The notes below the pieces were generated by a model. That model was not told the origin of the DNA. It searched no databases and saw nothing but the letters and a program-made list of their open reading frames with translations. 64,000 nucleotides of DNA. Origin: Halorubrum salipaludis. GTDB taxonomy: Archaea > Halobacteriota > Halobacteria > Halobacteriales > Haloferacaceae. Of this stretch, positions 1 to 64,000 are shown piece by piece. Each line of letters opens with the position of its first letter. Position 1 is the stretch's first letter. A program made the position numbers and the translations under genes. The stretch lies in NCBI RefSeq assembly GCF_002286985.1, contig NZ_NSKC01000002.1:372001-436000 (forward strand), written 5' to 3'.

Positions 1-161
1 CGCGGATAAAACGCGATCTCGTCGAGGCCGGTCTCCTCGGGACGGAGCCGGTCTCGCAGCCCGTGGGGCGCCCACGGAAGCGGCTCGTCGCGCGCGGCGC
101 GCTGGCGAACGCGTCGTCGCCGGCGGCGGCGCTCGAAGCGCTTCGCGAAAACGGGTTATAA
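1..161 (+). CDS. 3' end of a winged-helix-like protein (partial)
   Basis: An open frame enters from the left edge and stops at TAA 159-161. The last 52 codons read as a basic segment (DLVEAGLLGTEPV, then VGRPRKRLV) followed by a short alanine-rich helix. A loop of the form GRPR plus a beta strand is typical of the wing of archaeal winged-helix regulators, and haloarchaeal TbsP/DUF5821-type proteins end in a similar way. The N-terminal part lies outside the window, so the family assignment is a guess. The gene runs tail to tail with the aldehyde dehydrogenase that follows. Confidence 0.4.
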   Translation, partial: RIKRDLVEAGLLGTEPVSQPVGRPRKRLVARGALANASSPAAALEALRENGL

Positions 162-184
162 GGGACCGCCGGGAGCGGCGTCGC

Positions 185-1705
185 TCAGTCGTCCTTCGTC
201 TTGATGTCCGCGGAGAGCCCCTGCGCCATCTCGATCTCCTTCGAGTTGTTCAGGGTCCACGCGGTGCGGTCGGTGACCGCTTCGATCGCCTCACGGGCCG
301 AGGGGTAGCCGTTCCCGGACTTCTTGACGCCGCCGAAGGGGAGCTGGACCTCGGCACCGATACAGGGGAGGTTGCCGTACGCCAGCCCGAGCTCGGCGTG
401 GTCGCGGTAGTAGTTGATCTGTCGGTAGTCCTCGGAGACGATCGCGCCGGCGAGCCCGTACTCGGTGTCGTTCTGGATCTCGACCGCGCGCTCGATGTCG
501 CCGTCGTACTCCAAGAGCGCGACGTGCGGCCCGAACACCTCCTCGTGGGTACACCGGAGGTCGGCGTCGGGGTCGGCCTCGTAGACGAACGGGCCGATCC
601 AGTGGCCGTCCTCGTGGCCGTCGGGGATCTCGTCGGCGTCGAGCTCGGTCCGGTCGACGAGGACGTTCACGTCCTCCTCGCGGGCGAGCTGGTTGTACTC
701 GGAGACCTTCTCGAAGTGTTCGCCCTCGATGAGCGGGCCCATGAACGTGTCCTCCTGAAGGGGGTCGCCGACCGCGACGTCCGCCGCGACCTCGACGAAC
801 CGCTCTTTGAACTCGTCGTACACGTCGGTGTGGACGATCAGGCGCTCGGAGGAGACGCAGCGCTGGCCGGTCGTCTTAAACGAGGACATCACGGCCGAGT
901 GGACCGCGACGTCGAGGTCCGCCTCCTCGGTGACGACGATCGCGTTCTTGCCGCCCATCTCGCAGGCGACGCGCTTGCCGGGGACGCCGCCGAGCTTGTC
1001 CTGGATGTGGTGGCCCACCTCGGCGGAGCCGGTGAAGAGGACGGTCTCGACGTCGTCGTGCTCGACGATCGCGTTGCCGGCGTCGCCGAACCCCTGGACC
1101 ATGTTGAACACGCCGTCGGGGATCCCGGCGTCGTCGAACATCTCCGCGATGATCTGCGCGCACCACGGGGTCTGCTCGGCGGGCTTGAACACGACGGTGT
1201 TGCCCTCGACCAGCGCGATGGCCATGTGCCAGTACGGGATCGCGACGGGGAAGTTCCACGGCGTGATACAGCCGGTGACGCCGCGCGGCTTCCGGCGCAT
1301 GTACGCGTCCTTCGCGGGGATCTCCGAGGGGACGATGTCGCCCTTCGGGTGGCGGGCGTCGCCCGCGGCCCACTCGACCATGTGGGCGGCCTCGACCACG
1401 TCGGCTTTCCCCTCCGAGATCTCCTTGCCGCACTCCTTCGTGACGACTTCGCCGAGCTCGTCGGTCCGCTCGCGCAGCTCGTGGTACACGTCCCAGAGGT
1501 ACTCCGCGCGCTGGATCCGGGAGAGCTCGCGCCATTCCTCGAACGCCTCGTCGGCGGCGTCGACCGCCGCCTCGACGTCGTCCGGCGTCCCGCGCTCGAA
1601 CGTTCCGAGCGTCTCGCCGGTCGCAGGGTTCTCGCTCTCGAAGGTCTCCGAGCCCGTGCCCGAGACCCACTCGCCGTCGATGTAGTGCTGATACGGGTCC
1701 GACAT
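185..1705 (-). CDS. NAD(P)-dependent aldehyde dehydrogenase
   Basis: A 506-residue aldehyde dehydrogenase, the normal length for the superfamily, oxidising an aldehyde to the acid with NAD(P). All catalytic landmarks are present: the PWNFP segment with Asn151, FTGSAEVG for the nucleotide loop, CEMGGKN with general base Glu249, GQRC with nucleophile Cys283, and the EVFGP motif near the C terminus. The start was placed at MSDPYQHY, because the 15 extra in-frame codons upstream do not look like ALDH sequence. It is divergent from a Bat-type regulator 90 bp away, which may control it. The substrate cannot be told: proline catabolism is conceivable since a proline dehydrogenase lies 15 kb away, but there is no direct link. 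Confidence 0.93.
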   Translation of the reverse strand: MSDPYQHYIDGEWVSGTGSETFESENPATGETLGTFERGTPDDVEAAVDAADEAFEEWRELSRIQRAEYLWDVYHELRERTDELGEVVTKECGKEISEGKADVVEAAHMVEWAAGDARHPKGDIVPSEIPAKDAYMRRKPRGVTGCITPWNFPVAIPYWHMAIALVEGNTVVFKPAEQTPWCAQIIAEMFDDAGIPDGVFNMVQGFGDAGNAIVEHDDVETVLFTGSAEVGHHIQDKLGGVPGKRVACEMGGKNAIVVTEEADLDVAVHSAVMSSFKTTGQRCVSSERLIVHTDVYDEFKERFVEVAADVAVGDPLQEDTFMGPLIEGEHFEKVSEYNQLAREEDVNVLVDRTELDADEIPDGHEDGHWIGPFVYEADPDADLRCTHEEVFGPHVALLEYDGDIERAVEIQNDTEYGLAGAIVSEDYRQINYYRDHAELGLAYGNLPCIGAEVQLPFGGVKKSGNGYPSAREAIEAVTDRTAWTLNNSKEIEMAQGLSADIKTKDD

Positions 1706-1742
1706 GGGCGGAGCTTTCCGCCGCCACGCCCAAATATCCCAC

Positions 1743-1756
1743 CCGACCATGGTCGG
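1743..1756. promoter_or_regulatory. 14-bp perfect palindrome between divergent genes
   Basis: CCGACCATGGTCGG is a perfect palindrome in the 89-bp gap between the aldehyde dehydrogenase (leftward) and the HTH_10 regulator (rightward). A TATA-like GATATTT on the minus strand lies between it and the ALDH start. The position suits an operator acting on one or both promoters; binding by the adjacent regulator is inference. Confidence 0.35.
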
Positions 1757-1794
1757 CAGAGTCTTTGTGATGCGGTGCCAATGACGGGGTAACG

Positions 1795-2532
1795 ATGGCT
1801 ATCACCGACCCGAGCGGGGGCGAGGAGTGGTCCGGGACCCGACTCACGCTCGACCTGTGGCATCCGAACTGCTGGGCGATCGAGGCGACGGGCCGGACCG
1901 ACGGCGGCGTCCTCGCCCACGCGATCTACAACTCGCCGCGGACCGACGCGGACGCGCCCAACTCGGTGAACGGGCTGTTCACCGCCTTCGCGGACACGAA
2001 CGAGGAGGTCGAGGAGCTGCTGGACGCAATCCGGGAATCGGATCGCGCCGGGGAACTCCTCGAATTACAGGAGCGGTTCGGGCGGGCGCGAGACGCCCCC
2101 GGCAACGTCGTCCGAGAGTTCTTCCTGGAGTACGACCCCGCGGACATGATGTGTCCGACGCTCTTAGAGCACGGCTTCGTTCACAGCGCGCCGGTCCGGA
2201 TCGAGGACGGCCGCGAGGAGTGGCAGGTGTGTTTCGTCGGCGAGCGCACCGAGATCCGGGAGTCGCTCGACGCGGTCCAGGAGGAGGCGGGCGCGGAGGT
2301 GACCGTGCAGTCGATGTCGTCGTCCGGGCAGCCGGGGCGGTCGCCCCGCGGCCAGCGGCTCGACACGCTGACGACGACCCAGCGCGAGGTGTACGAGCAC
2401 GCCCGCGAGGCCGGGTACTACGAGTGGCCCCGGGAGACCTCTACCCGAGAGCTCGCGGACGACCTCGACGTGTCGAAGACGACGCTGCTCGAACACCTCC
2501 GGAAGGCGGAGTCGAAGCTGTTGGACCCGTGA
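1795..2532 (+). CDS. Bat/HTH_10-type transcriptional regulator
   Basis: A 245-residue protein whose C terminus (about residues 193-245) is an HTH_10 (Bat-type) domain: it begins LTTTQREVYEHAREAGYYEW, continues through TSTRELADDLDVSKTTLLEHL and ends in a recognition-helix tail. The N-terminal 180 residues resemble the sensor region of haloarchaeal Bat/DmsR-like proteins, with no heme or Fe-S motif visible. It is divergent from the aldehyde dehydrogenase gene and has no co-directional partner, so a role as local regulator of that enzyme is plausible. The effector is unknown. The ATG lies close to the palindrome in the shared promoter gap. Confidence 0.85.
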   Translation: MAITDPSGGEEWSGTRLTLDLWHPNCWAIEATGRTDGGVLAHAIYNSPRTDADAPNSVNGLFTAFADTNEEVEELLDAIRESDRAGELLELQERFGRARDAPGNVVREFFLEYDPADMMCPTLLEHGFVHSAPVRIEDGREEWQVCFVGERTEIRESLDAVQEEAGAEVTVQSMSSSGQPGRSPRGQRLDTLTTTQREVYEHAREAGYYEWPRETSTRELADDLDVSKTTLLEHLRKAESKLLDP

Positions 2533-2539
2533 ACCTCGA

Positions 2540-2581
2540 TCGCTGATCACCGGTCGTTGATCACCGATCGCTGATCGCCGC
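2540..2581 (+). repeat. Three tandem 14-bp repeats
   Basis: Three head-to-tail copies of TCGCTGATCACCGG (the second and third each differ at a few bases) begin 8 bp after the regulator stop codon. Each copy contains TGATC. They lie in a 115-bp convergent gap with no gene. This may be a slippage product; no function is evident. Confidence 0.7.
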
Positions 2582-2647
2582 TCCCTGGATCCCGGCCCGT
2601 TGATCGCGCCGGATATGCTTGTCGAAGTGGAGACAGAAGGATGTACG

Positions 2648-3052
2648 TTAGCTTTCGGCGGCCGTGGCTGCGGTGTCGGACTGTTCGTACTTGGTCTCGA
2701 ACTCCTGAATGAGCTGTCCCATCTTCGCGTACCAGTCGTTGAGCAGACGCTGCATGTCGTCGGCGATCTTAGAGGGATCGGTCGGCGAGTAGACGTGGTA
2801 GTAGCCACCCTGGTCGTAGTTGATCTGGTCTTTCTCGATGAAACCGGTCTGTAGGAGCCGCTGCACGGCGCGGTAGGCGGTCGAGCGTTCGCGGTCGACC
2901 GCGTCGGCGATCTCGTCGACGGTCAGGGGATCTTCGGCTTCGACGAGCGCCCGGAAACACTCCTTGTCGAGCTCTTTGAGGCCGTGGAAGCACTCCAGCA
3001 GCCCCTCGCACTCCATGTCCCGGCGGAGCTGTTCGGACATCGAATCTGGCAT
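2648..3052 (-). CDS. Small HTH regulator with three N-terminal cysteines, candidate sulfur regulator
   Basis: A 134-residue protein with a winged HTH at about residues 41-75 (LTVDEIADAVDRERSTAY followed by RAVQRLLQTGFIEKD), resembling the TrmB/ArsR-like small regulators of archaea, then a wing with YYHVYSP and a C-terminal helix suited to dimerisation. Cys15, Cys21 and Cys32 precede the DNA-binding domain and could form a thiol or persulfide switch. It is the first gene of a sulfur locus, and a 23-bp motif found before five sulfur units is recognisable in weaker form in its own promoter, 39 bp upstream. A role as autoregulated sulfane-sulfur sensor is therefore inferred, not shown. Start ATG at 3052; an internal ATG four codons later is an alternative. 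Confidence 0.8.
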   Translation of the reverse strand: MPDSMSEQLRRDMECEGLLECFHGLKELDKECFRALVEAEDPLTVDEIADAVDRERSTAYRAVQRLLQTGFIEKDQINYDQGGYYHVYSPTDPSKIADDMQRLLNDWYAKMGQLIQEFETKYEQSDTAATAAES

Positions 3053-3090
3053 TGTTATCGGTAGTACGTAGGTATCCGGCTATTAAAAGA

Positions 3091-3113
3091 CTTTTGTACA
3101 GATTGCACAATTT
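3091..3113. promoter_or_regulatory. Weak copy of the sulfur operator at the regulator promoter
   Basis: On the plus strand CTTTTG, 11 bases, CAATTT: 9 of 12 positions agree with GTTTTG-N11-CAATAC. It ends 39 bp from the regulator start, and a TATA-like TTTTAATAG on the coding strand follows immediately. The spacing of halves and position relative to the TATA box match the five stronger sites. Autoregulation is inference. Confidence 0.45.
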
Positions 3114-3183
3114 CGCGATGGATTACGGCGGGCGAGACGGCAACACCGCGCGAGTAACCCGGCGGTGCCCTGAACACGTCTCC

Positions 3184-3243
3184 GGGTCGACGGACAGAGC
3201 CTCTCGGGGTCGACGGACAGAGCCTCTCGGGGTCGACGGACAG
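3184..3243 (+). repeat. 23-bp tandem repeat, about 2.6 copies
   Basis: Units at 3184-3206 and 3207-3229 are identical, and a 14-bp partial third copy ends at 3243. The unit begins GGGTCGACGGACAG. It sits in the 228-bp gap between the promoter of the HTH regulator and the 3' end of the TauE gene. No coding or hairpin role is seen. Confidence 0.85.
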
Positions 3244-3280
3244 CTGCCATCGACGGGAACCGGATCGACGTTAAAACGGA

Positions 3281-4348
3281 TTAGTCTGCAGCCGTGGTCG
3301 CCCGGCGACGCGTCTCACGGAGCGAAGCGATCGTCGTGTAGAGGATCGCGAAGGCGACGACGACTGCCGCGCCGATGACGAGCACCAGCCCGAGCAGTTC
3401 GAGCGTCGGGTTGCCGAGGTAGGACCCGACCTCACCGATGCCCACCGCGACGGCACCGATCAACAGCATTCCGCCGAAGTAGATCTTGATGCCGTCAGCG
3501 TCGACGACGGCGGTCGCAGCGGACCCGATCCGCGCACCGAGTGCGCTCCCGAACAGCAGGGGGGCGACAATACCGAGGTTCACGCCGCCGCCCTGTCCGT
3601 AGAGGTAGCTCCCGAGGCCACCGGAGAAGACGATCTCGAAGAGGTCAGTACCGACGGCGACGGGCACCGGGACGCCGATCGCGTAGATCATCGCCGGCAT
3701 CCGGATGAAGCCGCCACCGACGCCGAGGAAGCCCGACAGGAGGCCGGTCGCGAAGGCGACGGCCGTGATGACCCAAGCGGAGACACGGACGTCGCCGCGA
3801 AGCGTCACCATCGGCGGAATCCGAACGGTCCGCTGGATCCGCTTCGCGATGTCGGGAATCTCGTACTCGCTGAGGTCTTGGTCGGCCGCTTCGTGGTCGA
3901 CGCTGCCACCGCCGTCGCCCTTCAGGGCGTCGCGGGTGACCATCGCGCCGACGCCGCCGAGGAGGACGACGTAGGCGACGCTGATGATGCCACCGGCGAG
4001 CCCCAGCGACTCGAGGTAGTAGACGCTGGCGCGGCCGGCCTCGATACCGATAGTCGTCCCGGTGATCATGATGACGCCGAGCTTGTAGTCGACCTGCCCG
4101 AGGTCGTGGTGTTTCAGGGTCGCGATGACGGCGGTCCCGAAGACGAACGCCATCCCGCTGCCGACCGCGACGGGCGCCGGATAGTCCAGCATCAGCAAAG
4201 CCGGAGTGACGAGGAACGACCCGCCCATGCCGAAGAATCCGAACAGGACCCCGACGACGAGGCCGAACCCGACGAACAGCGCCAACATCTCCGGGCTCGT
4301 CCCCAGAATTCCGAGCCCGTCGAGTAGACTACTGAGCACTCGCTTCAC
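3281..4348 (-). CDS. TauE/SafE-family sulfite or sulfur-anion exporter
   Basis: A 355-residue polytopic membrane protein with the two-half TauE/SafE plan: a first half beginning FVGFGLVVGVLFGFFGMGG with the family's glycine-rich loop, and a second half with LLSGFLGVGGGFIRMP. The halves are joined by a hydrophilic loop around residues 150-200. The family exports sulfite, sulfoacetate or related anions. The start is a GTG at 4348, which overlaps the 3' end of the small upstream gene by 20 bp, so the two are translated as a pair. Its location next to sulfur operators supports a role in removing sulfur oxyanions from the cytoplasm. The substrate itself cannot be read from sequence. Confidence 0.9.
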   Translation of the reverse strand: MKRVLSSLLDGLGILGTSPEMLALFVGFGLVVGVLFGFFGMGGSFLVTPALLMLDYPAPVAVGSGMAFVFGTAVIATLKHHDLGQVDYKLGVIMITGTTIGIEAGRASVYYLESLGLAGGIISVAYVVLLGGVGAMVTRDALKGDGGGSVDHEAADQDLSEYEIPDIAKRIQRTVRIPPMVTLRGDVRVSAWVITAVAFATGLLSGFLGVGGGFIRMPAMIYAIGVPVPVAVGTDLFEIVFSGGLGSYLYGQGGGVNLGIVAPLLFGSALGARIGSAATAVVDADGIKIYFGGMLLIGAVAVGIGEVGSYLGNPTLELLGLVLVIGAAVVVAFAILYTTIASLRETRRRATTAAD

Positions 4349-4493
4349 CTCCGACGAGGATCCTCATCAGATAGGGACCGAAGAGCCGTTCGAGACCACC
4401 GTAGCCCACGTACAGCACGATCGCTTCCAGTAGGATCGTACCGATGAGCACGGCCGTCTCCGGGTCCCACGTGGGAACCTCTAGTCCCGGCAT
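4329..4493 (-). CDS. Small single-span membrane protein paired with TauE
   Basis: A 54-residue protein starting MPGLEVPTWD, with one hydrophobic helix (AVLIGTILLEAIVLYVGYGG) and a short basic/acidic tail. It overlaps the following TauE-family gene by 20 bp on the same strand. Short haloarchaeal membrane proteins of the DUF7512 type occupy this position before TauE genes, to my knowledge without an assigned function; the match is from memory. The ATG at 4493 was preferred to an upstream in-frame start because the extra residues are not hydrophobic or conserved-looking. A role as an accessory subunit of the exporter is an inference from overlap alone. Confidence 0.7.
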   Translation of the reverse strand: MPGLEVPTWDPETAVLIGTILLEAIVLYVGYGGLERLFGPYLMRILVGGEASAQ

Positions 4494-4579
4494 CGATTCT
4501 CCCCCCGACGTTCGAAATTGGTAATTCGCTGTTGGCACATTTCTGCTCAACCCTCTCTACCTGTCTTGTGCCTATAACG

Positions 4580-4602
4580 GTTTTGGGTTTACCATACAAT
4601 AC
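4580..4602. promoter_or_regulatory. Sulfur operator motif upstream of the TauE unit
   Basis: GTTTTG, 11 bases, CAATAC on the plus strand. On the coding (minus) strand it reads GTATTG-N11-CAAAAC and is followed at once by CGTTATAGG, a TATA-like box. It lies 87-109 bp before the small membrane protein start. The same gapped motif occurs upstream of four other sulfur units in this window. It could also influence the divergent stress-protein gene at 4754. Confidence 0.7.
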
Positions 4603-4753
4603 TATATTCCGGTAACCTCGGTCGGAGTACCGATAACTTTCAGGGAACGTATGGCGTTCATCGACGCCGAAACGGATCGGAGTACGTCCTGAGAGCGGAC
4701 GGCCACGCCAGATCCCCACAACTGTGTTATCCGTGCTCAGCGAAGGTGTCGAT

Positions 4754-5599
4754 ATGAGGGCCCTGTGTGCGACCGACCTATCGGCTGCCAGTGAGGCCGC
4801 AATCGAGAACGAGACCTGTCTCGAGTGTCTGGGCCGTATCGGCGTCGACACGATTCATCTCGTGACAGTCGTACCGGCGAACGTCCACTCCGGAATGCCC
4901 GGCGTGAATTTCGAGGAGCGACGCCGACAGGGACTAGACCAGTATCAAACGGTGATCGAGGCGGCCGGGTTCGACGTCGAGACACACGTCGTCCGCGGAA
5001 CTCCGTATCGACGAATCAACGGCATCGCCGAGACCGTCCACGCGGATCTGTCTGTCGTCGGGTCACGCGGGCAGAGTCCGCTGGAGAACCGCATTATCGG
5101 TTCGACCGCACGCAACCTCGCACGGACGACCGTCGTGCCGTTAGTGGTCAATCGCGTCGAGCGGGGGACGGACGACCCCGATGTCCTCCGGGAACATCTC
5201 TTTCGGCGGATTCTCTTCGCGACGGACTTTTCGGAGAACGCCGATCGAGCGTTCGATGCCTTCTCATACCTCCGTCACGCGACCGAAGAGGTAACGCTCG
5301 TTCACGTCCGATCGCCGAAAGACGAGGGTGTTGACGCCGACGTTGGGCCACGAGAGCGGCTGGCCGAGCACGCGAGCACGCTCGAAAAGTGGGGTATCGA
5401 CACGCAGCTCGAGGTTCGGCACGGCGATCCCGCCGACGAAATCCTCGCCGTCGAAGCGGAAGTAACGCCGTCAACGGTTCTCGTCGGGTCGAAGGGCCGG
5501 AGCCGCATTCGCCGACTCCTGTTGGGTAGCGTCTCCGAGGAGATCGTCGCACAGGCGACGGGAAACGTCTTCCTCGTTCCGCCGCCCCGAGCGGTCTGA
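4754..5599 (+). CDS. Tandem-domain universal stress protein
   Basis: A 281-residue cytoplasmic protein made of two UspA domains (about residues 1-140 and 150-281). Each has the ATP-binding loop pattern G-x2-G-x9-G(S/T): GSRGQSPLENRIIGST in the first and GSKGRSRIRRLLLGS in the second. The start was set at MRALCATDLS, a typical USP opening; the ten codons upstream are unlikely. The gene is divergent from the TauE unit and convergent with the MFS gene (stop codons 4 bp apart). USPs often accompany transporters and stress operons; a specific sulfur role is only suggested by location. Confidence 0.9.
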   Translation: MRALCATDLSAASEAAIENETCLECLGRIGVDTIHLVTVVPANVHSGMPGVNFEERRRQGLDQYQTVIEAAGFDVETHVVRGTPYRRINGIAETVHADLSVVGSRGQSPLENRIIGSTARNLARTTVVPLVVNRVERGTDDPDVLREHLFRRILFATDFSENADRAFDAFSYLRHATEEVTLVHVRSPKDEGVDADVGPRERLAEHASTLEKWGIDTQLEVRHGDPADEILAVEAEVTPSTVLVGSKGRSRIRRLLLGSVSEEIVAQATGNVFLVPPPRAV

Positions 5600-5603
5600 G
5601 CGA

Positions 5604-6893
5604 TCAGTCTTCCGTAGCGACCGCTTTGGATCCCGGCGTCGCAGGCGCAGGCGGCTCGTGGGTCCCGAACTCCGGATGCGTTTCTTCCATCCAGAGGTAC
5701 ACGACCGCGGCGGAGACGAACATCAGGCCTGCGGTCACGTAGAATGCGGCTTCTGCGTTCAGGAACTCCATTGACAGCCCGATCACGATGGCACCGACAC
5801 CGTATCCGGCGTCACGCCACATCCGATAGACGCCCATCCCCGCCGAGCGCCAGGTCGGGTGCGCGGCGTCGCCCGGCACGGTCATGAGGTTCGGATACAA
5901 CAGCGCCATCCCGAGCCCAGAGACCGCGGCCAGCGCAGTCCACGCGAGATACCCCTCGACGAGCACCATCCCGAGGACGCCCGCACCGGCGAGGAACATC
6001 CCCCAGACCACGGGCGGGCGGCGTCCGATACGGTCGGCGAGACCGCCGGTCGCGATCTGAGCGAAGTACATCGCGCTGTGGATCCCGACGACGAGGCCGA
6101 CGGCGTCGATGGGGAGCCCTCGGCTTGTCAGGTACAGCGGGACGGCGATCCAGAACAGCGTGTCCACGAAATTCTCGATGTGCCCGGCCTGAGCCGCGGC
6201 GAACAGCGTTCTGTCGCCGTAGGTCGCCCGCTTCAGAACCTCGTTGAACGGGAGGTTCGCGTCGTGGTGGTCGTCGTCGCCCTCGGCCTGGGCGTACTGG
6301 ACGGTCTCCTTGATGAGGAAGATCGAGATCAGGAACGCCAGCACGACGACGACCGCGAGGAAGTAGAACGGCTCCGGACGGAGGCCCGTCTGGGCCGCGG
6401 TGACGCCGGTAATCCACGCCCCGGCGGCGACGCCCGTGTAGCCGAACGCCTCGTCGATGCCGACCGCGAGCCCGCGCTGATCCGGGCCGGCGAGGTCGAT
6501 CTTCGCGTTGATGGCCATGCTCCAGGTCAGCGCCTGATTGATGCCGAGTAGGATGTTCCCGGCGGTGATCCAGCCCCAGTTGGGCGCAAAGATGAGGATC
6601 ACCGGGAGCGGCAGTGCCGTTACCCACCCGAGGATGAGCACCGGCTTCCGGCCGTACGCTTCGCCCCACTTCCCGGCGTAGAGGTTGAGCAGGGCCTTCA
6701 CGAATCCGAAGGAGACGACGAACGAGCCGATGACCAGGAACGACTCGACGCCGAGCACGTCCTCGCCCAGCACCGGCACGACGGCGCGTTCGGACCCGAT
6801 TGTCAGTCCGGTCGCGAACACCAAGAGGACGTGCAGCGAGAACTGTCCGAGGTGTTCGCGGATTCCCTGCTTCAGTTCTGGTGTCGTAGTCAT
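5604..6893 (-). CDS. MFS permease, last gene of the sulfur operon
   Basis: A 429-residue major facilitator superfamily protein with about 12 membrane segments. The loop after segment 2 holds GKWGEAYGRKP and the loop after segment 8 holds ADRIGRRPP, the two MFS signature loops. It starts 31 bp after the PiT-family gene on the same strand, so it is probably the fifth cistron of the unit that begins with the rhodanese-MBL gene. The substrate is unknown; an organic sulfur compound or sulfur oxyanion would fit the context. A hydrophilic central loop with DDDHHD separates the two six-helix halves. Confidence 0.85.
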   Translation of the reverse strand: MTTTPELKQGIREHLGQFSLHVLLVFATGLTIGSERAVVPVLGEDVLGVESFLVIGSFVVSFGFVKALLNLYAGKWGEAYGRKPVLILGWVTALPLPVILIFAPNWGWITAGNILLGINQALTWSMAINAKIDLAGPDQRGLAVGIDEAFGYTGVAAGAWITGVTAAQTGLRPEPFYFLAVVVVLAFLISIFLIKETVQYAQAEGDDDHHDANLPFNEVLKRATYGDRTLFAAAQAGHIENFVDTLFWIAVPLYLTSRGLPIDAVGLVVGIHSAMYFAQIATGGLADRIGRRPPVVWGMFLAGAGVLGMVLVEGYLAWTALAAVSGLGMALLYPNLMTVPGDAAHPTWRSAGMGVYRMWRDAGYGVGAIVIGLSMEFLNAEAAFYVTAGLMFVSAAVVYLWMEETHPEFGTHEPPAPATPGSKAVATED

Positions 6894-6924
6894 GGATGTT
6901 CGACTTGATTGACTTAGTGTTCAG

Positions 6925-8100
6925 TTACAGGAAGACGGCTCCAGCAGCGTATGCGAGAGCGAACGAGAGGACGAACGAACCGGCCCACGCTCCGAGTGTC
7001 ATGCCGATTTTCCGGGCGTCGACGGCGCCCCACCCGCCGACGGCCGCGCCACTTCCGATGATCGCACTGACGACGATTTCGTTGAACGAGACTGGCACGC
7101 CCAGCAGGACGGCAAGCTGTGCGATCAGAAACGACGGGACGAGCGCGGAGATAGCGCGCCGCGGCCCGAGCGACGAGTAGTCCTGTGCGAGCGACTTGAT
7201 CATCCTGGGAGCGCCCGTCCACGAACCCACAAGCATCCCCAAGCCACCGCCGACCAGCACCACGACCGTCGACACCATCTCGATCTCCCCGAGAAGCGGA
7301 ATCAGGGGCCCGACCGCGAGTCCGACCTGGCTGCCGCCCGCGGAGAACGCGACAAGCGAGCCGAGGGTGAGCAGCACGCGCTGGAGACCCCCGCGTTGGT
7401 CGCGGCCGACGTCCCACCAGACCACGGCGGCGACTGCCCCGGCCGCACCGACGGTAACGAGCACAGCCGACGCGAGCCCGTCGACAGCCAGGGCTCGCTG
7501 TCCGGCTTCTCTGACGGTCCCCGCCGATTTCGTCTCACCGAGGAACCCGAACTCGACGTTCACGAGGACCGCCGTGACGAGGCCGACGAGGACGGGGATA
7601 CTGTACCGTTCAGGGACATCAGGCCGCGGGAGGACGCTCGCGCTGGCGTAGGCGATCCCACCACCCACGAACGGCGTCAGCACCCAGACGGCCGCGATCT
7701 GCTGATACTTCGCCCAGACCGGCGTCCCGCCGAGAGCGAGGCCGACGCCGATGACGGCGCCGGTCACGGTGAACGCGGTCGCGATCGGGTACCCGGTGAC
7801 GATGCCGACCGCCATCAGGCCAGCCCCCAGCACTAACACGAGGATAACGCCAGCCACGGGCATGCTCATCCCGCCCACCAGACCGCTCCCGACGGCCTCC
7901 GAGACGTTCCCGCCCTGTGTAACGGCGCCGACGAACCCGAAGATGCCGACGAGGAAGGCGGCTCGCATCGTCCCGATCGCGTTGGCGCCGACAGCGGGTG
8001 CAAACGGAGTGGCACCGCTCGATCCGGCACCGATGACCCACGCCATAAACAGGCTGGCGAGCGCTGCACCGACGAAGAGGGCGACGAGAGCGGGATCCAT
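6925..8100 (-). CDS. PiT-family anion permease, possibly for a sulfur oxyanion
   Basis: A 391-residue membrane protein of the inorganic phosphate transporter (PiT) family, with the paired family signatures near the start (VGANAIGTMRAAFLVGIFGF, then GAVTQGG) and again in the C-terminal half. Some PiT members, such as Bacillus CysP, transport sulfate rather than phosphate. Here the gene lies 15 bp after the YeeE pair and before an MFS permease, in a unit headed by a persulfide dioxygenase-like gene, so sulfate or thiosulfate is a better guess than phosphate. That is inference from context. ATG start at 8100. Confidence 0.85.
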   Translation of the reverse strand: MDPALVALFVGAALASLFMAWVIGAGSSGATPFAPAVGANAIGTMRAAFLVGIFGFVGAVTQGGNVSEAVGSGLVGGMSMPVAGVILVLVLGAGLMAVGIVTGYPIATAFTVTGAVIGVGLALGGTPVWAKYQQIAAVWVLTPFVGGGIAYASASVLPRPDVPERYSIPVLVGLVTAVLVNVEFGFLGETKSAGTVREAGQRALAVDGLASAVLVTVGAAGAVAAVVWWDVGRDQRGGLQRVLLTLGSLVAFSAGGSQVGLAVGPLIPLLGEIEMVSTVVVLVGGGLGMLVGSWTGAPRMIKSLAQDYSSLGPRRAISALVPSFLIAQLAVLLGVPVSFNEIVVSAIIGSGAAVGGWGAVDARKIGMTLGAWAGSFVLSFALAYAAGAVFL

Positions 8101-8115
8101 TGAAAGGGGGAGACG

Positions 8116-8574
8116 TTAGTCTGCGCCCGCTGGGGCGGTGTCACGGGCCTGACTGCGACTACGCCAGTAGCCCTGCGCGTACGCGCCGAGGAACATCCCG
8201 GCGAGCGCCCAGAGGATGGTGACGTTGCCGACGCCGAGGCTCGCGTACGCCGCGCCCGGACAGATGCCCGAGAGCCCCCAGCCGACGCCGAAGACGGCGC
8301 CGCCGACGAGGACGTTCCGGTCGAAGGGCTTCAGGCGGCGTTCGTAGGGGTTGCCGGTGAGCGGCGCGGCGTCTCGGATCCGGGGGAGCAGCGCGAACGC
8401 GATCCCGGAGACGATGGCGGCGCCGAACATCACGAACGGCAGGCCGAGGTCGTCGAACTGGAGGAAGTTCAGCACCACTTCCGGGCGCGCCATGTGGCTG
8501 AACCCGAGCCCGAACCCGAAGATCAGGCCGCCGACGAAGATCAGCGGCTTGAACAACGGATGCCTGTCCGCCAT
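8116..8574 (-). CDS. YeeE/YedE-family protein, C-terminal half
   Basis: A 152-residue membrane protein starting MADRHPLFKP, with four predicted helices and the motif SGICPGAAYASLG, whose cysteine is conserved in YeeE/YedE (thiosulfate transporter TsuA-like) proteins. It pairs with the gene just upstream, which carries the N-terminal YeeE half; their stop and start share one base (TAATG). Together the halves should make one transporter moving sulfane sulfur or thiosulfate across the membrane. A split YeeE is common in sulfur-oxidising bacteria and archaea. An in-frame extension further upstream was rejected because it is antisense-like arginine-rich sequence inside the neighbour. Confidence 0.88.
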   Translation of the reverse strand: MADRHPLFKPLIFVGGLIFGFGLGFSHMARPEVVLNFLQFDDLGLPFVMFGAAIVSGIAFALLPRIRDAAPLTGNPYERRLKPFDRNVLVGGAVFGVGWGLSGICPGAAYASLGVGNVTILWALAGMFLGAYAQGYWRSRSQARDTAPAGAD

Positions 8575-9131
8575 TACGGGCTCACCCCCAGTGCGGCGAC
8601 GACCTGTGCCGTCCCGATCGCCACCGTCAGGAACGTCAGCACGCCGACGAGCGACGTCTTCGACGCCGAGCCGACGCCGCAGACGCCGTGGCCGGACGTA
8701 CAGCCCTTGCCGACGCGGGTCCCGATGCCGACGAGAATGCCGCCGAGGAACAGCCGCCACGGCTGGACGTCGGTCGTCCAGAGCGTGACGCCGGCGACCT
8801 CGTACAGCTGGCCGGTCGTTCCGGGTTCGTACAGGGAGCTCGTGACCACTCCGGACTGGAACGTCGCGGCGAAGGCCAGTCCGCCGAGGATGATGCCGGC
8901 CGTGAACACGAGCCGCCAGTCCCGCGAAGCGACGTACCGCTGGAACCGCGACTGGCCGGACACGTACGACAGCGTCGACTCGAGGAACGTGCTCGCTCCG
9001 GCGGGGATGCCCGTTCCGAGGTAGATGACGACGGTCCCGAGGCCGACGAGCAGGCCGCCGACGGCGTATCGGCCGATCCCGTTGGGGAACAGCTCGGCGG
9101 CCGCCTGGAGCAGTGCTGGGTCAGCAACCAT
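8574..9131 (-). CDS. YeeE/YedE-family protein, N-terminal half
   Basis: A 185-residue membrane protein with about five helices and the diagnostic GKGCTSGHGVCG motif of YeeE/YedE proteins, which holds two cysteines thought to hand sulfur through the membrane in the thiosulfate transporter TsuA. The downstream gene supplies the second half. It begins 8 bp after the rhodanese-MBL gene. A role in import or export of thiosulfate or sulfane sulfur is well supported by family; direction is not known. Confidence 0.9.
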   Translation of the reverse strand: MVADPALLQAAAELFPNGIGRYAVGGLLVGLGTVVIYLGTGIPAGASTFLESTLSYVSGQSRFQRYVASRDWRLVFTAGIILGGLAFAATFQSGVVTSSLYEPGTTGQLYEVAGVTLWTTDVQPWRLFLGGILVGIGTRVGKGCTSGHGVCGVGSASKTSLVGVLTFLTVAIGTAQVVAALGVSP

Positions 9132-9139
9132 CGGCGTCG

Positions 9140-10333
9140 TCAGTCACCCGCGAGCGACTCCTGGCTCGCCGCGCAGTTGTTGGGGCCGAGTTCGAGCGTG
9201 AACGCTTCCTCGTCGTCGACGGCGTTCTGGCCGAGGTTCGTCGCGATGATGTCCTCGTAGTTGGCCGGCCGCGGCGGCATGTCCGAGAGGATCAGGTCGA
9301 CGAACTCCTGTTCGTCCATCGTGAGCGCGTCCATCTCCGCGACGAGCTCGCCGATGGGGGCCGTGTAGGTCCCGTCCGCGGCTGGCTCGGCGGCGTCGCT
9401 GAAGTGCGCACCCCCGATCAGCGTGTCGTCGGGCAGCGTCAGCACGCGCTCCTGCAGCGACTCGTAGAGCATGCGGGCCGCGTCCGGTGCGCCGTCGTCG
9501 CCCTCCTCGAGGTCGGGGCGAGCGACGCTCTCGATGAACAGCCCGTCGCCGGTCGCGAGCAGGCTTCCGTCGACGAGGTAGGAGGTCATCCCGGTCGTGT
9601 GACCGGGCGTGTAGACGGCCTCGATGGTGGCGTCGCCGACCTGGAAGATGTCGCCGTCCGCGGCCGTGGTCAGCTCGTCCGCGTACGTGACGCCGCGGTC
9701 GACGGCGGCCTCGGGAATGACGCCCTCGACGCCTTCCGCGTCGAGATCGCGAACCCCGGAGATGTGGTCGGCGTGGACGTGGGTGTCCAGGGCGTACCGG
9801 AGGTCGACGCCGAGGTCGTCGGCGTCCTCTAAGTAGCGGTCGGTGAACGCCCGCAGCGGGTCGATGATCGCGGCTTCGCCGTCGTCGTAGAGGAGGTAGC
9901 CGAGACAGCCCGAGGACGGGCGCTGGTACTGGAGGAGCGTTCCCGCGCCGTCGTAGTCGGTGACTTCGACGGTCTCGTAGATGCTCGCCCAGCCGTTCAT
10001 GCCGTCCTCGAGGTGATCGACGTCGTACCCGCGTTCCGCGAGCGTGCCCGCGACGTACTCGCTGGCGCCGCCCTTCGCGCACAGGACGGTCACCTCGCGG
10101 TCGTCGGGGATCCGATCGAGGACATCCTCGTCGATGTCGTCCTCGAGGAACTCGAAGTACGGGACGTTGATCGACGTGACGTTCTCGCCGTCGATGCGCC
10201 ACTCCTCGTAATCGGATTGCATGCGCGCGTCGAGGAGGGTAATGTCCTCGCCGGCGTCGATGCGGTCCTTCAGCGTTTCCGGCTCGACCGACGCGACTTC
10301 GACGTCAGGAGTCGGGAAGTCATCAGCGTTCAT
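9140..10333 (-). CDS. Rhodanese-metallo-beta-lactamase fusion, persulfide dioxygenase-like
   Basis: A 397-residue fusion. Residues 1-125 form a rhodanese domain with catalytic loop LCAKGGAS (Cys85). Residues 130-397 form a metallo-beta-lactamase domain of the ETHE1/persulfide-dioxygenase type, with THVHADH at 184-190 and metal ligands His245 (PGHTTG), Asp263 (TGDG) and His310. ETHE1-type enzymes oxidise glutathione or protein persulfide to sulfite; rhodanese then uses sulfite to make thiosulfate. The rhodanese domain is N-terminal here, opposite to many bacterial fusions. ATG at 10333 was chosen over a TTG three codons earlier. It is the first gene of a five-gene unit with an operator 48 bp upstream. 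Confidence 0.92.
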   Translation of the reverse strand: MNADDFPTPDVEVASVEPETLKDRIDAGEDITLLDARMQSDYEEWRIDGENVTSINVPYFEFLEDDIDEDVLDRIPDDREVTVLCAKGGASEYVAGTLAERGYDVDHLEDGMNGWASIYETVEVTDYDGAGTLLQYQRPSSGCLGYLLYDDGEAAIIDPLRAFTDRYLEDADDLGVDLRYALDTHVHADHISGVRDLDAEGVEGVIPEAAVDRGVTYADELTTAADGDIFQVGDATIEAVYTPGHTTGMTSYLVDGSLLATGDGLFIESVARPDLEEGDDGAPDAARMLYESLQERVLTLPDDTLIGGAHFSDAAEPAADGTYTAPIGELVAEMDALTMDEQEFVDLILSDMPPRPANYEDIIATNLGQNAVDDEEAFTLELGPNNCAASQESLAGD

Positions 10334-10380
10334 CTTGTGCAATCGTTTCTACCGGCCGGATGTACAAAAGGATTCTCATA

Positions 10381-10403
10381 GTATTCCCTAAATCAAACAA
10401 TAC
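10381..10403. promoter_or_regulatory. Sulfur operator motif upstream of the rhodanese-MBL operon
   Basis: GTATTC, 11 bases, CAATAC on the plus strand; only one base of the two half sites breaks perfect inverted symmetry. It lies 48-70 bp before the rhodanese-MBL start, and on the coding strand is followed by a TATGAGAAT TATA-like stretch. The arrangement matches the other sulfur units. Confidence 0.75.
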
Positions 10404-10537
10404 TACTCGGAGTCTACAACACCACGAATCCCTAATCACCGCGCATATGCGTTGTTAGAGCTAATTTACAGCGTCTCTGGCCGGATTAGTAGTTTGTAGT
10501 AAGCACAAGAATCGACAATCTTTTAGTCGGGAGGGGG

Positions 10538-10560
10538 GTATTGTGCGATAGCTCCAATAC
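10538..10560. promoter_or_regulatory. Sulfur operator motif upstream of TusA-DsrE2
   Basis: GTATTG, 11 bases, CAATAC: a perfect inverted repeat of 6-bp halves, and the cleanest copy of the motif. It ends 22 bp before the TusA ATG. The A+T-rich CTTTTAG stretch lies upstream of the site rather than downstream, so here the site may overlap or follow the TATA box, unlike the minus-strand units. Confidence 0.75.
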
Positions 10561-10582
10561 AGACGAACGGAGCAGATACCCA

Positions 10583-10828
10583 ATGAGTGCAGAATACGAC
10601 ATCGCGGAGACGCTTGACGTGAAGGGTGCATCGTGTCCCATGCCTGTGGTGAAGACGAAAGGCGCAATCGACGACCTCGCCCCCGGTGAGATCCTCGAAG
10701 TGCTGGCGACGGACGCCGGCAGCATGAGCGACATCGACGGCTGGGCGGCCGGCACTGAGGGCGTCGAGCTCGTCGCCCAGGAGGAAGGCGACGACGTGTA
10801 CAAACACTACGTGCGCAAGACGGAGTAA
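10583..10828 (+). CDS. TusA-family sulfur carrier protein (first copy)
   Basis: An 81-residue protein with the TusA signature CPMPVVKTK; Cys18 is the residue that carries the persulfide. It starts MSAEYDIAET; upstream in-frame codons were dropped because they run through the operator. It is followed 2 bp later by a DsrE2 gene, a pairing known from sulfur-oxidising archaea and bacteria in which TusA passes sulfur to or from DsrE-type proteins. Its GASCPMP core differs from that of the second TusA copy at 13261, suggesting different partners. Confidence 0.93.
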   Translation: MSAEYDIAETLDVKGASCPMPVVKTKGAIDDLAPGEILEVLATDAGSMSDIDGWAAGTEGVELVAQEEGDDVYKHYVRKTE

Positions 10829-10830
10829 GG

Positions 10831-11403
10831 ATGAGCACGGATACGCCCGACGCGCCGACCGACGACCCGCCCTCGCGTGCGGAGCTGGCCGCACGCGTCG
10901 ACGAACTCGAGGAGGCGCTCGCCGAAGCCACGGCCGACGACGGGGACAAGAAGATGAGCATCATCGCGACGAAGGGCACGCTGGACATGGCGTACCCCCC
11001 GCTCATTCTCGCCAGCACCGCGGCCGCGTTCGGCTACGACGTGACCGTCTTCCACACGTTCTGGGGGCTGGAAATCCTTCACGAGGAGCGCTCGAAGAAC
11101 CTCAAGCTCAGCTCCGTCGGCAACCCCAACATGCCCGTGCCGAACGCCGTCGCGGCGCTCCCGGGAATGGACCGCGTGACGACGAAGATGATGGAGAAGA
11201 AGATCGCGGACAACGACACCGCCACCATCGAGGAGCTCATCGAGACGAGCCTCGAGATGGGCGTCGAGTTCCAGGCCTGCCAGATGACCATCGACCTGAT
11301 GGGCTACGACGAAGACGAGTTCTACGACGGCGTCACCACAGGCGTCGGCGCCGCCACCGCCCTTCAGGACATGGCCGACGCCGACATCCAGCTCCTCGTC
11401 TAA
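10831..11403 (+). CDS. DsrE2-like (DsrE/DsrF/DrsH) sulfur relay protein
   Basis: A 190-residue protein of the DsrE/DsrF/DrsH-like family. After a charged 40-residue N-terminal extension with coiled-coil character, the domain opens with MSIIATKGTLDMAYPP, continues through the FHTFWGLE segment, and carries the conserved cysteine Cys150 in FQACQMTIDLMG. DsrE2 proteins bind sulfane sulfur and exchange it with TusA. It lies 2 bp after the TusA gene, so the two are one transcription unit. Some DsrE2 proteins have a membrane helix; none is obvious here beyond a hydrophobic stretch at residues 55-70. Confidence 0.92.
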   Translation: MSTDTPDAPTDDPPSRAELAARVDELEEALAEATADDGDKKMSIIATKGTLDMAYPPLILASTAAAFGYDVTVFHTFWGLEILHEERSKNLKLSSVGNPNMPVPNAVAALPGMDRVTTKMMEKKIADNDTATIEELIETSLEMGVEFQACQMTIDLMGYDEDEFYDGVTTGVGAATALQDMADADIQLLV

Positions 11404-11486
11404 CCCTCGATGACGCGTTCGAGGGTCCGATCCCCCGAAACCGACGACGCAACCGAACCAACGCTCCCTCCCTCGAAGGGATTCGG

Positions 11487-12116
11487 TTACGAATCCGACT
11501 CCCTCGTGGCACGCTCGCGCCCGATAGCGCCCGCGAGCGTCAGCAAGTAGCCGAGCCCGTACCGGACGTCCGGGTCCCGTACCCCGCGAAGTAAGCCGAC
11601 GGCCCCGACCTGCTCCGGCGGTTCACGCTCCGCCTCACCGACACTCTCCAGCAGCGTCTCCATGCCGTCACGGGTGTCGTCGTCCGCCGCCGTCTGCGCC
11701 ACCTCGCCGAGCGCGGCGCCGGTTCCGGCGAGCGATCTGACCATCTCGTCGTCGAGCGCCGCCGTCGCCAGCGACCCGACCTCCGCGAGTTCGGCCAGTT
11801 CGTCGAGCGTCCCGCTCCGCTGGAGCGCGAGCAACGTGTCGAGCGCCTCGCGCAGGTCGTCGCCGCTCTCTCCGACCGCCTCGGCCAGCGCCACGGTTTC
11901 GTCGGTCGCCAGTCCGTCGGCGGACTCGGCGAGCGTCGATCCCGTGGCCGAGAGCTCGCGGACCATCTCGTCGTCGAGCGCGCTCTCGCCCAGCGAGATC
12001 ACGTCCAGCAGCTCGTTGACGGCGTCGAGGTGTTCCACAAACTCGGCGACCGCCTCGGGGTTCCGTTCGATCGCCGCCTCCAACTCGGAGTGCTCGGGAC
12101 CCTGCCGCTCGGCCAT
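11487..12116 (-). CDS. DUF1641 protein, partner of SQR
   Basis: A 209-residue, acidic, all-helical protein starting MAERQGPEHSE. It contains repeated segments of the type LDDEMVRELSATGSTLAE and LDDEMVRSLAGTGAALGE, typical of DUF1641, and ends with a conserved DPDVRYGLGYLLTLA. DUF1641 proteins are regularly encoded beside sulfide:quinone oxidoreductases and formate dehydrogenase accessory genes; a scaffold or membrane-docking role has been suggested but not established. It starts 2 bp after the SQR stop. An in-frame upstream extension was rejected, since it overlaps SQR and is arginine-rich. Confidence 0.85.
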   Translation of the reverse strand: MAERQGPEHSELEAAIERNPEAVAEFVEHLDAVNELLDVISLGESALDDEMVRELSATGSTLAESADGLATDETVALAEAVGESGDDLREALDTLLALQRSGTLDELAELAEVGSLATAALDDEMVRSLAGTGAALGEVAQTAADDDTRDGMETLLESVGEAEREPPEQVGAVGLLRGVRDPDVRYGLGYLLTLAGAIGRERATRESDS

Positions 12117-12118
12117 GG

Positions 12119-13264
12119 TCAGAGCAGCCCCCGCGCAGTCAGCCAGTAGGCCTCGTTGTACGCCAGTTTCGACCAGTGGAGTTTCTCCGAGGGCGGCGCC
12201 GGCGACGGCGGGTTCTCGTAGTCGAACTCGACGAACGACGCCGCGTCCATCCCCGTCTCGATGAAGCACAGCGTCTTCCCGTCGTAGGTCGCCGTCGCCG
12301 GGCGGCCGCGGATCTCGCTGGCGAGGCGCCGCCCGACGACGCCGGCCTGGTAGTGCGCGACGCTGCCCGCGTTCGGGACGCCGGTGTCGGCGGTGTCACC
12401 GAGCGCGTACACGTTCTCGGCGGCCTCGGCTTCGAGCGTGTGCTTGTCGACGTCGACCCAGCCGTCGTCGCCGAGGCCAGCCTCTTCGATCAGCTCGACG
12501 CCGGTGTGAGGCGGGATCGTCACGAGGAGGTCGTAGTCGAGCTCGGTTTCTTCCATCGACGTGACGGTCTCCGCCTCCGGGTCGACCGACTCGGCGTTGA
12601 AGAACGTCTCCACGTGGATGTCTCGTTTCTCCATGATAGGCCGAGCCCACTCGGCGATGTGTGGGTTGCCGTGGACGCGCTGGATCGGGTACGTGTAGGT
12701 GATGTCGACGTCCTCCCGCAGCCCCCGCTCGCGGAGCCAGTCGTCAGCCATGAAGACGAACTCCAAGGGGGCGGCCGGACACATGTGTGGCGTTCCGACG
12801 ACGCTCAACACGAGGTCGCCCTCGGTGAACGCCAGCAGTTCGTCGCGCAGGTCGGTGGCCCCCGACTCGCTGTAGTAGTCGTGGCCGCCCTCCGCGAGGC
12901 CGGGGATCCGGTCGGGCTCCAGCGTCGACCCAGTCGCCAACACGAGGTGATCGTAGCTGACTGGCGGAGCACCCCCGTCGAACCGGAGCCGCTGGGCCTC
13001 GGTGTCGATCTCGGTCACGCGGTCGATCCGGAGGTCGACGGCGTCGTCGACGAGCTCGTCGAGCGCGCGCCGACCGTCCGCCGGTTCGCGCTGGCCGAAC
13101 GGCACGTACAGCCAGACCGGCTTGTAGACGTGGTCGGGGTCGTCGTTGATCAGCGTGACGCGGACCTCGCCGGCGTCGAGTTCGGGTTCGAGCCGGTCGG
13201 CGAGGTCGTTCGCGAGCACCGATCCGCCGGTCCCGCCGCCCACGATGACGACGTGCTCGGTCAT
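12119..13264 (-). CDS. Sulfide:quinone oxidoreductase-like flavoprotein
   Basis: A 381-residue FAD-dependent pyridine nucleotide-disulfide oxidoreductase of the SQR type, oxidising sulfide to sulfane sulfur with electrons to quinone at the membrane. The Rossmann loop is VVIVGGGTGG at residues 5-14, the second FAD motif is VYALGDTAD at about 285-293. Two of the three cysteines used by classical SQRs are visible: Cys162 in THMCPAAP context and Cys333 in KTLCFIETG. The first, near residue 120, is absent, which places it with SQR types that work with two cysteines. The hydrophobic C-terminal helices that dock on the membrane are present. Start overlaps the TusA stop by 4 bp (ATGA). Confidence 0.88.
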   Translation of the reverse strand: MTEHVVIVGGGTGGSVLANDLADRLEPELDAGEVRVTLINDDPDHVYKPVWLYVPFGQREPADGRRALDELVDDAVDLRIDRVTEIDTEAQRLRFDGGAPPVSYDHLVLATGSTLEPDRIPGLAEGGHDYYSESGATDLRDELLAFTEGDLVLSVVGTPHMCPAAPLEFVFMADDWLRERGLREDVDITYTYPIQRVHGNPHIAEWARPIMEKRDIHVETFFNAESVDPEAETVTSMEETELDYDLLVTIPPHTGVELIEEAGLGDDGWVDVDKHTLEAEAAENVYALGDTADTGVPNAGSVAHYQAGVVGRRLASEIRGRPATATYDGKTLCFIETGMDAASFVEFDYENPPSPAPPSEKLHWSKLAYNEAYWLTARGLL

Positions 13265-13497
13265 GCTTTCTCCACGTAGAACGCGTCGTGGTCGTCGAGC
13301 TTTTCGACCGCGAGTAGTTCGTTTCCGGCCTCCTCGGCCCACTCGGGAACGTCGGTGAGCGACTGGTCGTTGTCGCTCAGCAGTCGGATCACGTCGCCCG
13401 ACTCGGCGTCCCGAATCCTTCCGATGAGGTCCATCAGCGGACCGGGACAGGCCGCGCCTCTGGCGTCGACCGTGTCGTCTGGCTCGATGTCAGTCAT
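13261..13497 (-). CDS. TusA-family sulfur carrier protein (second copy)
   Basis: A 78-residue TusA-family protein with Cys17 in AACPGPLMDL, the CPGP variant of the motif. Its stop overlaps the SQR start (ATGA), so sulfur released by SQR could be handed to it directly; the coupling of expression is seen, the transfer is inference. It is the promoter-proximal gene of the TusA-SQR-DUF1641 unit, with an operator motif 40 bp upstream. Confidence 0.92.
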   Translation of the reverse strand: MTDIEPDDTVDARGAACPGPLMDLIGRIRDAESGDVIRLLSDNDQSLTDVPEWAEEAGNELLAVEKLDDHDAFYVEKA

Positions 13498-13536
13498 GGC
13501 TCTCTCACAGGCGGCAGTTGGAACCGCCCCATATTA

Positions 13537-13559
13537 GTATTGTGCTTGATTTCCAAGAC
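13537..13559. promoter_or_regulatory. Sulfur operator motif upstream of TusA-SQR-DUF1641
   Basis: GTATTG, 11 bases, CAAGAC on the plus strand, one base from the GTATTG-N11-CAATAC consensus. It is 40-62 bp before the TusA start; on the coding strand it is followed directly by CTAATATGG, a TATA-like box. The rest of the 254-bp gap up to 13752 holds nothing recognisable. Confidence 0.7.
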
Positions 13560-13752
13560 CATGAAAAACTAAGCGGACAGGCAACCGAGAGTCGCTCTCA
13601 GAGCCGCAAAGCTGGGATTCACGGGTGAGTCAAAGCGGAGAATCCGAGATCGATGTTACGTACTGAACACGCTGTGCCGGTAGTTACGTCTCACCCGACG
13701 ACATCCGCCCGCCGGCCGAGCGATCCGGCCCGACCGGCACGTCCATCGACTG

Positions 13753-15003
13753 CTACCGGTCGATCCGGGACCGCCACCTCGCTGGAAGCCGAGCGTAGAC
13801 GACCGCGTTGTCGACGAGTGCGTCCACCGGAACGTACTCATCCGGCGCGTGGGCGGTGTCAGTCCCCAGCGCGAACTCGACGGTCGGGACACCCGCGTTC
13901 CGGAGCTTCTTGGCGTCACCGCCACCCGTCGCGCTCCGCCGAAAGACGCGAGCGCCCGTGACGTCCTCCGCCGTCGACGCGACAGCTTCGACGAGCGGGC
14001 TGCCGGGAGCTTCGGCGGTGCCGACGCTCCGGGATACAGCAGCAATCGTTATGCCGTCACAGTCGGCGACGCACTCCCGTATCTCCGCGAGCACGTCGGG
14101 CGTGTGGACGCCCGCCGTCAGCCGCACGTCGACCTCGGCGCGGGCGGACTGCGGGACGCTGTTGATGGCGTCGCCGCCGTCGAAGACGCCGAGATTGATC
14201 GAGGGGTACTCGAACAACTCACGAGCGACGTCCTCCCCCATCGAGGGGGCGTAGTACTCGACCGACTCCTCGACGATCGGCGCCACGTCGGCGTCGATCT
14301 CGAGCCGCCGGGTGCCGAACCGTTCGCGCATCGTCTCGACCGCGTCGTAGAGTCGGTCGATGGCGTTGACGCCGAGCACCGGCCGGGAGCCGTGGGCCCC
14401 CTCACCGGTGGCTTCGAGCGTCAGCCAGATGCTGCCACGGTCCGCGACCGTGACGGAGTGACGGCCGCCCTCGCAGGTCGGCTCGCCGATCACGCACGCG
14501 TCCGCATCGAGCCGTCCGGCGTCCAGCAGCGCCGGCAGCCCGGCGTCACCGCCCACCTCCTCGTCGCTCACGAAGGCGAACAGGAGGTCGACGGGCGGGT
14601 CGGTGTCGGTGGCCGCGACGGCCCGAATCGCGAACAGCATCGACGCGACGGCCCCTTTCATGTCGGTCGCGCCGCGACCGTATATCCGGTCGTCGACGCG
14701 CTCGCCGAGCGGATCGCGGGACCAGGTGTCTGCGTCGAAGGGCACCGTATCGAGGTGGCCGTTGTAGAGCAGCGTCTCGTCGGACTCGCCAGGGATTCGA
14801 ACGAGGAGGTTCGGCTTCGCCGGGTCGACCGCGAACCGCTCGGCGTCGACCGGAAGCGGGTCGAGGAATCGCTCGATCTCGGAGACGATCGCACGCGTGT
14901 CGCCGGGCGGGTTCGACGTGTCGATCGCGAGGAGATCGAGGGCGAGCGCGACCAGCTCATCGCGGTGGGCTCGAACGTACTCGTGAGGGGTACCGTCGGT
15001 CAT
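13753..15003 (-). CDS. M20-family peptidase/deacylase (ArgE/DapE type)
   Basis: A 416-residue zinc hydrolase of the ArgE/DapE/ACY1 family. Metal-binding motifs are in order: GHLDTVP (His ligand and Asp), YGRGATDMKG (bridging Asp), SDEEVGG (catalytic Glu plus ligand), GEPT, and an HAPDEYV motif near the C terminus with the last His. A dimerisation domain sits between about residues 175 and 290. Likely substrates are N-acyl amino acids or succinyl-diaminopimelate-like compounds; the sequence does not decide. It interrupts the sulfur locus without an operator motif of its own. Start MTDGTPHEY at 15003 was preferred to a longer arginine-rich extension. Confidence 0.9.
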   Translation of the reverse strand: MTDGTPHEYVRAHRDELVALALDLLAIDTSNPPGDTRAIVSEIERFLDPLPVDAERFAVDPAKPNLLVRIPGESDETLLYNGHLDTVPFDADTWSRDPLGERVDDRIYGRGATDMKGAVASMLFAIRAVAATDTDPPVDLLFAFVSDEEVGGDAGLPALLDAGRLDADACVIGEPTCEGGRHSVTVADRGSIWLTLEATGEGAHGSRPVLGVNAIDRLYDAVETMRERFGTRRLEIDADVAPIVEESVEYYAPSMGEDVARELFEYPSINLGVFDGGDAINSVPQSARAEVDVRLTAGVHTPDVLAEIRECVADCDGITIAAVSRSVGTAEAPGSPLVEAVASTAEDVTGARVFRRSATGGGDAKKLRNAGVPTVEFALGTDTAHAPDEYVPVDALVDNAVVYARLPARWRSRIDR

Positions 15004-15031
15004 GAGCGGTCGCGTTCCGGCTGCGGTTCCG

Positions 15032-15067
15032 GTCCGCACTGACGGTCGCGTCCGCACTGACGGTCGC
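15032..15067 (+). repeat. 18-bp tandem duplication
   Basis: GTCCGCACTGACGGTCGC occurs twice in a row, directly upstream of the M20 peptidase start, in a 127-bp gap before the thioredoxin gene. Probably a simple slippage duplication. Confidence 0.85.
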
Positions 15068-15130
15068 GTGCGCTCGGTCGTCCGAACGACGACCCGCGTC
15101 CCGAGCGTCGCCCGTCAGGGCGCGGCCGAG

Positions 15131-15544
15131 TCACAGATGCTTCGCGATCACGGAGCGGAGCCGTGCTTCGTCCTGCATACCGACGAGTCGTTCGGCCGGC
15201 TGGCCGTCGGCGAAGAGAACGAGCGTCGGGACGCCCCTGACACCGTGCTCGGCCGCGAGCTGTTGGTTCGCGTCGACGTCGATCTTCGCTACGGTCGCAT
15301 CAGTCTCAGCGGCGATCGTGTCGACGACCGGTTCGAGCATCTGGCACGGGCCACACCAGTCAGCGTAGAAATCGGCCAGCACGACGTCGCGTTCGGCGAG
15401 CAGTTCTGACAGCTCACCGGTTCCGGTCACCGGAACCGGTTCGGAGGGACTCTGCGGTTCTGACGCCTCGTCACCGGCTGTTCGGCCCTTGTTCTGGAGA
15501 TCCTCCAGCTTCCGCCGCCGTATCTCCTCGATATCGTCCGTCAT
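15131..15544 (-). CDS. Thioredoxin
   Basis: A 137-residue thioredoxin with active site WCGPC (Cys64 and Cys67), followed by the GVRGVPTL segment with the cis-proline. A 45-residue charged N-terminal extension (RRRKLEDLQNKG and onwards) precedes the fold, as in several haloarchaeal thioredoxins. It would reduce protein disulfides and persulfides. A sulfur operator motif lies 33 bp upstream, so it probably belongs to the same regulon and serves as reductant for sulfur carriers. Start MTDDIEEIRR; a longer frame would include the operator. Confidence 0.93.
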   Translation of the reverse strand: MTDDIEEIRRRKLEDLQNKGRTAGDEASEPQSPSEPVPVTGTGELSELLAERDVVLADFYADWCGPCQMLEPVVDTIAAETDATVAKIDVDANQQLAAEHGVRGVPTLVLFADGQPAERLVGMQDEARLRSVIAKHL

Positions 15545-15576
15545 TACCGTTCTGTTCGTACCGGACTCGCTTATGT

Positions 15577-15599
15577 GTTTTGCATTTTGAGTACAATAC
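15577..15599. promoter_or_regulatory. Sulfur operator motif upstream of thioredoxin
   Basis: GTTTTG, 11 bases, CAATAC on the plus strand, the same halves as the TauE site. On the coding strand it reads GTATTG-N11-CAAAAC, then ACATAAG, a likely TATA box about 27 bp before the ATG, which suggests a nearly leaderless message. A lone GTATTG half occurs at 15648-15653 closer to the divergent DUF302 gene. Confidence 0.7.
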
Positions 15600-15703
15600 T
15601 GTAGTAGCACAGATGTAGAGATATCGGACAAAGAACATTGAAAACAGGTATTGGGAAACGTATCCGAAGAGATTTTGTCTTATCAACCCAAGACAGTACA
15701 CGA

Positions 15704-16189
15704 ATGTCGCTCCCTATCGACCCGAGTCAGATCGATCCTGCGGACATCGGCGAAGAAGAGGCAACCCTCGAAATGAGCCACGAAGACGCCATCGAACACG
15801 TCCGCGACGCGTTCACCGACGCCGGCTTCGGCGTCCCCGTGGAGTTCTCGCCGTCCGAGATGCTCAACGAGAAGCTCGACAGAGGGGCGCAAAGCGGCTC
15901 TGGCAGTCGGGCGGGGTCCGACGACGAGGGCCGCGATCCCTACTACGTGCTCGGCGCGTGTAACCCCGAAGTCGCCGATCGCGCGCTCGACGCGACCGAC
16001 AACAAACTCGGGGGTCTCATGGCCTGTAACGTCGTTATCTGGGAATCGGAACCCGGAACGCAGGTCGTCTATCACGTCTCCATCATGCGCATCGCACGGC
16101 TGGTCGGAATGGCGCCCGATAACGAAGCAATGGCGGACATCGTCGCCGACACCGGCGAACTCGTCGACGAAGCCTTCGGGAACCTCTAA
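15704..16189 (+). CDS. DUF302 domain protein
   Basis: A 161-residue acidic cytoplasmic protein. The DUF302 fold spans about residues 30-160, with EDAIEHVRDAFTDAGFGVPVEF at its start (abbreviated here), YYVLGACNPEVADRAL with a conserved Cys, and LMACNVVIWE with a second Cys. DUF302 proteins occur beside sulfur and heavy-metal stress genes; their biochemical role is not established. A Ser/Gly/Asp loop (SGSGSRAGSDDEG) is inserted mid-domain. It is divergent from thioredoxin, sharing a 159-bp promoter gap with an operator motif. Start MSLPIDPSQ at 15704. Confidence 0.88.
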   Translation: MSLPIDPSQIDPADIGEEEATLEMSHEDAIEHVRDAFTDAGFGVPVEFSPSEMLNEKLDRGAQSGSGSRAGSDDEGRDPYYVLGACNPEVADRALDATDNKLGGLMACNVVIWESEPGTQVVYHVSIMRIARLVGMAPDNEAMADIVADTGELVDEAFGNL

Positions 16190-16397
16190 CGGGAACTGTC
16201 ACGCTCAACGGGCGTGATACCGATTCGATGACCGAGACTCGGCGTCAGCATCCCGCCGTCGTCGGATCGCGTTTCAATATACCCATCCGGAGTCGTCTTC
16301 CTATATCTTTCCGTACCGTTTCGACGACGTTGCGATCTCCGTCCCGGACGGTTCGAACCCCCGCTGATACCGCTCAGCGCCCGACGGCCGCGCCCGC

Positions 16398-17261
16398 TCA
16401 GCGCCCGACGATCGCCCGCAACGCGAACAACGCGTTCGACTTGCGCTCCCGCACCCGCCGGTAGAAGTAGGAGAACCACTTGGAGCCGTACGGGATGTAC
16501 TGGTACACCTCGGCGTCGACCTCCGGGTCGGCCGCGAGGTCGAACTGCTCTGCCTCGCGGACGCCCATCAGCATCTGGACCTCGTAGGGCGTCCCGTGCT
16601 CGGCGTACAGCTCCGTCGCGTACTCGATCATCGCGGGGTCGTGGCTCCCGACCGCGACGCCGTCGTCGAACGCCTCGAACATGTACGCGAGGCAGTCGCG
16701 GTACGACTCGTCGACGCGGGCCTTCTTCTTGTACGCCAGTTCGCCGGGCTCGTCGTACGCTCCCTTGACCAGCCGGACCTTGCCGGGGAGGTCGGCGAGC
16801 CGTTCGAGATCCTCGCGCGTGCGCTTCAGGTTCGCCTGCACGCAGACGCCGACGTTGCCGTCGGTCGCGGTCGCGTGGCGCTCGAACGCGTCGAGCGTCA
16901 CGTCGGTGGTCTCGTGGTCCTCCATGTCGATCCAGACGAAGGTGTCCGAGGCGGCCGGCGACCCCTCGTTCGCCGCCTCCACGATCCGCGCGAGGTTCTC
17001 CTCGAACGCGTCGTCGCCGATGTCGAGCCCGATCTGGCTCGGCTTGACGGAGACGCAGGCGTCGAGGTCGCGGTCGGCGATCGCCTCGACGAGGTCGACG
17101 TACGCGTCGGCGTCGGCGTCGGCGTCGGGTCGCTCCTCGTAGTGCTCGCCGAGGAGGTTCAGGATGCCGGCCACGCCCCGGCCGTTGAGGCCCTCGACGT
17201 GGTCGAGCGCCGCCTCGGCGGTCTCCCCGGCGACGAAGTTGCTCGCGATGGGCGGTATCAT
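16398..17261 (-). CDS. Proline dehydrogenase
   Basis: A 287-residue FAD enzyme of the monofunctional PRODH type, oxidising L-proline to pyrroline-5-carboxylate. The TIM-barrel motifs include CVSVKPSQIGLD, FVWIDMEDHETTD, VCVQANLKRT, VRLVKGAYDEP and GSHDP, and the C-terminal YGSKWFSYFYRRVRER that binds the substrate carboxylate. Start MIPPIASNF at 17261, with a TATA-like CTTATATCC about 25 bp upstream, so the message is probably leaderless. It is divergent from the branched-chain amino acid transporter; the second enzyme of the pathway might be the aldehyde dehydrogenase at 185 or lie elsewhere. The 208-bp gap downstream, to the DUF302 stop, holds only a weak hairpin at 16199-16217. Confidence 0.92.
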   Translation of the reverse strand: MIPPIASNFVAGETAEAALDHVEGLNGRGVAGILNLLGEHYEERPDADADADAYVDLVEAIADRDLDACVSVKPSQIGLDIGDDAFEENLARIVEAANEGSPAASDTFVWIDMEDHETTDVTLDAFERHATATDGNVGVCVQANLKRTREDLERLADLPGKVRLVKGAYDEPGELAYKKKARVDESYRDCLAYMFEAFDDGVAVGSHDPAMIEYATELYAEHGTPYEVQMLMGVREAEQFDLAADPEVDAEVYQYIPYGSKWFSYFYRRVRERKSNALFALRAIVGR

Positions 17262-17390
17262 ACGATCACCGGGGCGCCCGACGGGGATATAAGGGCACCC
17301 GACCAATTATTTCACACCACGTGAGAGAATTAAACCGTCTCGGTAATGGTGGGCCGCGTGAGAGGTGCGATACGTCCCAACCGACCATGG

Positions 17391-17414
17391 ACGGGTAGGG
17401 TTTCAGATACCCGT
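17391..17414. promoter_or_regulatory. Inverted repeat upstream of livK
   Basis: ACGGGTA, 10 bases, TACCCGT: perfect 7-bp arms ending 26 bp before the substrate-binding protein ATG. It is a candidate operator for the transporter genes. No regulator gene is adjacent. Confidence 0.4.
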
Positions 17415-17440
17415 ACACCAACGAGAACTACAGGTAAGCT

Positions 17441-18772
17441 ATGCCACGAAATAACATGGACCTGACCGACCGGAGAACGCTGCTGAAGCTGACGGGCGGG
17501 GCGGGCGTCGCCGCGCTCGCGGGCTGTCTCAGCACGACCGACGACGGTGAGGACGGGTCCGACGGGAGCGACGGGAGCGATGGAAGCGACGGATCCGACG
17601 GGTCCGACGGTGAGGACGGATCCGACGGCGAAGACGGGAGCGACGGCGGCGACGCCGGCCCGTACGAGATCGGGATGGTCGACTCGCTGACCGGGTCGCT
17701 GTCGGCGTTCGGCGAGCGGAACCAGCGCGGCGTCGAGCTCGCCTTACAGCGGGTCAACGACGTCGGGATAAACGGGCGCGAGCTCGACCTCATCGTCGAG
17801 GACTCCGAGAGCGAGAACCAGGGCGGGATCGCGGCCGCCCAGAAGCTCGTCAACCAGGACGGGGTCCCGTTCCTCATCGGCGCGGTCGGCTCCGGCGTCT
17901 CGCTCGCGATCTACGAGAGCGTCGTCCAGGACACGGACGTGGTCCAGCTGAGCCAGAACTCCACGGGCCTCGACCTCACGAACTTCCCCGGACTCCTCCG
18001 GATGTCGCCGTCGGGGCGCAGCCAGTCGCTCGCGCTCGCGGACATCATCGCCGACGACGGCTACGACGAGGTCGCGATCACCTACGTCAACAACGACTAC
18101 GGACAGAGCCTCACGGACGCGTTCGTGAACGCGTGGGACGGCGACATCGCGTACAACAACCCGCACGACCAGGAGCAGCAGTCGTACTCCAGCGTCGTCT
18201 CCGAGATGAACAGCTCCGGCGCGGACGCGTGGCTCTTCATCACCTACCAGGCGGAGTTCGCGACGATGGTCAACGAGGTGTACTCGTCGGGCTACGAGGC
18301 GCAGTTCTACGGCGCCGACTCCGTCTCCGGCGACAACGTGATCGAGAACACGCCGGAGGGGAGCATGGAGGGGATGAAGATCGTCGTCCCCTCCGCGCCG
18401 GTCGAAGAGGAGAACTACCAGGCGTTCGCGGACGCCTTCGAGTCGGAGTACGGCCAGCAGCCGACCTCGTGGGCGGCGTACGCCTACGACTGCGTCATCA
18501 ACGCCGCGCTCGCGGTCCAGGCGGCCGACGAGTTCACCGGGTCGGCGCTCCAGGACACCGTCCGACGCGTCTCCGGCCCCGACGGCGAGGAGGTGACTTC
18601 CTTCGAGGCCGCCAGCCAGATCCTCGCCGACGGCGGCGGCCCGGACGACGTCGACTACCAGGGCGTCAGCGGCCCCATCGACTTCGACGAGAACGGCGAC
18701 CCGGTCGGGTTCCTTCAGGTCCTTGAAGTGCAGGATCACGACTACGAAGGCATCGACTTCGTCGAAGGCTAA
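17441..18772 (+). CDS. livK: Branched-chain amino acid ABC transporter, substrate-binding lipoprotein
   Basis: A 443-residue periplasmic-binding-type protein of the LivJ/LivK family. The N terminus has a Tat motif (DRRTLLK) and a lipobox LAGC with Cys29 as lipid anchor. Residues 33-72 are an Asp/Gly/Ser repeat linker that holds the domain off the membrane, common in haloarchaeal lipoproteins. The binding domain follows with EIGMVDSLTGSLSAFG. Substrate by family is leucine, isoleucine, valine or another small amide or amino acid. ATG 17441 is used; ATG 17456 (MDLTDRRT) is equally plausible. It is the first of five genes, with livH 9 bp downstream. Confidence 0.92.
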   Translation: MPRNNMDLTDRRTLLKLTGGAGVAALAGCLSTTDDGEDGSDGSDGSDGSDGSDGSDGEDGSDGEDGSDGGDAGPYEIGMVDSLTGSLSAFGERNQRGVELALQRVNDVGINGRELDLIVEDSESENQGGIAAAQKLVNQDGVPFLIGAVGSGVSLAIYESVVQDTDVVQLSQNSTGLDLTNFPGLLRMSPSGRSQSLALADIIADDGYDEVAITYVNNDYGQSLTDAFVNAWDGDIAYNNPHDQEQQSYSSVVSEMNSSGADAWLFITYQAEFATMVNEVYSSGYEAQFYGADSVSGDNVIENTPEGSMEGMKIVVPSAPVEEENYQAFADAFESEYGQQPTSWAAYAYDCVINAALAVQAADEFTGSALQDTVRRVSGPDGEEVTSFEAASQILADGGGPDDVDYQGVSGPIDFDENGDPVGFLQVLEVQDHDYEGIDFVEG

Positions 18773-18781
18773 TCCCGACCG

Positions 18782-19741
18782 ATGACCGTCCTCGGATACC
18801 TGGCGAACGGGCTGGTCTTCAGCAGCATCATCGTCCTCGGCAGCATCGGGCTGTCGCTCGTGTACAGCATCGCCGACTTCGCGAACTTCGCGCACGGCGA
18901 CACGATGACCGTCGGCGCGTACGCGGCGCTCGTGACCTTCGGCGCCGTCGGCGGGCTCGGCGGGGCGGTGCTCGGGCTCCCGTACGGGTTCTTCCTCGCC
19001 TTGGTCGTCGGCATCGCAGTCGCGGCGGTCGTCGCGGTCGGCACGGAGAAGCTCGTCTACGAGCCGCTCGACATCGACTCGATCGGCCTGCTGATCACGT
19101 CGATCGGGATCGCCTTCATCTACCGCGCGGTGATCCAGATCCGGTTCGGCTCCGACTTCACCCGGTACGGGATCCAGCCGCTGCGGCCGATCGAGGCGCT
19201 CGTCCCGTACGGCGTCCGCGTGACGCTCCACGACGTGGCGATCGTCGGCTCGGCGGTCGTCCTCGTCGCGGGGCTGCACGTCCTGTTGCAGTACACCGAC
19301 CTCGGTCGGAAGATGCGCGCGATGGCGGACAACCCGGACTTGGCCCGCGTGAGCGGGATCCGCACGAAGCGGGTCAAGCTGTGGACGTGGGTCATCGGCG
19401 CCGGGCTCGCCGGCGCCGGCGGCGTGTTCCTCGGACTGTTCAACCAGCTCTCGCCGCGGATGGGCTTTAACCTCCTCCTGGTCATCTTCGCTGCGGTGAT
19501 CCTCGGGGGGATCGGCTCCGTCTACGGCGCGATGGCGGGCGGCTTCCTCATCGGCATGATCAACCAGCTAACGCCGTTCTTCTCCGGTGTCGTCGACTCG
19601 CTACCGATCTGGCCGGGGTGGCTCAACGCCGCCCTCGAGAGCCTGGTCAGCATCGAGTACGCGAACGCGATCGCGTTCGTGATCATGGTCGCCGTGCTGT
19701 TGGTCCGGCCCAACGGGATCGCCGGGGAGGGCGCGACATGA
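18782..19741 (+). CDS. livH: Branched-chain amino acid ABC transporter, permease LivH
   Basis: A 319-residue inner-membrane permease with eight or so helices and the LivH hallmarks: GLSLVYSIADFANFAHGD near the start and the EAA-like loop MRAMADNPDLARVSGI. It forms the channel with LivM. Its TGA overlaps the livM start (ATGA), indicating translational coupling. Confidence 0.93.
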   Translation: MTVLGYLANGLVFSSIIVLGSIGLSLVYSIADFANFAHGDTMTVGAYAALVTFGAVGGLGGAVLGLPYGFFLALVVGIAVAAVVAVGTEKLVYEPLDIDSIGLLITSIGIAFIYRAVIQIRFGSDFTRYGIQPLRPIEALVPYGVRVTLHDVAIVGSAVVLVAGLHVLLQYTDLGRKMRAMADNPDLARVSGIRTKRVKLWTWVIGAGLAGAGGVFLGLFNQLSPRMGFNLLLVIFAAVILGGIGSVYGAMAGGFLIGMINQLTPFFSGVVDSLPIWPGWLNAALESLVSIEYANAIAFVIMVAVLLVRPNGIAGEGAT

Positions 19742-20916
19742 GCCTCCTCTCGGATCCGGAGGCGGCGATCGCCGACCTCAGCCGCCCCGAGAAGTGGGTG
19801 CTCGGCGTCAGCGCCGCGTTCGCGCTGTTCCTGCTCGCCGCGCTGCTCACCGGCGCGCTCGGCCCGACGTACTTCCTGTTCCTCGTCGGGCTCGCGGGGA
19901 TGTACGCGCTGTTGTCCTTCGGGCTGAACGCCCAGTGGGGATACACCGGGCTGATCAACTTCAGCGTCGCCGCGTTCTTCGGGATCGGCGCGTACGGCTC
20001 CGCGCTGATGACCGCCGACAGCTCGCCGATCGCGGGCGGGTTCAACCCGCTCGTCGGGCTCGTCGTCGCGCTCGTCCTCGCGTTCGTGCTGGCGCTGCTC
20101 ATCGGCATCCCGACGCTCCGGCTCCGCGCCGACTACCTCGCGATCGCCTCGCTCGGGCTGGCGGAAGTCGTCCGACTGATCGTCCTCAACGAGCGCTGGC
20201 TGACCAACGGGAGCGCGGGGGTGCGCGGCATCCCGAGCTTCTTCGAGGGGTGGCCGGTGCTCTCGACGTTCCCGGAGACGATGCCGGGGCTCCGGCTCGT
20301 GGTGATCCCCGGATCGCCGATACTCCTCGAGACGTCGTTCTGGCGGGCGTCGCTGAACGTCCTGCTCGTGCTCGCGTTCGCGGGCGCGACGTTCCTCGTC
20401 TTACGGCGCGCGCATCAGTCCCCGTGGGGCCGCGTCCTGCGGACGATCCGCTCGGACGAGGACCTCGCGCGGGCGCTGGGGAAGAACACCTACTCGTTCA
20501 AGATGCAGTCGTTCGTGCTCGGCAGCCTGATCATGGCGCTGGCGGGCGTGTTCTACACCCACCTGAACCTCTACGTCGGGCCGGGCGACCTCGACCCGAT
20601 CACGACGTTCTACGCGTGGGTCGCCGTGATATTGGGCGGCAGCGGCTCCAACCGCGGGGCGCTGTTCGGCGGCATCGTCATCGTCACCATCCGCGAGGGG
20701 ACACGCTTCCTCAACGACGTGGCGCTGCCGATCGACCCCGCGCCGCTCAGGCTGCTTTTGATCGGCGTCGTGATCGTCGCGGTCATGCGCTACCGGCCGC
20801 AGGGTATCCTCCCGCCGCAGCGGGAGCTGATCTGGCCGAGCGCCGTCGACGACGCGGGGTCGGATCCGCCCGCCTCGGGCGTCCGCGAGCAGAAGGGAGG
20901 TGGTGACGATGAGTGA
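19738..20916 (+). CDS. livM: Branched-chain amino acid ABC transporter, permease LivM
   Basis: A 392-residue permease with nine or ten helices, LivM type: FGLNAQWGYTGLINFS in the first half and the cytoplasmic loop LRTIRSDEDLARALGKN that contacts the ATPases. The start MSLLSDPEAA overlaps the livH stop by 4 bp; a longer in-frame extension into livH is arginine-rich and rejected. The last 30 residues are hydrophilic. The gene overlaps livG by 8 bp. Confidence 0.93.
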   Translation: MSLLSDPEAAIADLSRPEKWVLGVSAAFALFLLAALLTGALGPTYFLFLVGLAGMYALLSFGLNAQWGYTGLINFSVAAFFGIGAYGSALMTADSSPIAGGFNPLVGLVVALVLAFVLALLIGIPTLRLRADYLAIASLGLAEVVRLIVLNERWLTNGSAGVRGIPSFFEGWPVLSTFPETMPGLRLVVIPGSPILLETSFWRASLNVLLVLAFAGATFLVLRRAHQSPWGRVLRTIRSDEDLARALGKNTYSFKMQSFVLGSLIMALAGVFYTHLNLYVGPGDLDPITTFYAWVAVILGGSGSNRGALFGGIVIVTIREGTRFLNDVALPIDPAPLRLLLIGVVIVAVMRYRPQGILPPQRELIWPSAVDDAGSDPPASGVREQKGGGDDE

Positions 20917-21697
20917 GGGCGCGCTGCCCAAGGAGGATGCGGTCCTCCGCGTCGACGACCTCCAGAAGTCGTTCGGCGGGCTCGCCGCGACCGACCACGC
21001 GACGTTCGCGGTGGAGCGCGGCACGATCACCGGACTCATCGGGCCGAACGGCGCCGGGAAGTCGACGCTGTTCAACCTCATCTCCGGCTTCTACGAGCCG
21101 GACGGCGGGACCGTCGAGGTGAACGGGACCGACGTGACCGGGTTGGAGCCGTACGAGGTCGCCGACCACGGGCTCATCCGGACGTTCCAGACCCCCCGCA
21201 AGCTGGAGGGGATGACGGTCCGCGAGGCAATGTTAGTCGGGCCGCGGAACCAGCCCGGCGAGTCGTTCGTCAAGCTGTTCGCCACTCCGGGGGCGGTCGC
21301 CGAGAGCGAGTCGACGAACCTGGCCGAGGCGGAGCGCATCTTAGAAGAGTTCGAGATCGACCACCTCGCGGCCCAGCCCGCGACCGACATCTCCGGCGGC
21401 CAGATGAAGCTCGTCGAGCTCGCGCGGGCGATGCTCGCCGAGCCGGAGGTGCTCCTGTTGGACGAGCCGGTCGCGGGGGTGAACCCCACACTCGCGAAGA
21501 AGCTCAAAGACCAGATCCGGCGGCTCAACGAGCAGGGGACGACGTTCCTGCTGATCGAACACGACATGGAGTTCGTGATGGACTTAGCCGACCCGATCGT
21601 CGTCTTGGACCAGGGGAGCGTCCTGACGGAGGGCACCCCGGAGGGAGTCCGCAGCGACGATCGCGTCATCGACGCGTACCTCGGAGGCGGCACATGA
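20909..21697 (+). CDS. livG: Branched-chain amino acid ABC transporter, ATPase LivG
   Basis: A 262-residue ABC ATPase. Walker A is GPNGAGKST, the Q-loop follows in IRTFQTP, the signature is SGGQMKLVELARAM, Walker B is VLLLDEP, and the switch His lies in LIEHDM. The long insert after the Q-loop is typical of LivG as opposed to LivF. ATG 20909 was chosen because a strong GGAGGTG sits 7 bp upstream inside the livM 3' end; a GTG three codons earlier is less likely. Its stop overlaps livF by 4 bp. Confidence 0.93.
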   Translation: MSEGALPKEDAVLRVDDLQKSFGGLAATDHATFAVERGTITGLIGPNGAGKSTLFNLISGFYEPDGGTVEVNGTDVTGLEPYEVADHGLIRTFQTPRKLEGMTVREAMLVGPRNQPGESFVKLFATPGAVAESESTNLAEAERILEEFEIDHLAAQPATDISGGQMKLVELARAMLAEPEVLLLDEPVAGVNPTLAKKLKDQIRRLNEQGTTFLLIEHDMEFVMDLADPIVVLDQGSVLTEGTPEGVRSDDRVIDAYLGGGT

Positions 21698-22452
21698 GCG
21701 ACGACACCACTCGGCCCGCGGGGGCCGCCGACGGAACCGACGGCGTCGATCCCGTGCTCTCGCTGTCGAACGTCGACAGCGGGTACGGCGAGGTGCAGGT
21801 GCTCGACGACTGCTCGATCCGGCTCGATCCGGGCGAGATCGTCTGTCTCGTCGGCCCGAACGGCGCCGGGAAGTCGACCGTCCTCAAGACGGCGTTCGGC
21901 ATGCTGACGCCGTGGACGGGGACCGTGGAGTACCACGGCCGCGACATCGGCGGGATGGCGCCCGAAGAGATCGTCCGCGAGGGGATCGGCTACGTCCCCC
22001 AGACCGACAACGTGTTCGGCTCGTTAACGATCGACGAGAACCTCCGGATGGGCGGCGTCGCCCGCGACGGCGGCCTCGACGAGGTGATCGAGACGCTGTA
22101 CGACCGGTTCCCGATCATCGACCGGAAGCGGACCGCGAAGGCGCGGACGCTCTCGGGCGGTCAGCGGCAGGTGCTCGCGTTCGCGCGGGCCCTGGTGATG
22201 GAGCCCGACGTGCTGCTCATCGACGAGCCGTCCGCCGGGCTCGCGCCCAACACCGCCGACGAGGTGTTCGAGGACGTCCGGGAGGTCAACGACATGGACA
22301 CCGCGATCCTGATGGTCGAGCAGAACGTGACGAAGGGGCTCGGCATCTCCGACCGCGGGTACGTCCTCGACCAGGGAACGGTCAGGTTCGAGGGCACGCC
22401 GGAGGAACTCCTCAACGACGAGGAGGTCTCCCAGCTGTACCTCGGGGGCTGA
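21694..22452 (+). CDS. livF: Branched-chain amino acid ABC transporter, ATPase LivF
   Basis: A 252-residue ABC ATPase with Walker A GPNGAGKST, Q-loop GYVPQTDNVF, signature LSGGQRQVLAFARAL, Walker B VLLIDEP and switch region MVEQNV, in which His is replaced by Gln as in other LivF proteins. It ends the five-gene transporter unit; the next gene starts 53 bp later on the same strand and may be read through. Confidence 0.93.
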   Translation: MSDDTTRPAGAADGTDGVDPVLSLSNVDSGYGEVQVLDDCSIRLDPGEIVCLVGPNGAGKSTVLKTAFGMLTPWTGTVEYHGRDIGGMAPEEIVREGIGYVPQTDNVFGSLTIDENLRMGGVARDGGLDEVIETLYDRFPIIDRKRTAKARTLSGGQRQVLAFARALVMEPDVLLIDEPSAGLAPNTADEVFEDVREVNDMDTAILMVEQNVTKGLGISDRGYVLDQGTVRFEGTPEELLNDEEVSQLYLGG

Positions 22453-22505
22453 CCCGGGCGCTCCGCGAACCGTTCGACCCTCCGCCCACCGCGATTCGAA
22501 ACCGC

Positions 22506-23447
22506 ATGTCCGCCAGCATCGGCCGATACGCGTTCGCCCTCGCCCCCCTCGTAGCCGCGGCGCTGTGGGGCGGCATGTACGTCGTCAGCAAGTGGGGGTT
22601 CGAGCTGATCCCGCCGGTGACGCTCGGCTTCCTTCGGGTCGCGGTCGGCGGCGGCGCGCTCTGGCTCGTCGTCGCCGGGCGCGGCGGATCCACGCCCTCG
22701 CGCGACGAGTGGCCCGCGTTCGTCGCGCTCGGGGGGTGGGTGACGCTGACGGTCGCGACCCAGTTCGTCGGCACGGAGCTGACCAACGCCAGCCAGGGGT
22801 CGCTCCTGACGGTCCTCACGCCCGTGTTCACGGTGCTGCTCGGCGCGGCCGTGCTCGGCGAGCGCGTCACGGCGGCGAAGGCGGGCGGGATGACCGTCGC
22901 CGGCGCCGGGACCGCCGTCGTCATCGCCGGGCAGTACGACCTCGCGTCGATGGCCGCGGGCAACGCGGCCGGCGTTGCCCTGCTTTTGGTCGGCAGCGGG
23001 GCGTGGGCCGGCTACACCGTCTGGGGGCTGCCGGCGGTCAGGCGGCACGGGGCGCTGCGCGCGGCGACGTACTCCTCGCTGGCGAGCGTCCCGATGCTCG
23101 GCGCGCTCGCCGCCGTCGAGCTGTGGTACCTCGGGCTCTCGCCGGCCGAAGTCCCGCTGACGGCGGAGTCGGTCGCCGCCGTGCTGTACCTCGGGCTGGC
23201 GTCGACCGCGGCCGCGTGGTACCTCTGGTACAAGGGACTGGAGTTCGTGCCCGCGGGGACCGTCGCGGTCTTCTTCTTCGCGCAGCCGGCGGTCGGGGCG
23301 GCGCTCGGGGCCGCGCTGCTCGGCGAGGCGCTCGGACCGGGGTACCTGATCGGCGGCGCGCTGATGACCGCGGGAATCTGGGCCGTGAGCCGGGAGCGCG
23401 CGGCGTCGACGGACGGGGACGAAGCACACGACGCGGCGGCGGAGTGA
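22506..23447 (+). CDS. EamA/DMT-family permease
   Basis: A 313-residue membrane protein with ten predicted helices in two EamA repeats, the DMT superfamily plan. The first opens with WGGMYVVSKWGFELIPP and the second ends with the family-typical FFFAQPAVGAALGAALLGE. Members export amino acids or other metabolites. It follows livF by 53 bp in the same direction, so an amino acid efflux role would fit, but this is only positional. A much longer frame that runs back into livF is not used: the hydrophobic helices begin at MSASIGRYAF. Confidence 0.88.
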   Translation: MSASIGRYAFALAPLVAAALWGGMYVVSKWGFELIPPVTLGFLRVAVGGGALWLVVAGRGGSTPSRDEWPAFVALGGWVTLTVATQFVGTELTNASQGSLLTVLTPVFTVLLGAAVLGERVTAAKAGGMTVAGAGTAVVIAGQYDLASMAAGNAAGVALLLVGSGAWAGYTVWGLPAVRRHGALRAATYSSLASVPMLGALAAVELWYLGLSPAEVPLTAESVAAVLYLGLASTAAAWYLWYKGLEFVPAGTVAVFFFAQPAVGAALGAALLGEALGPGYLIGGALMTAGIWAVSRERAASTDGDEAHDAAAE

Positions 23448-23505
23448 GCCGGCGGCGTGGGCGTCGACGGCAGAAAGTCGGCGCGCACGTCACCGCCCGC
23501 GTCGC

Positions 23506-24303
23506 TCACGCGGCCCGCTTGTCCAGTTCCCCGGTGAGCTCGGCGGCGTCGAACTCGTGGTCGGGCCGGATCGCGACGAAGTCGAGGAACCGCCGTGCAG
23601 CCAGTATCTCGTCGGTCGAGTAGCTGTCGAGCGCGGCGTCGACGGCGTCGGCCGCGCCGATCAACGGCTCCAGCGCGGCGAGCGCGCTCGCGAGGTCGTA
23701 CGACCGCGCAGACTCGCGGCCCGCCTCGCTCACGCTCGTCGCGTCGATGACGTAGAGGTCCCCGTCGCGCACCAAGACGTTCTCCGCGCGGAGGTCGCCG
23801 TGGGCGAGGCCGGCGTCGTGGACCGTCCGGAGCGTGTCGAACAGCGCCGGGGCGAGCGCGGCCACGTCGGCGGCGGTCAGCTCGTCGAGCGTCCGGAACT
23901 CGGGAAGGTACTCCAGCACGACGACGCCGAGGTCGCCGACCTCCAGCGCCTCGATCGGCTCCGGGGCGTTGACGCCGATCTCGCGGACCCGCCGGGTCGC
24001 CTCCAGCTCGTGGCGGGCCATCTCGTAGGGGGTCTCGTAGCGCTCGAAAAAGCCCTCGGTGCCCGCGGAGAAGGCGCCGAGGTTCCGCCCGGTGGTGAAC
24101 AGCGCGTGGACGAGCGTGTTCTGGCGGGTGATCACCTTCACGAACAGGTCGTCGTCGACGACCATCGGGGTCGACAGCCAGTTGTCGGCGTCGAGGAACC
24201 GCACCCGCATCTCCTCGCGGTCGTACCGGTCCGCCAGCTCGCGGACGACCCGCTCGATGTCGGGCCAGTCCACGCGACCGCGCACGATCCGGCGGAGCTC
24301 CAT
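23506..24303 (-). CDS. RIO/Bud32-like protein kinase
   Basis: A 265-residue protein-kinase-fold protein. Key residues are visible: Lys56 in FVKVI (ATP phosphates), Glu99 in the C-helix, the catalytic loop HGDLRAENVL with Asp170 and Asn175, and metal-binding Asp187 in VIDATS, which replaces the DFG motif as in RIO and Bud32 kinases. The N-terminal 45 residues lack a RIO winged helix. Conserved in haloarchaea as an uncharacterised RIO1-type kinase as far as I recall. It is convergent with the DMT permease and divergent from the acyl-CoA dehydrogenase. Confidence 0.8.
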   Translation of the reverse strand: MELRRIVRGRVDWPDIERVVRELADRYDREEMRVRFLDADNWLSTPMVVDDDLFVKVITRQNTLVHALFTTGRNLGAFSAGTEGFFERYETPYEMARHELEATRRVREIGVNAPEPIEALEVGDLGVVVLEYLPEFRTLDELTAADVAALAPALFDTLRTVHDAGLAHGDLRAENVLVRDGDLYVIDATSVSEAGRESARSYDLASALAALEPLIGAADAVDAALDSYSTDEILAARRFLDFVAIRPDHEFDAAELTGELDKRAA

Positions 24304-24440
24304 GGACGCTCCGAGGCGACCGCGGGTGATAAATGATCACGTCGAGAGCGAGGCGACGGCGCGTCTGCCGTCTCGACGCCCGGCCGAAATCGATCACGGT
24401 CGTTCGTATCGTTTATGCCACCGCGTCGCAATTCTTGCCC

Positions 24441-25586
24441 ATGGACTTCGAGCTGCCGGCGGAACACCGGATGATCCGCGACACCGTGCGGGAGTTTTGC
24501 GAGGAGGAGATCCGGCCGATCGCCCAGGAGATCGAGGACGAACACCGGTTCCCCGAGGAGGTGTTCGCCGACCTGAACGACCTCGATATGATGGGGGTGC
24601 CGGTCTCGGAGGAGTACGGCGGGCTCGGCGGCGACCAGCTCATGTACGCCGTCGTCACCGAGGAGCTGGGCCGCGTCTCCGGCGGGATCGGGCTCTCGTA
24701 CGCCGCCCACACCTCGCTGGGCGCGAAGCCGATCGAGCTGTTCGGGACGCCGGAACAGAAGGAGGAGTGGCTCCGGCCGCTCGCCGAGGGCGGCGAGCTC
24801 GGCGCCTGGGCGCTCACGGAGCCCGGCAGCGGCTCCGACGCCTCGGACATGGACACGACCGCCGAGTACGACGCCGACGCGGGCGAGTACGTGCTGAACG
24901 GGACGAAGCAGTTCATCACGAACGCGAGCGTCGCGAACTCGGTGCTGGTGAAGGCGGTCACCGACCCCGAGGCGGGCTACGACGGGATCTCCACGTTCAT
25001 CGTCTCTCCCGACGACGACGGGTTCGAGGTGACGACGGTCTGGGACAAGATGGGCCTCAACTGCTCGCCCACCTGCGAGATCGCGCTGGACGACGTGCGG
25101 ATCCCGGAGGACCGGCTGCTCGGCGAGGAGGGCGAGGGATGGACGCAGACGATGAAGACGCTCGACGGCGGGCGGATCTCCATCGCCGCGCTCTCGGTGG
25201 GGCTCGCGCAGGGCGCCTACGAGGCCGCCAAGGAGTACGCCGGCGAGCGCGAGCAGTTCGGCAAGCCGATCGCGAAGTTCGACGCGATCCGCGACAAGGT
25301 GGTCCACATGCACCGCCAGACGGAGCGCGCGCGCCTGCTCACGCACAAGGCGGCGACGACATACGACGCCGGCGAGTCGGTCACGCGGGAGTCGGCGCTG
25401 GCGAAGCTCGACGCCAGCGAGGCCGCCCGCGAGGTGGCCGAGGAGGCGGTCCAGACGCTCGGCGGCTACGGCTACACGACCGACTTCGCGCCCCAGCGGT
25501 TCTACCGCGACGCGAAGCTGATGGAGATCGGCGAGGGGACGAGCGAGATCCAACACGTCGTGTTGGGGCGCGAGCTCGGGCTGTAG
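24441..25586 (+). CDS. Acyl-CoA dehydrogenase
   Basis: A 381-residue FAD acyl-CoA dehydrogenase that introduces a trans-2 double bond into an acyl-CoA and passes electrons to ETF. Motifs: GAWALTEPGSGSD (FAD and substrate binding), TKQFITNA, and near the C terminus QTLGGYGYTTDF and EIGEGTSEIQ, the latter holding the usual catalytic glutamate of short/medium-chain enzymes. Start MDFELPAEHR at 24441; the longer in-frame extension is not ACAD-like. No beta-oxidation partners are adjacent. The preference for chain length is unknown. Confidence 0.94.
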   Translation: MDFELPAEHRMIRDTVREFCEEEIRPIAQEIEDEHRFPEEVFADLNDLDMMGVPVSEEYGGLGGDQLMYAVVTEELGRVSGGIGLSYAAHTSLGAKPIELFGTPEQKEEWLRPLAEGGELGAWALTEPGSGSDASDMDTTAEYDADAGEYVLNGTKQFITNASVANSVLVKAVTDPEAGYDGISTFIVSPDDDGFEVTTVWDKMGLNCSPTCEIALDDVRIPEDRLLGEEGEGWTQTMKTLDGGRISIAALSVGLAQGAYEAAKEYAGEREQFGKPIAKFDAIRDKVVHMHRQTERARLLTHKAATTYDAGESVTRESALAKLDASEAAREVAEEAVQTLGGYGYTTDFAPQRFYRDAKLMEIGEGTSEIQHVVLGRELGL

Positions 25587-25670
25587 GCGGACGGATATTT
25601 AGGGACGAGCCGGGTATCCCGGCGCTTGCAGATGTCTCCCGTGGCCGAATATTCGCTTCTTGATCGATAG

Positions 25671-26151
25671 CGGGAGTGGGTATAGCAAATTGGCTGTTCG
25701 GTTGTTTATAAGTTGGATCTGGGTGTTGCTGACGAGTGTTTATAAGTGAGCGACGATGCTGCGGTGAAGACCTGCAAAGCCCCACCTGCGAGGACTCGCG
25801 CGGCTCGCTGTGCGCTTCAGTCGCTCGCTTCGCTCGCTCCTTCCAGTGCTTGCGTCGCCGTGCTTCGTCCTCGCGGCAGCGAGGCGCTTCGCGCCTCTGG
25901 CAGCCGGCGGCTCCGCCGCCGGCGACTGCCCCTTTGAGTCCCACCCACACCGCAACCGCAGCCTCACGCCTCCCCAGCCTCGTCGGCCGGCGCTTATAAG
26001 CGCCGGCCGACTCCCTCGCGCGTGCTCCTCGGCCGCGAAGCGGCCTCGGAGGCACGCGCCACCGCGTCGTCATTTATAAGTGATCGTCGCCGTCGCTCAC
26101 AGTTCTTTTAAATATCCTCTCGCATCCACTACTCTGCAATACCCACTCCCG
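25671..26151 (-). mobile_element. MITE-like non-coding element, copy A (inverted)
   Basis: A 481-bp element in the convergent gap between the acyl-CoA dehydrogenase and the DICT gene. It is bounded by inverted repeats: CGGGAGTGGGTATAGCA at the left and the complement of CGGGAGTGGGTATTGCA at the right (16 of 17 match). Read on the minus strand it shows the same order of blocks as copies B and C: TATA-like boxes, the GGACTCAAAGGGGCAG-like core, then GGGGCTTTGCAGGTCTTCACC, then two further TATA-like boxes. It carries hairpins such as 25881-25897 and 25903-25923. No transposase or credible gene is present. Flanks: the 84 bp to the left and 45 bp to the right hold nothing recognisable. Target-site duplications were not evident. 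Confidence 0.7.
25982..26011. repeat. 30-bp perfect palindrome centred on CTTATAAG
   Basis: Inside copy A, 15 bases are followed by their exact complement, with GCGCTTATAAGCGC at the centre. The centre is a symmetrical TATA-like box that could serve both strands, or the whole could extrude as a cruciform or act as a hairpin in RNA. Copies B and C have CTTATAA boxes elsewhere but not this palindrome. Confidence 0.8.
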
Positions 26152-26196
26152 CCGTCGTTCACCGGCACTTCGGGGGAACGCAAATATCTCGCAGCC

Positions 26197-27294
26197 TTAC
26201 AGATTCCGCTCGATGTAGCGGTTCACCGACTGTACCCTGTCCGGGTCGAACGTCCAGAGTCCGCGCCAGGTCCGCGGTTCGATCTCGACGGCGAGCAGCC
26301 CCACGCCGCCCTCGATCCCGCGTTTGAGATCGGTTCCGGGGTCGACGTCGATCGACTGGGGTCCTTCCGGCGGACGGTACACCACGAACCAGCTGTCGGT
26401 GAAGTCCCGCGTGTCGCCGCCGTGGATCACCGCGTCGAGGTCGCGCGGGAAGTCGTCCGGGATCCCGTAGAGGTGCGTGTCGACGCCCGCCGAGGAGACG
26501 CGCTCGTACACCCGTCGTGTCCCGACCTCGTCGTCGAGCCGCGAGAGGCGCTGGAACGACGACCGGAGCGTCCCGTCGCCCGCCATCCACGCGGCCCGTT
26601 CGATGAACCGCGAGATGGTGATCAACAGGAGCTTCTGTCGGTTCGACTCGGGGTACCCGCGCAGCGAGAACGTCGTGTCGGCGAGCCCGCTGATCACCGA
26701 CGGGAGGTCGATGTCGTCGAGGGTCCGGCTCCCGGTGATGTACAGGTCAGAGTTCACGAACAGCACCGCGTTACCGAGCTCGCCGAGCGTCGATCCGGCG
26801 ACCACCTCGTCGTCTTCGACGAGGAGCGCGAGGTTCTCCAACTCGTCGGCGTCGCCGTCGAAGGGCACGTCCTCGTGGCGCCGGAGGGCGTCGACGTCGA
26901 TCACCGGCCCCGGATCGCCGGGCTCCGGCGTCTCGGATCCGGCGGGGCCGACGCCCTCCCCGTTCCGGTCGACGATCCGGTCCGTCGTGAACTCCCGGGT
27001 GGTGAGCCCGCCGCGGGAGTCGGGGCGGTTCGCGTCGCCGTTTCGGTCCCGGTCGCTTCCGGGCTGTCGGTCGCCTCCGGAATCCCGGTCGCTTCCGGGC
27101 TGTCGGTCGCCTCCGGAATCCCGGTCGCTTCCGGAGCGCCCGCTCGTCTCGACCGCTCCGTCGACCACGTTCACCGCGCCCTCGCCGAACGTGTCGACCA
27201 ACATGTTCAGCACGGGGTCCGGGTCGCTGCGATTGACGACGACGATGGACCGATCGGCGCCGTCGAATCGGTCGAGGAACTGTGCGAGCGTCAC
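26197..27294 (-). CDS. DICT-type sensory domain protein
   Basis: A 365-residue cytoplasmic protein. The N-terminal 40 residues and residues about 150-320 resemble the DICT sensory domain of haloarchaeal proteins (LENLALLVEDDEVVAGSTLG, then AVLFVNSDLYITG). Between them lies an Arg/Asp/Gly low-complexity linker with GSDRDSGGDRQP repeated, encoded by a 36-bp DNA repeat. No kinase, HTH or membrane segment is present. DICT proteins are thought to sense light or redox, but the ligand is unknown. The start is GTG at 27294. It is convergent with copy A of the dispersed element. Confidence 0.75.
   Translation of the reverse strand: MTLAQFLDRFDGADRSIVVVNRSDPDPVLNMLVDTFGEGAVNVVDGAVETSGRSGSDRDSGGDRQPGSDRDSGGDRQPGSDRDRNGDANRPDSRGGLTTREFTTDRIVDRNGEGVGPAGSETPEPGDPGPVIDVDALRRHEDVPFDGDADELENLALLVEDDEVVAGSTLGELGNAVLFVNSDLYITGSRTLDDIDLPSVISGLADTTFSLRGYPESNRQKLLLITISRFIERAAWMAGDGTLRSSFQRLSRLDDEVGTRRVYERVSSAGVDTHLYGIPDDFPRDLDAVIHGGDTRDFTDSWFVVYRPPEGPQSIDVDPGTDLKRGIEGGVGLLAVEIEPRTWRGLWTFDPDRVQSVNRYIERNL
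27047..27134 (+). repeat. 36-bp tandem repeat within the DICT gene
   Basis: Two identical 36-bp units (27047-27082, 27083-27118) and a 16-bp partial third. Being a multiple of three it extends the GSDRDSGGDRQP linker without shifting the frame. Likely variable in length between strains. Confidence 0.85.
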
Positions 27295-27397
27295 GTTCGC
27301 TGACTCGTCGCGTTCCGCAGATAAACGTTCCTTCGCGGTTATCTCGCGTGAAAAACGGAGAGCGACGACACAGAGGCGGCCGTCGAGTCGTGCGGTT

Positions 27398-28948
27398 TTA
27401 CGCGCCGACCGCGTCCTCGAGCAGCTGGAGCGGGTGCTCGACCTCGTAGCCGGTGCCGTGTTCCATCTGCATCGCGCAGGTCGGGCACTCGGTCATCCCC
27501 ACGTCGCCCTCGGCGTCCTCCATGTGCTCGAACATCTCGGCGCCGATCTCCATCGACTTCTCGTACTTCTCCTCCTTCCAGCCGTAGGTGCCGGAGATCC
27601 CCGAACAGGAGTCGCCGACGTCCTCTAACTCGACGCCGTCGACATCGCGGAATGTCTCGACGGCCTGCCGGTCGAGTCCCTGATTGCGGGCGTGACACGG
27701 GGCGTGGTAGGCGAACGACTGCTCGTCGGCCAGCTCGGTCCCGGCGAGCTCCGCCTCTAAGTCCTCGTTGATCCGGAGGTACTCCAGCGCCTCGTAGGTG
27801 TGCTCGGAGACGTCCTCGATCCCGTGGATGTCGAACAGCTCGGGGTATTCCTGGCGCAGCGACAGCGAACAGGAGGTACAGGAGGCGATCACGTCCGCCC
27901 CCTCGCCGATCGCTTCGACGAGGTTCTCGACGTTCGTCTCCGCGTGCCGGCGCGCGTCCTTCAGCATGCCGTTCGCGAACATCGGCGTCCCGGAGCACTT
28001 CTGGGGCGGGACCATCACCTCGTAGCCGAAGTGCTCGTACACCCGGACCATCGCCTTGCCGACCTCGGGCGTGTTGTAGTTGGAGTAGCAGCCGTGGAAG
28101 TACGCGACGCGCTTGTCGGGGTTCTCCACCTGCGCGCCGCCGCGGGCCTTCCACCACTCGCGGAACGTCTGGGTGGCGAAGTCGGGGAACTCGCGGTCGC
28201 CCGCGATCCCGAGCAGCTTCTCGCCGACCTTCATCGCGCCCGGGATCTTCGTCGCGGCGTTCGCCAGCCGCGGCACCTTGCTCGCGATGGAGGCGAAGAA
28301 GCGGTAGTTCGAGAGGATCCGGTTGCGGATGTACTCCCGCGAGAGCTTCTCCATCTGCGACTCGACGAACTGCCCGCGCGCCTCGTTGTGCATCTGCGAG
28401 AGCGGCACCGAGGAGGGGCAGGCGTCGTCACAGCGCATGCAGTTCGAACAGGAGGTGATCGACTCGTCGATATCGTGGTCGTCCTTGCGCTTGAGCCGCC
28501 ACTGCTCCGGCCCCTGGAACTTCGGCCCCGGGAACTCGTCGTCGACCTCGGCGACCGGACAGGAGGTGTCACAGCTCGTGCACTTGTAACAGGAGTCGGC
28601 GCCCTCCCGGAGGTCCAAGTCGCCGCCCGGGAACACGTCGACCGGGTCGTACGCGTCCGGGTCGAGGTCTGCCGAGTCGCTCCCGCCGGCCGCGCTCTCG
28701 ACGCCCCCGTCGGTGGCCGGGCGCTCCGACGGAGTCCCTTCAGGCACCTCCCCGTCGTCCGGGACGAAGATCGACGGCTGCTCGTCGCGCCCCGCCTCGG
28801 GGACGCCGGGGGCTGGCGACGACGGAGCCGCGCCGGTCGTCGAACCGTCCGCGTCCTCCCGCTTTTCGTCCGGTCCGTCGACGCCCTCCCGCTTTTCGTC
28901 CGGTCCGTTCGCCTCCTCCGTCTCTCCGTCGTCCGTGTGTCGTGTCAT
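27398..28948 (-). CDS. glpC: Anaerobic-type glycerol-3-phosphate dehydrogenase, subunit C
   Basis: A 516-residue Fe-S protein that connects the GlpAB dehydrogenase to the membrane quinone pool. Two ferredoxin-type clusters are at Cys120/123/126/130 and Cys167/170/173/177, followed by two CCG domains (FHGCYSNYNT with CSGTPMF, and APCHARNQG) that bind further clusters or heterodisulfide-type centres. The first 115 residues are an acidic, disordered extension in which GPDEKRE is repeated; most GlpC proteins lack this. Start MTRHTDDGE overlaps the glpB stop by 4 bp (ATGA). Confidence 0.93.
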   Translation of the reverse strand: MTRHTDDGETEEANGPDEKREGVDGPDEKREDADGSTTGAAPSSPAPGVPEAGRDEQPSIFVPDDGEVPEGTPSERPATDGGVESAAGGSDSADLDPDAYDPVDVFPGGDLDLREGADSCYKCTSCDTSCPVAEVDDEFPGPKFQGPEQWRLKRKDDHDIDESITSCSNCMRCDDACPSSVPLSQMHNEARGQFVESQMEKLSREYIRNRILSNYRFFASIASKVPRLANAATKIPGAMKVGEKLLGIAGDREFPDFATQTFREWWKARGGAQVENPDKRVAYFHGCYSNYNTPEVGKAMVRVYEHFGYEVMVPPQKCSGTPMFANGMLKDARRHAETNVENLVEAIGEGADVIASCTSCSLSLRQEYPELFDIHGIEDVSEHTYEALEYLRINEDLEAELAGTELADEQSFAYHAPCHARNQGLDRQAVETFRDVDGVELEDVGDSCSGISGTYGWKEEKYEKSMEIGAEMFEHMEDAEGDVGMTECPTCAMQMEHGTGYEVEHPLQLLEDAVGA

Positions 28949-30324
28949 TGGGTTGCCTCCGTCGCCGCTTCTCGTCCGGCCACGATCCCCGTCGCGAGCG
29001 ACACCCCGCTCGCGGACTTCTCTCGCGCCGCGTCCGCGCCGCCGACGACCCCGCCGGCTGCGAAGACGTTGTCGTACTCCGGTTCGCCCTCCGCGTTCAG
29101 CGCGCGGCCGTCCCCGCCGATCCGGACGCCGAACCGCGCGTACGGCTGGTCGCCGAACGCGTCGTCGACGAACCACTCGTAGCGGTCCGCCGGCTGCGGG
29201 ACGTGCAGGTCGAAGACGGGCTCCCGGACGCCCTCGCGGTCCGAGTCGAGCCCCTTCCCGACGAGCCCGCCGGTCGCGAGCACGAACGCGTCGGCGCCGT
29301 AGGGCGTCTCTCTCCCTTTTTTATCGACCGCGACCGCCTCGACCCGGCCGTCCGCTGCGGTCTCGACCCCGACGACCGGGTTGCCGGTCTCGAACCGGAC
29401 GCCCGCGTCGTCGAGCGCGTCGTACAGCCGGTCCTCCAGCCTGAGCCCCGGGAGGCTCGGCGGGCCCATCGGGATCTCGAAGACGTCGGCGCCGAGCCGG
29501 TCGGCGAGCTCGGCGCGGACCTCGTCGCCCTCCTGATCGCCGAGGAACGCCGGGAAGCCGACGCGCTCCACGCGCTCCACGCCGCCCGCCTCGTCGACGG
29601 CGTCGTGGAGGTGCGGCGCGACCGCCTTCGCCAGCGCCTCGCGGGCGGGGACCCCGTCGATCGCCTCGTCGTGGTCGAGCGCCTTCGCGAGCCGGGTGAC
29701 CTTCGCGTCCGCCCGGAACGCCTCGGCGAACTCGACCTCCGCGCCGGCGACGTCGAAGGGGACGCCCGCGGCCTCCAGCCGGCCGGCGAAGGCGCGCGCG
29801 TCGTACTCGGTGAGCGACCGGAACCCGACGATCAGCGCCGGGCGGTCGTCGCTCGCGAGCCCCGCCTCGGCGGCCGCGGGGTAGCGCGCGGTCGGCTTCA
29901 CGCTCCCCCCGAACGTCGGGAGGAGGGCGTTGCGGTCGGTGTGGCCCCCGCGGTACGCGTCGCCCGCGAGGTCGTCGAACAGGGCCAGCCCCTCGCGGAG
30001 CGCGTCGGCGCCGAGGATCCGGTAGGGATGCGACTCGGGAAGCCCGTCGATCGCCTCGAAGGGGTCGGCGAGCGGTCCCTCCGGGTCGGGCCACTCGTCG
30101 CGGTCGAGCTCGCGGCCCGCCGTGGGCGGCCCGTCGCGAAGCGGCGTCGCGGGCTCCGTCGCGGGCACGTAGCCGAGCGCGTCGATCAGCCCGGAGGCCT
30201 GCCGGAGCGTGCTCGCCTTGTGGGAGACGAGCCGCACGTCGGCGCCCTCGCGGGCCGCCGCGACCGCCGAGGTGACCGCCGCCAGCCCGCCGCCGACGAC
30301 GAGCACGTCGCTGTCGATCGCCAT
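28945..30324 (-). CDS. glpB: Anaerobic-type glycerol-3-phosphate dehydrogenase, subunit B
   Basis: A 459-residue flavoprotein subunit with an N-terminal dinucleotide loop VLVVGGGLAAVTSA and the GlpB segments HKASTLRQASGLIDALGY and FVLATGGLVGKGL. It binds FMN and works with GlpA. The stop overlaps the glpC start, and its ATG shares one base with the glpA stop (TGATG), so glpABC is one tightly coupled operon. Length and order match other haloarchaeal glpABC sets. Confidence 0.93.
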   Translation of the reverse strand: MAIDSDVLVVGGGLAAVTSAVAAAREGADVRLVSHKASTLRQASGLIDALGYVPATEPATPLRDGPPTAGRELDRDEWPDPEGPLADPFEAIDGLPESHPYRILGADALREGLALFDDLAGDAYRGGHTDRNALLPTFGGSVKPTARYPAAAEAGLASDDRPALIVGFRSLTEYDARAFAGRLEAAGVPFDVAGAEVEFAEAFRADAKVTRLAKALDHDEAIDGVPAREALAKAVAPHLHDAVDEAGGVERVERVGFPAFLGDQEGDEVRAELADRLGADVFEIPMGPPSLPGLRLEDRLYDALDDAGVRFETGNPVVGVETAADGRVEAVAVDKKGRETPYGADAFVLATGGLVGKGLDSDREGVREPVFDLHVPQPADRYEWFVDDAFGDQPYARFGVRIGGDGRALNAEGEPEYDNVFAAGGVVGGADAAREKSASGVSLATGIVAGREAATEATQ

Positions 30325-32165
30325 CAGGCCCCTCCGTCCGCGGCCGCGTCGTCAGCTTCGCGGTCACCGTCGATGGCCGCGTCGTCAGCTGCGCGGCCAC
30401 CGTCGATGGCCGCGTCGTCAGCTGCGCAGCCACCGTCGGTCGCAGCGGTTCCGGCATCGCTGTCCCCGGCAGCGTCGGAGCCGGCCGACCCGGCTTCCGA
30501 GCCGGCGTCGAAGGCGCCGAAGTCGACCTCGGCGTCGAGGGTCGCCGGGTCGCCGTCGCGGTTCATCGTCGTCGCGTGCAGCAGGTGGTTCAACATCGCC
30601 TGCGAGAGCTGCCGGCCCCACAGGGCGTGGCGCTGGCCCTTCCAGCGCTCCTGATACAGCTCGTCTTCCGCGTCGCGGACGACCGGCTCCGGGTACTCCC
30701 GCGCCAGCTCCGCGGCGATCCGGTGCGAGCAGAAGCCGCCCTGGCAGTTCCCCATCGAGGCGCGGGTGCGCAGCCGGACCGCGTTGAGGTCGCTGCCGGC
30801 CTCGCCGATCGCGTCCTGAATCTCCGCGCGGGTGACGCCCTCGCACTCGCAGACCACGGGGTTCGGGTCCCACTCGTCGAGCACGTCGTCGGCCCGCGAG
30901 CCGAGGCGTTGGCCCGAGCGCCGCGCGACGGGCGACCGGAGCCCGAACTCGTTCATCAGCTCGTCCATGCGTGCGGGGTTTTCGGAGCCGGGGAGCGGCG
31001 CCTCCGCGGTGTCGCAGGTCGCCTCGTGGTCGAGCGCCTCGCAGACGTGGTCGGAGATGGACTCCGCCATCATGCGGTAGGTGGTGAGCTTCCCGCCGAC
31101 GATGGTCGTCATCCCGGGCAGGTCGTCGCGCTCGCCGTGGTCCAAGAGGAAGTAGTCGCGCGTAATGTCCGTCGGGTCCTCGGTGCCGGTTCCGGGCGGC
31201 TCGTAGAGGGGGCGGACGCCCCAGAAGGAGCGCAGCGTCCGCGCGTCCTTCAGGGCGGGGACGAGCTCCGAGAGCGTCTCGATCATCAGGTCGACCTCCC
31301 AGTCCTCCTCGGGGTAGTCCTCGGGGTCGTCGACCTCCTCGTCGGTGGTGCCGAGGATGCAGGCGGTCTCGTGGGGCACGATGATGTCGGCGTCGCCCTT
31401 CGGCCGACAGCGGTTGATCACGGTGTCGACCTGCCGCGTGTTCATCACGGTCATCACGCCCTTCGAGGGGCGCACCTCCACGTCGACGCCGGCCATCTCG
31501 CCGACGTTGCCCGCCCACGCCCCGGTGGCGTTGACGACGTGGCGCGCGCGGATCTCCTCGGTCGTGCCGGGCTCGCGGTGGACCCGCTTGCCGGGGCCGG
31601 TCTCGTGTTCGACCTCGACGCCGACGACCGCGCCGTCCTCGACGAGCACGTCGGTCACCGGGGCGTGCGTCTCGATCCGGGCGCCGTGCTCGCGGGCGTC
31701 GGCCGCGTTGGCGACGCAGAGCCGGAAGGGGTCGACCGCGCCGTCCGGCAGCGCGATCGCTTTCTCCACATCGCGCGCGAGGTACGGCTCGCGGCGGCGG
31801 GCCTCCTCGCCGTCGATCACCTCGACCGGGATGTCGCACGCGCGGCACCCCTCCAGCTTCTCCTGGAAGTACTCCTCGGAGTCCTCGGGCCGCTTGACGA
31901 ACAGCCCGCCGGTCTCCTCGACGCAGTGGCCCGCGATGTCGCGCAACACCATGTTCTCCTCGATGCACTCGCGCGCGCTCTTCCGGTCGGAGACCGCGTA
32001 CCGTCCCCCGCTGTGTAAGAGCCCGTGCATCCGCCCCGTCGTCCCGTGCGTCAGGTTCCCCTTCTCGACGAGCACCGCGTCGAGCCCCCGCCGCGCGAGG
32101 TCCCTGACGACGCCGCACCCCGTCGACCCCCCGCCGACGACGACGACGTCCACCTGTTGGTCCAT
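30324..32165 (-). CDS. glpA: Anaerobic-type glycerol-3-phosphate dehydrogenase, subunit A
   Basis: A 613-residue FAD catalytic subunit oxidising sn-glycerol-3-phosphate to dihydroxyacetone phosphate. The FAD loop is [21 protein letters not shown] abbreviated at its start, residues about 5-25; a BFD-like [2Fe-2S] domain near residues 410-470 holds CECEG and NCQGGFC. The last 60 residues are an Ala/Asp-rich low-complexity tail with three 11-residue repeats ([11 protein letters not shown] type), encoded by 33-bp DNA repeats; the enzyme does not need such a tail. Start MDQQVDVVV at 32165; the longer frame crosses the promoter. Confidence 0.94.
30342..30440 (+). repeat. 33-bp repeat, three copies, in the 3' end of glpA
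   Basis: Units at 30342-30374, 30375-30407 and 30408-30440 differ at only a few bases. Each encodes 11 residues of the acidic GlpA tail. A further partial copy in opposite orientation lies in the glpK leader at 32512-32556. Confidence 0.85.
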
Positions 32166-32608
32166 GTCGGTCCGGTCGGACTCCGCCCACTTTACTTTAC
32201 CTCCTACTGAGGGCCACCCATAACAATCAGAGACGTTCAAGTAGTACAATCGTTGTCGGCGCCGATTTATTTATATACTAGATTTTTCATTCGCCCGCTA
32301 ATCCGGATTTTAACAGTTAGATTATTATGGTAGTACATTATGTTCATGACTGGCGTGGTAGCTTCCGTGAAGATATGTCGCGGCGGCGGCGACACCGGCT
32401 CACCGGTCGAGACGCGGACGGTGGCTCGACCGGCGGGAGAGCCGACGGGGCGACGCGAATGCCGGTCCGGGGGACGAACCGGTCTCCCGGCCGTCGGTCG
32501 CCGCGCGGGCAACGGTGGCCGCGAAGCTGACGACGCGGCCGCCGATGGTGGCCGCGCGCCCGGCGTCGACGCCGCGAGCGGACCAGCGCCACAGGAGGGA
32601 TCCAACAC
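32166..32608. promoter_or_regulatory. glpA-glpK divergent control region and glpK leader
   Basis: A 443-bp gap. 32220-32350 is a striking A+T-rich island in otherwise GC-rich DNA. TTATTTATATA at 32268-32278 gives a TATA box for glpA on the minus strand. GTAGTACA occurs at 32241-32248 and again at 32330-32337, a candidate operator pair. The GC-rich part from 32360 onward is the glpK leader, with AGGAGGGA at 32593-32600 as a strong ribosome binding site. Confidence 0.5.
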
Positions 32609-32612
32609 ATGA
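32340..32612 (+). CDS. Possible leader ORF overlapping the glpK start
   Basis: An open frame of 90 codons whose TGA overlaps the glpK ATG (ATGA). Its C-terminal third reads [17 protein letters not shown], nearly the same as the repeat tail of GlpA. Composition of the first 60 residues is arginine/glycine-rich and not convincing as protein. It could be a decayed copy of the GlpA tail, a translated leader that couples to glpK, or chance. No homologue is recognised. Confidence 0.25.
   Translation: MFMTGVVASVKICRGGGDTGSPVETRTVARPAGEPTGRRECRSGGRTGLPAVGRRAGNGGREADDAAADGGRAPGVDAASGPAPQEGSNT
32512..32556 (-). repeat. Inverted partial copy of the GlpA tail repeat
   Basis: The plus strand here matches the minus (coding) strand of the glpA 33-bp repeat: 28 of 29 bases agree at 32512-32540, with weaker agreement to 32556. 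It is in opposite orientation to 30342-30440, so the glpA gene and its promoter lie between inverted repeats about 2.1 kb apart. Confidence 0.7.
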
Positions 32613-34147
32613 CACAGTATGTCGGTGCGATAGACCAAGGCACGACCGGTACCCGATTCATGGTGTTCGACCACGAGGGGCAGGTCGTCGCGAACGCGTA
32701 CGAACAGCACGAACAGATCTACCCCAACCCGGGGTGGGTCGAACACGACCCGATCGAGATCTGGGAGAACACCCAACAGGTCGTCCTCGACGGGCTCGCC
32801 GACGCGGGCCTGGAGGCGGACCAGCTCGACGCGATCGGGATCACGAACCAGCGCGAGACGACGATCGTCTGGGACAAAGACTCCGGGAAGCCGGTCCACA
32901 ACGCCCTCGTGTGGCAGGACCGCCGGACCACGGACCGCGTCGAGGAGCTGCAGGAGGCGGACAAAGTCGAAGAGATCAGACAGAAGACCGGCCTCGAGGC
33001 CGACGCGTACTTCTCCGCGACCAAGACCGAGTGGATCCTCGACAACGCCGAACCGCTCAAGATGCAGAGCTCTCGGGGCGGCGACCTCCGCGACCGCGCC
33101 CGCGAGGGCGAGCTCGTCATGGGGACGATCGACTCGTGGCTCATCTACAACCTGACGGGCAACCACATCACCGACGTCACCAACGCCTCCCGGACGATGC
33201 TGTACAACATCCGGGAGATGGAGTGGGACGACGAGCTGCTCGATGAGTTCGACGTGCCGAGGGAGATGGTGCCCGAGGTGCGCCCGTCCTCCGACGAGGA
33301 CTACTACGGCCACACGGACGCCGACGGCTTCCTCGGCGAGGAGGTCCCGGTCGCGGGCGCGCTGGGCGACCAGCAGGCGGCGCTGTTCGGCCAGACGTGC
33401 TTCGACGAGGGCGACGCGAAGAACACCTACGGCACGGGGTCGTTCTACCTGATGAACACGGGGACCGAGGCCGTCGAGTCCGACCACGGACTGCTGACGA
33501 CCATCGGCTTCCAGATGTCCGGCGAGCCGGTCCAGTACGCGCTGGAGGGGTCGATCTTCATCACCGGCGCCGCCATCGAGTGGCTCGAGGACGTCGACCT
33601 GATCAACAACGCGGCCCAGACCGCCGAGCTCGCGCGGTCGGTCGACTCGACCGACGGCGTCTACATGGTCCCGGCGTTCACGGGCCTCGGCGCACCCCAC
33701 TGGGACGGTCGCGCCCGCGGCACCATCGTCGGGATGACCCGCGGGACCAGCAAGGAGCACATCGTGCGGGCGACGCTCGAGAGCATCGCGTACCAGACCC
33801 GCGACATCGCCGAGGCCATGGAGGCCGACTCCGGCGTGGAGACGACGACGCTCCGCGTCGACGGCGGCGCGGTCAAGAACAACTTCCTCTGTCAGCTCCA
33901 GTCGGACATCATCCAGACCGACATCGCGCGGCCGGAGGTCGACGAGACCACCGCGCTCGGTAGCGCCTACGCCGCCGGGCTCGCGGTCGGCTACTGGGAC
34001 ACCGTCGACGAGCTCCGCGACAACTGGCAGGTCGACCGCGAGTTCACCCCCGAGAAGGACCAGGCCGAGGTCGACAAGCTGTACAGCCGGTGGGACGACG
34101 CGGTCGAGCGCTCGAAGAACTGGGCGATCGACGAGGAGGACGAGTAG
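32609..34147 (+). CDS. glpK: Glycerol kinase
   Basis: A 512-residue FGGY-family kinase making sn-glycerol-3-phosphate from glycerol and ATP. Motifs: YVGAIDQGTTGTRFM at the start, ITNQRETTIVWD, then the second-half ATP motifs GSIFITGAAIEWL and LRVDGGAVKNNFLCQ. The AGGAGGGA site 8 bp before the ATG is unusually strong for a haloarchaeon. It faces away from glpABC and is followed with zero spacing by a membrane protein gene, together forming the glycerol uptake and oxidation locus. Confidence 0.96.
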   Translation: MTQYVGAIDQGTTGTRFMVFDHEGQVVANAYEQHEQIYPNPGWVEHDPIEIWENTQQVVLDGLADAGLEADQLDAIGITNQRETTIVWDKDSGKPVHNALVWQDRRTTDRVEELQEADKVEEIRQKTGLEADAYFSATKTEWILDNAEPLKMQSSRGGDLRDRAREGELVMGTIDSWLIYNLTGNHITDVTNASRTMLYNIREMEWDDELLDEFDVPREMVPEVRPSSDEDYYGHTDADGFLGEEVPVAGALGDQQAALFGQTCFDEGDAKNTYGTGSFYLMNTGTEAVESDHGLLTTIGFQMSGEPVQYALEGSIFITGAAIEWLEDVDLINNAAQTAELARSVDSTDGVYMVPAFTGLGAPHWDGRARGTIVGMTRGTSKEHIVRATLESIAYQTRDIAEAMEADSGVETTTLRVDGGAVKNNFLCQLQSDIIQTDIARPEVDETTALGSAYAAGLAVGYWDTVDELRDNWQVDREFTPEKDQAEVDKLYSRWDDAVERSKNWAIDEEDE

Positions 34148-35284
34148 ATGAACGAGCTCCTCCTTCAGGTCCCGGTCATCGGCGTCGAGATCAAGCTGTT
34201 CCTGCTGCTCGTCATCACCGCGCTGGCGGGCGGCGCGTTCGGGGCCGCGATCGGCGCGCTCCCGGCGTTCATCTTCACCGGGTTCGTCGTCTTCCTCGGC
34301 GAGGGGATCGGCGTTCTCCAGCGCCAGATCGGCGCCGTCGAGGGGATCCCCGCCGGCGAGCTCGCCGCCGGGATCACCGGCGTCATCGGCTTCGGCGCGA
34401 TCACCGGCCCGCACATCGCGTTCGCGGGCGGCGTGGCCGCGTCGGCGTACGCGGGCAAGAAGTACCCCGAGATGGAGCCCGCCGGCTGGGACTACCACTT
34501 CGGGAAGAACATCCTGTACGCGTTCGGCACCAAGCCGGACATCCTCGCGGTCGGCGCGATCTTCGGCCTGGTCGGCATGCTGATCACCCAGGTCGCGAAC
34601 GGCGTCTTCATCAACGTCTTGGGGACGACCCCGCCGACCGACTTCATCGCGGTGTCCGTGTTCGCGACGGCGTTCCTCGCCCGGCCGGTGTTCGGCTACC
34701 CGATCGTCGGGAAACCGGCCGGCGACGGGTTCCTCGACATGTCGCCGTTCGAGCGCGAGGAGTCGCACCCGGAGGCCGAAGGCGGCCCTGAAGAACACGC
34801 CGGACGGCTGGCGACCGAGCCGTGGCTCCCCCACCAGTACAAGTGGGCGAACGTGGCCACCATCGGTCTCGTCGGCGGCGTCCTCGGGGGGTACATCTAC
34901 CTCCAGACCGGGAGCATCTTCATGGGGTACGGCATCTCCGCGATCAGCCTGCTGTTCCTCAACCTCGGCGTCGAGAAGATCCCGGTGACCCACCACATCA
35001 CGCTTCTCGGCTCGACCGGCGCCGTGATCGCCGTGGGCGCGTACGGTGACATCGGTGCGGTGACGCCGCTCGCGTCGGTCGGCACGACGGGCGCGCTCGT
35101 CGCGATCGTCGCCGCCGGCGTGTTCGGCGCCGCCAGCGGGCTCCTCGGAGAGCTCACCCAGCGGCTGTTCTACTCGCACTCCGGGACCCACGTCGACCCG
35201 CCGGCAATGGCCATCGCGATCATGATGCTCATCGTCGGGATCCTCGCGATCCTCGGCGTGTTGCCAAACGCCGGATACCTCTGA
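34148..35284 (+). CDS. Polytopic membrane protein of the haloarchaeal glp locus (GlpX-like), possible glycerol facilitator
   Basis: A 378-residue protein with about nine membrane helices rich in Gly/Ala (LLVITALAGGAFGAAIGALP, GELAAGITGVIGFGAITGPH) and a hydrophilic loop at about residues 195-235. Its ATG directly follows the glpK stop. The same gene follows glpK in Haloferax, where it has been called glpX, although it is unrelated to the bacterial fructose bisphosphatase GlpX. No aquaporin NPA motifs occur, and no GlpF is present in the window, so a role in glycerol entry is a reasonable but untested idea. Confidence 0.75.
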   Translation: MNELLLQVPVIGVEIKLFLLLVITALAGGAFGAAIGALPAFIFTGFVVFLGEGIGVLQRQIGAVEGIPAGELAAGITGVIGFGAITGPHIAFAGGVAASAYAGKKYPEMEPAGWDYHFGKNILYAFGTKPDILAVGAIFGLVGMLITQVANGVFINVLGTTPPTDFIAVSVFATAFLARPVFGYPIVGKPAGDGFLDMSPFEREESHPEAEGGPEEHAGRLATEPWLPHQYKWANVATIGLVGGVLGGYIYLQTGSIFMGYGISAISLLFLNLGVEKIPVTHHITLLGSTGAVIAVGAYGDIGAVTPLASVGTTGALVAIVAAGVFGAASGLLGELTQRLFYSHSGTHVDPPAMAIAIMMLIVGILAILGVLPNAGYL

Positions 35285-35515
35285 GGCCGTGGGGGGATCG
35301 GCCCCGAAAGGGCGGGGAACGCCCCCGAACCGATTCGTCCGCGCGGCGCCCGCCGCGCGGTCGCAGCGCGCCAACCGTCCCGACACGCCCTCGACCGAGA
35401 CCGAGACGCCGGAGACACCAATGGAACGCCACACGAGACGCGAGCCACGATCGGACCGAACCGGGAGCGACCGCGCTTCGCACCGGTTTTACCGGAGCAC
35501 CGCGGAGGGCCGCCC

Positions 35516-36688
35516 GTGAACATCGACGACCGGATCGAGCGGCGGCTCGGCTACGACGTGGAGGCCGGCGTCGTCGTGGACCTCGACGCCGTCTCGCCGG
35601 TGTCGCACACCGAGTCGCCGGTCGGCCGCGGACCGGCGATCGAGCGGCTCCTGGACGCGTTCGAACCGGCCTTCTCCGGATCGCTCCCGCCGAGCGCCTA
35701 CGTTCACGGGCCGAAGGGGAGCGGGAAGTCGGCGATCGTCTCCGCGCTGTTCCGCCGCCTCGCGGACCACAGCGGCCCCCGACGAGCGATCCAGACGTCG
35801 ACGCGGGCGGTCGAGCCGACGCTCCCCGGGTTCGTCTACGTGGACGCGCGGCGGGCGTCGACGCGGTTCCGGCTCTGTCACGCCGCGCTCGACGCGGTCA
35901 GCGACGACGCCGTCCCCGAGCACGGGGTCGGTACGGACGAGGTGGTCGAGTCGCTGCGGGACGCCGTCGGCACCGGTCCCGACCTGGTCGTCGCGGTCGA
36001 TCACGTCGACGAGCCGGAGACGCCGGGCGCGACGGCGGTCGTCGAGTGGCTCACGGACGTCAGCGACCGGGTCGTTCCGGTGTGTCTCGGCCGCGACGAG
36101 CCGGCGGAGATCGAGTGGACGCCCGACGAGACGGTGGCGTTCGAGCCGTACCGGCGGCACGTGCTCGTCGAACTGCTGACGAGCCGGTGTTCCACCGGGC
36201 TCGGACGCGACGCGCTCACCCACGACCAGATCCGCGAGATCAGCGAGTGGGCCGACGGCGACGCGCACGACGCGCTCGCGGCGATCGCCGGCGCGGCCAT
36301 CACCGCGGAGCGCGCGGGCGCCTCGACGGTGCGGCCGGAGGACCTCGATACGGGGATCGAGTCGGTCCCGCGTCCGGGCGTCGCGCTCGGACGGGTCCTC
36401 GCGCTCTCGGAGAGCCGACGGCGGCTCCTCTACGAGCTCGTGAGCCTGCCCGACGACGACCGGGCCTCGGTGAGCGCCGCGACCGAGACGATCGCCTCGC
36501 GCGAGGCGGTGGACCTGTCGCCCTCGACCGTGCGGCGCGTGCTCTACGAGCTCGCGGACGCCGGCCTGCTCGACCGGGTGACGGCTCGCCAGAGCGGAGG
36601 GAAGGGACGACCCCCGAGCCGGCTCGTCCCGCGGTTCCCGACGCTCGTGTTCCGCGAGCTGTTCGACCGGCCCTCGTGGTCGGTCTGA
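35516..36688 (+). CDS. Cdc6/Orc1-like AAA+ ATPase with C-terminal winged helix
   Basis: A 390-residue protein. Walker A is GPKGSGKS at residues 65-72; Walker B is degenerate, LVVAVDHVDE around 158-166, in place of the usual DEID. The C-terminal 100 residues form a winged helix (LSPSTVRRVLYELADAGLLDRV). This is the Orc1/Cdc6 plan, but the protein is divergent and the sequence lacks clear origin repeats on either side (35285-35515, 36689-36776). It may be one of the extra haloarchaeal Cdc6 paralogues not tied to an origin, or act as a regulator. The start is GTG at 35516. It is followed by a HAD phosphatase gene. Confidence 0.75.
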   Translation: MNIDDRIERRLGYDVEAGVVVDLDAVSPVSHTESPVGRGPAIERLLDAFEPAFSGSLPPSAYVHGPKGSGKSAIVSALFRRLADHSGPRRAIQTSTRAVEPTLPGFVYVDARRASTRFRLCHAALDAVSDDAVPEHGVGTDEVVESLRDAVGTGPDLVVAVDHVDEPETPGATAVVEWLTDVSDRVVPVCLGRDEPAEIEWTPDETVAFEPYRRHVLVELLTSRCSTGLGRDALTHDQIREISEWADGDAHDALAAIAGAAITAERAGASTVRPEDLDTGIESVPRPGVALGRVLALSESRRRLLYELVSLPDDDRASVSAATETIASREAVDLSPSTVRRVLYELADAGLLDRVTARQSGGKGRPPSRLVPRFPTLVFRELFDRPSWSV

Positions 36689-36776
36689 CCCGACGCCGCC
36701 GTCTCTTCCCCTCGCGTTCCCGCTTCCGTCGGCCGCGAACGCAAGACAGTTGCGCGTCGCGGGCCGCACGTCCGGT

Positions 36777-37460
36777 ATGGTTCCGCCCCTCGCGTTAGAC
36801 ATCGACGGGACGCTGACGACGGCGAGCGGCCGGATCGACCCCCGCGTCTTCGATCTGTTGCCGGAGTGGGACGCCCCGGTGGTGCTCGCGACCGGGAAGG
36901 CGTTCCCGTATCCGGTCGCGCTCGCGCACTTCCTCGGGCGCGCGGAGACCGTCATCGCCGAGAACGGCGGCGTCGTGCACGTCGACGGCGAGACGACGGT
37001 CCTCGGCGACCCCGAGGCCCCCAGAGCCGTCGTGGAGGCGTTCCGCGAGCGCGGCGGCGACCCCGGCTGGGGCGCCCGCGACACGGTGAACCGCTGGCGC
37101 GAGACGGAGGTGGCGCTGTCGCTCGACGCGGACGAGACCCTGCTGCGCGAGGTCGCCGCGGCCGCCGGCGGCGACGTAGAGGTGGTCGACACCGGCTACG
37201 CGTACCACGTCAAGTCGACGGGCGTGAGCAAGGGCCGCGGGCTCGAACGCGTCGCCGACGCGCTGGGGATCGAGCCCGCCGCGTTCGTCGCGGTCGGCGA
37301 CAGCGAGAACGACGTGTCCACCTTCGCGCTCGCCGGCGAGTCGTACGCGGTCGCCAACGCCGACGTCGCCGCCCGGAACGCGGCCGACACCGTCCTCGAA
37401 GAGTCGTACATGGACGGCACCGCCGGCGTGCTCGCCGACCTCCGGGCGCGGAGCGAATAA
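36777..37460 (+). CDS. Phosphoglycolate phosphatase-type HAD hydrolase
   Basis: A 227-residue HAD-superfamily phosphatase of the Cof/archaeal phosphoglycolate phosphatase type. Motif I is LDIDGTLT (Asp8 and Asp10), motif II is ATGKAF, and motif IV is VGDSENDVSTF; a cap domain sits between about residues 85 and 150. The family removes phosphate from 2-phosphoglycolate. Start MVPPLALDID at 36777. Copy B of the dispersed element begins 43 bp after the stop. Confidence 0.88.
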   Translation: MVPPLALDIDGTLTTASGRIDPRVFDLLPEWDAPVVLATGKAFPYPVALAHFLGRAETVIAENGGVVHVDGETTVLGDPEAPRAVVEAFRERGGDPGWGARDTVNRWRETEVALSLDADETLLREVAAAAGGDVEVVDTGYAYHVKSTGVSKGRGLERVADALGIEPAAFVAVGDSENDVSTFALAGESYAVANADVAARNAADTVLEESYMDGTAGVLADLRARSE

Positions 37461-37599
37461 CGCCAAAGCGAGCGGTTACTGTGGATATCGAGACGATTGA
37501 TCCCGGGAGTGGGTATTGCATACCAGTAGCGGCGAGACAGTATTTGAACAGCCGTGAGCGACGGCGCCGATCGCTTATAAGGGACGGCGCGGTGGCGTC

Positions 37600-37721
37600 G
37601 CCGGCGGCGAAGCCGCCGGCTGTCACCGGGCGAAGCCCGGTTGCCCGAGGGACTCCGTCCCTCGCTGCCAGAGGGACCTTCGGTCCCTCGCTGGAGTCGC
37701 TGGCGCCGATGGCGCCAGCGA
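37600..37721. repeat. Array of five perfect three-base-loop hairpins in copy B
   Basis: Successive perfect hairpins at 37600-37620 (9-bp stem, GAA loop), 37625-37641 (7, GAA), 37647-37663 (7, TCC), 37671-37689 (8, TTC) and 37697-37721 (11, GAT). All have loops of exactly three bases, and stem sequences differ, so these are separate units and not copies of one stem. Confidence 0.85.
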
Positions 37722-37944
37722 CGAGGTTGGGGAGGTGTGAGGCTGCGGTCCCGCGAGCGACCGACGGGAGCGAGCGGGAGCACGGAACTCGCAGCCCGCG
37801 CAGCGAACGGTGCGAGGTGCGAGCGAAGCGAGCACCTCGACTGGCGAGCGGCGAAGCCGCGAGCCGCGAGCGAGCAGGACCGTCTTCCGGCGGTGCTGTG
37901 CAGGGTAGGACTCAAAGGGGCAGCCGCGAGGCGGGCAGAGGCGT

Positions 37945-38094
37945 TCACGAGAGAGGAGCTCTCGTGAGCCAATCAGAACGCTTCGCGTTCTGATGACGAC
38001 GCAAGCACCGCAGGAACGAGCACCGCGAGTGACGAGGAGCGTGGTTCGAAACGGCGGAGCCGTTTCGTCATCACGAGACGCCTTCGGCGTCTCG
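37945..38094. repeat. Second hairpin array in copy B
   Basis: Hairpins at 37945-37967 (9-bp stem, 5-base loop), 37973-37993 (9, TTC), 38047-38067 (9, GGA) and 38074-38094 (9, TTC). Three of four again have three-base loops and 9-bp stems. They flank AGCACCGC-rich spacer DNA between the two conserved blocks of the element. Confidence 0.85.
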
Positions 38095-38352
38095 AACGAC
38101 AGCGAGCGTGCGCCGTCCTCACGGCTGGGGCTTTGCAGGTCTTCACCACAGACACATCGATCACTTATAAATAGCCACCAGCACCACCACAATCTGACTT
38201 ATAAACAACCGACCCACGGAAATAATTCACAGACTCCCAAAATCGCAGACCATCGCGTCTGTGCTGAACGATCGCGTGTGTCAGACGGCCAACTGCTGGG
38301 GATTCAACGAATCGACGTAACCGCTTTCCCGCGCGGCGCCCAGCATCGGACA

Positions 38353-41235
38353 GTGAGCGAACTCACGGACAGCGGCTCGGACGGGGGCCGAGCCGAGCCG
38401 TCGGCGCGAGCGCTCCTCCGCGAGGCGCTCGCGGGTGACAGCGAGGCGCTCGGCGTCGAGTTCGACCCGGAGACCGTCCCGCTCCCCGACGCCGACGTGC
38501 TCGACCGGCTCTCGCCGCCGGTCCGCCGCTGGTGGGTCTCGGAGTTCGCGGCGCACGTCGGCGAGAACGGCGGGCTGTTCACCCCGCCGCAGCGCGGCGC
38601 GATCCCCCGCGTCGACGCCGGCGAGAACTGCCTCGTCGCCGCGCCGACGGGGAGCGGGAAGACGCTCGCCGCCTTCACCGCGGTCCTCGACGACCTCTTC
38701 GCGCGCGACCGCGCCGGCGACCTCGACGACTCCGTCTACTGCCTGTACGTCTCCCCGCTGAAGTCGCTCGCGAACGATGTCGAGCGCAACCTCGAGGCCC
38801 CGCTCGCGGGGATCGCGGCGGAGATGGCGGCGGCGGACGGCGCAGAGGGAGGCGAAGGTGACGTGGGGGTGGCCGAAGGTGACGTGGAGGGGGCCGAAGG
38901 AGACGAAGGGGACGGCCCCGACCCCGGCGTCCGCCAGGCGATCCGCCACGGCGACACGAGCGAGGCGGACCGGCGGGCCATGCTGGAGGAGCCGCCCCAC
39001 GTGCTCAACACCACGCCGGAGACGCTCGCGATCCTGCTCAACTCGCCGGAGTTCAAGGAGAAGCTCCGCACCGTCGAGTACGTCGTCGTCGACGAGATCC
39101 ACGCGCTGGCGGGGAACAAGCGCGGCACCCACCTCTCGGTGTCGCTGGAGCGGCTGACCGAGCTCGCCGACGGCTCCCCGACCCGGATCGGCTGTTCCGC
39201 GACGGTCGAGCCCCTCGACGAGGTCGCCGACTTTCTCGTCGGCCGCGAGCGCGTCGCCGGCGAGGTCGGCGAGGCGGACGGCTTCGCTCCCCGCGACTGC
39301 GAGGTCGTGGACGCCCGGTTCGGCCGCGAGTTCGACCTGCGGCTCCGGACCCCGGCGGCCGACCTCATTCACACGCCCGACTCGGTCGTCACCGACCGCT
39401 TCTACGACGCGCTCCACGACCTGATCGCCGACCACGAGAACACGCTGGTGTTCGCGAACTCGCGGTCGGGCGCCGAGCGCACCCTCCGCGAGCTCCGCGA
39501 GCGGTTCGGCTACGACGAGACGGACTCGGGCTGTCACCACGGGAGCCTCGGCGAGACGCAGCGCCGCCGGATCGAGGAGGGGCTGAAGGCGGGGACGCTG
39601 GACGTGGTGACCACGTCGACGAGCCTCGAGCTCGGCATCGACATGCCGCATCTCGATCTGGTCGTGCAGGTGGGGTCGCCGAAGTCGGTCGCGGCGCTGC
39701 TCCAGCGCGTCGGGCGCGCGGGCCACAGCCCCGGCGAGACCGTGGAAGGGCGGGTGTTCGCGCTCGACCGCGACGAGCTCGCGGAGTGCGCGGCGATGCT
39801 CGCCCGCGCCGAGGAGGGGTTCGTCGACGGCGTGTCGCCGCCCGAGGGCGCCGCCGACGTGGCAGCCCAACACGTCTACGGGATGGCGATCAACCGGGTC
39901 CGGCCCGACCGTGAGATCCGCGAGGTGCTCAGGCGCGCGCACCCGTACCGCGAGTTCGGGACCCGCGAGTACGAGCGGCTCATGCGGTACCTCACCGGTG
40001 ACCACGAGGGGCTGGCGGAGCGCAACGTCTATCCGAAGGTGTGGCGCGACGCGAACGACCCGCCGGGGGGCGAACACCATCACGAGGAGCATCCGGTCGG
40101 CGAGACGCTCGTCGGGAAGCGCGGCCGGCTCGCGCGGGTCATCTACATGACGAACGTCGGGACGATCCCCGACTCGTTCGGCTGCGACGTGGTCACCCGC
40201 GACGGCGACGCGGTCGGGACGCTCGACGAGAACTACCTCGACACGCTCGCGCCGGGCGACGTGTTCGCGCTGGGCGGCGAGCGGTTCGCGTTCCGCTACC
40301 GCCGCGGGTCGAAGGTGTACGTCGACCGGACGGACGAGCGCCCGACCGTGCCCACGTGGTACGCCGAGCGGCTCCCGCTGTCAGCCGATCTGGCGGCCGA
40401 GGTGCTCGCGTTCCAGGCCGACCTGCTCGACCGACTGGAGGACGGCGGCCCCCCCGCGGTCCGCGCGCGGCTGCGGGAGCTCCCGATCGACGGCAACTCG
40501 GTGCGGGCGATCGCCCGGACCTACGCCGAGCAGGTCGCGTACGCGGGCGCGGAAAGCGTGTCGACCCCGTCGCGGCTCGCCGTCGAGGAGGTGCTCGACC
40601 GCGACGCGTACAAGCGCCGGTTCCACGTCCATTCGACGTACGGCCGGCGGTTCAACGAGGGGGTCTCGCGGCTGGTCGCCGCCGAGTGCGCGGCCCGGAC
40701 CGACGCCGAGCCGACGGTCGCGGTCGCCGACCGGGGGTTCAGCCTCGCGCTCCCGCTGAACCGCAAGGTCGACGTGGCCGGCGTCCTCCGCGATCTGGAC
40801 CCCGAGACGGTCCGGGCGGACCTCCGGGCGGCGCTGCGGGGGACCGACCTCCTCCAGCGCTACTTCCGGATCAACGCGACGCGCTCGCTCATGATCCTCA
40901 AGCGGTACAAGGGACACGAGAAGTCGGCCGCCGAACAGCAGGTCTCCGCCGAGACGCTGCTCTCTCTGGCCGAGGGGCTCGACGACTTCGCGGTGATCGA
41001 GGAGACGTACCGCGAGCTGTTGAACGACCGGCTCGACGCCCCCCGGATCCGCGCGGTCGCCGAGCGGATCAGCGAGGGGGACCTCGCGGTCGTCGACCGG
41101 ACGGTCGACTCTCCGACCCCGCTCGCGTTCGGGCTGGCGACGCTCGTCGACTCGGACGCGGTGCTCGCGGGCGACGAGTCGGCGGCGCTCCGGGCGTTCC
41201 ACGACCGGGTGCGGGCGGCGATCGACGACTCCTAA
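38353..41235 (+). CDS. Lhr-type superfamily 2 DNA helicase
   Basis: A 960-residue ATP-dependent helicase. Motif I is APTGSGKT (residues 97-104), Ia is SPLKSLANDV, II is DEIH (247-250) followed by ALAGNKRG, III is GCSAT, V is TSLELGIDMP and VI is QRVGRAGH. ALAGNKRG and the long C-terminal region with a winged-helix and Lhr-core domains are typical of archaeal Lhr, which unwinds branched or lesion-bearing DNA in repair. Residues 161-190 are an acidic Gly/Glu/Asp insert encoded by repetitive DNA. GTG at 38353 was chosen; a frame open further upstream runs through the non-coding element B. Confidence 0.93.
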   Translation: MSELTDSGSDGGRAEPSARALLREALAGDSEALGVEFDPETVPLPDADVLDRLSPPVRRWWVSEFAAHVGENGGLFTPPQRGAIPRVDAGENCLVAAPTGSGKTLAAFTAVLDDLFARDRAGDLDDSVYCLYVSPLKSLANDVERNLEAPLAGIAAEMAAADGAEGGEGDVGVAEGDVEGAEGDEGDGPDPGVRQAIRHGDTSEADRRAMLEEPPHVLNTTPETLAILLNSPEFKEKLRTVEYVVVDEIHALAGNKRGTHLSVSLERLTELADGSPTRIGCSATVEPLDEVADFLVGRERVAGEVGEADGFAPRDCEVVDARFGREFDLRLRTPAADLIHTPDSVVTDRFYDALHDLIADHENTLVFANSRSGAERTLRELRERFGYDETDSGCHHGSLGETQRRRIEEGLKAGTLDVVTTSTSLELGIDMPHLDLVVQVGSPKSVAALLQRVGRAGHSPGETVEGRVFALDRDELAECAAMLARAEEGFVDGVSPPEGAADVAAQHVYGMAINRVRPDREIREVLRRAHPYREFGTREYERLMRYLTGDHEGLAERNVYPKVWRDANDPPGGEHHHEEHPVGETLVGKRGRLARVIYMTNVGTIPDSFGCDVVTRDGDAVGTLDENYLDTLAPGDVFALGGERFAFRYRRGSKVYVDRTDERPTVPTWYAERLPLSADLAAEVLAFQADLLDRLEDGGPPAVRARLRELPIDGNSVRAIARTYAEQVAYAGAESVSTPSRLAVEEVLDRDAYKRRFHVHSTYGRRFNEGVSRLVAAECAARTDAEPTVAVADRGFSLALPLNRKVDVAGVLRDLDPETVRADLRAALRGTDLLQRYFRINATRSLMILKRYKGHEKSAAEQQVSAETLLSLAEGLDDFAVIEETYRELLNDRLDAPRIRAVAERISEGDLAVVDRTVDSPTPLAFGLATLVDSDAVLAGDESAALRAFHDRVRAAIDDS

Positions 41236-41264
41236 CCGCGCGGGCGGCGATCGACGACTCCTAA
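41211..41264 (+). repeat. 25-bp direct duplication at the helicase 3' end
   Basis: The last 25 bases of the helicase gene, including its TAA, are repeated exactly at 41240-41264 after a 4-bp spacer. The second copy supplies the stop codon (TAG on the minus strand, 41261-41263) of the convergent small gene. A recent local duplication is likely. Confidence 0.9.
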
Positions 41265-41458
41265 GGGCTCCCCGGCCGCGGCGGCTCCGGCGGGATCACC
41301 TCGGGGAGCCCATCGAGGAGCGACACCGTGTAGTGGAGGAACACGGCGAGCGCGACGACCGACAGGAGCAGTAAGAACAGCAGGATCATGCGCTCGTCGC
41401 TGCGCACGACCGCGCTAGCGTCGCCGGCGAAACGCCGAGCGTCCCCGAGCCGCTGCAT
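41261..41458 (-). CDS. Small single-span membrane protein
   Basis: A 65-residue protein with a hydrophobic helix MILLFLLLLSVVALAVFLHY at residues 24-43 and a proline-rich tail (VIPPEPPRPGSP). The first 23 residues are charged; a start at Met24 is equally possible. It is convergent with the helicase, and its stop codon lies in a 25-bp duplication, so the tail may recently have changed. No function is recognised. Confidence 0.55.
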   Translation of the reverse strand: MQRLGDARRFAGDASAVVRSDERMILLFLLLLSVVALAVFLHYTVSLLDGLPEVIPPEPPRPGSP

Positions 41459-41528
41459 GCGAACGGGTACGGCGCGCGCGGCATAAAATGGCGGGGCGAG
41501 GTGGAAAAGCGGAATGAGGCGGGACGGC

Positions 41529-42512
41529 TCAGTCGCTCTCGGCGGTCGGGGCCTGCGAGCGCGTCAGCGGCTCCCCGTCGACCGGCTCGTCCGGGTTCGC
41601 GTCGACCGCGGCCTCGCTGAGCCCCAGCTGGGCGTCGACGTCGGCGTCCTCGCGCACGTGGACGGTGCCGCGGTGGATCGCGATGGCGTCGGCGAGGTGG
41701 AGCCGGACCGCGTCGAGCAGCACGTCGGCCTCGAGGGGCTGCCCGCGGCGCTTGATCTCGTCGACGTCGGCGCTCGGAGGCACGTCGAAGGCGCGCTGGG
41801 CGATCACCGGCCCCTGGTCGAGGTCGGTGGTCACGTAGTGGGCGGTGACGCCGGCGATGCGGACGCCCGCGTCCTTCGCCTGCCGGTACGCCTCCGCGCC
41901 GGGGAACGCCGGCAGCAGCGAGGGGTGGACGTTGATGATCCGGCCCTCGTAGCGGAAGACGACCTCCGGCGAGAGGATGCGCATGTAGCGGGCCAACGCG
42001 ATCAGGTCCACGTCGTACTCGGCCAGCAGATCGAGCAGGCGCCCCTCGTCGGTGTTGCCGTTGCCGTCGCCCACGTCGTAGAAGGGCTTGTCGTAGCGCT
42101 CCGCGAGCGACCGGAGGTCGCCGCGGTTGCCGATCACGACGGGGATCTCGGCCTCCTCGCCGTCGTCGGCGAGGTCGCCGTTGGCCTCGGCCTCTAGGAG
42201 GGCCTCGGGCGCGTGGGTCTCCTTGGTGACCAACAGCGCGATCCGGCGCGCGTCGCGGTCGCTCGGGAACCGGACCTGGATGTCCACGTCGAGCTCGCGG
42301 CCGAGCTCGGCGAGCGCGCGGCGGAGCTCGCCCCGCGAGGTCTCCAGCTCGGAGGCGTCCACGCGGGTTGTCATCCGGAAGACGCCCTCGCGGACCGCCT
42401 GGTCTAAGTCCTCGATGTTGATTCCCCGCTCGAACAGCAGGGAGGTGACCCGCGCGATGAGTCCGGTCTTGTCTCCTCCGACGACCGTGATCTCGGTCAG
42501 TTCGCGGGTCAT
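41529..42512 (-). CDS. purU: Formyltetrahydrofolate deformylase-type protein
   Basis: A 327-residue protein with an N-terminal ACT domain (ITVVGGDKTGLIARVTSLLF, residues 5-80) and a formyltransferase-fold domain (about 90-280) carrying the N-H-D catalytic set in INVHPSLLPAFPG, GVTAHYV and DLDQGPVIAQ. PurU hydrolyses 10-formyl-THF to formate and THF. About 45 C-terminal residues are extra. It is divergent from purS-purQ across a shared palindromic promoter, so involvement in the formyl transfer steps of purine synthesis cannot be excluded. Start MTRELTEITV; the longer frame runs through the promoter. Confidence 0.9.
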   Translation of the reverse strand: MTRELTEITVVGGDKTGLIARVTSLLFERGINIEDLDQAVREGVFRMTTRVDASELETSRGELRRALAELGRELDVDIQVRFPSDRDARRIALLVTKETHAPEALLEAEANGDLADDGEEAEIPVVIGNRGDLRSLAERYDKPFYDVGDGNGNTDEGRLLDLLAEYDVDLIALARYMRILSPEVVFRYEGRIINVHPSLLPAFPGAEAYRQAKDAGVRIAGVTAHYVTTDLDQGPVIAQRAFDVPPSADVDEIKRRGQPLEADVLLDAVRLHLADAIAIHRGTVHVREDADVDAQLGLSEAAVDANPDEPVDGEPLTRSQAPTAESD

Positions 42513-42623
42513 GCGACGATCACCTCCGCGGGTTCGAACGGCTGCATACACCCCACCCAGAACGCGGAGGGGTTTGCCCCTTTCGCTCCGGGCCGACGCT
42601 GCCGCCCGCACGATCGACCGGTA

Positions 42624-42645
42624 TATATCCACGAATGTGGATATA
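42624..42645. promoter_or_regulatory. Perfect palindrome in the purU-purS promoter gap
   Basis: TATATCCAC, GAAT, GTGGATATA: 9-bp perfect arms with a 4-bp spacer. The right arm runs into TATAAAA (42642-42648), a good TATA box about 45 bp before purS; the left arm gives a TATATA for the purU strand. An operator that would block or set both promoters is the simplest reading. The rest of the 180-bp gap is unremarkable. Confidence 0.6.
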
Positions 42646-42692
42646 AAACGCGTTCCAAAACGGTTTTTACACACGACTCCGCACTACCGGAC

Positions 42693-42944
42693 ATGACGGC
42701 ATACACCGCGACGGTGACGGTCCGCCTGAAGCGGGGCGTCCTCGATCCGGAGGCCGAGACGACCCAGCAGGCCCTCGAACGGCTCGGCTTCGAGCTCGAG
42801 GACCTCCGGTCGGCCGACCGGTTCGAGGTCGACCTCGACGCCGCCGACGCCGACGAGGCCGCCGACCGCGCCGACGAGATGGCCGAGCGGCTGCTCGCGA
42901 ACCCGACGATCCACGACTACGAGGTCGCGGTCGCGGAGCGATGA
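42693..42944 (+). CDS. purS: Phosphoribosylformylglycinamidine synthase subunit PurS
   Basis: An 83-residue protein opening TVTVRLKRGVLDPEAETTQQ and ending TIHDYEVAV, the standard PurS pattern. It bridges PurQ and PurL in the ATP-dependent conversion of FGAR to FGAM. The stop overlaps purQ by 4 bp (ATGA). PurL is not in the window. Confidence 0.95.
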   Translation: MTAYTATVTVRLKRGVLDPEAETTQQALERLGFELEDLRSADRFEVDLDAADADEAADRADEMAERLLANPTIHDYEVAVAER

Positions 42945-43618
42945 CGGTCTCTGTTATCCAATTTGGCGGGTCGAACTGCGACCGCGACGCGGTGCGCGCG
43001 CTCGACCACATCGGCGTCGACGCCGAGCGCGTCTGGCACGAGGACGGGCTCCCCGCCGACACCGAGGGGATCGTGATTCCGGGCGGGTTCTCCTACGGCG
43101 ACTACCTGCGCGCCGGCGCGATGGCCGCCAGGTCCCCGATCATGGACGAAGTCCGAGACGCGGCCGACGACGGCGTCCCCGTGATCGGCGTCTGCAACGG
43201 CGCCCAGATCGGCTCGGAGTCCGGGCTCACCCCGGGCGCGTTCACCACCAACGCCTCCGCGCGCTTCCAGTGCGAGCCGGTCCACCTGCGCGTCGAGCGC
43301 GCGGACACCCCGTGGACCGCCGCCTACGACGAGGGCGACGTGATCGAGGTCCCCATCGCGCACGGCGAGGGGCGCTTCGAGATCAGCGAGGCCGCCCACG
43401 CCGACCTCGTCGCCGACGATCGCGTGCTCTTCCGCTACTGCGACGCCGACGGGAACGTCACCGACGCGGCCAACCCCAACGGCTCCACCGACAACGTCGC
43501 CGGCGTCCTCGGCGAGCGCGAGTCGGTCGCCGTGCTGATGCCACACCCCGAGCGCGCCACGCTCCCCGACCTCGGTCGGAGCACGGACGGGGCGGGGATC
43601 CTCGAAGCGTTCGCTTAG
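42941..43618 (+). CDS. purQ: Phosphoribosylformylglycinamidine synthase subunit PurQ
   Basis: A 225-residue class I glutamine amidotransferase that supplies ammonia to PurL. Nucleophile Cys85 is in GVCNGAQIG; the His and Glu of the triad are in MPHPERA near residue 205. The glycine-rich FSYGDYLRAGA loop is typical. Coupled to purS. Confidence 0.95.
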   Translation: MTVSVIQFGGSNCDRDAVRALDHIGVDAERVWHEDGLPADTEGIVIPGGFSYGDYLRAGAMAARSPIMDEVRDAADDGVPVIGVCNGAQIGSESGLTPGAFTTNASARFQCEPVHLRVERADTPWTAAYDEGDVIEVPIAHGEGRFEISEAAHADLVADDRVLFRYCDADGNVTDAANPNGSTDNVAGVLGERESVAVLMPHPERATLPDLGRSTDGAGILEAFA

Positions 43619-43630
43619 GCCCCGGCTCCG

Positions 43631-43984
43631 TCAGTCTCGTCCAGCTCGCTCCGCCTCGCGGGTTCGGTCCGGGTCGCCGCTTACCCTCGCGTTGACCCCC
43701 TCCCCGCTCTCGCGCTCCAGCTCTCGCTCCAGTTCCCGCTCGAACTCCGCCTCGGTGAGTTCGCCCTCGGCGTACCGACGCTGGAGGAGCTCGACCGGGC
43801 TCTCGTCGGGTTCGGCGTCCGCGCTCCCGTCGTCGCCCTGCGACGCGAGCGCGCGGATCCCGAGGACGCCGACCGCGGCCAGGGCCGCGACGGTAACGAG
43901 CATGAGGAGGGGGAAAACGAACATCCAGACCCCCATTCCGCCCATCATCCCGGCACCGCCCGTCATCGCCGAGCTCCCGATCAT
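43631..43984 (-). CDS. SHOCT-domain small membrane protein
   Basis: A 117-residue protein with a glycine/methionine-rich N terminus (MTGGAGMMGGMGVW), one membrane helix (FVFPLLMLVTVAALAAVGVLG) and a C-terminal SHOCT motif (PVELLQRRYAEGELTEAEFE). SHOCT segments are short oligomerisation modules at protein ends. The role is unknown. It is convergent with purQ, 12 bp apart. Start MIGSSAMTGG at 43984; in the 236-bp gap upstream a TATTTATG box sits near 44040 for this gene and a CTTTTAAG box at about 44186 for the next one. Confidence 0.75.
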   Translation of the reverse strand: MIGSSAMTGGAGMMGGMGVWMFVFPLLMLVTVAALAAVGVLGIRALASQGDDGSADAEPDESPVELLQRRYAEGELTEAEFERELERELERESGEGVNARVSGDPDRTREAERAGRD

Positions 43985-44220
43985 CGTCGGATCCCCCCGT
44001 CTCTGGGAACGGTCATGTGTGTCCGTTACACTGCTCCACATAAATACTCGCGGCGCGTTCGTGCGCCGCGAGAGACCGCCGCTCCGCGCGGGCGGCGAGT
44101 CGCGTCCGGTGTATGTCCGGGATCCGGTCGGGTACCGGGTGGTGATCGAAGCGCGGGAGTAGCGGAGACAGCGCTGACGTTTGTACTTTTAAGAGGACAC
44201 GCATCCGACGTATCGGGAAG

Positions 44221-45312
44221 ATGGACGAGGAGACGGTGTCGGACTACGTCGAACGCTCTCGGTCGCTCGTCGACTCGTCCCCGCAGATGGACGAGCAGAA
44301 CACCCGAGCGCGGCTGATAGATCCGTTTATAAGGGACGTTCTCGGTTGGGACTTCTACTCGACGTCGATCGAGATGGAGTACTCGGTCCAGATGGGGTCG
44401 ACGAAGAAGAAGGTCGACTACGCGCTGTTCGCCGACGGGTCGCCGGCGGTGTTCGTCGAAGCCAAGGGCTGTGACACGACCGTTTCCGAGTCGCACGCCG
44501 ACCAGCTCCGGAGCTACATGCGCCAGGAGTGGGTCGACTGGGGGCTGCTCACGAACGGGAAGTCGTTCCACGTCTACCGACTCAAAAAGGACGGCGACAA
44601 GCCCGACGTGGAACTCCTCCGCCGTATCGAACTGGCCGATCTCACCGCGAACGACTGGCTCCTCGCGGCGCTGTCCGAGGAGTCGATCCGGTCTGGCGCG
44701 TCGACGGAGATCTACCAGCGCGTCGAGCGCCGCCGGAAGGCGATCGAGGCGCTCTCCGACGGGAAGTCGGAGATCGCCGAGGCGATCCGCGAAACCGTCG
44801 TCGACCGCGTCGGCGAGGTCGTCTCGCAGCCGGCGGAGTCGCTCTCGAAGACCTTCGTCGACGACCTGATCGCGGAGCTAGAAAGCGATCAGAACGACGG
44901 GCCCTCCGGCGCCGACGAACCCAGCCAACCGAATCCGTCGTCAGACCCCGCCAAAAGGACCGAAACTGACGATCAGTCCGGCACATACGTGGTTGAAATT
45001 GCTGATCACGGGGAGTCCGCCTCGTTCAGCGACGACAGCCAAGCCGATCTCATGGCGACCGTCGTGGATCACCTCATCAGGGAACACGGCTTGATCGACG
45101 CGTATGCCCCGCTTCCGTACGTCCCCGGGAAGAAAATCGCGATACTAAACGACGAACCGACCCACCCGTCGGGCGAAGAGATGCGACTGTACCGCGCGGT
45201 CGGCGGCGACTACTACCTGTACACCTCGCTGAACAAGGGGGACAAGAAGCGCCATCTCACCGACTTCGCCGACGCCTGCGGCGTCGACATCACCTTCGAC
45301 GGCGAGTGGTGA
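44221..45312 (+). CDS. Solitary type I restriction R-subunit-like nuclease domain protein
   Basis: A 363-residue protein. Residues 1-170 match the N-terminal nuclease domain of HsdR/type I restriction R proteins: NTRARLIDPFIRDVLGWD, then Asp66 in KKKVDYALF and Glu80-x-Lys82 in VFVEAKG, the PD-(D/E)xK catalytic set. A coiled or helical middle follows (to about 225), then a Ser/Pro/Asp linker and an unassigned C-terminal domain of 110 residues. No HsdM, HsdS or translocase motor is encoded nearby, so it is not a complete restriction system. It may be a stand-alone nuclease. Part of the coding sequence around 44880-45010 is less GC-rich than its surroundings. Confidence 0.75.
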   Translation: MDEETVSDYVERSRSLVDSSPQMDEQNTRARLIDPFIRDVLGWDFYSTSIEMEYSVQMGSTKKKVDYALFADGSPAVFVEAKGCDTTVSESHADQLRSYMRQEWVDWGLLTNGKSFHVYRLKKDGDKPDVELLRRIELADLTANDWLLAALSEESIRSGASTEIYQRVERRRKAIEALSDGKSEIAEAIRETVVDRVGEVVSQPAESLSKTFVDDLIAELESDQNDGPSGADEPSQPNPSSDPAKRTETDDQSGTYVVEIADHGESASFSDDSQADLMATVVDHLIREHGLIDAYAPLPYVPGKKIAILNDEPTHPSGEEMRLYRAVGGDYYLYTSLNKGDKKRHLTDFADACGVDITFDGEW

Positions 45313-45398
45313 CGGGTCTGTCCCCGAACCGGTTCGCCACACCGAGCAACCCTCGCCCCGACGGCGCCGTTTAAGACCCCCGAGCGACAGGTGCGAGT

Positions 45399-47186
45399 AT
45401 GAGCGAACAGCAGCCGCGGTCGGAGGGAGGATCCCCCCGAAACCGCGACGACGCGGACCGGTTCGCGGGCGAGAAGGACGAGGACTTACGGAGCAGAGAC
45501 GTGACGGAGGGGGCCGACAAGGCCCCGCACCGCGCGATGTTCCGGGCGATGGGGTTCGACGACGAGGACCTCTCGTCGCCGATCATCGGCGTGCCGAACC
45601 CGGCGGCCGACATCACGCCGTGTAACGTCCACCTCGACGACGTGGCGGACGCGGCGATCGACGGGATCGACACCGCGGGCGGGATGCCGATCGAGTTCGG
45701 GACGATCACCATCTCCGACGCCATCTCGATGGGGACCGAGGGGATGAAGGCCTCCCTCATCTCTCGGGAGGTCATCGCGGACTCCGTCGAGCTCGTCTCC
45801 TTCGGCGAGCGGATGGACGCGCTGGTGACGGTCGCCGGCTGCGACAAGAACCTCCCCGGCATGCTGATGGCGTCGATCCGCACCGACCTCCCCTCCGTCT
45901 TCCTCTACGGCGGCTCGATCATGCCCGGCCAGCACGACGGCCGCGACGTGACCATCGTGCAGGTGTTCGAGGGCGTCGGCGCCTACGCCGAGGGCGACAT
46001 GAGCGGCGAGGAGCTCGACGATCTGGAGCGCCACGCCTGTCCCGGCGCGGGCTCCTGCGGCGGGATGTTCACGGCGAACACGATGGCGTCCATCTCCGAG
46101 GCGCTCGGGATGGCGCCGCTCGGCTCCGCCTCCGCGCCCGCGGAAGACGAGGAGCGCTACGAGGTCGCCGAGCGCGCGGGCGAGCTCGCCTTGGAGTGCA
46201 TCGAGCAGGACCGCCGCCCCTCCGACATCCTCTCGCGGAAGTCCTTCGAGAACGCGATCGCCCTACAGACCGCCATCGGCGGCTCCACGAACGGCGTGCT
46301 CCACCTGCTCGCGCTGGCCGCCGAGGCCGACGTGGACCTCTCGATCGAGGACTTCGACGAGATCTCGCGACGCACGCCGAAGATCGCGGACCTGCAGCCC
46401 GGCGGCAACAGCGTGATGAACGACCTCCACGAGGTCGGCGGCGTGCCGGTCGTGCTCCGCCGCCTGCTGGAGGCCGACCTGCTCCACGGCGACGCGATGA
46501 CCGTGACGGGGCGGACACTCGAAGAGGAGATCGCTGAGCTGGAAGACTCGGGCGAACTCCCGGACGATTCGGAGATCGAGGCGGACTTCCTCTACACCGT
46601 CGACGACCCCAAGGAGGAAGAGGGAGCCATCAAGATCCTCAAGGGGAACCTCGCGCCCAACGGCTCGGTGCTGAAGGTGACCGGCGACGACGAGTTCTAC
46701 CACGAGGGGCCGGCCCGCGTGTTCGAGAACGAGGAGGACGCGATGGAGTACGTCCAGTCCGGCGCGGTCGACTCCGGCGACGTGATCGTGATCCGCAACG
46801 AGGGGCCGACCGGCGGCCCCGGCATGCGCGAGATGCTCGGCGTCACCGCCGCCGTCGTCGGCGCGGGCCACGAGGACGACGTGGCGCTCCTGACGGACGG
46901 CCGCTTCTCCGGGGCGACCCGCGGCCCGATGATCGGCCACGTCGCGCCCGAGGCGGCCGACGGCGGCCCGATCGGCCTCATCGAGGACGGCGATCACGTC
47001 ACCGTGGACATCCCCGAGCGCGACCTCGCGGTCGACCTCTCCGAGGAGGAGATCGCGGAGCGCCGCGAGGAGTGGGAGGCGCCGGAACCGCAGTACGAAG
47101 GCGGCATCCTCGCGAAGTACGCCCGCGACTTCGCCGGCGCGTCCGACGGTGCCGTGACGAATCCGCGGCTGACCCGCGATCTGTAA
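45399..47186 (+). CDS. ilvD: Dihydroxy-acid dehydratase
   Basis: A 595-residue Fe-S dehydratase that makes 2-keto-isovalerate and 2-keto-3-methylvalerate in valine and isoleucine synthesis. Cluster cysteines lie in [14 protein letters not shown] and [14 protein letters not shown]; the C-terminal [10 protein letters not shown] is also typical. A 35-residue acidic N-terminal extension precedes the fold. It is alone here, without other ilv genes. Confidence 0.95.
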
Positions 47187-47253
47187 GAGACTGGAAGGAC
47201 CGCCTCCGAGCGGTTATAAGCTGCGCGCCGTTTTCGACCCTCTCCGTCGCTCC

Positions 47254-47508
47254 TTACTCACCGGCCACCCCGCCGTCGGTGTGGGCCGTCCGGACCGATT
47301 CGGCGCGCCAGACGTTGCTCCGGCGGCCGGCGCGCGACAGTTCCATTTTGACCACCGACCCGACCGGGAGGTCCGCGACGCGCTCGCGCGCGTCCTCGTC
47401 GGCGTACTCGACGACGTGGTACGTCTCGTTGCGCGGATGTGCACGTACCGTGGTGCAATCGTGATCGTTCTGCTCGGAAATCACCGTGTATGCGTTTGGT
47501 CCCGACAT
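47254..47508 (-). CDS. Small conserved-looking haloarchaeal protein
   Basis: An 84-residue hydrophilic protein (MSGPNAYTVISEQNDHDCTT at the start, then HVVEYADEDARERVADLPVG) with a predicted mixed alpha/beta small domain and a single Cys18. The codon pattern is as in neighbouring genes. It has its own A+T-rich promoter region (47515-47590). I do not recognise the family. It is convergent with ilvD. Confidence 0.7.
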   Translation of the reverse strand: MSGPNAYTVISEQNDHDCTTVRAHPRNETYHVVEYADEDARERVADLPVGSVVKMELSRAGRRSNVWRAESVRTAHTDGGVAGE

Positions 47509-47671
47509 CTTATCTCGTTATTCTTGGACATCCTACTTCAATACTCCGTATATTCACTACGGTCGTCGATCAGGTGGTAATACGAATATAAGGTGTTCAC
47601 AAGCCGAACCGACGGCGGCGTTCGGTCTCGCGTTCGCGCCCGTCGACGCGGTCGCGTCAGCGTGACGACCG

Positions 47672-48091
47672 TCAGCGGACGACCGTCACCGGAGACGCCG
47701 ACCCCCGGACGATCTTCTCGGCGATGTTGCCGACGAGGAGCCGGTCCGCGAGGCTCCCGCTGTGGCTGCCGATGACGACGACGTCGAACTCCTCGCTCGC
47801 GTCGACGACCGACCGCGCGGGGTGGCCGGCCATCACGTCCGTTTCGATCTCGATCCCGCTCTCCGCGGCGATCTCGCGGGCGCGTTCGAGCAGGTCGCTC
47901 GCCTGTTCCCGCGCCGCCTCCTCGGTGTCGTCGGCGAGCGCGAGCCCGGCCGCGCCGCCCATCATGGAGGAAGGCTGCCCCACCACGTGGAGCACGACGA
48001 TCTCCGCGTCCGGGTGCGCCTCCAGCGCGAACCGGAGCGCGCGCTCCGCCATCTCCGACTCGTCCATCGGAACCAGCACGCGGGATATCAT
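47672..48091 (-). CDS. Universal stress protein, single domain
   Basis: A 139-residue UspA-family protein starting MISRVLVPMDESEMAERAL. The ATP loop is GSHSGSLADRLLVGN, i.e. G-x2-G-x9-G but with Asn in place of the final Ser/Thr. HVVGQP at the end of strand 2 and SASPVTVVR at the C terminus are standard. Methionine-rich loop PSSMMGG around residue 44. It stands alone, divergent from the NYN-domain gene. Confidence 0.9.
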   Translation of the reverse strand: MISRVLVPMDESEMAERALRFALEAHPDAEIVVLHVVGQPSSMMGGAAGLALADDTEEAAREQASDLLERAREIAAESGIEIETDVMAGHPARSVVDASEEFDVVVIGSHSGSLADRLLVGNIAEKIVRGSASPVTVVR

Positions 48092-48194
48092 GGTCGCCCT
48101 TCGCCCGACGCACGGATAAGTGGTGTGTTCGCACGGATCAAACGTGCCCCGCCAGACCAGCACGCATATCTCCGCGGGTCACGCACCGTGAGGC

Positions 48195-48683
48195 ATGGAA
48201 TCCAGCCGGTCGGACGACGACCCCGTCGGCGTGGCGCTGTTCGTCGACGGGCCGAACGTGTTGCGGGAGGAGTTCGACGTCGACCTCGACGACGTGCGGG
48301 TCGCGGCGGAGGCGGAGGGGCAGCTCGTGACGACGCGGCTCTACCTCGACGAGCACGCGACGCCGGGCCTGATTCAGGCCGCGGAGGCCCGCGGCTTCGA
48401 AGTCGTCGTCACGAGCGGCGACGTCGATGTGAAGCTCGCGGTCGACGCCGCGCGCTTCGCGGCGGAGGGGCGGATGTCGACGCTCGCGATCGCCTCGCGA
48501 GACACCGACTTCAAGCCGGTCGTCGAGACCGCAAACGGCTACGGGATCCGGACGCTCGCGATCGCGCCCGGCGAGTTCGGCCGGTCCGACGCCCTCCGCA
48601 ACGCCACGAACGACTCGGTGACGCTCGACGGCGACAGGGGCGGCGACGCGGACGGCGAGGGGAACGGCGCAGACGGGTCGTGA
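48195..48683 (+). CDS. NYN-domain (TIGR00288-type) nuclease-like protein
   Basis: A 162-residue protein with the NYN/PIN-like fold: acidic motifs FVDGPNVLREEF (first Asp), SGDVDVKLAVDAARFA and IASRDTDFKPVVETANGYG, together a metal site for RNA cleavage. The domain covers residues 10-140; the tail is Asp/Gly-rich. The TIGR00288 family is archaeal and thought to process RNA. It ends 1 bp before the convergent signal peptidase gene. Confidence 0.88.
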   Translation: MESSRSDDDPVGVALFVDGPNVLREEFDVDLDDVRVAAEAEGQLVTTRLYLDEHATPGLIQAAEARGFEVVVTSGDVDVKLAVDAARFAAEGRMSTLAIASRDTDFKPVVETANGYGIRTLAIAPGEFGRSDALRNATNDSVTLDGDRGGDADGEGNGADGS

Positions 48684-48684
48684 T

Positions 48685-49356
48685 TTAACGCTCGCGGTCG
48701 TCTCGGACCGTTCGACGCGCCGCGATCCGTCCGAAGAGGAGCGCGCCGACCCCGCCGGTGGCGGCGGCGAGGCCGCCGAACCCCACGGCGGTCGGGAGGA
48801 GCCCCACCCGCGCGATCGCGGCGTCGACGCCGACGCGGACCCAGCCGAGGTTCGGGACGGCGAACAGCGCCTTGGCGGTGATCCAGTCCTCGCGGACGAT
48901 CGGGGCGATCCCGGCGCTCTGGTCGTACTCGCCGTTGGCGTCACCGTAGGTGATGTACCCGTCGTAGGGGGCCGGACACCCCGCGATCGTCGCGCAGTCG
49001 CCGTCGAGCAGCGCGGGATCGGCCCGGTCGGTCCAGTCTTCGCCGGCGCTCACCGGGAAGGCGATCCGGTGGAGTATCGGCTTCTGGCCGTCGCTCGGCG
49101 GGTCGAACACGACCACGTCGCCGGCGCTCCCGAATCTGGTCGGCGCGCCCGGCTCCGCGGCGCCGACGAGCCCGCCCCACGGGAACCGGTCGGTGGACGT
49201 GACGATGACGAGGTCGCCGCGTTCGACCTCCGGAGCCATGCTCCCGCTCTCGACGGCGACGAACGGGGGCCACGCGCCCGCGACCGCGGCGACGACGACC
49301 GCGACCAGCAGCACCGCGGCGGCGGGCGCGAGCAGGCCGGAGAGGTTCCGCGTCAC
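48685..49356 (-). CDS. Archaeal signal peptidase I
   Basis: A 223-residue membrane-bound serine protease that removes Sec signal peptides. A first helix (residues 8-28) is followed by the box B motif VESGSMAPEVERGDLVIV with Ser39 as nucleophile; ILHRIAF gives the His that replaces the bacterial catalytic Lys in archaeal enzymes, and ITYGDAN the Asp motif. A second helix lies near the C terminus. The start used is GTG 49356 (VTRNLSGLL), since the 37 upstream codons are proline/arginine-rich and would precede the signal anchor. Confidence 0.88.
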   Translation of the reverse strand: MTRNLSGLLAPAAAVLLVAVVVAAVAGAWPPFVAVESGSMAPEVERGDLVIVTSTDRFPWGGLVGAAEPGAPTRFGSAGDVVVFDPPSDGQKPILHRIAFPVSAGEDWTDRADPALLDGDCATIAGCPAPYDGYITYGDANGEYDQSAGIAPIVREDWITAKALFAVPNLGWVRVGVDAAIARVGLLPTAVGFGGLAAATGGVGALLFGRIAARRTVRDDRER

Positions 49357-49481
49357 GTGCGGTACCGGGGGAGGAAACGGCTTGAGCCTGTCGGCGGGCG
49401 AGGGCGGACGAGGGCGTCGCGACCCCGCCCGAGAGGTGTCCGATGACAAGACCTTAGGTCGGGCCAAGCGACGGTTGGTCC

Positions 49482-50663
49482 ATGACGGACCGACGCACCC
49501 CTCTCCACGAGATCCACGAGGAACGCGGCGCGAAATTCACCGACTTCGGCGGCTGGCAGATGCCGGTCGAGTTCGACTCGATCAGCGAGGAGCACGCGGC
49601 GGTCCGCGACTCGCTCGGCGTCTTCGACGTGTCGCACATGGGCGAGATCGAGGTGTCCGGGCCGGACGCGACGACGCTGATGAACCGCCTCACGACCAAC
49701 GACGTGACCGCGCTCGACCCGGGCGACTCCCAGTACGCCGCGATCACGAACGCGGACGGCGTCATGCTCGACGACACCGTCGTCTACCGCCTTCCCGACG
49801 GGATCGAGGCGGGCGACGGCGCCGCCGCGCTCTCCGGGCTCGACCGCGACCTCGACGCCGGCGACGGCGACCCGGCGTACCTCTTCGTCCCCAACGCCGG
49901 CCACGACGAGCAGATGTACGACCGGTGGATCGACTACCGAGACGAGCAGGGGCTCGACGCCGCGGTCGAGAACGCGACCGACGACTGGGCGATGCTCGCG
50001 GTGCAGGGGCCGGACGCGGTCGACGCGGTCGACGACGCGACGCCCGCTGACCGGGTCGTCGGCCTCTCGAAGTTCGAGGCGACGGTCGCCGCCGTCGCCG
50101 GGGCCGACAGCTGGGTCGCCCGGACCGGCTACACCGGCGAGGACGGGTTCGAGGTGATGTGTCCCGCGGGCGACGCCGAGGCCGTCTGGGCGGCGTTCGT
50201 CGGCGAGGACGCCGGTGGACCGACCGCCCAGCCCTGCGGGCTCGGCGCGCGCGACACCCTCCGCACGGAGATGGGGTACCTCCTCTCCGGACAGGACTTC
50301 GACCCCGAGAGCGAGCCGCGGACCCCCTACGAGGCGCGGATCGGCTTCGTCGTGAAGCTCGACACGGAGTTCGTCGGCCGCGACGCCCTCGAGGCCCAGA
50401 AGGAGGAGGGCGTCGACGAGAAGTTCGTCGGCGTCCGCCTGCTCGAACGCGGCGTCCCCCGAAACGGCTACGCCGTCACCGACGGCGACCTCACGCGGGT
50501 CGGCCAGCTCACCTCCGGCACGATGAGCCCCACGCTCGACGAGCCGATCGGGTTGGGGTACCTCCACGAGCACTACACCGAGCCGGGCACCGAGGTGAGC
50601 GTCGTCGTGCGCGGCGACGAGAAGCGCGCCGAGGTCGTGATCCCGCCGTTCGTGGACCGGTAG
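49482..50663 (+). CDS. gcvT: Glycine cleavage system T protein (aminomethyltransferase)
   Basis: A 393-residue folate enzyme that takes the aminomethyl group from GcvH and forms 5,10-methylene-THF plus ammonia. Landmarks: GVFDVSHMGEIEV, the catalytic-Asp region NDVTALDPG, and RTGYTGEDGFEV with LGARDTLRTEMGY. Haloarchaea usually carry gcvH and gcvP after gcvT, but here copy C of the dispersed element follows 9 bp after the stop, and no gcvH or gcvP is in the window. Confidence 0.94.
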   Translation: MTDRRTPLHEIHEERGAKFTDFGGWQMPVEFDSISEEHAAVRDSLGVFDVSHMGEIEVSGPDATTLMNRLTTNDVTALDPGDSQYAAITNADGVMLDDTVVYRLPDGIEAGDGAAALSGLDRDLDAGDGDPAYLFVPNAGHDEQMYDRWIDYRDEQGLDAAVENATDDWAMLAVQGPDAVDAVDDATPADRVVGLSKFEATVAAVAGADSWVARTGYTGEDGFEVMCPAGDAEAVWAAFVGEDAGGPTAQPCGLGARDTLRTEMGYLLSGQDFDPESEPRTPYEARIGFVVKLDTEFVGRDALEAQKEEGVDEKFVGVRLLERGVPRNGYAVTDGDLTRVGQLTSGTMSPTLDEPIGLGYLHEHYTEPGTEVSVVVRGDEKRAEVVIPPFVDR

Positions 50664-50672
50664 GACCGGGGT

Positions 50673-51100
50673 CGGGAGTGGGTGATCGGATCGTCGGTGG
50701 CGATACAGTGTTTAAACCGGCCGTGAGCGACGGCAACGATCGCTTATAAAGAACGCGCGAGGGACGCCGCGAGCGCTTTTAATCGCGAGCGGCAGCGAGG
50801 CGCGAAGCGCCTCTGGAAGCCGGACGTAGTCCGGCGACGAGGCTGGGGAGGGGTGAGGTGCGGCCGCCGTGCGGGGTGGGACTCAAAGGGGCAGCCGCGA
50901 GGCGGGCGCAGGTGACGTAAGCACCGCAGCGAAAGAGCGAAAGCGACTGAGCGAGGAGCGCAACAAGCGTGCGCCCGCCTCGTGGCTGGGGCTTTGGAGA
51001 TCTTCACCACAGACACATCGATCACGTATAAACACCCGACAGCAACACCTTTCGATCCCGTATAAATAGCTGATCAGCCAACGTACAATACTTACTCCCG
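50673..51100 (+). mobile_element. MITE-like non-coding element, copy C
   Basis: A 428-bp copy in the gap after gcvT. The left end CGGGAGTGGGT (50673-50683) and the right end, the complement of CGGGAGTAAGTATTGTA (51084-51100), are the terminal inverted repeats. In order it has GTGAGCGACGGC, CGCTTATAAA, hairpins at 50797-50813 (GAA loop) and 50819-50835 (GTA loop), GGCTGGGGAGGGGTGAGG, the GGACTCAAAGGGGCAGCCG core at 50878, GGGGCTTTGGAGATCTTCACC and the paired TATAAA boxes. No gene is present. The conserved inner blocks match copy B base for base over long stretches. Confidence 0.72.
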
Positions 51101-51121
51101 CCGTCGATCGGGAAGCACTGT

Positions 51122-51745
51122 TCATCGATCGGTGGCCTCCGCGTGAACGCTCCGGAGCGCCATGTAGAGGTGCCAGTGGTCGACGTCGAGCAGGTCGGCG
51201 AGCGCTCGCACCGCGTCGAGGTATCGGTCGTACGCGTCGACCGTCATCGGCTCGGGGTACTGTTCGTCGAGGTCAACACCGATGTCTGCGTCGTCGGTCA
51301 GCGCGGCGACGACCGCCCACTCGCGCTCGCCGACGACGAGGTACTCGTCCGGGTCGAGGAACCACAGCAGCGCGGAGGCGACCTCGAGGTCGACGCCCGG
51401 AATCCCCGTGAGAGCGTCGAGCGCGCGGTGGTGGGGCGGAGAGCCCGCCTCCTCGTCCAGCGCGTCGACCGCGTCCCAGATCGCCCCCCGAAGCTCCCGG
51501 GGCTCCGCGTCGGACACCGCCGACTCGACCGCGCGGCGCGCCCCGTGGTCGATGTCGGTCACCGCCCGACGGAAGTACCAGCGGACGACCCACTCCACGT
51601 CGCGCTTGCCGTACTCGCCGCTCCGGAACGCCTCCGGGAGGGACTCGATCGCCTCCGCCTCGACCGGGTGGAAGGGGGCCGACTCCCGGTACGCCTCGAC
51701 GCGGTCGGCGACCCGACCCTCGATATCGGCGAGCGAGCGGTCCAT
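51122..51745 (-). CDS. Uncharacterised protein with helix-hairpin-helix-like segment
   Basis: A 207-residue acidic, mostly helical protein starting MDRSLADIEGR. Residues 130-165 (ALDALTGIPGVDLEVASALL, then LDPDEYLVV) look like the helix-hairpin-helix and following strand of HhH-GPD DNA glycosylases, but the catalytic Lys/Asp of that family is not obvious and there is no Fe-S loop. It may be a non-catalytic relative or a nucleic-acid binding protein. Start MDRSLADI; the longer frame is basic and unlikely. It ends 22 bp from copy C. Confidence 0.6.
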   Translation of the reverse strand: MDRSLADIEGRVADRVEAYRESAPFHPVEAEAIESLPEAFRSGEYGKRDVEWVVRWYFRRAVTDIDHGARRAVESAVSDAEPRELRGAIWDAVDALDEEAGSPPHHRALDALTGIPGVDLEVASALLWFLDPDEYLVVGEREWAVVAALTDDADIGVDLDEQYPEPMTVDAYDRYLDAVRALADLLDVDHWHLYMALRSVHAEATDR

Positions 51746-51886
51746 ACCGGTCGAAGGGCACGAGTCGGCAAAACGGTTCGGCGGCCGCCTCGGGCCCCCT
51801 TCGGCGGGAGCTTTCGTCCCCTTCGACGGGAACCACCGACACACTCATGCGAGTGGATCACGGATCGTGACACATGATCGCACGTC

Positions 51887-54064
51887 ATGGTGAGCGCCAT
51901 GTCCGCTGAGGGCGACGAGCCGGTGAAGACCATCTGCCCGTACTGCGGCGTCGGGTGCGGGATCAAGGTGAACCAGGGCGACGACCCCGGCGACGTGAAC
52001 TTCATGCCGTGGGGCGAGGCGCCGGTCAACGAGGGGCGCGTCTGCATCAAGGGCGGGGCGGCGACGCAGGTCGTCGACCACGAGGACCGGCTGACGGAAC
52101 CGCTGATCAAGGAGGACGGCGAGTTCCGCGAGGCGACGTGGGAGGAGGCCTACTCGCGGATCGTCTCGGAGATGGAGTCGATCCGCGACGAGCACGGCCC
52201 CGACGCGATGGGATTCTTCGGCTCCTCGAAGACGATGAACGAGGAGAACTACCTCCTCCAGAAGATCGCGCGCCGGTACGGCACCAACAACGTCGACAAC
52301 TGCACGCGGATGTGCCACGCCTCGACGGTGTGGGCGCTCCGGACCAGCCTCGGCGCGGGCGCGATGACGAACAGCATGGTCGACTTGGAGGAGTCGGCCG
52401 ACGTGCTCTGGATACAGGGCGCGAACCCCGGCGAGCAACACCCGATCGCCAACAGCCAGTACTTCCGGCAGGCCGTGCTGGAGGGCGCCACCGTCATCCA
52501 GGTCGACCCGCACGCCAACAAGACCACCCGGTCGTTCGAGATCGAGGAGACCGAGCGGCACATGCACCTCCAGTTGAACCCGGGCGCCGACATTCCCCTC
52601 CTCAACGTCGTCCTGAAGACGATCCTCGAACGCCACGAGGCGGAGCCCGAGGCGGGCTGGATCGACGAGGAGTTCGTCGAGGAGCGCACCGAGGGGTTCG
52701 AGCATCTCAAGGAGACGCTCGCGGACTTCGACAAGGAGGCGGCCGCCGAGGAGGCCGGCGTCCCCCTCGAAGACATCGAGCTCGCCGCGGAGAAGTACGC
52801 GATGGCGAACAACGCCGCCATCTTCACCGGGATGGGGATGAGCCAGCACACCTGCGGCGTCGACAACGTGCAAAACGAGATCAACCTCGCGCTGATCACG
52901 GGGAACCTCGGGAAGCCCGGCACGGGCGTCAACCCCCTCCGCGGGCAGAACAACGTCCAGGGGACGAGCGACGTGGGCGCGATGCCGAACGTGCTCCCCG
53001 GCTACCAGCTCGTCGACGACGACGAGGCGCGCGAGAGCGTCGAGGACGTGTGGGGGTTCGAGGTCCCCGACGAGCCCGGGCTCACCAACGTGGAGATCTC
53101 CCACGAGGCCGGCCGCTCGGTGAAGGGGCTGTACGTGATGGGCGAGAACCCCGTGATGAGCGAGCCCGACGGCAACGAGGTCGAGAAGCGCCTCGAGTCG
53201 CTCGAGTTCATGGTCGCGCAGGACATCTTCATGACCGAGACCGCGGAGCTCGCGGACGTGGTCCTCCCGGCGACGACGTGGGCGGAGCGCGGCGGCACCG
53301 TCACCAACACCGACCGGCGGGTCCAGCGCATGCGCGGCGCCGAGGCGGTCCACGAGAACACGAAACACGACCTCGATATCCTGATGGAGGTCGGCAGCCG
53401 CCTCTTCAGCGACGACGAGTTCCGGTTCGACGACGTGGAAGCGGTCTTCGAGGAGCTCCGGGAGGTCTGTCCGATCTACCACGGGATGACCTACGACGCG
53501 CTGGGCGAGACCGGGCTCCAGTGGCCCTGCTACGAGGAGGGCGACGAGGGCGACCAGTACCTCTACGAGGACTCCTTCGACACGGAGAACGGGCTCGGGC
53601 AGATCGAGGGCGTCCGCCACCAGCCCCCGGCCGAGGTGCCCGACGAGGAGTACCCGCTGATCCTCACCACCGCCCGGCTGGAGGAGCACTACAACACGGG
53701 GACGATGAGCCGGCGGTCGCCGACGCTCTCGCGTCAGCACCCGGAGAACTTCGTCGACGTGCACCCGAACGACGCGGAGGCCTACGGGATCGAGGACGGC
53801 GACACCGTCACGCTCCGGTCGCGGCGCGGCGAGATTGAGGTGAAAGCACAGGTGACCGAGGACATCAAGGAGGGGGTCGTTTGGACGACGCCGCACTTCG
53901 CGGCCGCCTCCGCGAACCGCCTCACGAACGACGTGCTCGACGAGCGGGCGAAGATCCCCGAGTACAAGGCCGCGGCGGCGGACATCGCGGTCACCGTCGC
54001 CGACGGCGGGGAGAGCGCGAGCGACGGGGCGGCCTCGGACGACGCGGAACCGGCGGACGACTGA
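51887..54064 (+). CDS. Formate dehydrogenase alpha subunit-type molybdopterin oxidoreductase
   Basis: A 725-residue Mo/W-bis-MGD enzyme. The N-terminal [4Fe-4S] site is Cys17/20/24/53 (ICPYCGVGC and GRVCIKGG). NCTRMCHAS holds Cys143-His144, equivalent to the SeCys/Cys-His pair of formate dehydrogenases, which supports formate as substrate. Cofactor-binding segments include WIQGANPGEQHP and DVGAMPNVLPGY; the C-terminal domain has TARLEEHYNTGTMSRRSP. Electron-transfer subunits and FdhD are not adjacent. moaC lies 1.8 kb downstream and formate-THF ligase follows directly, tying it to C1 metabolism. ATG 51887 or 51899. Confidence 0.88.
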   Translation: MVSAMSAEGDEPVKTICPYCGVGCGIKVNQGDDPGDVNFMPWGEAPVNEGRVCIKGGAATQVVDHEDRLTEPLIKEDGEFREATWEEAYSRIVSEMESIRDEHGPDAMGFFGSSKTMNEENYLLQKIARRYGTNNVDNCTRMCHASTVWALRTSLGAGAMTNSMVDLEESADVLWIQGANPGEQHPIANSQYFRQAVLEGATVIQVDPHANKTTRSFEIEETERHMHLQLNPGADIPLLNVVLKTILERHEAEPEAGWIDEEFVEERTEGFEHLKETLADFDKEAAAEEAGVPLEDIELAAEKYAMANNAAIFTGMGMSQHTCGVDNVQNEINLALITGNLGKPGTGVNPLRGQNNVQGTSDVGAMPNVLPGYQLVDDDEARESVEDVWGFEVPDEPGLTNVEISHEAGRSVKGLYVMGENPVMSEPDGNEVEKRLESLEFMVAQDIFMTETAELADVVLPATTWAERGGTVTNTDRRVQRMRGAEAVHENTKHDLDILMEVGSRLFSDDEFRFDDVEAVFEELREVCPIYHGMTYDALGETGLQWPCYEEGDEGDQYLYEDSFDTENGLGQIEGVRHQPPAEVPDEEYPLILTTARLEEHYNTGTMSRRSPTLSRQHPENFVDVHPNDAEAYGIEDGDTVTLRSRRGEIEVKAQVTEDIKEGVVWTTPHFAAASANRLTNDVLDERAKIPEYKAAAADIAVTVADGGESASDGAASDDAEPADD

Positions 54065-54144
54065 TCGCGCCGGCAGCGGACGGCCTTTTTCGCTGCCCGA
54101 GAACGCGTCCAACACTGATTACGCCCCCGAGAGAAGGCTCCGGT

Positions 54145-55869
54145 ATGGTACACCAGAACCCCGCAGCCGACGGGACCGACGCGAGTGAGGTACCGGCGTC
54201 CGACCTCGCGGTCGCGCGCGCCGCGACGCCCCGGCCCGTCGAGGCGGTCGCCGGCGACCTCGGGCTGGGCCCCGACGCGATCGAACCACGGGGCGACGGG
54301 GTCGCGAAGCTCACGCGGTCGGCGGTCCGGTCGGCGACCGCGGGCGAGCCCGACGGGACAACGGTGCTCGTCACCGGGATGACCCCGACGCCGAAGGGGG
54401 AGGGGAAGACCGTGACGACGGTGGGGCTCGGGCAGGCGCTCGCGGGGCTGGGGGAGTCGGCCGCGGTGGCCGTCCGAGAGCCCTCGCTCGGTCCCGTCTT
54501 CGGGGTCAAGGGCGGCGCCGCGGGCGGCGGGTACTCGCAGGTCCTCCCGATGGAAGCGATCAACCTCCACTTCACCGGCGACATGCACGCGCTCACGGCC
54601 GCGCACAACCTGCTGTCCGCGGCGCTCGACAACCACCTCCACCAGGGGAACGAGGCGGAGGTCGACGCCCGCCGGGTCGACTGGCCGCGCGCGCTCGACG
54701 TCAACGACCGCGCGCTCCGCGAGGTCGTCGCGGGGCTCGGCGGGCCCGCGAGCGGCGTGCCGCGGGAAGACGAGTTCGTCATCACCGCCGCCTCGGAGCT
54801 GACGGCCGTCCTCGGGCTCGCGGACGACCTGTCGGACCTCAAGGAGCGAATCGGGCGGATCGTGCTCGCCGAGGACGCCGACGGCGACCCGGTCACGCCC
54901 GCGGACCTCGGCGTCACGGGCGCCGCGACGGCCCTCCTGCGCGACGCGTTCCGCCCGAACCTCGTCCAGACGGTCGAGGGGGTCCCCGCCTTCGTCCACG
55001 GCGGCCCCTTCGCCAACATCGCGCACGGGACCAACACGCTCGTCGCCGACCGCGTCGGCGCCTCGCTCGCCGACTACCTCGTCACCGAGGCCGGCTTCGG
55101 CGCGGACCTCGGCGCCGAGAAGTTCGCGCACATCGTCGCCCGTCAGGGGGTCGTTCCCGACGTGGCGGTCGTGGTCGCGACGGTCCGCGGCGCGAAGCGC
55201 CACGGACTGGAGATGTGGCCGACCGACTTCGATGCGCTGGCCGCGACCGATCCCGAGGCGGTCCGAGCCGGCGCCGACAACGTGAAACGCCACGTCGAGA
55301 TCGCGGAGTCGTTCGGGATCCCCGCGGTCGTCGCGATCAACGTCTTCGCCGACGACGCCGCGTCGGAGCTCCGAGCCCTGGAGTCCGAGCTCGCCGAGGA
55401 CGGGATCCCGGTCGCGCGCTCGACCGCTTACCGCGACGGCGGCGAAGGGGCGATCGGACTCGCCGAGCTGGTCCGCGAGCGCGCCGGAACTGGGGAGTTC
55501 GCTCCCCTGTACGACCTCGACGCCCCGCTGCGCGAGAAGATCGAGACCGTCGCCCGGGAGGTGTACGGCGCCGACGGGGTGGAGTACGTCGACGGCGCCG
55601 CCGCCGACCTCGACCGCATCGAGGCGTGGGGGTACGGCGACCTCCCGGTCTGCCTCTCGAAGACGCCGTACTCCTTCGCGGACGACCCCTCGCTGACCGG
55701 CGTCCCGGAGGGGTGGACGCTCACCGTCCGCGAGGCGTCGCCGTCGGCGGGCGCCGGCTTCGTCGTCGTCAAGACCGCGGACGTGATGACGATGCCCGGC
55801 CTCCCGGCCGAACCCGCCGCGGAGGAGATCGACGTGGACGCCGACGGGAACCTGAGCGGGCTGTTCTGA
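54145..55869 (+). CDS. fhs: Formate-tetrahydrofolate ligase
   Basis: A 574-residue enzyme that makes 10-formyl-THF from formate, THF and ATP. The P-loop-like TPTPKGEGKTVTTVGLGQAL motif, EPSLGPVFGVKGGAAGGGY and FANIAHGTN segments are all FTHFS signatures. Start MVHQNPAADG at 54145, 80 bp after the formate dehydrogenase-like gene on the same strand, so co-transcription is possible; a TTTTT tract at 54086-54090 between them might instead be a terminator. Confidence 0.94.
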   Translation: MVHQNPAADGTDASEVPASDLAVARAATPRPVEAVAGDLGLGPDAIEPRGDGVAKLTRSAVRSATAGEPDGTTVLVTGMTPTPKGEGKTVTTVGLGQALAGLGESAAVAVREPSLGPVFGVKGGAAGGGYSQVLPMEAINLHFTGDMHALTAAHNLLSAALDNHLHQGNEAEVDARRVDWPRALDVNDRALREVVAGLGGPASGVPREDEFVITAASELTAVLGLADDLSDLKERIGRIVLAEDADGDPVTPADLGVTGAATALLRDAFRPNLVQTVEGVPAFVHGGPFANIAHGTNTLVADRVGASLADYLVTEAGFGADLGAEKFAHIVARQGVVPDVAVVVATVRGAKRHGLEMWPTDFDALAATDPEAVRAGADNVKRHVEIAESFGIPAVVAINVFADDAASELRALESELAEDGIPVARSTAYRDGGEGAIGLAELVRERAGTGEFAPLYDLDAPLREKIETVAREVYGADGVEYVDGAAADLDRIEAWGYGDLPVCLSKTPYSFADDPSLTGVPEGWTLTVREASPSAGAGFVVVKTADVMTMPGLPAEPAAEEIDVDADGNLSGLF

Positions 55870-55898
55870 GCCCGACCGCGGTTCGGACTCGGGGGGCT

Positions 55899-56402
55899 CT
55901 ACTCGAGCGCCCGCTTCTCCTTCTCGACGACCTCGACCCCGGAGATGCCGGTGTCCGGATAGCCGCCGTCGCCGTCCTTCTCCGCGGCCTTCACCATGTC
56001 CCAGACCACGTTGAGCCCGGTCGTCACGCCCTCTAGCGCCTCCATCTCGCAGCCGGTCTTCCCGGTCGTCTCCACGGCGACCGTCAGTTCGATCCGGTCG
56101 TCGCCGACGGCGAAGTCGGTGTCGACGTTCGTGATCGGGATCTGGTGGCACATCGGGATCGTCTCCCACGTGTGTTTGACGGCCTGCACCGCGCCCACCC
56201 GCGCGGTCGCGAGCACGTCGCCCTTGCCGACCTCGTCGGCCTCGACCGCCGCGATCGTCGAGGGCGTCAGCCGGATCTCGCCGCGCGCGACCGCGCGGCG
56301 GCTCGTGTCGGGCTTGTCGCCCACGTCGACCATCCGGACCTCGCCGGACGCGTCGGTGTGGGTCAGGTCGCCGGTGGGATCGTCGGTGGACTCCTCACTC
56401 AT
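55899..56402 (-). CDS. moaC: Molybdenum cofactor biosynthesis protein MoaC
   Basis: A 167-residue cyclic pyranopterin monophosphate synthase that acts after MoaA in molybdopterin synthesis. MCHQIPITNVD and KTGCEMEALEGVTTGL are the family motifs. ATG 56402 is taken over a GTG one codon earlier. It overlaps the 3' end of nnr by 8 bp and is convergent with fhs. Proximity to a molybdopterin enzyme gene is suggestive. Confidence 0.95.
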   Translation of the reverse strand: MSEESTDDPTGDLTHTDASGEVRMVDVGDKPDTSRRAVARGEIRLTPSTIAAVEADEVGKGDVLATARVGAVQAVKHTWETIPMCHQIPITNVDTDFAVGDDRIELTVAVETTGKTGCEMEALEGVTTGLNVVWDMVKAAEKDGDGGYPDTGISGVEVVEKEKRALE

Positions 56403-57843
56403 CACGCATCGCCTCGGGAAGCCGATCGATTAAGTCCGTCGCCACGAGGCCGTTCCCCAGGTCCGCGGCCGCCGCGTCGCCGGCCAGTCCGTTGACGTAC
56501 GTCCCGGCCGCGGCCGCCTCGAAGGGGTCGGTCACGGCCGCGAGCGCGCCGACCGCGCCCGCGAGCACGTCGCCGGTCCCGCCGACGGTCATCCCCGGGT
56601 TCCCCGTGCGGTTCAGCCGGACCGCGTCGCCGTCAGTGACCACGTCGGTCGCGCCCTTCACGAGCAGGGTGTGGCCGACCTCGTCGGCGAACGACCGCAC
56701 GAGCGCCGCGCGCTCGTGCGGATCGTCGGCCGTCTCGCCGCCCATGCCGACCAACTCGCCCTGGTGCGGCGTGCAGATCAGCTCGGCGTCCGTGTCGACA
56801 TCGGGGACGACCCGCAGGGCGTCGGCGTCGACGACAGCGCGCCCGCCGTACCGCGACAGGAACCGCCGGACGAACTCGCGGGTCCCGTCGCCGCCGCCGA
56901 GCCCCGGGCCGAGCACGACCACGTCGTTGCCGGCGGCGAGCTCCAGCGCGCGGTCGACGTGGGCCGGCCCCACGCGGTCGCCCGGGAGGCCGCGGACGAT
57001 CAGGTCCGCGGAGTACCCCTGGACCGTCCGCGCCACCGTCTCCGGGCAGGCCACGCGCACGAGGTCGGCGCCGGTCCGGAGGGCCGACCGGGCCGAGAGC
57101 GACGGCGCGCCGGTGTACGGGCCGCCCCCGATCACGAGCACCTCGCCGTTCTCCCCCTTGTGCGAGGCCGGATCGCGCGCGATCCCGAGCAGGTCGCCGG
57201 GGCCGGTGAACCGCTCCGCGGCCGCGGGGATGCCGATGTCCGCGACGGTCACGGCCGCGTCGAGCGCGGCCAGCCCGGGCTTCTCGTCGTGGAAGGTGAC
57301 GACGCGGTCGGCCTCGACGCGAACCTCGTCGCCGGAGCCCTCTCCGGTCGGCTCGCCGGTGTCGGCGTCGATCCCGGAGGGCACGTCGACGGCGACGACC
57401 GCGGCGTCGGTCTCGTTCGCCAGCCGCGCCGCGGTCCGCTCCGGCTCCCGGAGCGCGCCCGTCACCCCGGTCCCGAGCATCGCGTCGACGATCACGTCCG
57501 GGTCGTCGAGCGCGAGGTCCGCGGCGTCGGCTACCGACTCGGTCGGAACTCCGGCGGCGCCGAGCGCGTCCCAGTTCTCGCGGGCGATCTCGGTCCGGAT
57601 CGACTCGGGGCGTCCGAGCAGGCGGACGGTGACGTCGTACGCGGAGAGGAACCGCGCCGCGACGAACCCGTCCCCGCCGTTGTTCCCGCGCCCGCAGAGC
57701 AGCTCGACCGTCGCGCCGGGGTCGGCGATCGCCCGGACCTCGCGGGCGACCGCGTTGCCGGACGACTCCATCAGCTGCTTCCGCGGGACGCCGAGGGCGG
57801 CGGCGTTGGCGTCGACCGCCGCCATCCGATCGCTTGTGATCAT
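56395..57843 (-). CDS. nnr: Bifunctional NAD(P)H-hydrate repair enzyme
   Basis: A 482-residue fusion. Residues 1-210 are the YjeF_N/epimerase domain (CGRGNNGGDGFVAARFL) and residues 225-482 the ADP/ATP-dependent dehydratase domain (VVLGPGLGGGDGTREF, VKGATDVVTD and GNPGMTVGGTGDVLAG). Together they restore NAD(P)H from its hydrated forms. Start MITSDRMAAVD at 57843. Overlaps moaC and is probably its operon partner. Confidence 0.95.
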   Translation of the reverse strand: MITSDRMAAVDANAAALGVPRKQLMESSGNAVAREVRAIADPGATVELLCGRGNNGGDGFVAARFLSAYDVTVRLLGRPESIRTEIARENWDALGAAGVPTESVADAADLALDDPDVIVDAMLGTGVTGALREPERTAARLANETDAAVVAVDVPSGIDADTGEPTGEGSGDEVRVEADRVVTFHDEKPGLAALDAAVTVADIGIPAAAERFTGPGDLLGIARDPASHKGENGEVLVIGGGPYTGAPSLSARSALRTGADLVRVACPETVARTVQGYSADLIVRGLPGDRVGPAHVDRALELAAGNDVVVLGPGLGGGDGTREFVRRFLSRYGGRAVVDADALRVVPDVDTDAELICTPHQGELVGMGGETADDPHERAALVRSFADEVGHTLLVKGATDVVTDGDAVRLNRTGNPGMTVGGTGDVLAGAVGALAAVTDPFEAAAAGTYVNGLAGDAAAADLGNGLVATDLIDRLPEAMRDE

Positions 57844-58234
57844 GGGCGGGACTTCGCGCGCCGCGTGATTAATGGTGTGGCCGCGGGGGACGGTGGGGCC
57901 CCGGAACGGGGTGGGCCGCGGGTCGGCGGCGCGTCCGCGTTCCCGGAGCCGCGGTGCCGGGGCCGCGCCGGTCGTGAAATGAAAATGTTGATGCACGTCC
58001 GAAGAAAATCCGCGACGTAACAACCGTGGCACAGTCAGGACGCAACGACGGCGCTACGAGACGATGGTCTCGCGCCCGGGACGAGACGGGGACGGCGCTC
58101 CCCCGACCGACAGCGGCCCCGTATGCGGCGGCGTCCCCGACCGCGGGCCGCGGCGGAACGGCGCAGCTCCCCGCCTCCGGAACGCGCTCCGGCTGCGACG
58201 CGCGACAGACGACGCGACGACGGTCAGCCCTCGC
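57844..58234. other. 391-bp divergent gap without a supported gene
   Basis: Between nnr (leftward) and the glycosyltransferase (rightward). Most of it is GC-rich with arginine-rich open frames on both strands that look like chance. A less GC-rich patch at about 57973-58025 (AAATGAAAATGTTGATG) is the only promoter-like stretch. Confidence 0.5.
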
Positions 58235-59266
58235 ATGAACATCGGATTCTTCACGGACAGCTACTTCCCCGGCGTCGACGGTGTCACGTACACGATCCGC
58301 GCGTGGCGGAACCGGCTCGAGGACCGGGGCCACGAGGTGTACGTCGTCTACCCGGCGAGCAGCCACGACCCCGACGAGCGCGAACTCCCCGTGCCGTCGC
58401 TGCCGAACCCCTTCTACCGCCAGTACCGCGTTCCGCTGTACCGACGCCTCTCGACGCTCCCCGACCTGGACGTGGTCCACTGCCACGGCCCGGCCTCGAC
58501 CGGCCTGATGGGCCGCCGATACGCGAAGCAGCGCGGCGTGAAATCCGTGTACACCCACCACACCCCCGTGGAGGACTACTTCGTCCAGGGGCTGAAACTG
58601 GAGGCGCTGGCCGGGGTCGCCGGGCGGGCCTACGTGGCCTACGAGAACCGGTTCCTCCGATCGTTCGACTGCGTCACCGCGTCGACCTCGCGGATCCGGC
58701 GGGACGTGACGCCGCGGAAGCTCCCGGTCGGCATCGAGACGGACACGTTCCGGCCGGTGGCCGACTCGAAGTTCGCGAGCGACGAGCCGACCGTGGGGTA
58801 CAGCGGGCGGATGACTCGAAAGAAGCACGTCGACGAGATCCTCCGGTTGGCGGAGCGCCGGCCGGACCTGCGGTTCGAGCTCGTCGGCGAGGGGCCGGTC
58901 CGGGACGACCTCGAAGCGGACGCGCCGGAGAACGCGCGGTTCCGAGATTTCCTCCCGCGGGAGGACCTCCCGGCCTTTTACTCCGCGCTCGATGTCTTCG
59001 TCACCGCCTCGACCTGCGACACCCTCGGGCTCTCGACGCTGGAGGCGAACGCCTGCGGGACCCCGGTCGCCGCCGCGGACGTGCCCCCCTTCGACCGGAC
59101 CATCGGCCCGGACAACGGCGCCCGGTTCGAGCACGGCGACCTCGACGACATGGAGCGCGCCGTCGTCGACTGCCTCGACGGCGACAGGCCGACCCGCGCG
59201 GCGGTCGAGACGTTCTCTGTCGAGCGAACGATAGACGAGTTAGAGGAGATATACGGGGTGTCGTAG
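58235..59266 (+). CDS. GT4-family glycosyltransferase
   Basis: A 343-residue GT-B glycosyltransferase that transfers a sugar from a nucleotide donor to an unknown acceptor, perhaps a lipid. The N-terminal domain begins MNIGFFTDSYFPGVDGVT, with VHCHGPASTGLMG and VYTHHTPVEDYF; the C-terminal domain has GYSGRMTRKKHVDEILRL, LVGEGP and the donor motif FVTASTCDTLGLSTLEANACG. Plant and bacterial sulfoquinovosyl or mannosyl diacylglycerol synthases are built alike. It abuts the DUF2070 gene with zero spacing. The longer upstream frame was rejected as arginine-rich. Confidence 0.9.
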   Translation: MNIGFFTDSYFPGVDGVTYTIRAWRNRLEDRGHEVYVVYPASSHDPDERELPVPSLPNPFYRQYRVPLYRRLSTLPDLDVVHCHGPASTGLMGRRYAKQRGVKSVYTHHTPVEDYFVQGLKLEALAGVAGRAYVAYENRFLRSFDCVTASTSRIRRDVTPRKLPVGIETDTFRPVADSKFASDEPTVGYSGRMTRKKHVDEILRLAERRPDLRFELVGEGPVRDDLEADAPENARFRDFLPREDLPAFYSALDVFVTASTCDTLGLSTLEANACGTPVAAADVPPFDRTIGPDNGARFEHGDLDDMERAVVDCLDGDRPTRAAVETFSVERTIDELEEIYGVS

Positions 59267-60922
59267 ATGGGCGCGGACAACGTCGACGTGTTCCAGCGGC
59301 TGGTGTTCAGCGTGCCGCCGCTCTCGCGGCAGCTCCCCGCCATGGCGGTCCTCTCGGTCGTCTACAGCGTCGTCGCGTTCGCCGCCTTCTCGGCGTTCAC
59401 GCCGTTCTCGCCGGAGCCGTCGACGCTCCTCCCGGTCGCGGTGCTGCTCTTCCTGCTCCCCTTCCTGTTCGCCGGGGAGCTGTTCCACCGCGTCCTCCCG
59501 GAGTACCCGCGGTCGTGGAGCTTCTTCCTCGCCGCGACCAACCAGTTCGTCACGTTCGTCTACGCGCTGGTCCTCTCCGGGGCGAACGACGTGGGGAGCG
59601 CGTGGAGCATCGTCTGGCTCCTCTTCATCACGGTCTACCTGATCAACATCCTCGCGCTCGTCGTCTCGACGGGGATCGACCGCTACAAGCGGATCCTCCT
59701 CGTCGCGCTCGCGGAGCCGGCGGCGCTGATCGCCGCCTTCTACGCGTTCGCCGGCGGGGACCTGGGGTTCTCGACGTATCGCCACGTGTTCGCGTTCGCC
59801 TCGCTGCTCATCGCGGCGGCGTTTCTCGTGTTGGTGCTCGCGATCGTCGACTACCTCATCCGGAGCAACACCGACGTCTCCGCGTTCGAGCTCACCTCCG
59901 GCATCCTCCAGAACGACCGCGCCTCGCTCGATCTGGGGATCGAGGCCGAGCCCGCCGTCGAGACGCTCGCGATCGACAACGGCGACCGGCTGACGCTCGT
60001 CGCGCCCTGGGTCCACCCCGGGCCCCTCGGCGGGTTCGGCGGCGGCCAGCTGAGCGGGAACGTCATCGACGCCCTGAACGACGGCGACGAGGGCGAGAGC
60101 GGCTTCTTCCTCCACGTCCCCTGCACGCACAAGGAGGACCTCTCGAACCCGGACGACGCCGCGAAGATCCTCGACGCCGTCGCCGACCCGAACCGCGTCG
60201 ACCGCGCGTCGCGGCTGGTGAGTCACGACTACGGCGAGATCCAGTTTCACGGGCGACAGATTGGCGACAAGCAGGTGATATTCCTCCACGGCGAGGGGAT
60301 CGACGACTACGACACGGGGGTGTTCATGGGCGACGTCGACGAGTCCGAGGTGTTGCTCGTGGACCTCCACAAACACGACCTACAGAACGGACCGGAGAAG
60401 GAGGTGCTGTACGGCTCCGCGGAGGCGGACCGGCTGAAGCGTCACTTCGACGACTTCCGCGACCGGCTCGCCGACGCGCCCCTGCGCGACTACGCGGCGG
60501 GGTTCGCGGTCCGCCGCGCGGACCAGGACGTGGCGGCGGTCGTCGAGGCGGTCGACGGTCAGGAGGTGCTGTGGATGGGGATCGACACCAACGGGGTCAC
60601 GCCCGACGTGCGCGAGCTGGCGGCCGACTACCGCGGGGAGTTCGACGAGGTCCTGATCTTCTCGACGGACACCCACGCCTCCATCCACGAGCTCGCGAAC
60701 ACGACGCGATCCGACACCGACGCGCTTCGCGAGGCGGTCGAGCGCGCCGCCGCCGAGGTGGCCCCCGCGACGATCGGCCTGACCAGTCGGCGGACCCGCC
60801 CCCTCAAGCTCCTGAAAAACGACTACAACGGACTCGTCTTCAGCGTCAACATCCTGATCCGGCTGACGATCATCGCGCTCGTGATCTTGTACGGACTGCT
60901 CGTCGTCTGGCTGTTCTTCTGA
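59267..60922 (+). CDS. DUF2070 membrane protein
   Basis: A 551-residue archaeal protein with about six helices in the first 200 residues, a large soluble domain (about 205-510) with APWVHPGPLGGFGGGQLSG, FLHVPCTHKEDLSNP and LVDLHKHDLQNG motifs, and one last helix. The His/Asp/Cys motifs could bind metal. DUF2070 is widespread in archaea without a known function. It begins right after the glycosyltransferase stop, so a joint role in lipid or glycan modification is possible. Confidence 0.85.
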   Translation: MGADNVDVFQRLVFSVPPLSRQLPAMAVLSVVYSVVAFAAFSAFTPFSPEPSTLLPVAVLLFLLPFLFAGELFHRVLPEYPRSWSFFLAATNQFVTFVYALVLSGANDVGSAWSIVWLLFITVYLINILALVVSTGIDRYKRILLVALAEPAALIAAFYAFAGGDLGFSTYRHVFAFASLLIAAAFLVLVLAIVDYLIRSNTDVSAFELTSGILQNDRASLDLGIEAEPAVETLAIDNGDRLTLVAPWVHPGPLGGFGGGQLSGNVIDALNDGDEGESGFFLHVPCTHKEDLSNPDDAAKILDAVADPNRVDRASRLVSHDYGEIQFHGRQIGDKQVIFLHGEGIDDYDTGVFMGDVDESEVLLVDLHKHDLQNGPEKEVLYGSAEADRLKRHFDDFRDRLADAPLRDYAAGFAVRRADQDVAAVVEAVDGQEVLWMGIDTNGVTPDVRELAADYRGEFDEVLIFSTDTHASIHELANTTRSDTDALREAVERAAAEVAPATIGLTSRRTRPLKLLKNDYNGLVFSVNILIRLTIIALVILYGLLVVWLFF

Positions 60923-60976
60923 CCGGCCGCGGTCCGCTCCGCGAGAAGACGAGGGGATTCCGGAGAACGCTCCGAC

Positions 60977-61333
60977 TCAGAACGTGATGATCTCGTAGTC
61001 GTCGTCGACGAGCGACCGGATGCTCGGGTGGCCGTCGTAGTCGTCGAGGGTGACGAGGCCGGCGTCGGCGACGGCCTCGTCGACGCCGAACGCGCCGGAA
61101 CAGTAGTCACAGACTGCGGCGTCGTCGCGGACCGCCTGATACAGCTCGTGGTAGTCGCTGTCCTCGTCTTCCAGTTCGGGAATCCACTGGGTCCCCGCGC
61201 CGTCGAAGATGAGTTCGAGCTCGTCGGCGTCGTTCTCCGCGAACTCCTTGGCCGCCTCCAGCGCGTTCGCCATGCGACCGTAGTCGGCGTGCGACTCGTT
61301 GCCGGCGAGAATCACGATTGCTGCTTTTGCCAT
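60977..61333 (-). CDS. DsrE-family protein
   Basis: A 118-residue protein with the DsrE fold: AAIVILAGNESHADYGRMAN, LELIFDGAG and VCDYCSGAFG, where Cys75 and Cys78 form a CxxC pair in the position of the active DsrE cysteine. It may carry or sense sulfane sulfur. It is the last gene of a leftward group of sulfur-type proteins; the 228-bp gap before it holds no clear gene and no copy of the 23-bp sulfur motif. Confidence 0.85.
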   Translation of the reverse strand: MAKAAIVILAGNESHADYGRMANALEAAKEFAENDADELELIFDGAGTQWIPELEDEDSDYHELYQAVRDDAAVCDYCSGAFGVDEAVADAGLVTLDDYDGHPSIRSLVDDDYEIITF

Positions 61334-61561
61334 CGTGGGTCACGGTAGCGGCCATCGACGCATAACCCCCCGGCGGCTGTGTGTCCGAAACGCCGACTCG
61401 TCACGTGATCGCATGCCAATCGGCTTCCCGGCTGAGCCCGATCCGGATCACTCGTGGCAGTGGTGGTGGCGTCTGTCTCGGCCGAATCGGCCGGGTTGGG
61501 CGCGGTCGACGACCGTCAGGACCTCGACGTGGTACGGCGGCCGGTCGTCGTTCCGGAAGGC

Positions 61562-61945
61562 TCAGAGCGTGATGACCTGGTCGACGCCGACCTCGCCGAG
61601 CGCCGCGTAGAGGTCCGGGAAGCAGCCGACGGTCGCGCCCTCGACGGTGTCCGTCGGCTCGTAGTGGTCGCGGCCGTGCTCGTCAGTGTGGTCGAACTCG
61701 GCGAGCCCCCGACGGCTCGCGCACTGGTCGCACAGCATGAGCAGGATCTCCTGTTCGGCCGCCACGTCCGCGAGCCGCCGGCCCAGCGGGTCGTCCTCGC
61801 GGAGCGCGTAGGTGTTGTCGTGGAAGAAGAACATCCCGACCACGTCGGCGCCGTGCGCGCCCGCCTCCAACTGCGGGAGGATCATGTCGCCGAGCACGTA
61901 GTCGATCGTCTGTCCCGCCGTCGCGAACACGTATGCGACCTTCAT
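61562..61945 (-). CDS. DsrE-family protein
   Basis: A 127-residue DsrE-like protein (MKVAYVFATAGQTIDYVLGD at the start) with LMLCDQCASRRG, again a CxxC pair (Cys72, Cys75), and a third Cys in VGCFPDLY. It differs from its neighbour in the fold's middle, so this is not a recent duplication. It lies 87 bp after the beta-propeller gene on the same strand and probably belongs with it. Confidence 0.85.
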   Translation of the reverse strand: MKVAYVFATAGQTIDYVLGDMILPQLEAGAHGADVVGMFFFHDNTYALREDDPLGRRLADVAAEQEILLMLCDQCASRRGLAEFDHTDEHGRDHYEPTDTVEGATVGCFPDLYAALGEVGVDQVITL

Positions 61946-62032
61946 ACGCCGGTCACAGGCGGTGACGGCTTGGCTCCGCGTTCGTCGGCAGGAATCTCCG
62001 GGGTCGGTGACGCGGGGCTCGGGATCCGGCCG

Positions 62033-63073
62033 TCAGACCACGACCGACCCGAACGGGTACGCCGGCGAGTCCGCGGTCCAGACGGTCCCAGAGTCGACGT
62101 CGACGAGGGAGACGCGGTCGTCGTCGTAGTGCGAGACGGCGAGCCGCCCGTCGCCGGCCGGGGTCGCGACCAGCCCGGGCGCCGCCGTCTCGACGCGCTC
62201 GCCGTCGAGCGACCGGAGGCCGGACGCCTCGGCGTCGAGCACCCACCAGCGCCCGGCGAGCCGGAACACGTCGACCGGTCTGGAGAACCCCTCGTGGACC
62301 GCGATCGGCTCCAAGCCGAGGTCGAACTCGTGGACGACGCCGTCGCCGCGGCCGGGGACGAACACGCGGCCCTCGGTGACGACGAGGTCGTAGGGATCGG
62401 CGCCGACCGCGGCCTCGGCGGCGGTCGGCTCGACGAGGGAGAGCGAACCGGACTCGGCACCGGTCTCGAAGGAGACGACGCGCGCGCCGCGTTGGTCGAC
62501 CGCGTACCCGCGAGTTCCGTCGGACGAGACCGCGATGCCCTGCACGCGCGCGTCGTCGCCGGCGTCGATCGCGGCGAGCCGATCGCGGGTCTCGGTGTCG
62601 ACGACGTCCACGACGCCCTCGCGTCGGCTCCCCGAGTAGAGTCGCGTTCCGTCCGGCGAGACGGCGAGCTCGTGCGGCTCGGCGCCGACGGCGACCCGAT
62701 CGACGAGGGTCAGGCGCTCGGGGTCGATGACGGCGAGGGCGTCGCCGGCGGAACAGGAGACGTACAGCTCGCCGTTCGCGGCCGCGAAGTGCGACGGCCC
62801 CAACACGCCGGTCTCGACCCGGGTCACCTCGCCGCTCGGGTCGACCGCGGTGACGGCGCGCTCGCCCATGGTCGCGACGACGGTCCGCCCGCGACACGTC
62901 GTCGCGTGGACCGGATGGCTCCCCACCGGGACCTCGCCGAGGCGCTCGCCCGTGTCGAGCGCGAACAGCGCGAGGCTGTCGGCGCCCTCGCAGGGGACCG
63001 CGAGGACGCGATCGCCGGAGATGCCGTCTCCGGCGTCGGTCGACGCGTCGTCCCGCTCGACCTCCTCGGTCAT
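62033..63073 (-). CDS. YncE-like beta-propeller protein
   Basis: A 346-residue protein of YVTN/WD-type blades, with repeats such as GAEPHELAVSPDGTRLYSGS and VQGIAVSSDGTRGYAVD. No signal peptide is visible, so it is probably cytoplasmic. Two Cys (AVPCEGAD, SCSAGD) are not in a known motif. Its ATG overlaps the stop of the rhodanese-like gene (ATGA), and two DsrE genes follow. The role may be as a scaffold or sensor for that set; this is inference. Confidence 0.78.
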   Translation of the reverse strand: MTEEVERDDASTDAGDGISGDRVLAVPCEGADSLALFALDTGERLGEVPVGSHPVHATTCRGRTVVATMGERAVTAVDPSGEVTRVETGVLGPSHFAAANGELYVSCSAGDALAVIDPERLTLVDRVAVGAEPHELAVSPDGTRLYSGSRREGVVDVVDTETRDRLAAIDAGDDARVQGIAVSSDGTRGYAVDQRGARVVSFETGAESGSLSLVEPTAAEAAVGADPYDLVVTEGRVFVPGRGDGVVHEFDLGLEPIAVHEGFSRPVDVFRLAGRWWVLDAEASGLRSLDGERVETAAPGLVATPAGDGRLAVSHYDDDRVSLVDVDSGTVWTADSPAYPFGSVVV

Positions 63074-63984
63074 CCCGTACAGGAGAAGTCGCCGCCGTCG
63101 TCGTCGCCGCCGACGCTCCCGTCGGTCTCGACGACGACGTTCGTCGCCGTCTCGACCGGGTATCGCCCCCGATCGCCGTCGACGTTCGCCCACTCGCCGA
63201 AGCCGCCGTCGTACAGCCGCACGTCCGCGAAGCCGATCGCCTTCAGCGTCAGCCAGGTCGAGGTGGGGTCGACGTTGTCGTCGCCGTAGACGACGACCGG
63301 CTCGCCGCGGTCGAGCTCCGCCTCGCTCTCGTACAGCTGGACGAGCCGGGTGGGTTCGGTCATCCGGCGCCCGGAGACGTTTCCGACCCAGTGGACGTCG
63401 ACCGCGCCCGGGAGGTGGCCGTGCCGGTCGTGGTCGCCGTTCAGGGCGTCCGAGCCCGCGGCGGCGAGATATGCCTCCGGGACGCGCACGTCGACGAGGC
63501 CGGGCCCGTCGGCGTTGAACGTCCCGACCCGATCTGCGATCCACTCGCGGGTGACCCACGCCGAGTCGTCCGGCTCCGGCTCGTACTCGGTCGGCGAGAC
63601 GCGGTCCCGCGACCCCGTTCCGAGCCGGCCGTTCCAGGCGGAGAGCCCGCCGTTGAGGACGCGGATCGACCCCTCGTGACCGACCGCGGCGAGCGCGAAC
63701 GCGACGCGGGTGACGCGCGACCCGACGCTCGCGCCGTAGACGAGCACGTCGTCGTCCGGGGACACGCCGACCTCGCCGAACGCGGACGCGATCGCGTCGG
63801 CGTCGGGCACGTCGCCCTCCTCGGTCGACTCGCGGGCCGTGACCGCGTCGAACGGCACGCGTCGAGCGCGGTAGATGCGCTCCTCGCGGAACCGCTCCGG
63901 GTCGCGGGCGTCGAGGACGACGGTGTCCTCGCGGTTGTCGGCGAGCCAGCTCGGCCCGACGAAGTGGCCGACGTTGCCCGACAC
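63070..63984 (-). CDS. Thiosulfate sulfurtransferase-like protein without catalytic cysteine (possibly partial)
   Basis: A 304-residue tandem rhodanese-domain protein (about 1-125 and 140-280). In an active enzyme the second domain's loop starts VVYC; here it reads VVYGDDNVDPTST, with Gly234 in place of the Cys. The first-domain loop VYGASVGSR also lacks Cys, as is usual. The only cysteine is Cys302 in the C-terminal SCTG. GTG 63984 is taken as start, but the frame stays open to the edge of the window, so the N terminus may lie beyond it. It overlaps the beta-propeller gene. Confidence 0.82.
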   Translation of the reverse strand: MSGNVGHFVGPSWLADNREDTVVLDARDPERFREERIYRARRVPFDAVTARESTEEGDVPDADAIASAFGEVGVSPDDDVLVYGASVGSRVTRVAFALAAVGHEGSIRVLNGGLSAWNGRLGTGSRDRVSPTEYEPEPDDSAWVTREWIADRVGTFNADGPGLVDVRVPEAYLAAAGSDALNGDHDRHGHLPGAVDVHWVGNVSGRRMTEPTRLVQLYESEAELDRGEPVVVYGDDNVDPTSTWLTLKAIGFADVRLYDGGFGEWANVDGDRGRYPVETATNVVVETDGSVGGDDDGGDFSCTG

Positions 63985-64000
63985 CTCGTTCTGCGCCGCC

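Follow-up and report, generated by a model that had tools for sequence, protein, structure and literature searches.

Copies A, B and C of a hairpin-bearing repeat in the window (the whole 64,000-nucleotide stretch of Halorubrum salipaludis DNA analysed here) probably represent two nested things: a non-coding haloarchaeal scaffold that acts as a single strand and, inside it, mobile double-hairpin elements of 47-60 bp. For the scaffold we observed many copies, a conserved core, a compensated long stem, tandem G-A hairpins on one strand only, whole copies that one species has and another lacks, and a TATA-like box; for the units, sites that are cleanly filled in some paralogous or orthologous copies and empty in others, and a spread over many genera and settings. 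There is good support for the units being mobile; transposition itself was not observed, and no enzyme that would move them was identified.

Between 37600 and 38094, copy B held exactly eight perfect hairpins with a stem of at least 7 bp and a three-base loop, their loops running GAA, GAA, TCC, TTC, GAT, TTC, GGA, TTC in the order given by the initial annotation, with stems of 7-12 bp and not the 7-11 bp reported there. The two hairpins that it assigned to each of copies A and C were recovered at the same positions (Table 1), and the GAGGCGC hairpin that it took to be common to A and C is indeed shared once the strand of A is turned to match. The hairpin it described as common to A and B has the GCCGGCGGC stem in both copies, with different loops. 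Copy B also contains three hairpins not noted before, each with tandem G-A mismatches within the stem and a three-base loop.

Across 80 element copies of this genome, palindromes with a three-base loop and a stem of at least 7 bp (triloop palindromes) occurred at 1.91/kb, compared with 0.23/kb in the flanks of these copies, 0.20/kb in the rest of the window and 0.11/kb in first-order Markov shuffles of the same composition. Other intergenic DNA of equal GC content gave 0.50/kb, or 0.58/kb where GC exceeded 60%, so that the proposed enrichment inside the element held and the finding that would have refuted it, the same density in intergenic DNA of equal GC, was not met. About one-third of the matches in other intergenic DNA were identical cassette hairpins outside recognisable copies, and relative to intergenic DNA the element is enriched 3-4 fold rather than 10 fold. 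The favoured loop length was three, with every other length at or below 0.47/kb inside the element. The spread was uneven: 36 of the 80 copies had no triloop palindrome and the maximum in one copy was seven. Since the copies are related to one another, these counts are not independent events; gene boundaries for the intergenic and convergence tests came from a simple GC3 caller, the source genome was analysed only in the stretches around element copies, and several searches used exact patterns, which undercounts diverged copies.

A C-G pair closed the loop in 106 of the 110 triloop palindromes of the copies, and the loop was GNA or its complement TNC in 79 (47 GNA, 32 TNC) and neither in 31; in the flanks, 3 of 26 had GNA and none of 26 had TNC. 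One stem may carry up to ten different loops. The suggestion that constant loop length with varied stems is unusual was right, and it can be read physically from these mostly C-GNA-G loops or their complements. C-GNA-G is an exceptionally stable DNA mini-hairpin (PMC4686876), and that paper gives 78 C as the melting temperature of a GCGAAGC fragment (citing Hirao 1994 and Yoshizawa 1997). The three-base C-GNA-G loop is the tightest and most stable DNA turn, and this would account for a constant loop length with free stem sequence. Among triloop hairpins with one defect, G-T (18) was as frequent as A-C (19), the result expected where base pairing counts at the DNA level, whichever the strand, rather than within a single RNA. 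Both strands of the F1 and F2 units (Table 1) fold equally well as DNA, with z of about -5 to -6.

The hairpins come in pairs. In 204 copies, 171 of 269 triloop hairpins lay within 12 nt of another, and the gap was 4-7 nt in 94 of 95 close pairs (5 nt in 59). What moves is thus in most cases a two-hairpin unit of 47-60 bp, with 4-7 bases separating the hairpins; this pairing with sharply set linkers rules out the single hairpin as the cassette unit. Loop-proximal stem bases vary in pairs (GCCGGCGGC, GCCGGCGC, GCCGGAC; GAGGGACC, GAGGCGC, GAGAATC), and the second F1 stem varies with compensation (GAACGC, GAAATC, GGTTTC, GAACGGC, GAACCC). The units end in TT...GACG, TGGTT...ACGA, TCGCC...GCTG or AGGGC...TGAC, and no inverted terminal repeat was seen at the ends of the four types. 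There was no constant target-site duplication; short end repeats vary by type (GAC, CG, CATC). HP2, a hairpin at a fixed site, is in many copies a loop-free palindrome centred on TTATAA, which places a TATA-like box at the palindrome tip.

Table 1. Scaffold copies, hairpin units and related sequences (window coordinates unless a locus or genome is named)
Feature	Position	Strand	Details
Copy A of scaffold, 483 bp	25670..26152	-	inverted ends GCGGGAGTGGGTATTGCA / TGCTATACCCACTCCCGC
Copy A core motif	25926..25940	-	GACTCAAAGGGGCAG; partner GGGGCTTTG 25766-25783
Copy A F3 cassette, 49 bp	25877..25925	-	hairpins 25903-25923, 25881-25897; linker TGCCA
Copy A HP2, single fixed-site hairpin	25982..26011	-	loop-free palindrome, TTATAA centre
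Copy B of scaffold	37503..38245	+	left inverted end 37503; right end diverged; homology to copy A to about 38245
Copy B chain of four triloop hairpins	37598..37695	+	37600-37620, 37625-37641, 37646-37664, 37671-37689; two F3-like units in series
Copy B HP2	37696..37722	+	12-bp stem, loop GAT
Copy B three purine-rich tandem-G-A hairpins, three-base loops	37749..37865	+	37749-37779, 37813-37839, 37843-37865
Copy B core motif	37909..37923	+	GACTCAAAGGGGCAG; partner GGGGCTTTG 38127-38144
Copy B F1 cassette, 55 bp	37944..37998	+	TTCACGAGAG...GATGACG
Copy B F2 cassette, 58 bp	38042..38099	+	TGGTTCGAAACGGC...CTCGAACGA
Copy C of scaffold, 430 bp	50672..51101	+	
Copy C double hairpin	50797..50835	+	50797-50813, 50819-50835; linker TGGAA; F3-type, reverse orientation
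Copy C core motif	50880..50894	+	GACTCAAAGGGGCAG; partner GGGGCTTTG 50988-51005
Scaffold core stretch			GGGTGGGACTCAAAGGGG...GGGGCTTTG
Scaffold end sequence			GATCGATAGCGGGAGTGGGTATTGCA
F1, 55 bp			TTCACGAGAGC-NNN-GCTCTCGTG-(AGCCA or CAGCCCA)-TCAGAACGC-NNN-GCGTTCTGA-GACG
F2, 58-60 bp			TGGTTCGAAACGGC-NNN-GCCGTTTCG-TCATCA-CGAAAGGCGC-NNN-GCGCCTTTCGAACGA
F3, 49-50 bp		both orientations	TCGCCGGCGGC-NNN-GCCGCCGGC-TGCCA-GAGGGACC-NNN-GGTCCCTCGCTG
F4, 47 bp			AGGGCGAGAGC-NNN-GCTCTCGC-TTGCA-ACCGGAC-NNN-GTCCGGTGAC
Empty cassette site sequences			GGCGACGCAAG, GAGGAGCGCAGCGAG
Head-to-head core pairs	L339, L349, L353 (about 1500-1560)		places in G221, G266, G363, G390, G420
Tandem units 3' of core	L036, L039, L043		e.g. 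G000:C1:107915-108103

Filled and empty sites were compared among paralogous copies and among orthologous copies, the latter located in other Halorubrum species via their flanks. The F4 site was filled in 4 and empty in 9 paralogous copies with an identical 20 nt 5' of the site, and filled and empty paralogues within one genome differ by exactly 47 bp. The F1 site (GGCG / ACGYAAG) was filled in 7 copies and empty in 63, the remaining copies not being classifiable by pattern, and the F2 site (GAGGAGCG / CAGCGAG) was filled in 7 and empty in 118. Between orthologues, an exact 117-bp block between GAGGAGCG and CAGCGAGCG was present in L033 and absent from L194; this block is F2 with a second unit nested in its linker, with CATC on either side of the nested unit. 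L107 has a double hairpin 3' of GGCGCGAG that orthologous L131 lacks, and L132 carries a unit missing from orthologous L093. The comparison of L059 with L198 was not usable, as the L198 copy is inverted and the stretch contains Ns. Both hairpins of a unit appear or disappear together. The earlier proposal of small palindromic cassettes gained and lost within a constant scaffold is borne out by these filled and empty orthologous copies, and the alignment suggested as its check does reveal clean differences in whole units, but the unit is usually a hairpin pair and not a single hairpin, it is not confined to the scaffold, and some of the variation concerns sequence differences in a single hairpin at a fixed site, not its presence or absence. 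These differences between copies carry no tree-based polarity of gain or loss.

The units also occur outside the scaffold. With any loop allowed, the first F1 hairpin matched in 117 of 391 haloarchaeal genomes, from 40 of 86 genera, and its reversed control in none. The surroundings of this hairpin differ widely, while the linker and two-hairpin plan recur across unrelated contexts and genera. Within a transposase-like sequence, Natrinema (L254) has an empty F1 site that is occupied in Haloferax (L257) and another genome (L265), and a unit in Natronomonas (L253) lies within a hairpin that is intact in Haladaptatus (L255). The strict F2 pattern, searched across the phylum, matched only in Halorubrum (5 of 393 genomes); as this pattern accepts a single linker and a single version of one stem, it is a poor guide to the range of F2, and Haladaptatus and Halomontanus do have F2-like units whose second stem is different. 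Existing inverted repeats were rejected as a general insertion target on the flanks of 24 F1 sites, which showed no general excess of complementarity (4.92 nt against 4.85 nt when shuffled); some sites in transposase genes do fit insertion at near-terminal palindromes of other elements, the target of SMR-A in Haloquadratum.

The PATEs of Haloquadratum, which have near-terminal palindromes and neither inverted terminal repeats nor target duplication, include terminal-only forms of 52 bp that are maybe mobile (PMC3119063), and the cassettes could be of this kind: two near-terminal IS200/IS605 palindromes fused by loss of the core and moved by its TnpA. The size, the two-palindrome plan and the absence of a clear target duplication at cassettes agree with such an origin, yet nine Y1/TnpB loci (from six Halorubrum genomes, no other genus being included) lacked these triloop palindromes at the element ends and had no matching IS605 terminal palindromes, the F1-like pair found at one of the nine lay more than 1 kb from the gene, and Y1 genes were absent from genomes with 33-74 scaffold copies. 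We consider this derivation possible and on the whole unlikely. Four genomes with 33-74 copies and no PF01797 match also rule out a Y1 transposase as the driver of copy number. That Y1 transposase genes do not track scaffold copy number counts against our preferred reading of mobile double-hairpin units within a scaffold as well, and the spread of a cassette inside one genome could also be due to gene conversion among copies.

The scaffold itself is abundant. Its core motif GACTCAAAGGGGCAG has at least 90 exact copies in this genome and 130 sites at two mismatches, against 11 in the control, and the exact core was found in 47 of 52 Halorubrum genomes, where copy numbers run from 0 to 138, while the 118 genomes examined from the rest of the family lacked it; all named matches to it were Halorubrum. 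Restriction of the scaffold to Halorubrum is true of this exact core and false for the family, as the core with one base pair exchanged, GTGGGA[AC]TGAAAGGGGC...GGGGCTTTC, was present in 185 of 391 genomes, which belong to 62 of 86 genera (control 0). The locus of copy C is empty in two sister species with matching neighbour genes. The base length is 428-441 bp and is longer where cassettes are present; both inverted ends were found in 19 of 149 Halorubrum copies, most copies having no recognisable ends. A TATA-like box was present in 117 of 171 copies, its commonest position being 11-16 nt upstream of the first conserved stem; a control stretch gave 8 of 171. Of 75 scaffold copies, 39 lay between convergent genes, compared with 8 of 34 background gene pairs by a rough gene caller; copies A, B and C of the window are among these placements, and the scaffold rate is about twice the background.

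Several variants of this architecture were seen. The 5' flank, with the inverted end, TATTTAAA and GTGAGCGACGGCGACGATCGCTTATAAA (window 37500-37600 and 26080-26152), is optional, and many copies begin at the TATA-like box. In some other haloarchaeal genera scaffold cores form head-to-head pairs separated by about 44 bp, the short spacer between them being partly palindromic, and one locus (L335) has two cores tail to tail. Many Halorubrum copies carry 57- or 72-bp tandem units 3' of the core, each with GGGGCTTTGG and a TTTATAA box; the units of one locus are nearly identical to each other and unlike those of other loci, a pattern of local concerted evolution. In some genera (L330, L332, L333, L337, L340, L341) the G-rich core is unchanged but surrounds another inner part, ...CCCCTATC...GATATGTCGCTGAGCGACC..., in place of the GACGYAAGCACCGCA part.

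No Rfam family scored above its gathering threshold; the scores below it were read as chance, and on this ground no known RNA family was recognised in the scaffold. Halovirus intergenic repeats were rejected as a source, the phage search being empty and the HF1 repeats being AT-rich promoter regions. A plasmid search with the scaffold end, limited to plasmids, gave no parent transposon, and no partner protein of the scaffold is known.

In 184 Halorubrum copies, whose left arms come in 51 distinct forms, the stem above the core was 92% Watson-Crick, compared with 75% when the arms were shuffled, and 91% against 51% in other genera; the foot of the lower helix changes from C-G in Halorubrum to G-C elsewhere. 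Triloop hairpins interrupted by tandem G-A numbered 114 on the core strand and one on the opposite strand. From these one-strand hairpins and the stem pairing data we infer that the scaffold acts on one strand, as RNA or single-stranded DNA. G3-N(1-5)-G3 stood directly before ACTC in 79 of 80 own copies compared with 5 of 247 other GACTC sites, and GGGG.TTTG followed downstream in 78 of 80; with the GGG/GGG internal loop these make four G-tracts, which could possibly form a quadruplex. Because the search pattern of the stem-pairing analysis demanded the G-runs in the internal loop, their invariance in that analysis is no evidence. Going further, we entertain as speculation only that the scaffold is a class-wide haloarchaeal structured nucleic acid with a three-layer G-quadruplex core of four conserved G-tracts (GGG-N-GGG ... 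GGG[long hairpin]GGG), an AAAG/CTTT helix on one side and a freely changing helix on the other, suited to molar potassium, and that it serves as landing platform for a separate, ssDNA-moving double-hairpin family that reads only hairpin shape and the three-base turn.

These properties also bear on a rival account, in which the scaffold encodes a functional RNA and the hairpins are its expansion segments, variable in the manner of RNA stems and spread by gene conversion alone between copies of the scaffold. The non-standard pairs of the main Halorubrum stem (45 G-U against 7 A-C), the G-A hairpins on one strand and the TATA-like box at a near-fixed distance would fit such an RNA; against it, 37 of the 45 G-U cells fall at a single position, the triloop hairpins have no G-U excess, identical units occur away from the scaffold in other genera, and three-base loops are not the usual stable RNA loops, all of which leaves this account improbable. 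Formation of the palindromes in place by replication template switching without mobility, with the scaffold offering a recurring seed sequence, would suit perfect stems whose loops vary and flip (up to ten per stem) but can hardly be right, as different genera and unrelated settings share the two-hairpin units together with their linker, and both hairpins of a unit are gained or lost jointly; it is already strained by the shared linkers at unrelated sites, which would need another cause.

Under the preferred reading of a single-strand-acting scaffold with mobile double-hairpin units, the G-rich scaffold strand would be transcribed, or exposed as single-stranded DNA, and the folded strand would be what is recognised, which is an inference. 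In a mobile unit, a linker of 4-7 nt would join two perfect triloop hairpins, with short unpaired feet; insertion would be precise and, within the scaffold, limited to a few sites, with other units and the rest of the genome as further targets. We infer that units may move as folded single-stranded DNA through an enzyme that acts in trans and recognises the shape of the hairpin, whatever its stem sequence; movement via RNA or repair-linked copying is not excluded. Stems may stay perfect either by acceptance of paired units only or by hairpins templating their own correction, and the scaffold may tolerate units because what they lengthen are loops or junctions in its folded form.

Among known systems, the repetitive hairpin-forming or double-hairpin elements of mitochondria (Allomyces, sponges, yeast GC clusters) are most alike in workings: they are very short units of two stable hairpins without a coding gene, optional between close relatives and inserted at many places, including each other. 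Unlike them, the cassettes lie in archaeal chromosomes and plasmids, are concentrated in one structured repeat and have a strict three-base loop of C-GNA-G type and a fixed linker; the likeness is one of plan only, with no sequence comparison behind it. The nearest haloarchaeal kinds are the PATEs and SMRs of Haloquadratum, for which the defining tests that were run came out unmet. SMR-A and SMR-B are likewise tiny non-coding elements that insert into other elements and have no known enzyme, but they measure about 80-110 bp with inverted terminal repeats, which the cassettes lack, and the scaffold differs from them in its length of about 430 bp, the minority of copies with inverted ends and the lack of a fixed duplication. 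The scaffold resembles MITEs in being non-coding and multicopy with inverted ends in some copies, and is unlike them in that no parent transposon was found, target duplication is not constant and most copies have no recognisable ends. With REP/BIME sequences it shares abundant extragenic palindromes, often between convergent genes; unlike REP/BIME with RAYT, the number of Y1-type transposases is unrelated to its copy number and the composite structure is far larger.

No earlier description of the cassettes or scaffold was found in the open-access literature searched (subscription papers and ISfinder were outside its scope), and the scaffold is thus a very abundant structured repeat without an Rfam match or a description found there. 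The triloop signature offers a simple way of finding double-hairpin units. If our reading is true, tiny two-hairpin mobile elements, discussed for mitochondria and other organelles in the papers found, would also occur throughout an archaeal class, and their mode of movement would become testable in archaea with genetics, such as Haloferax.
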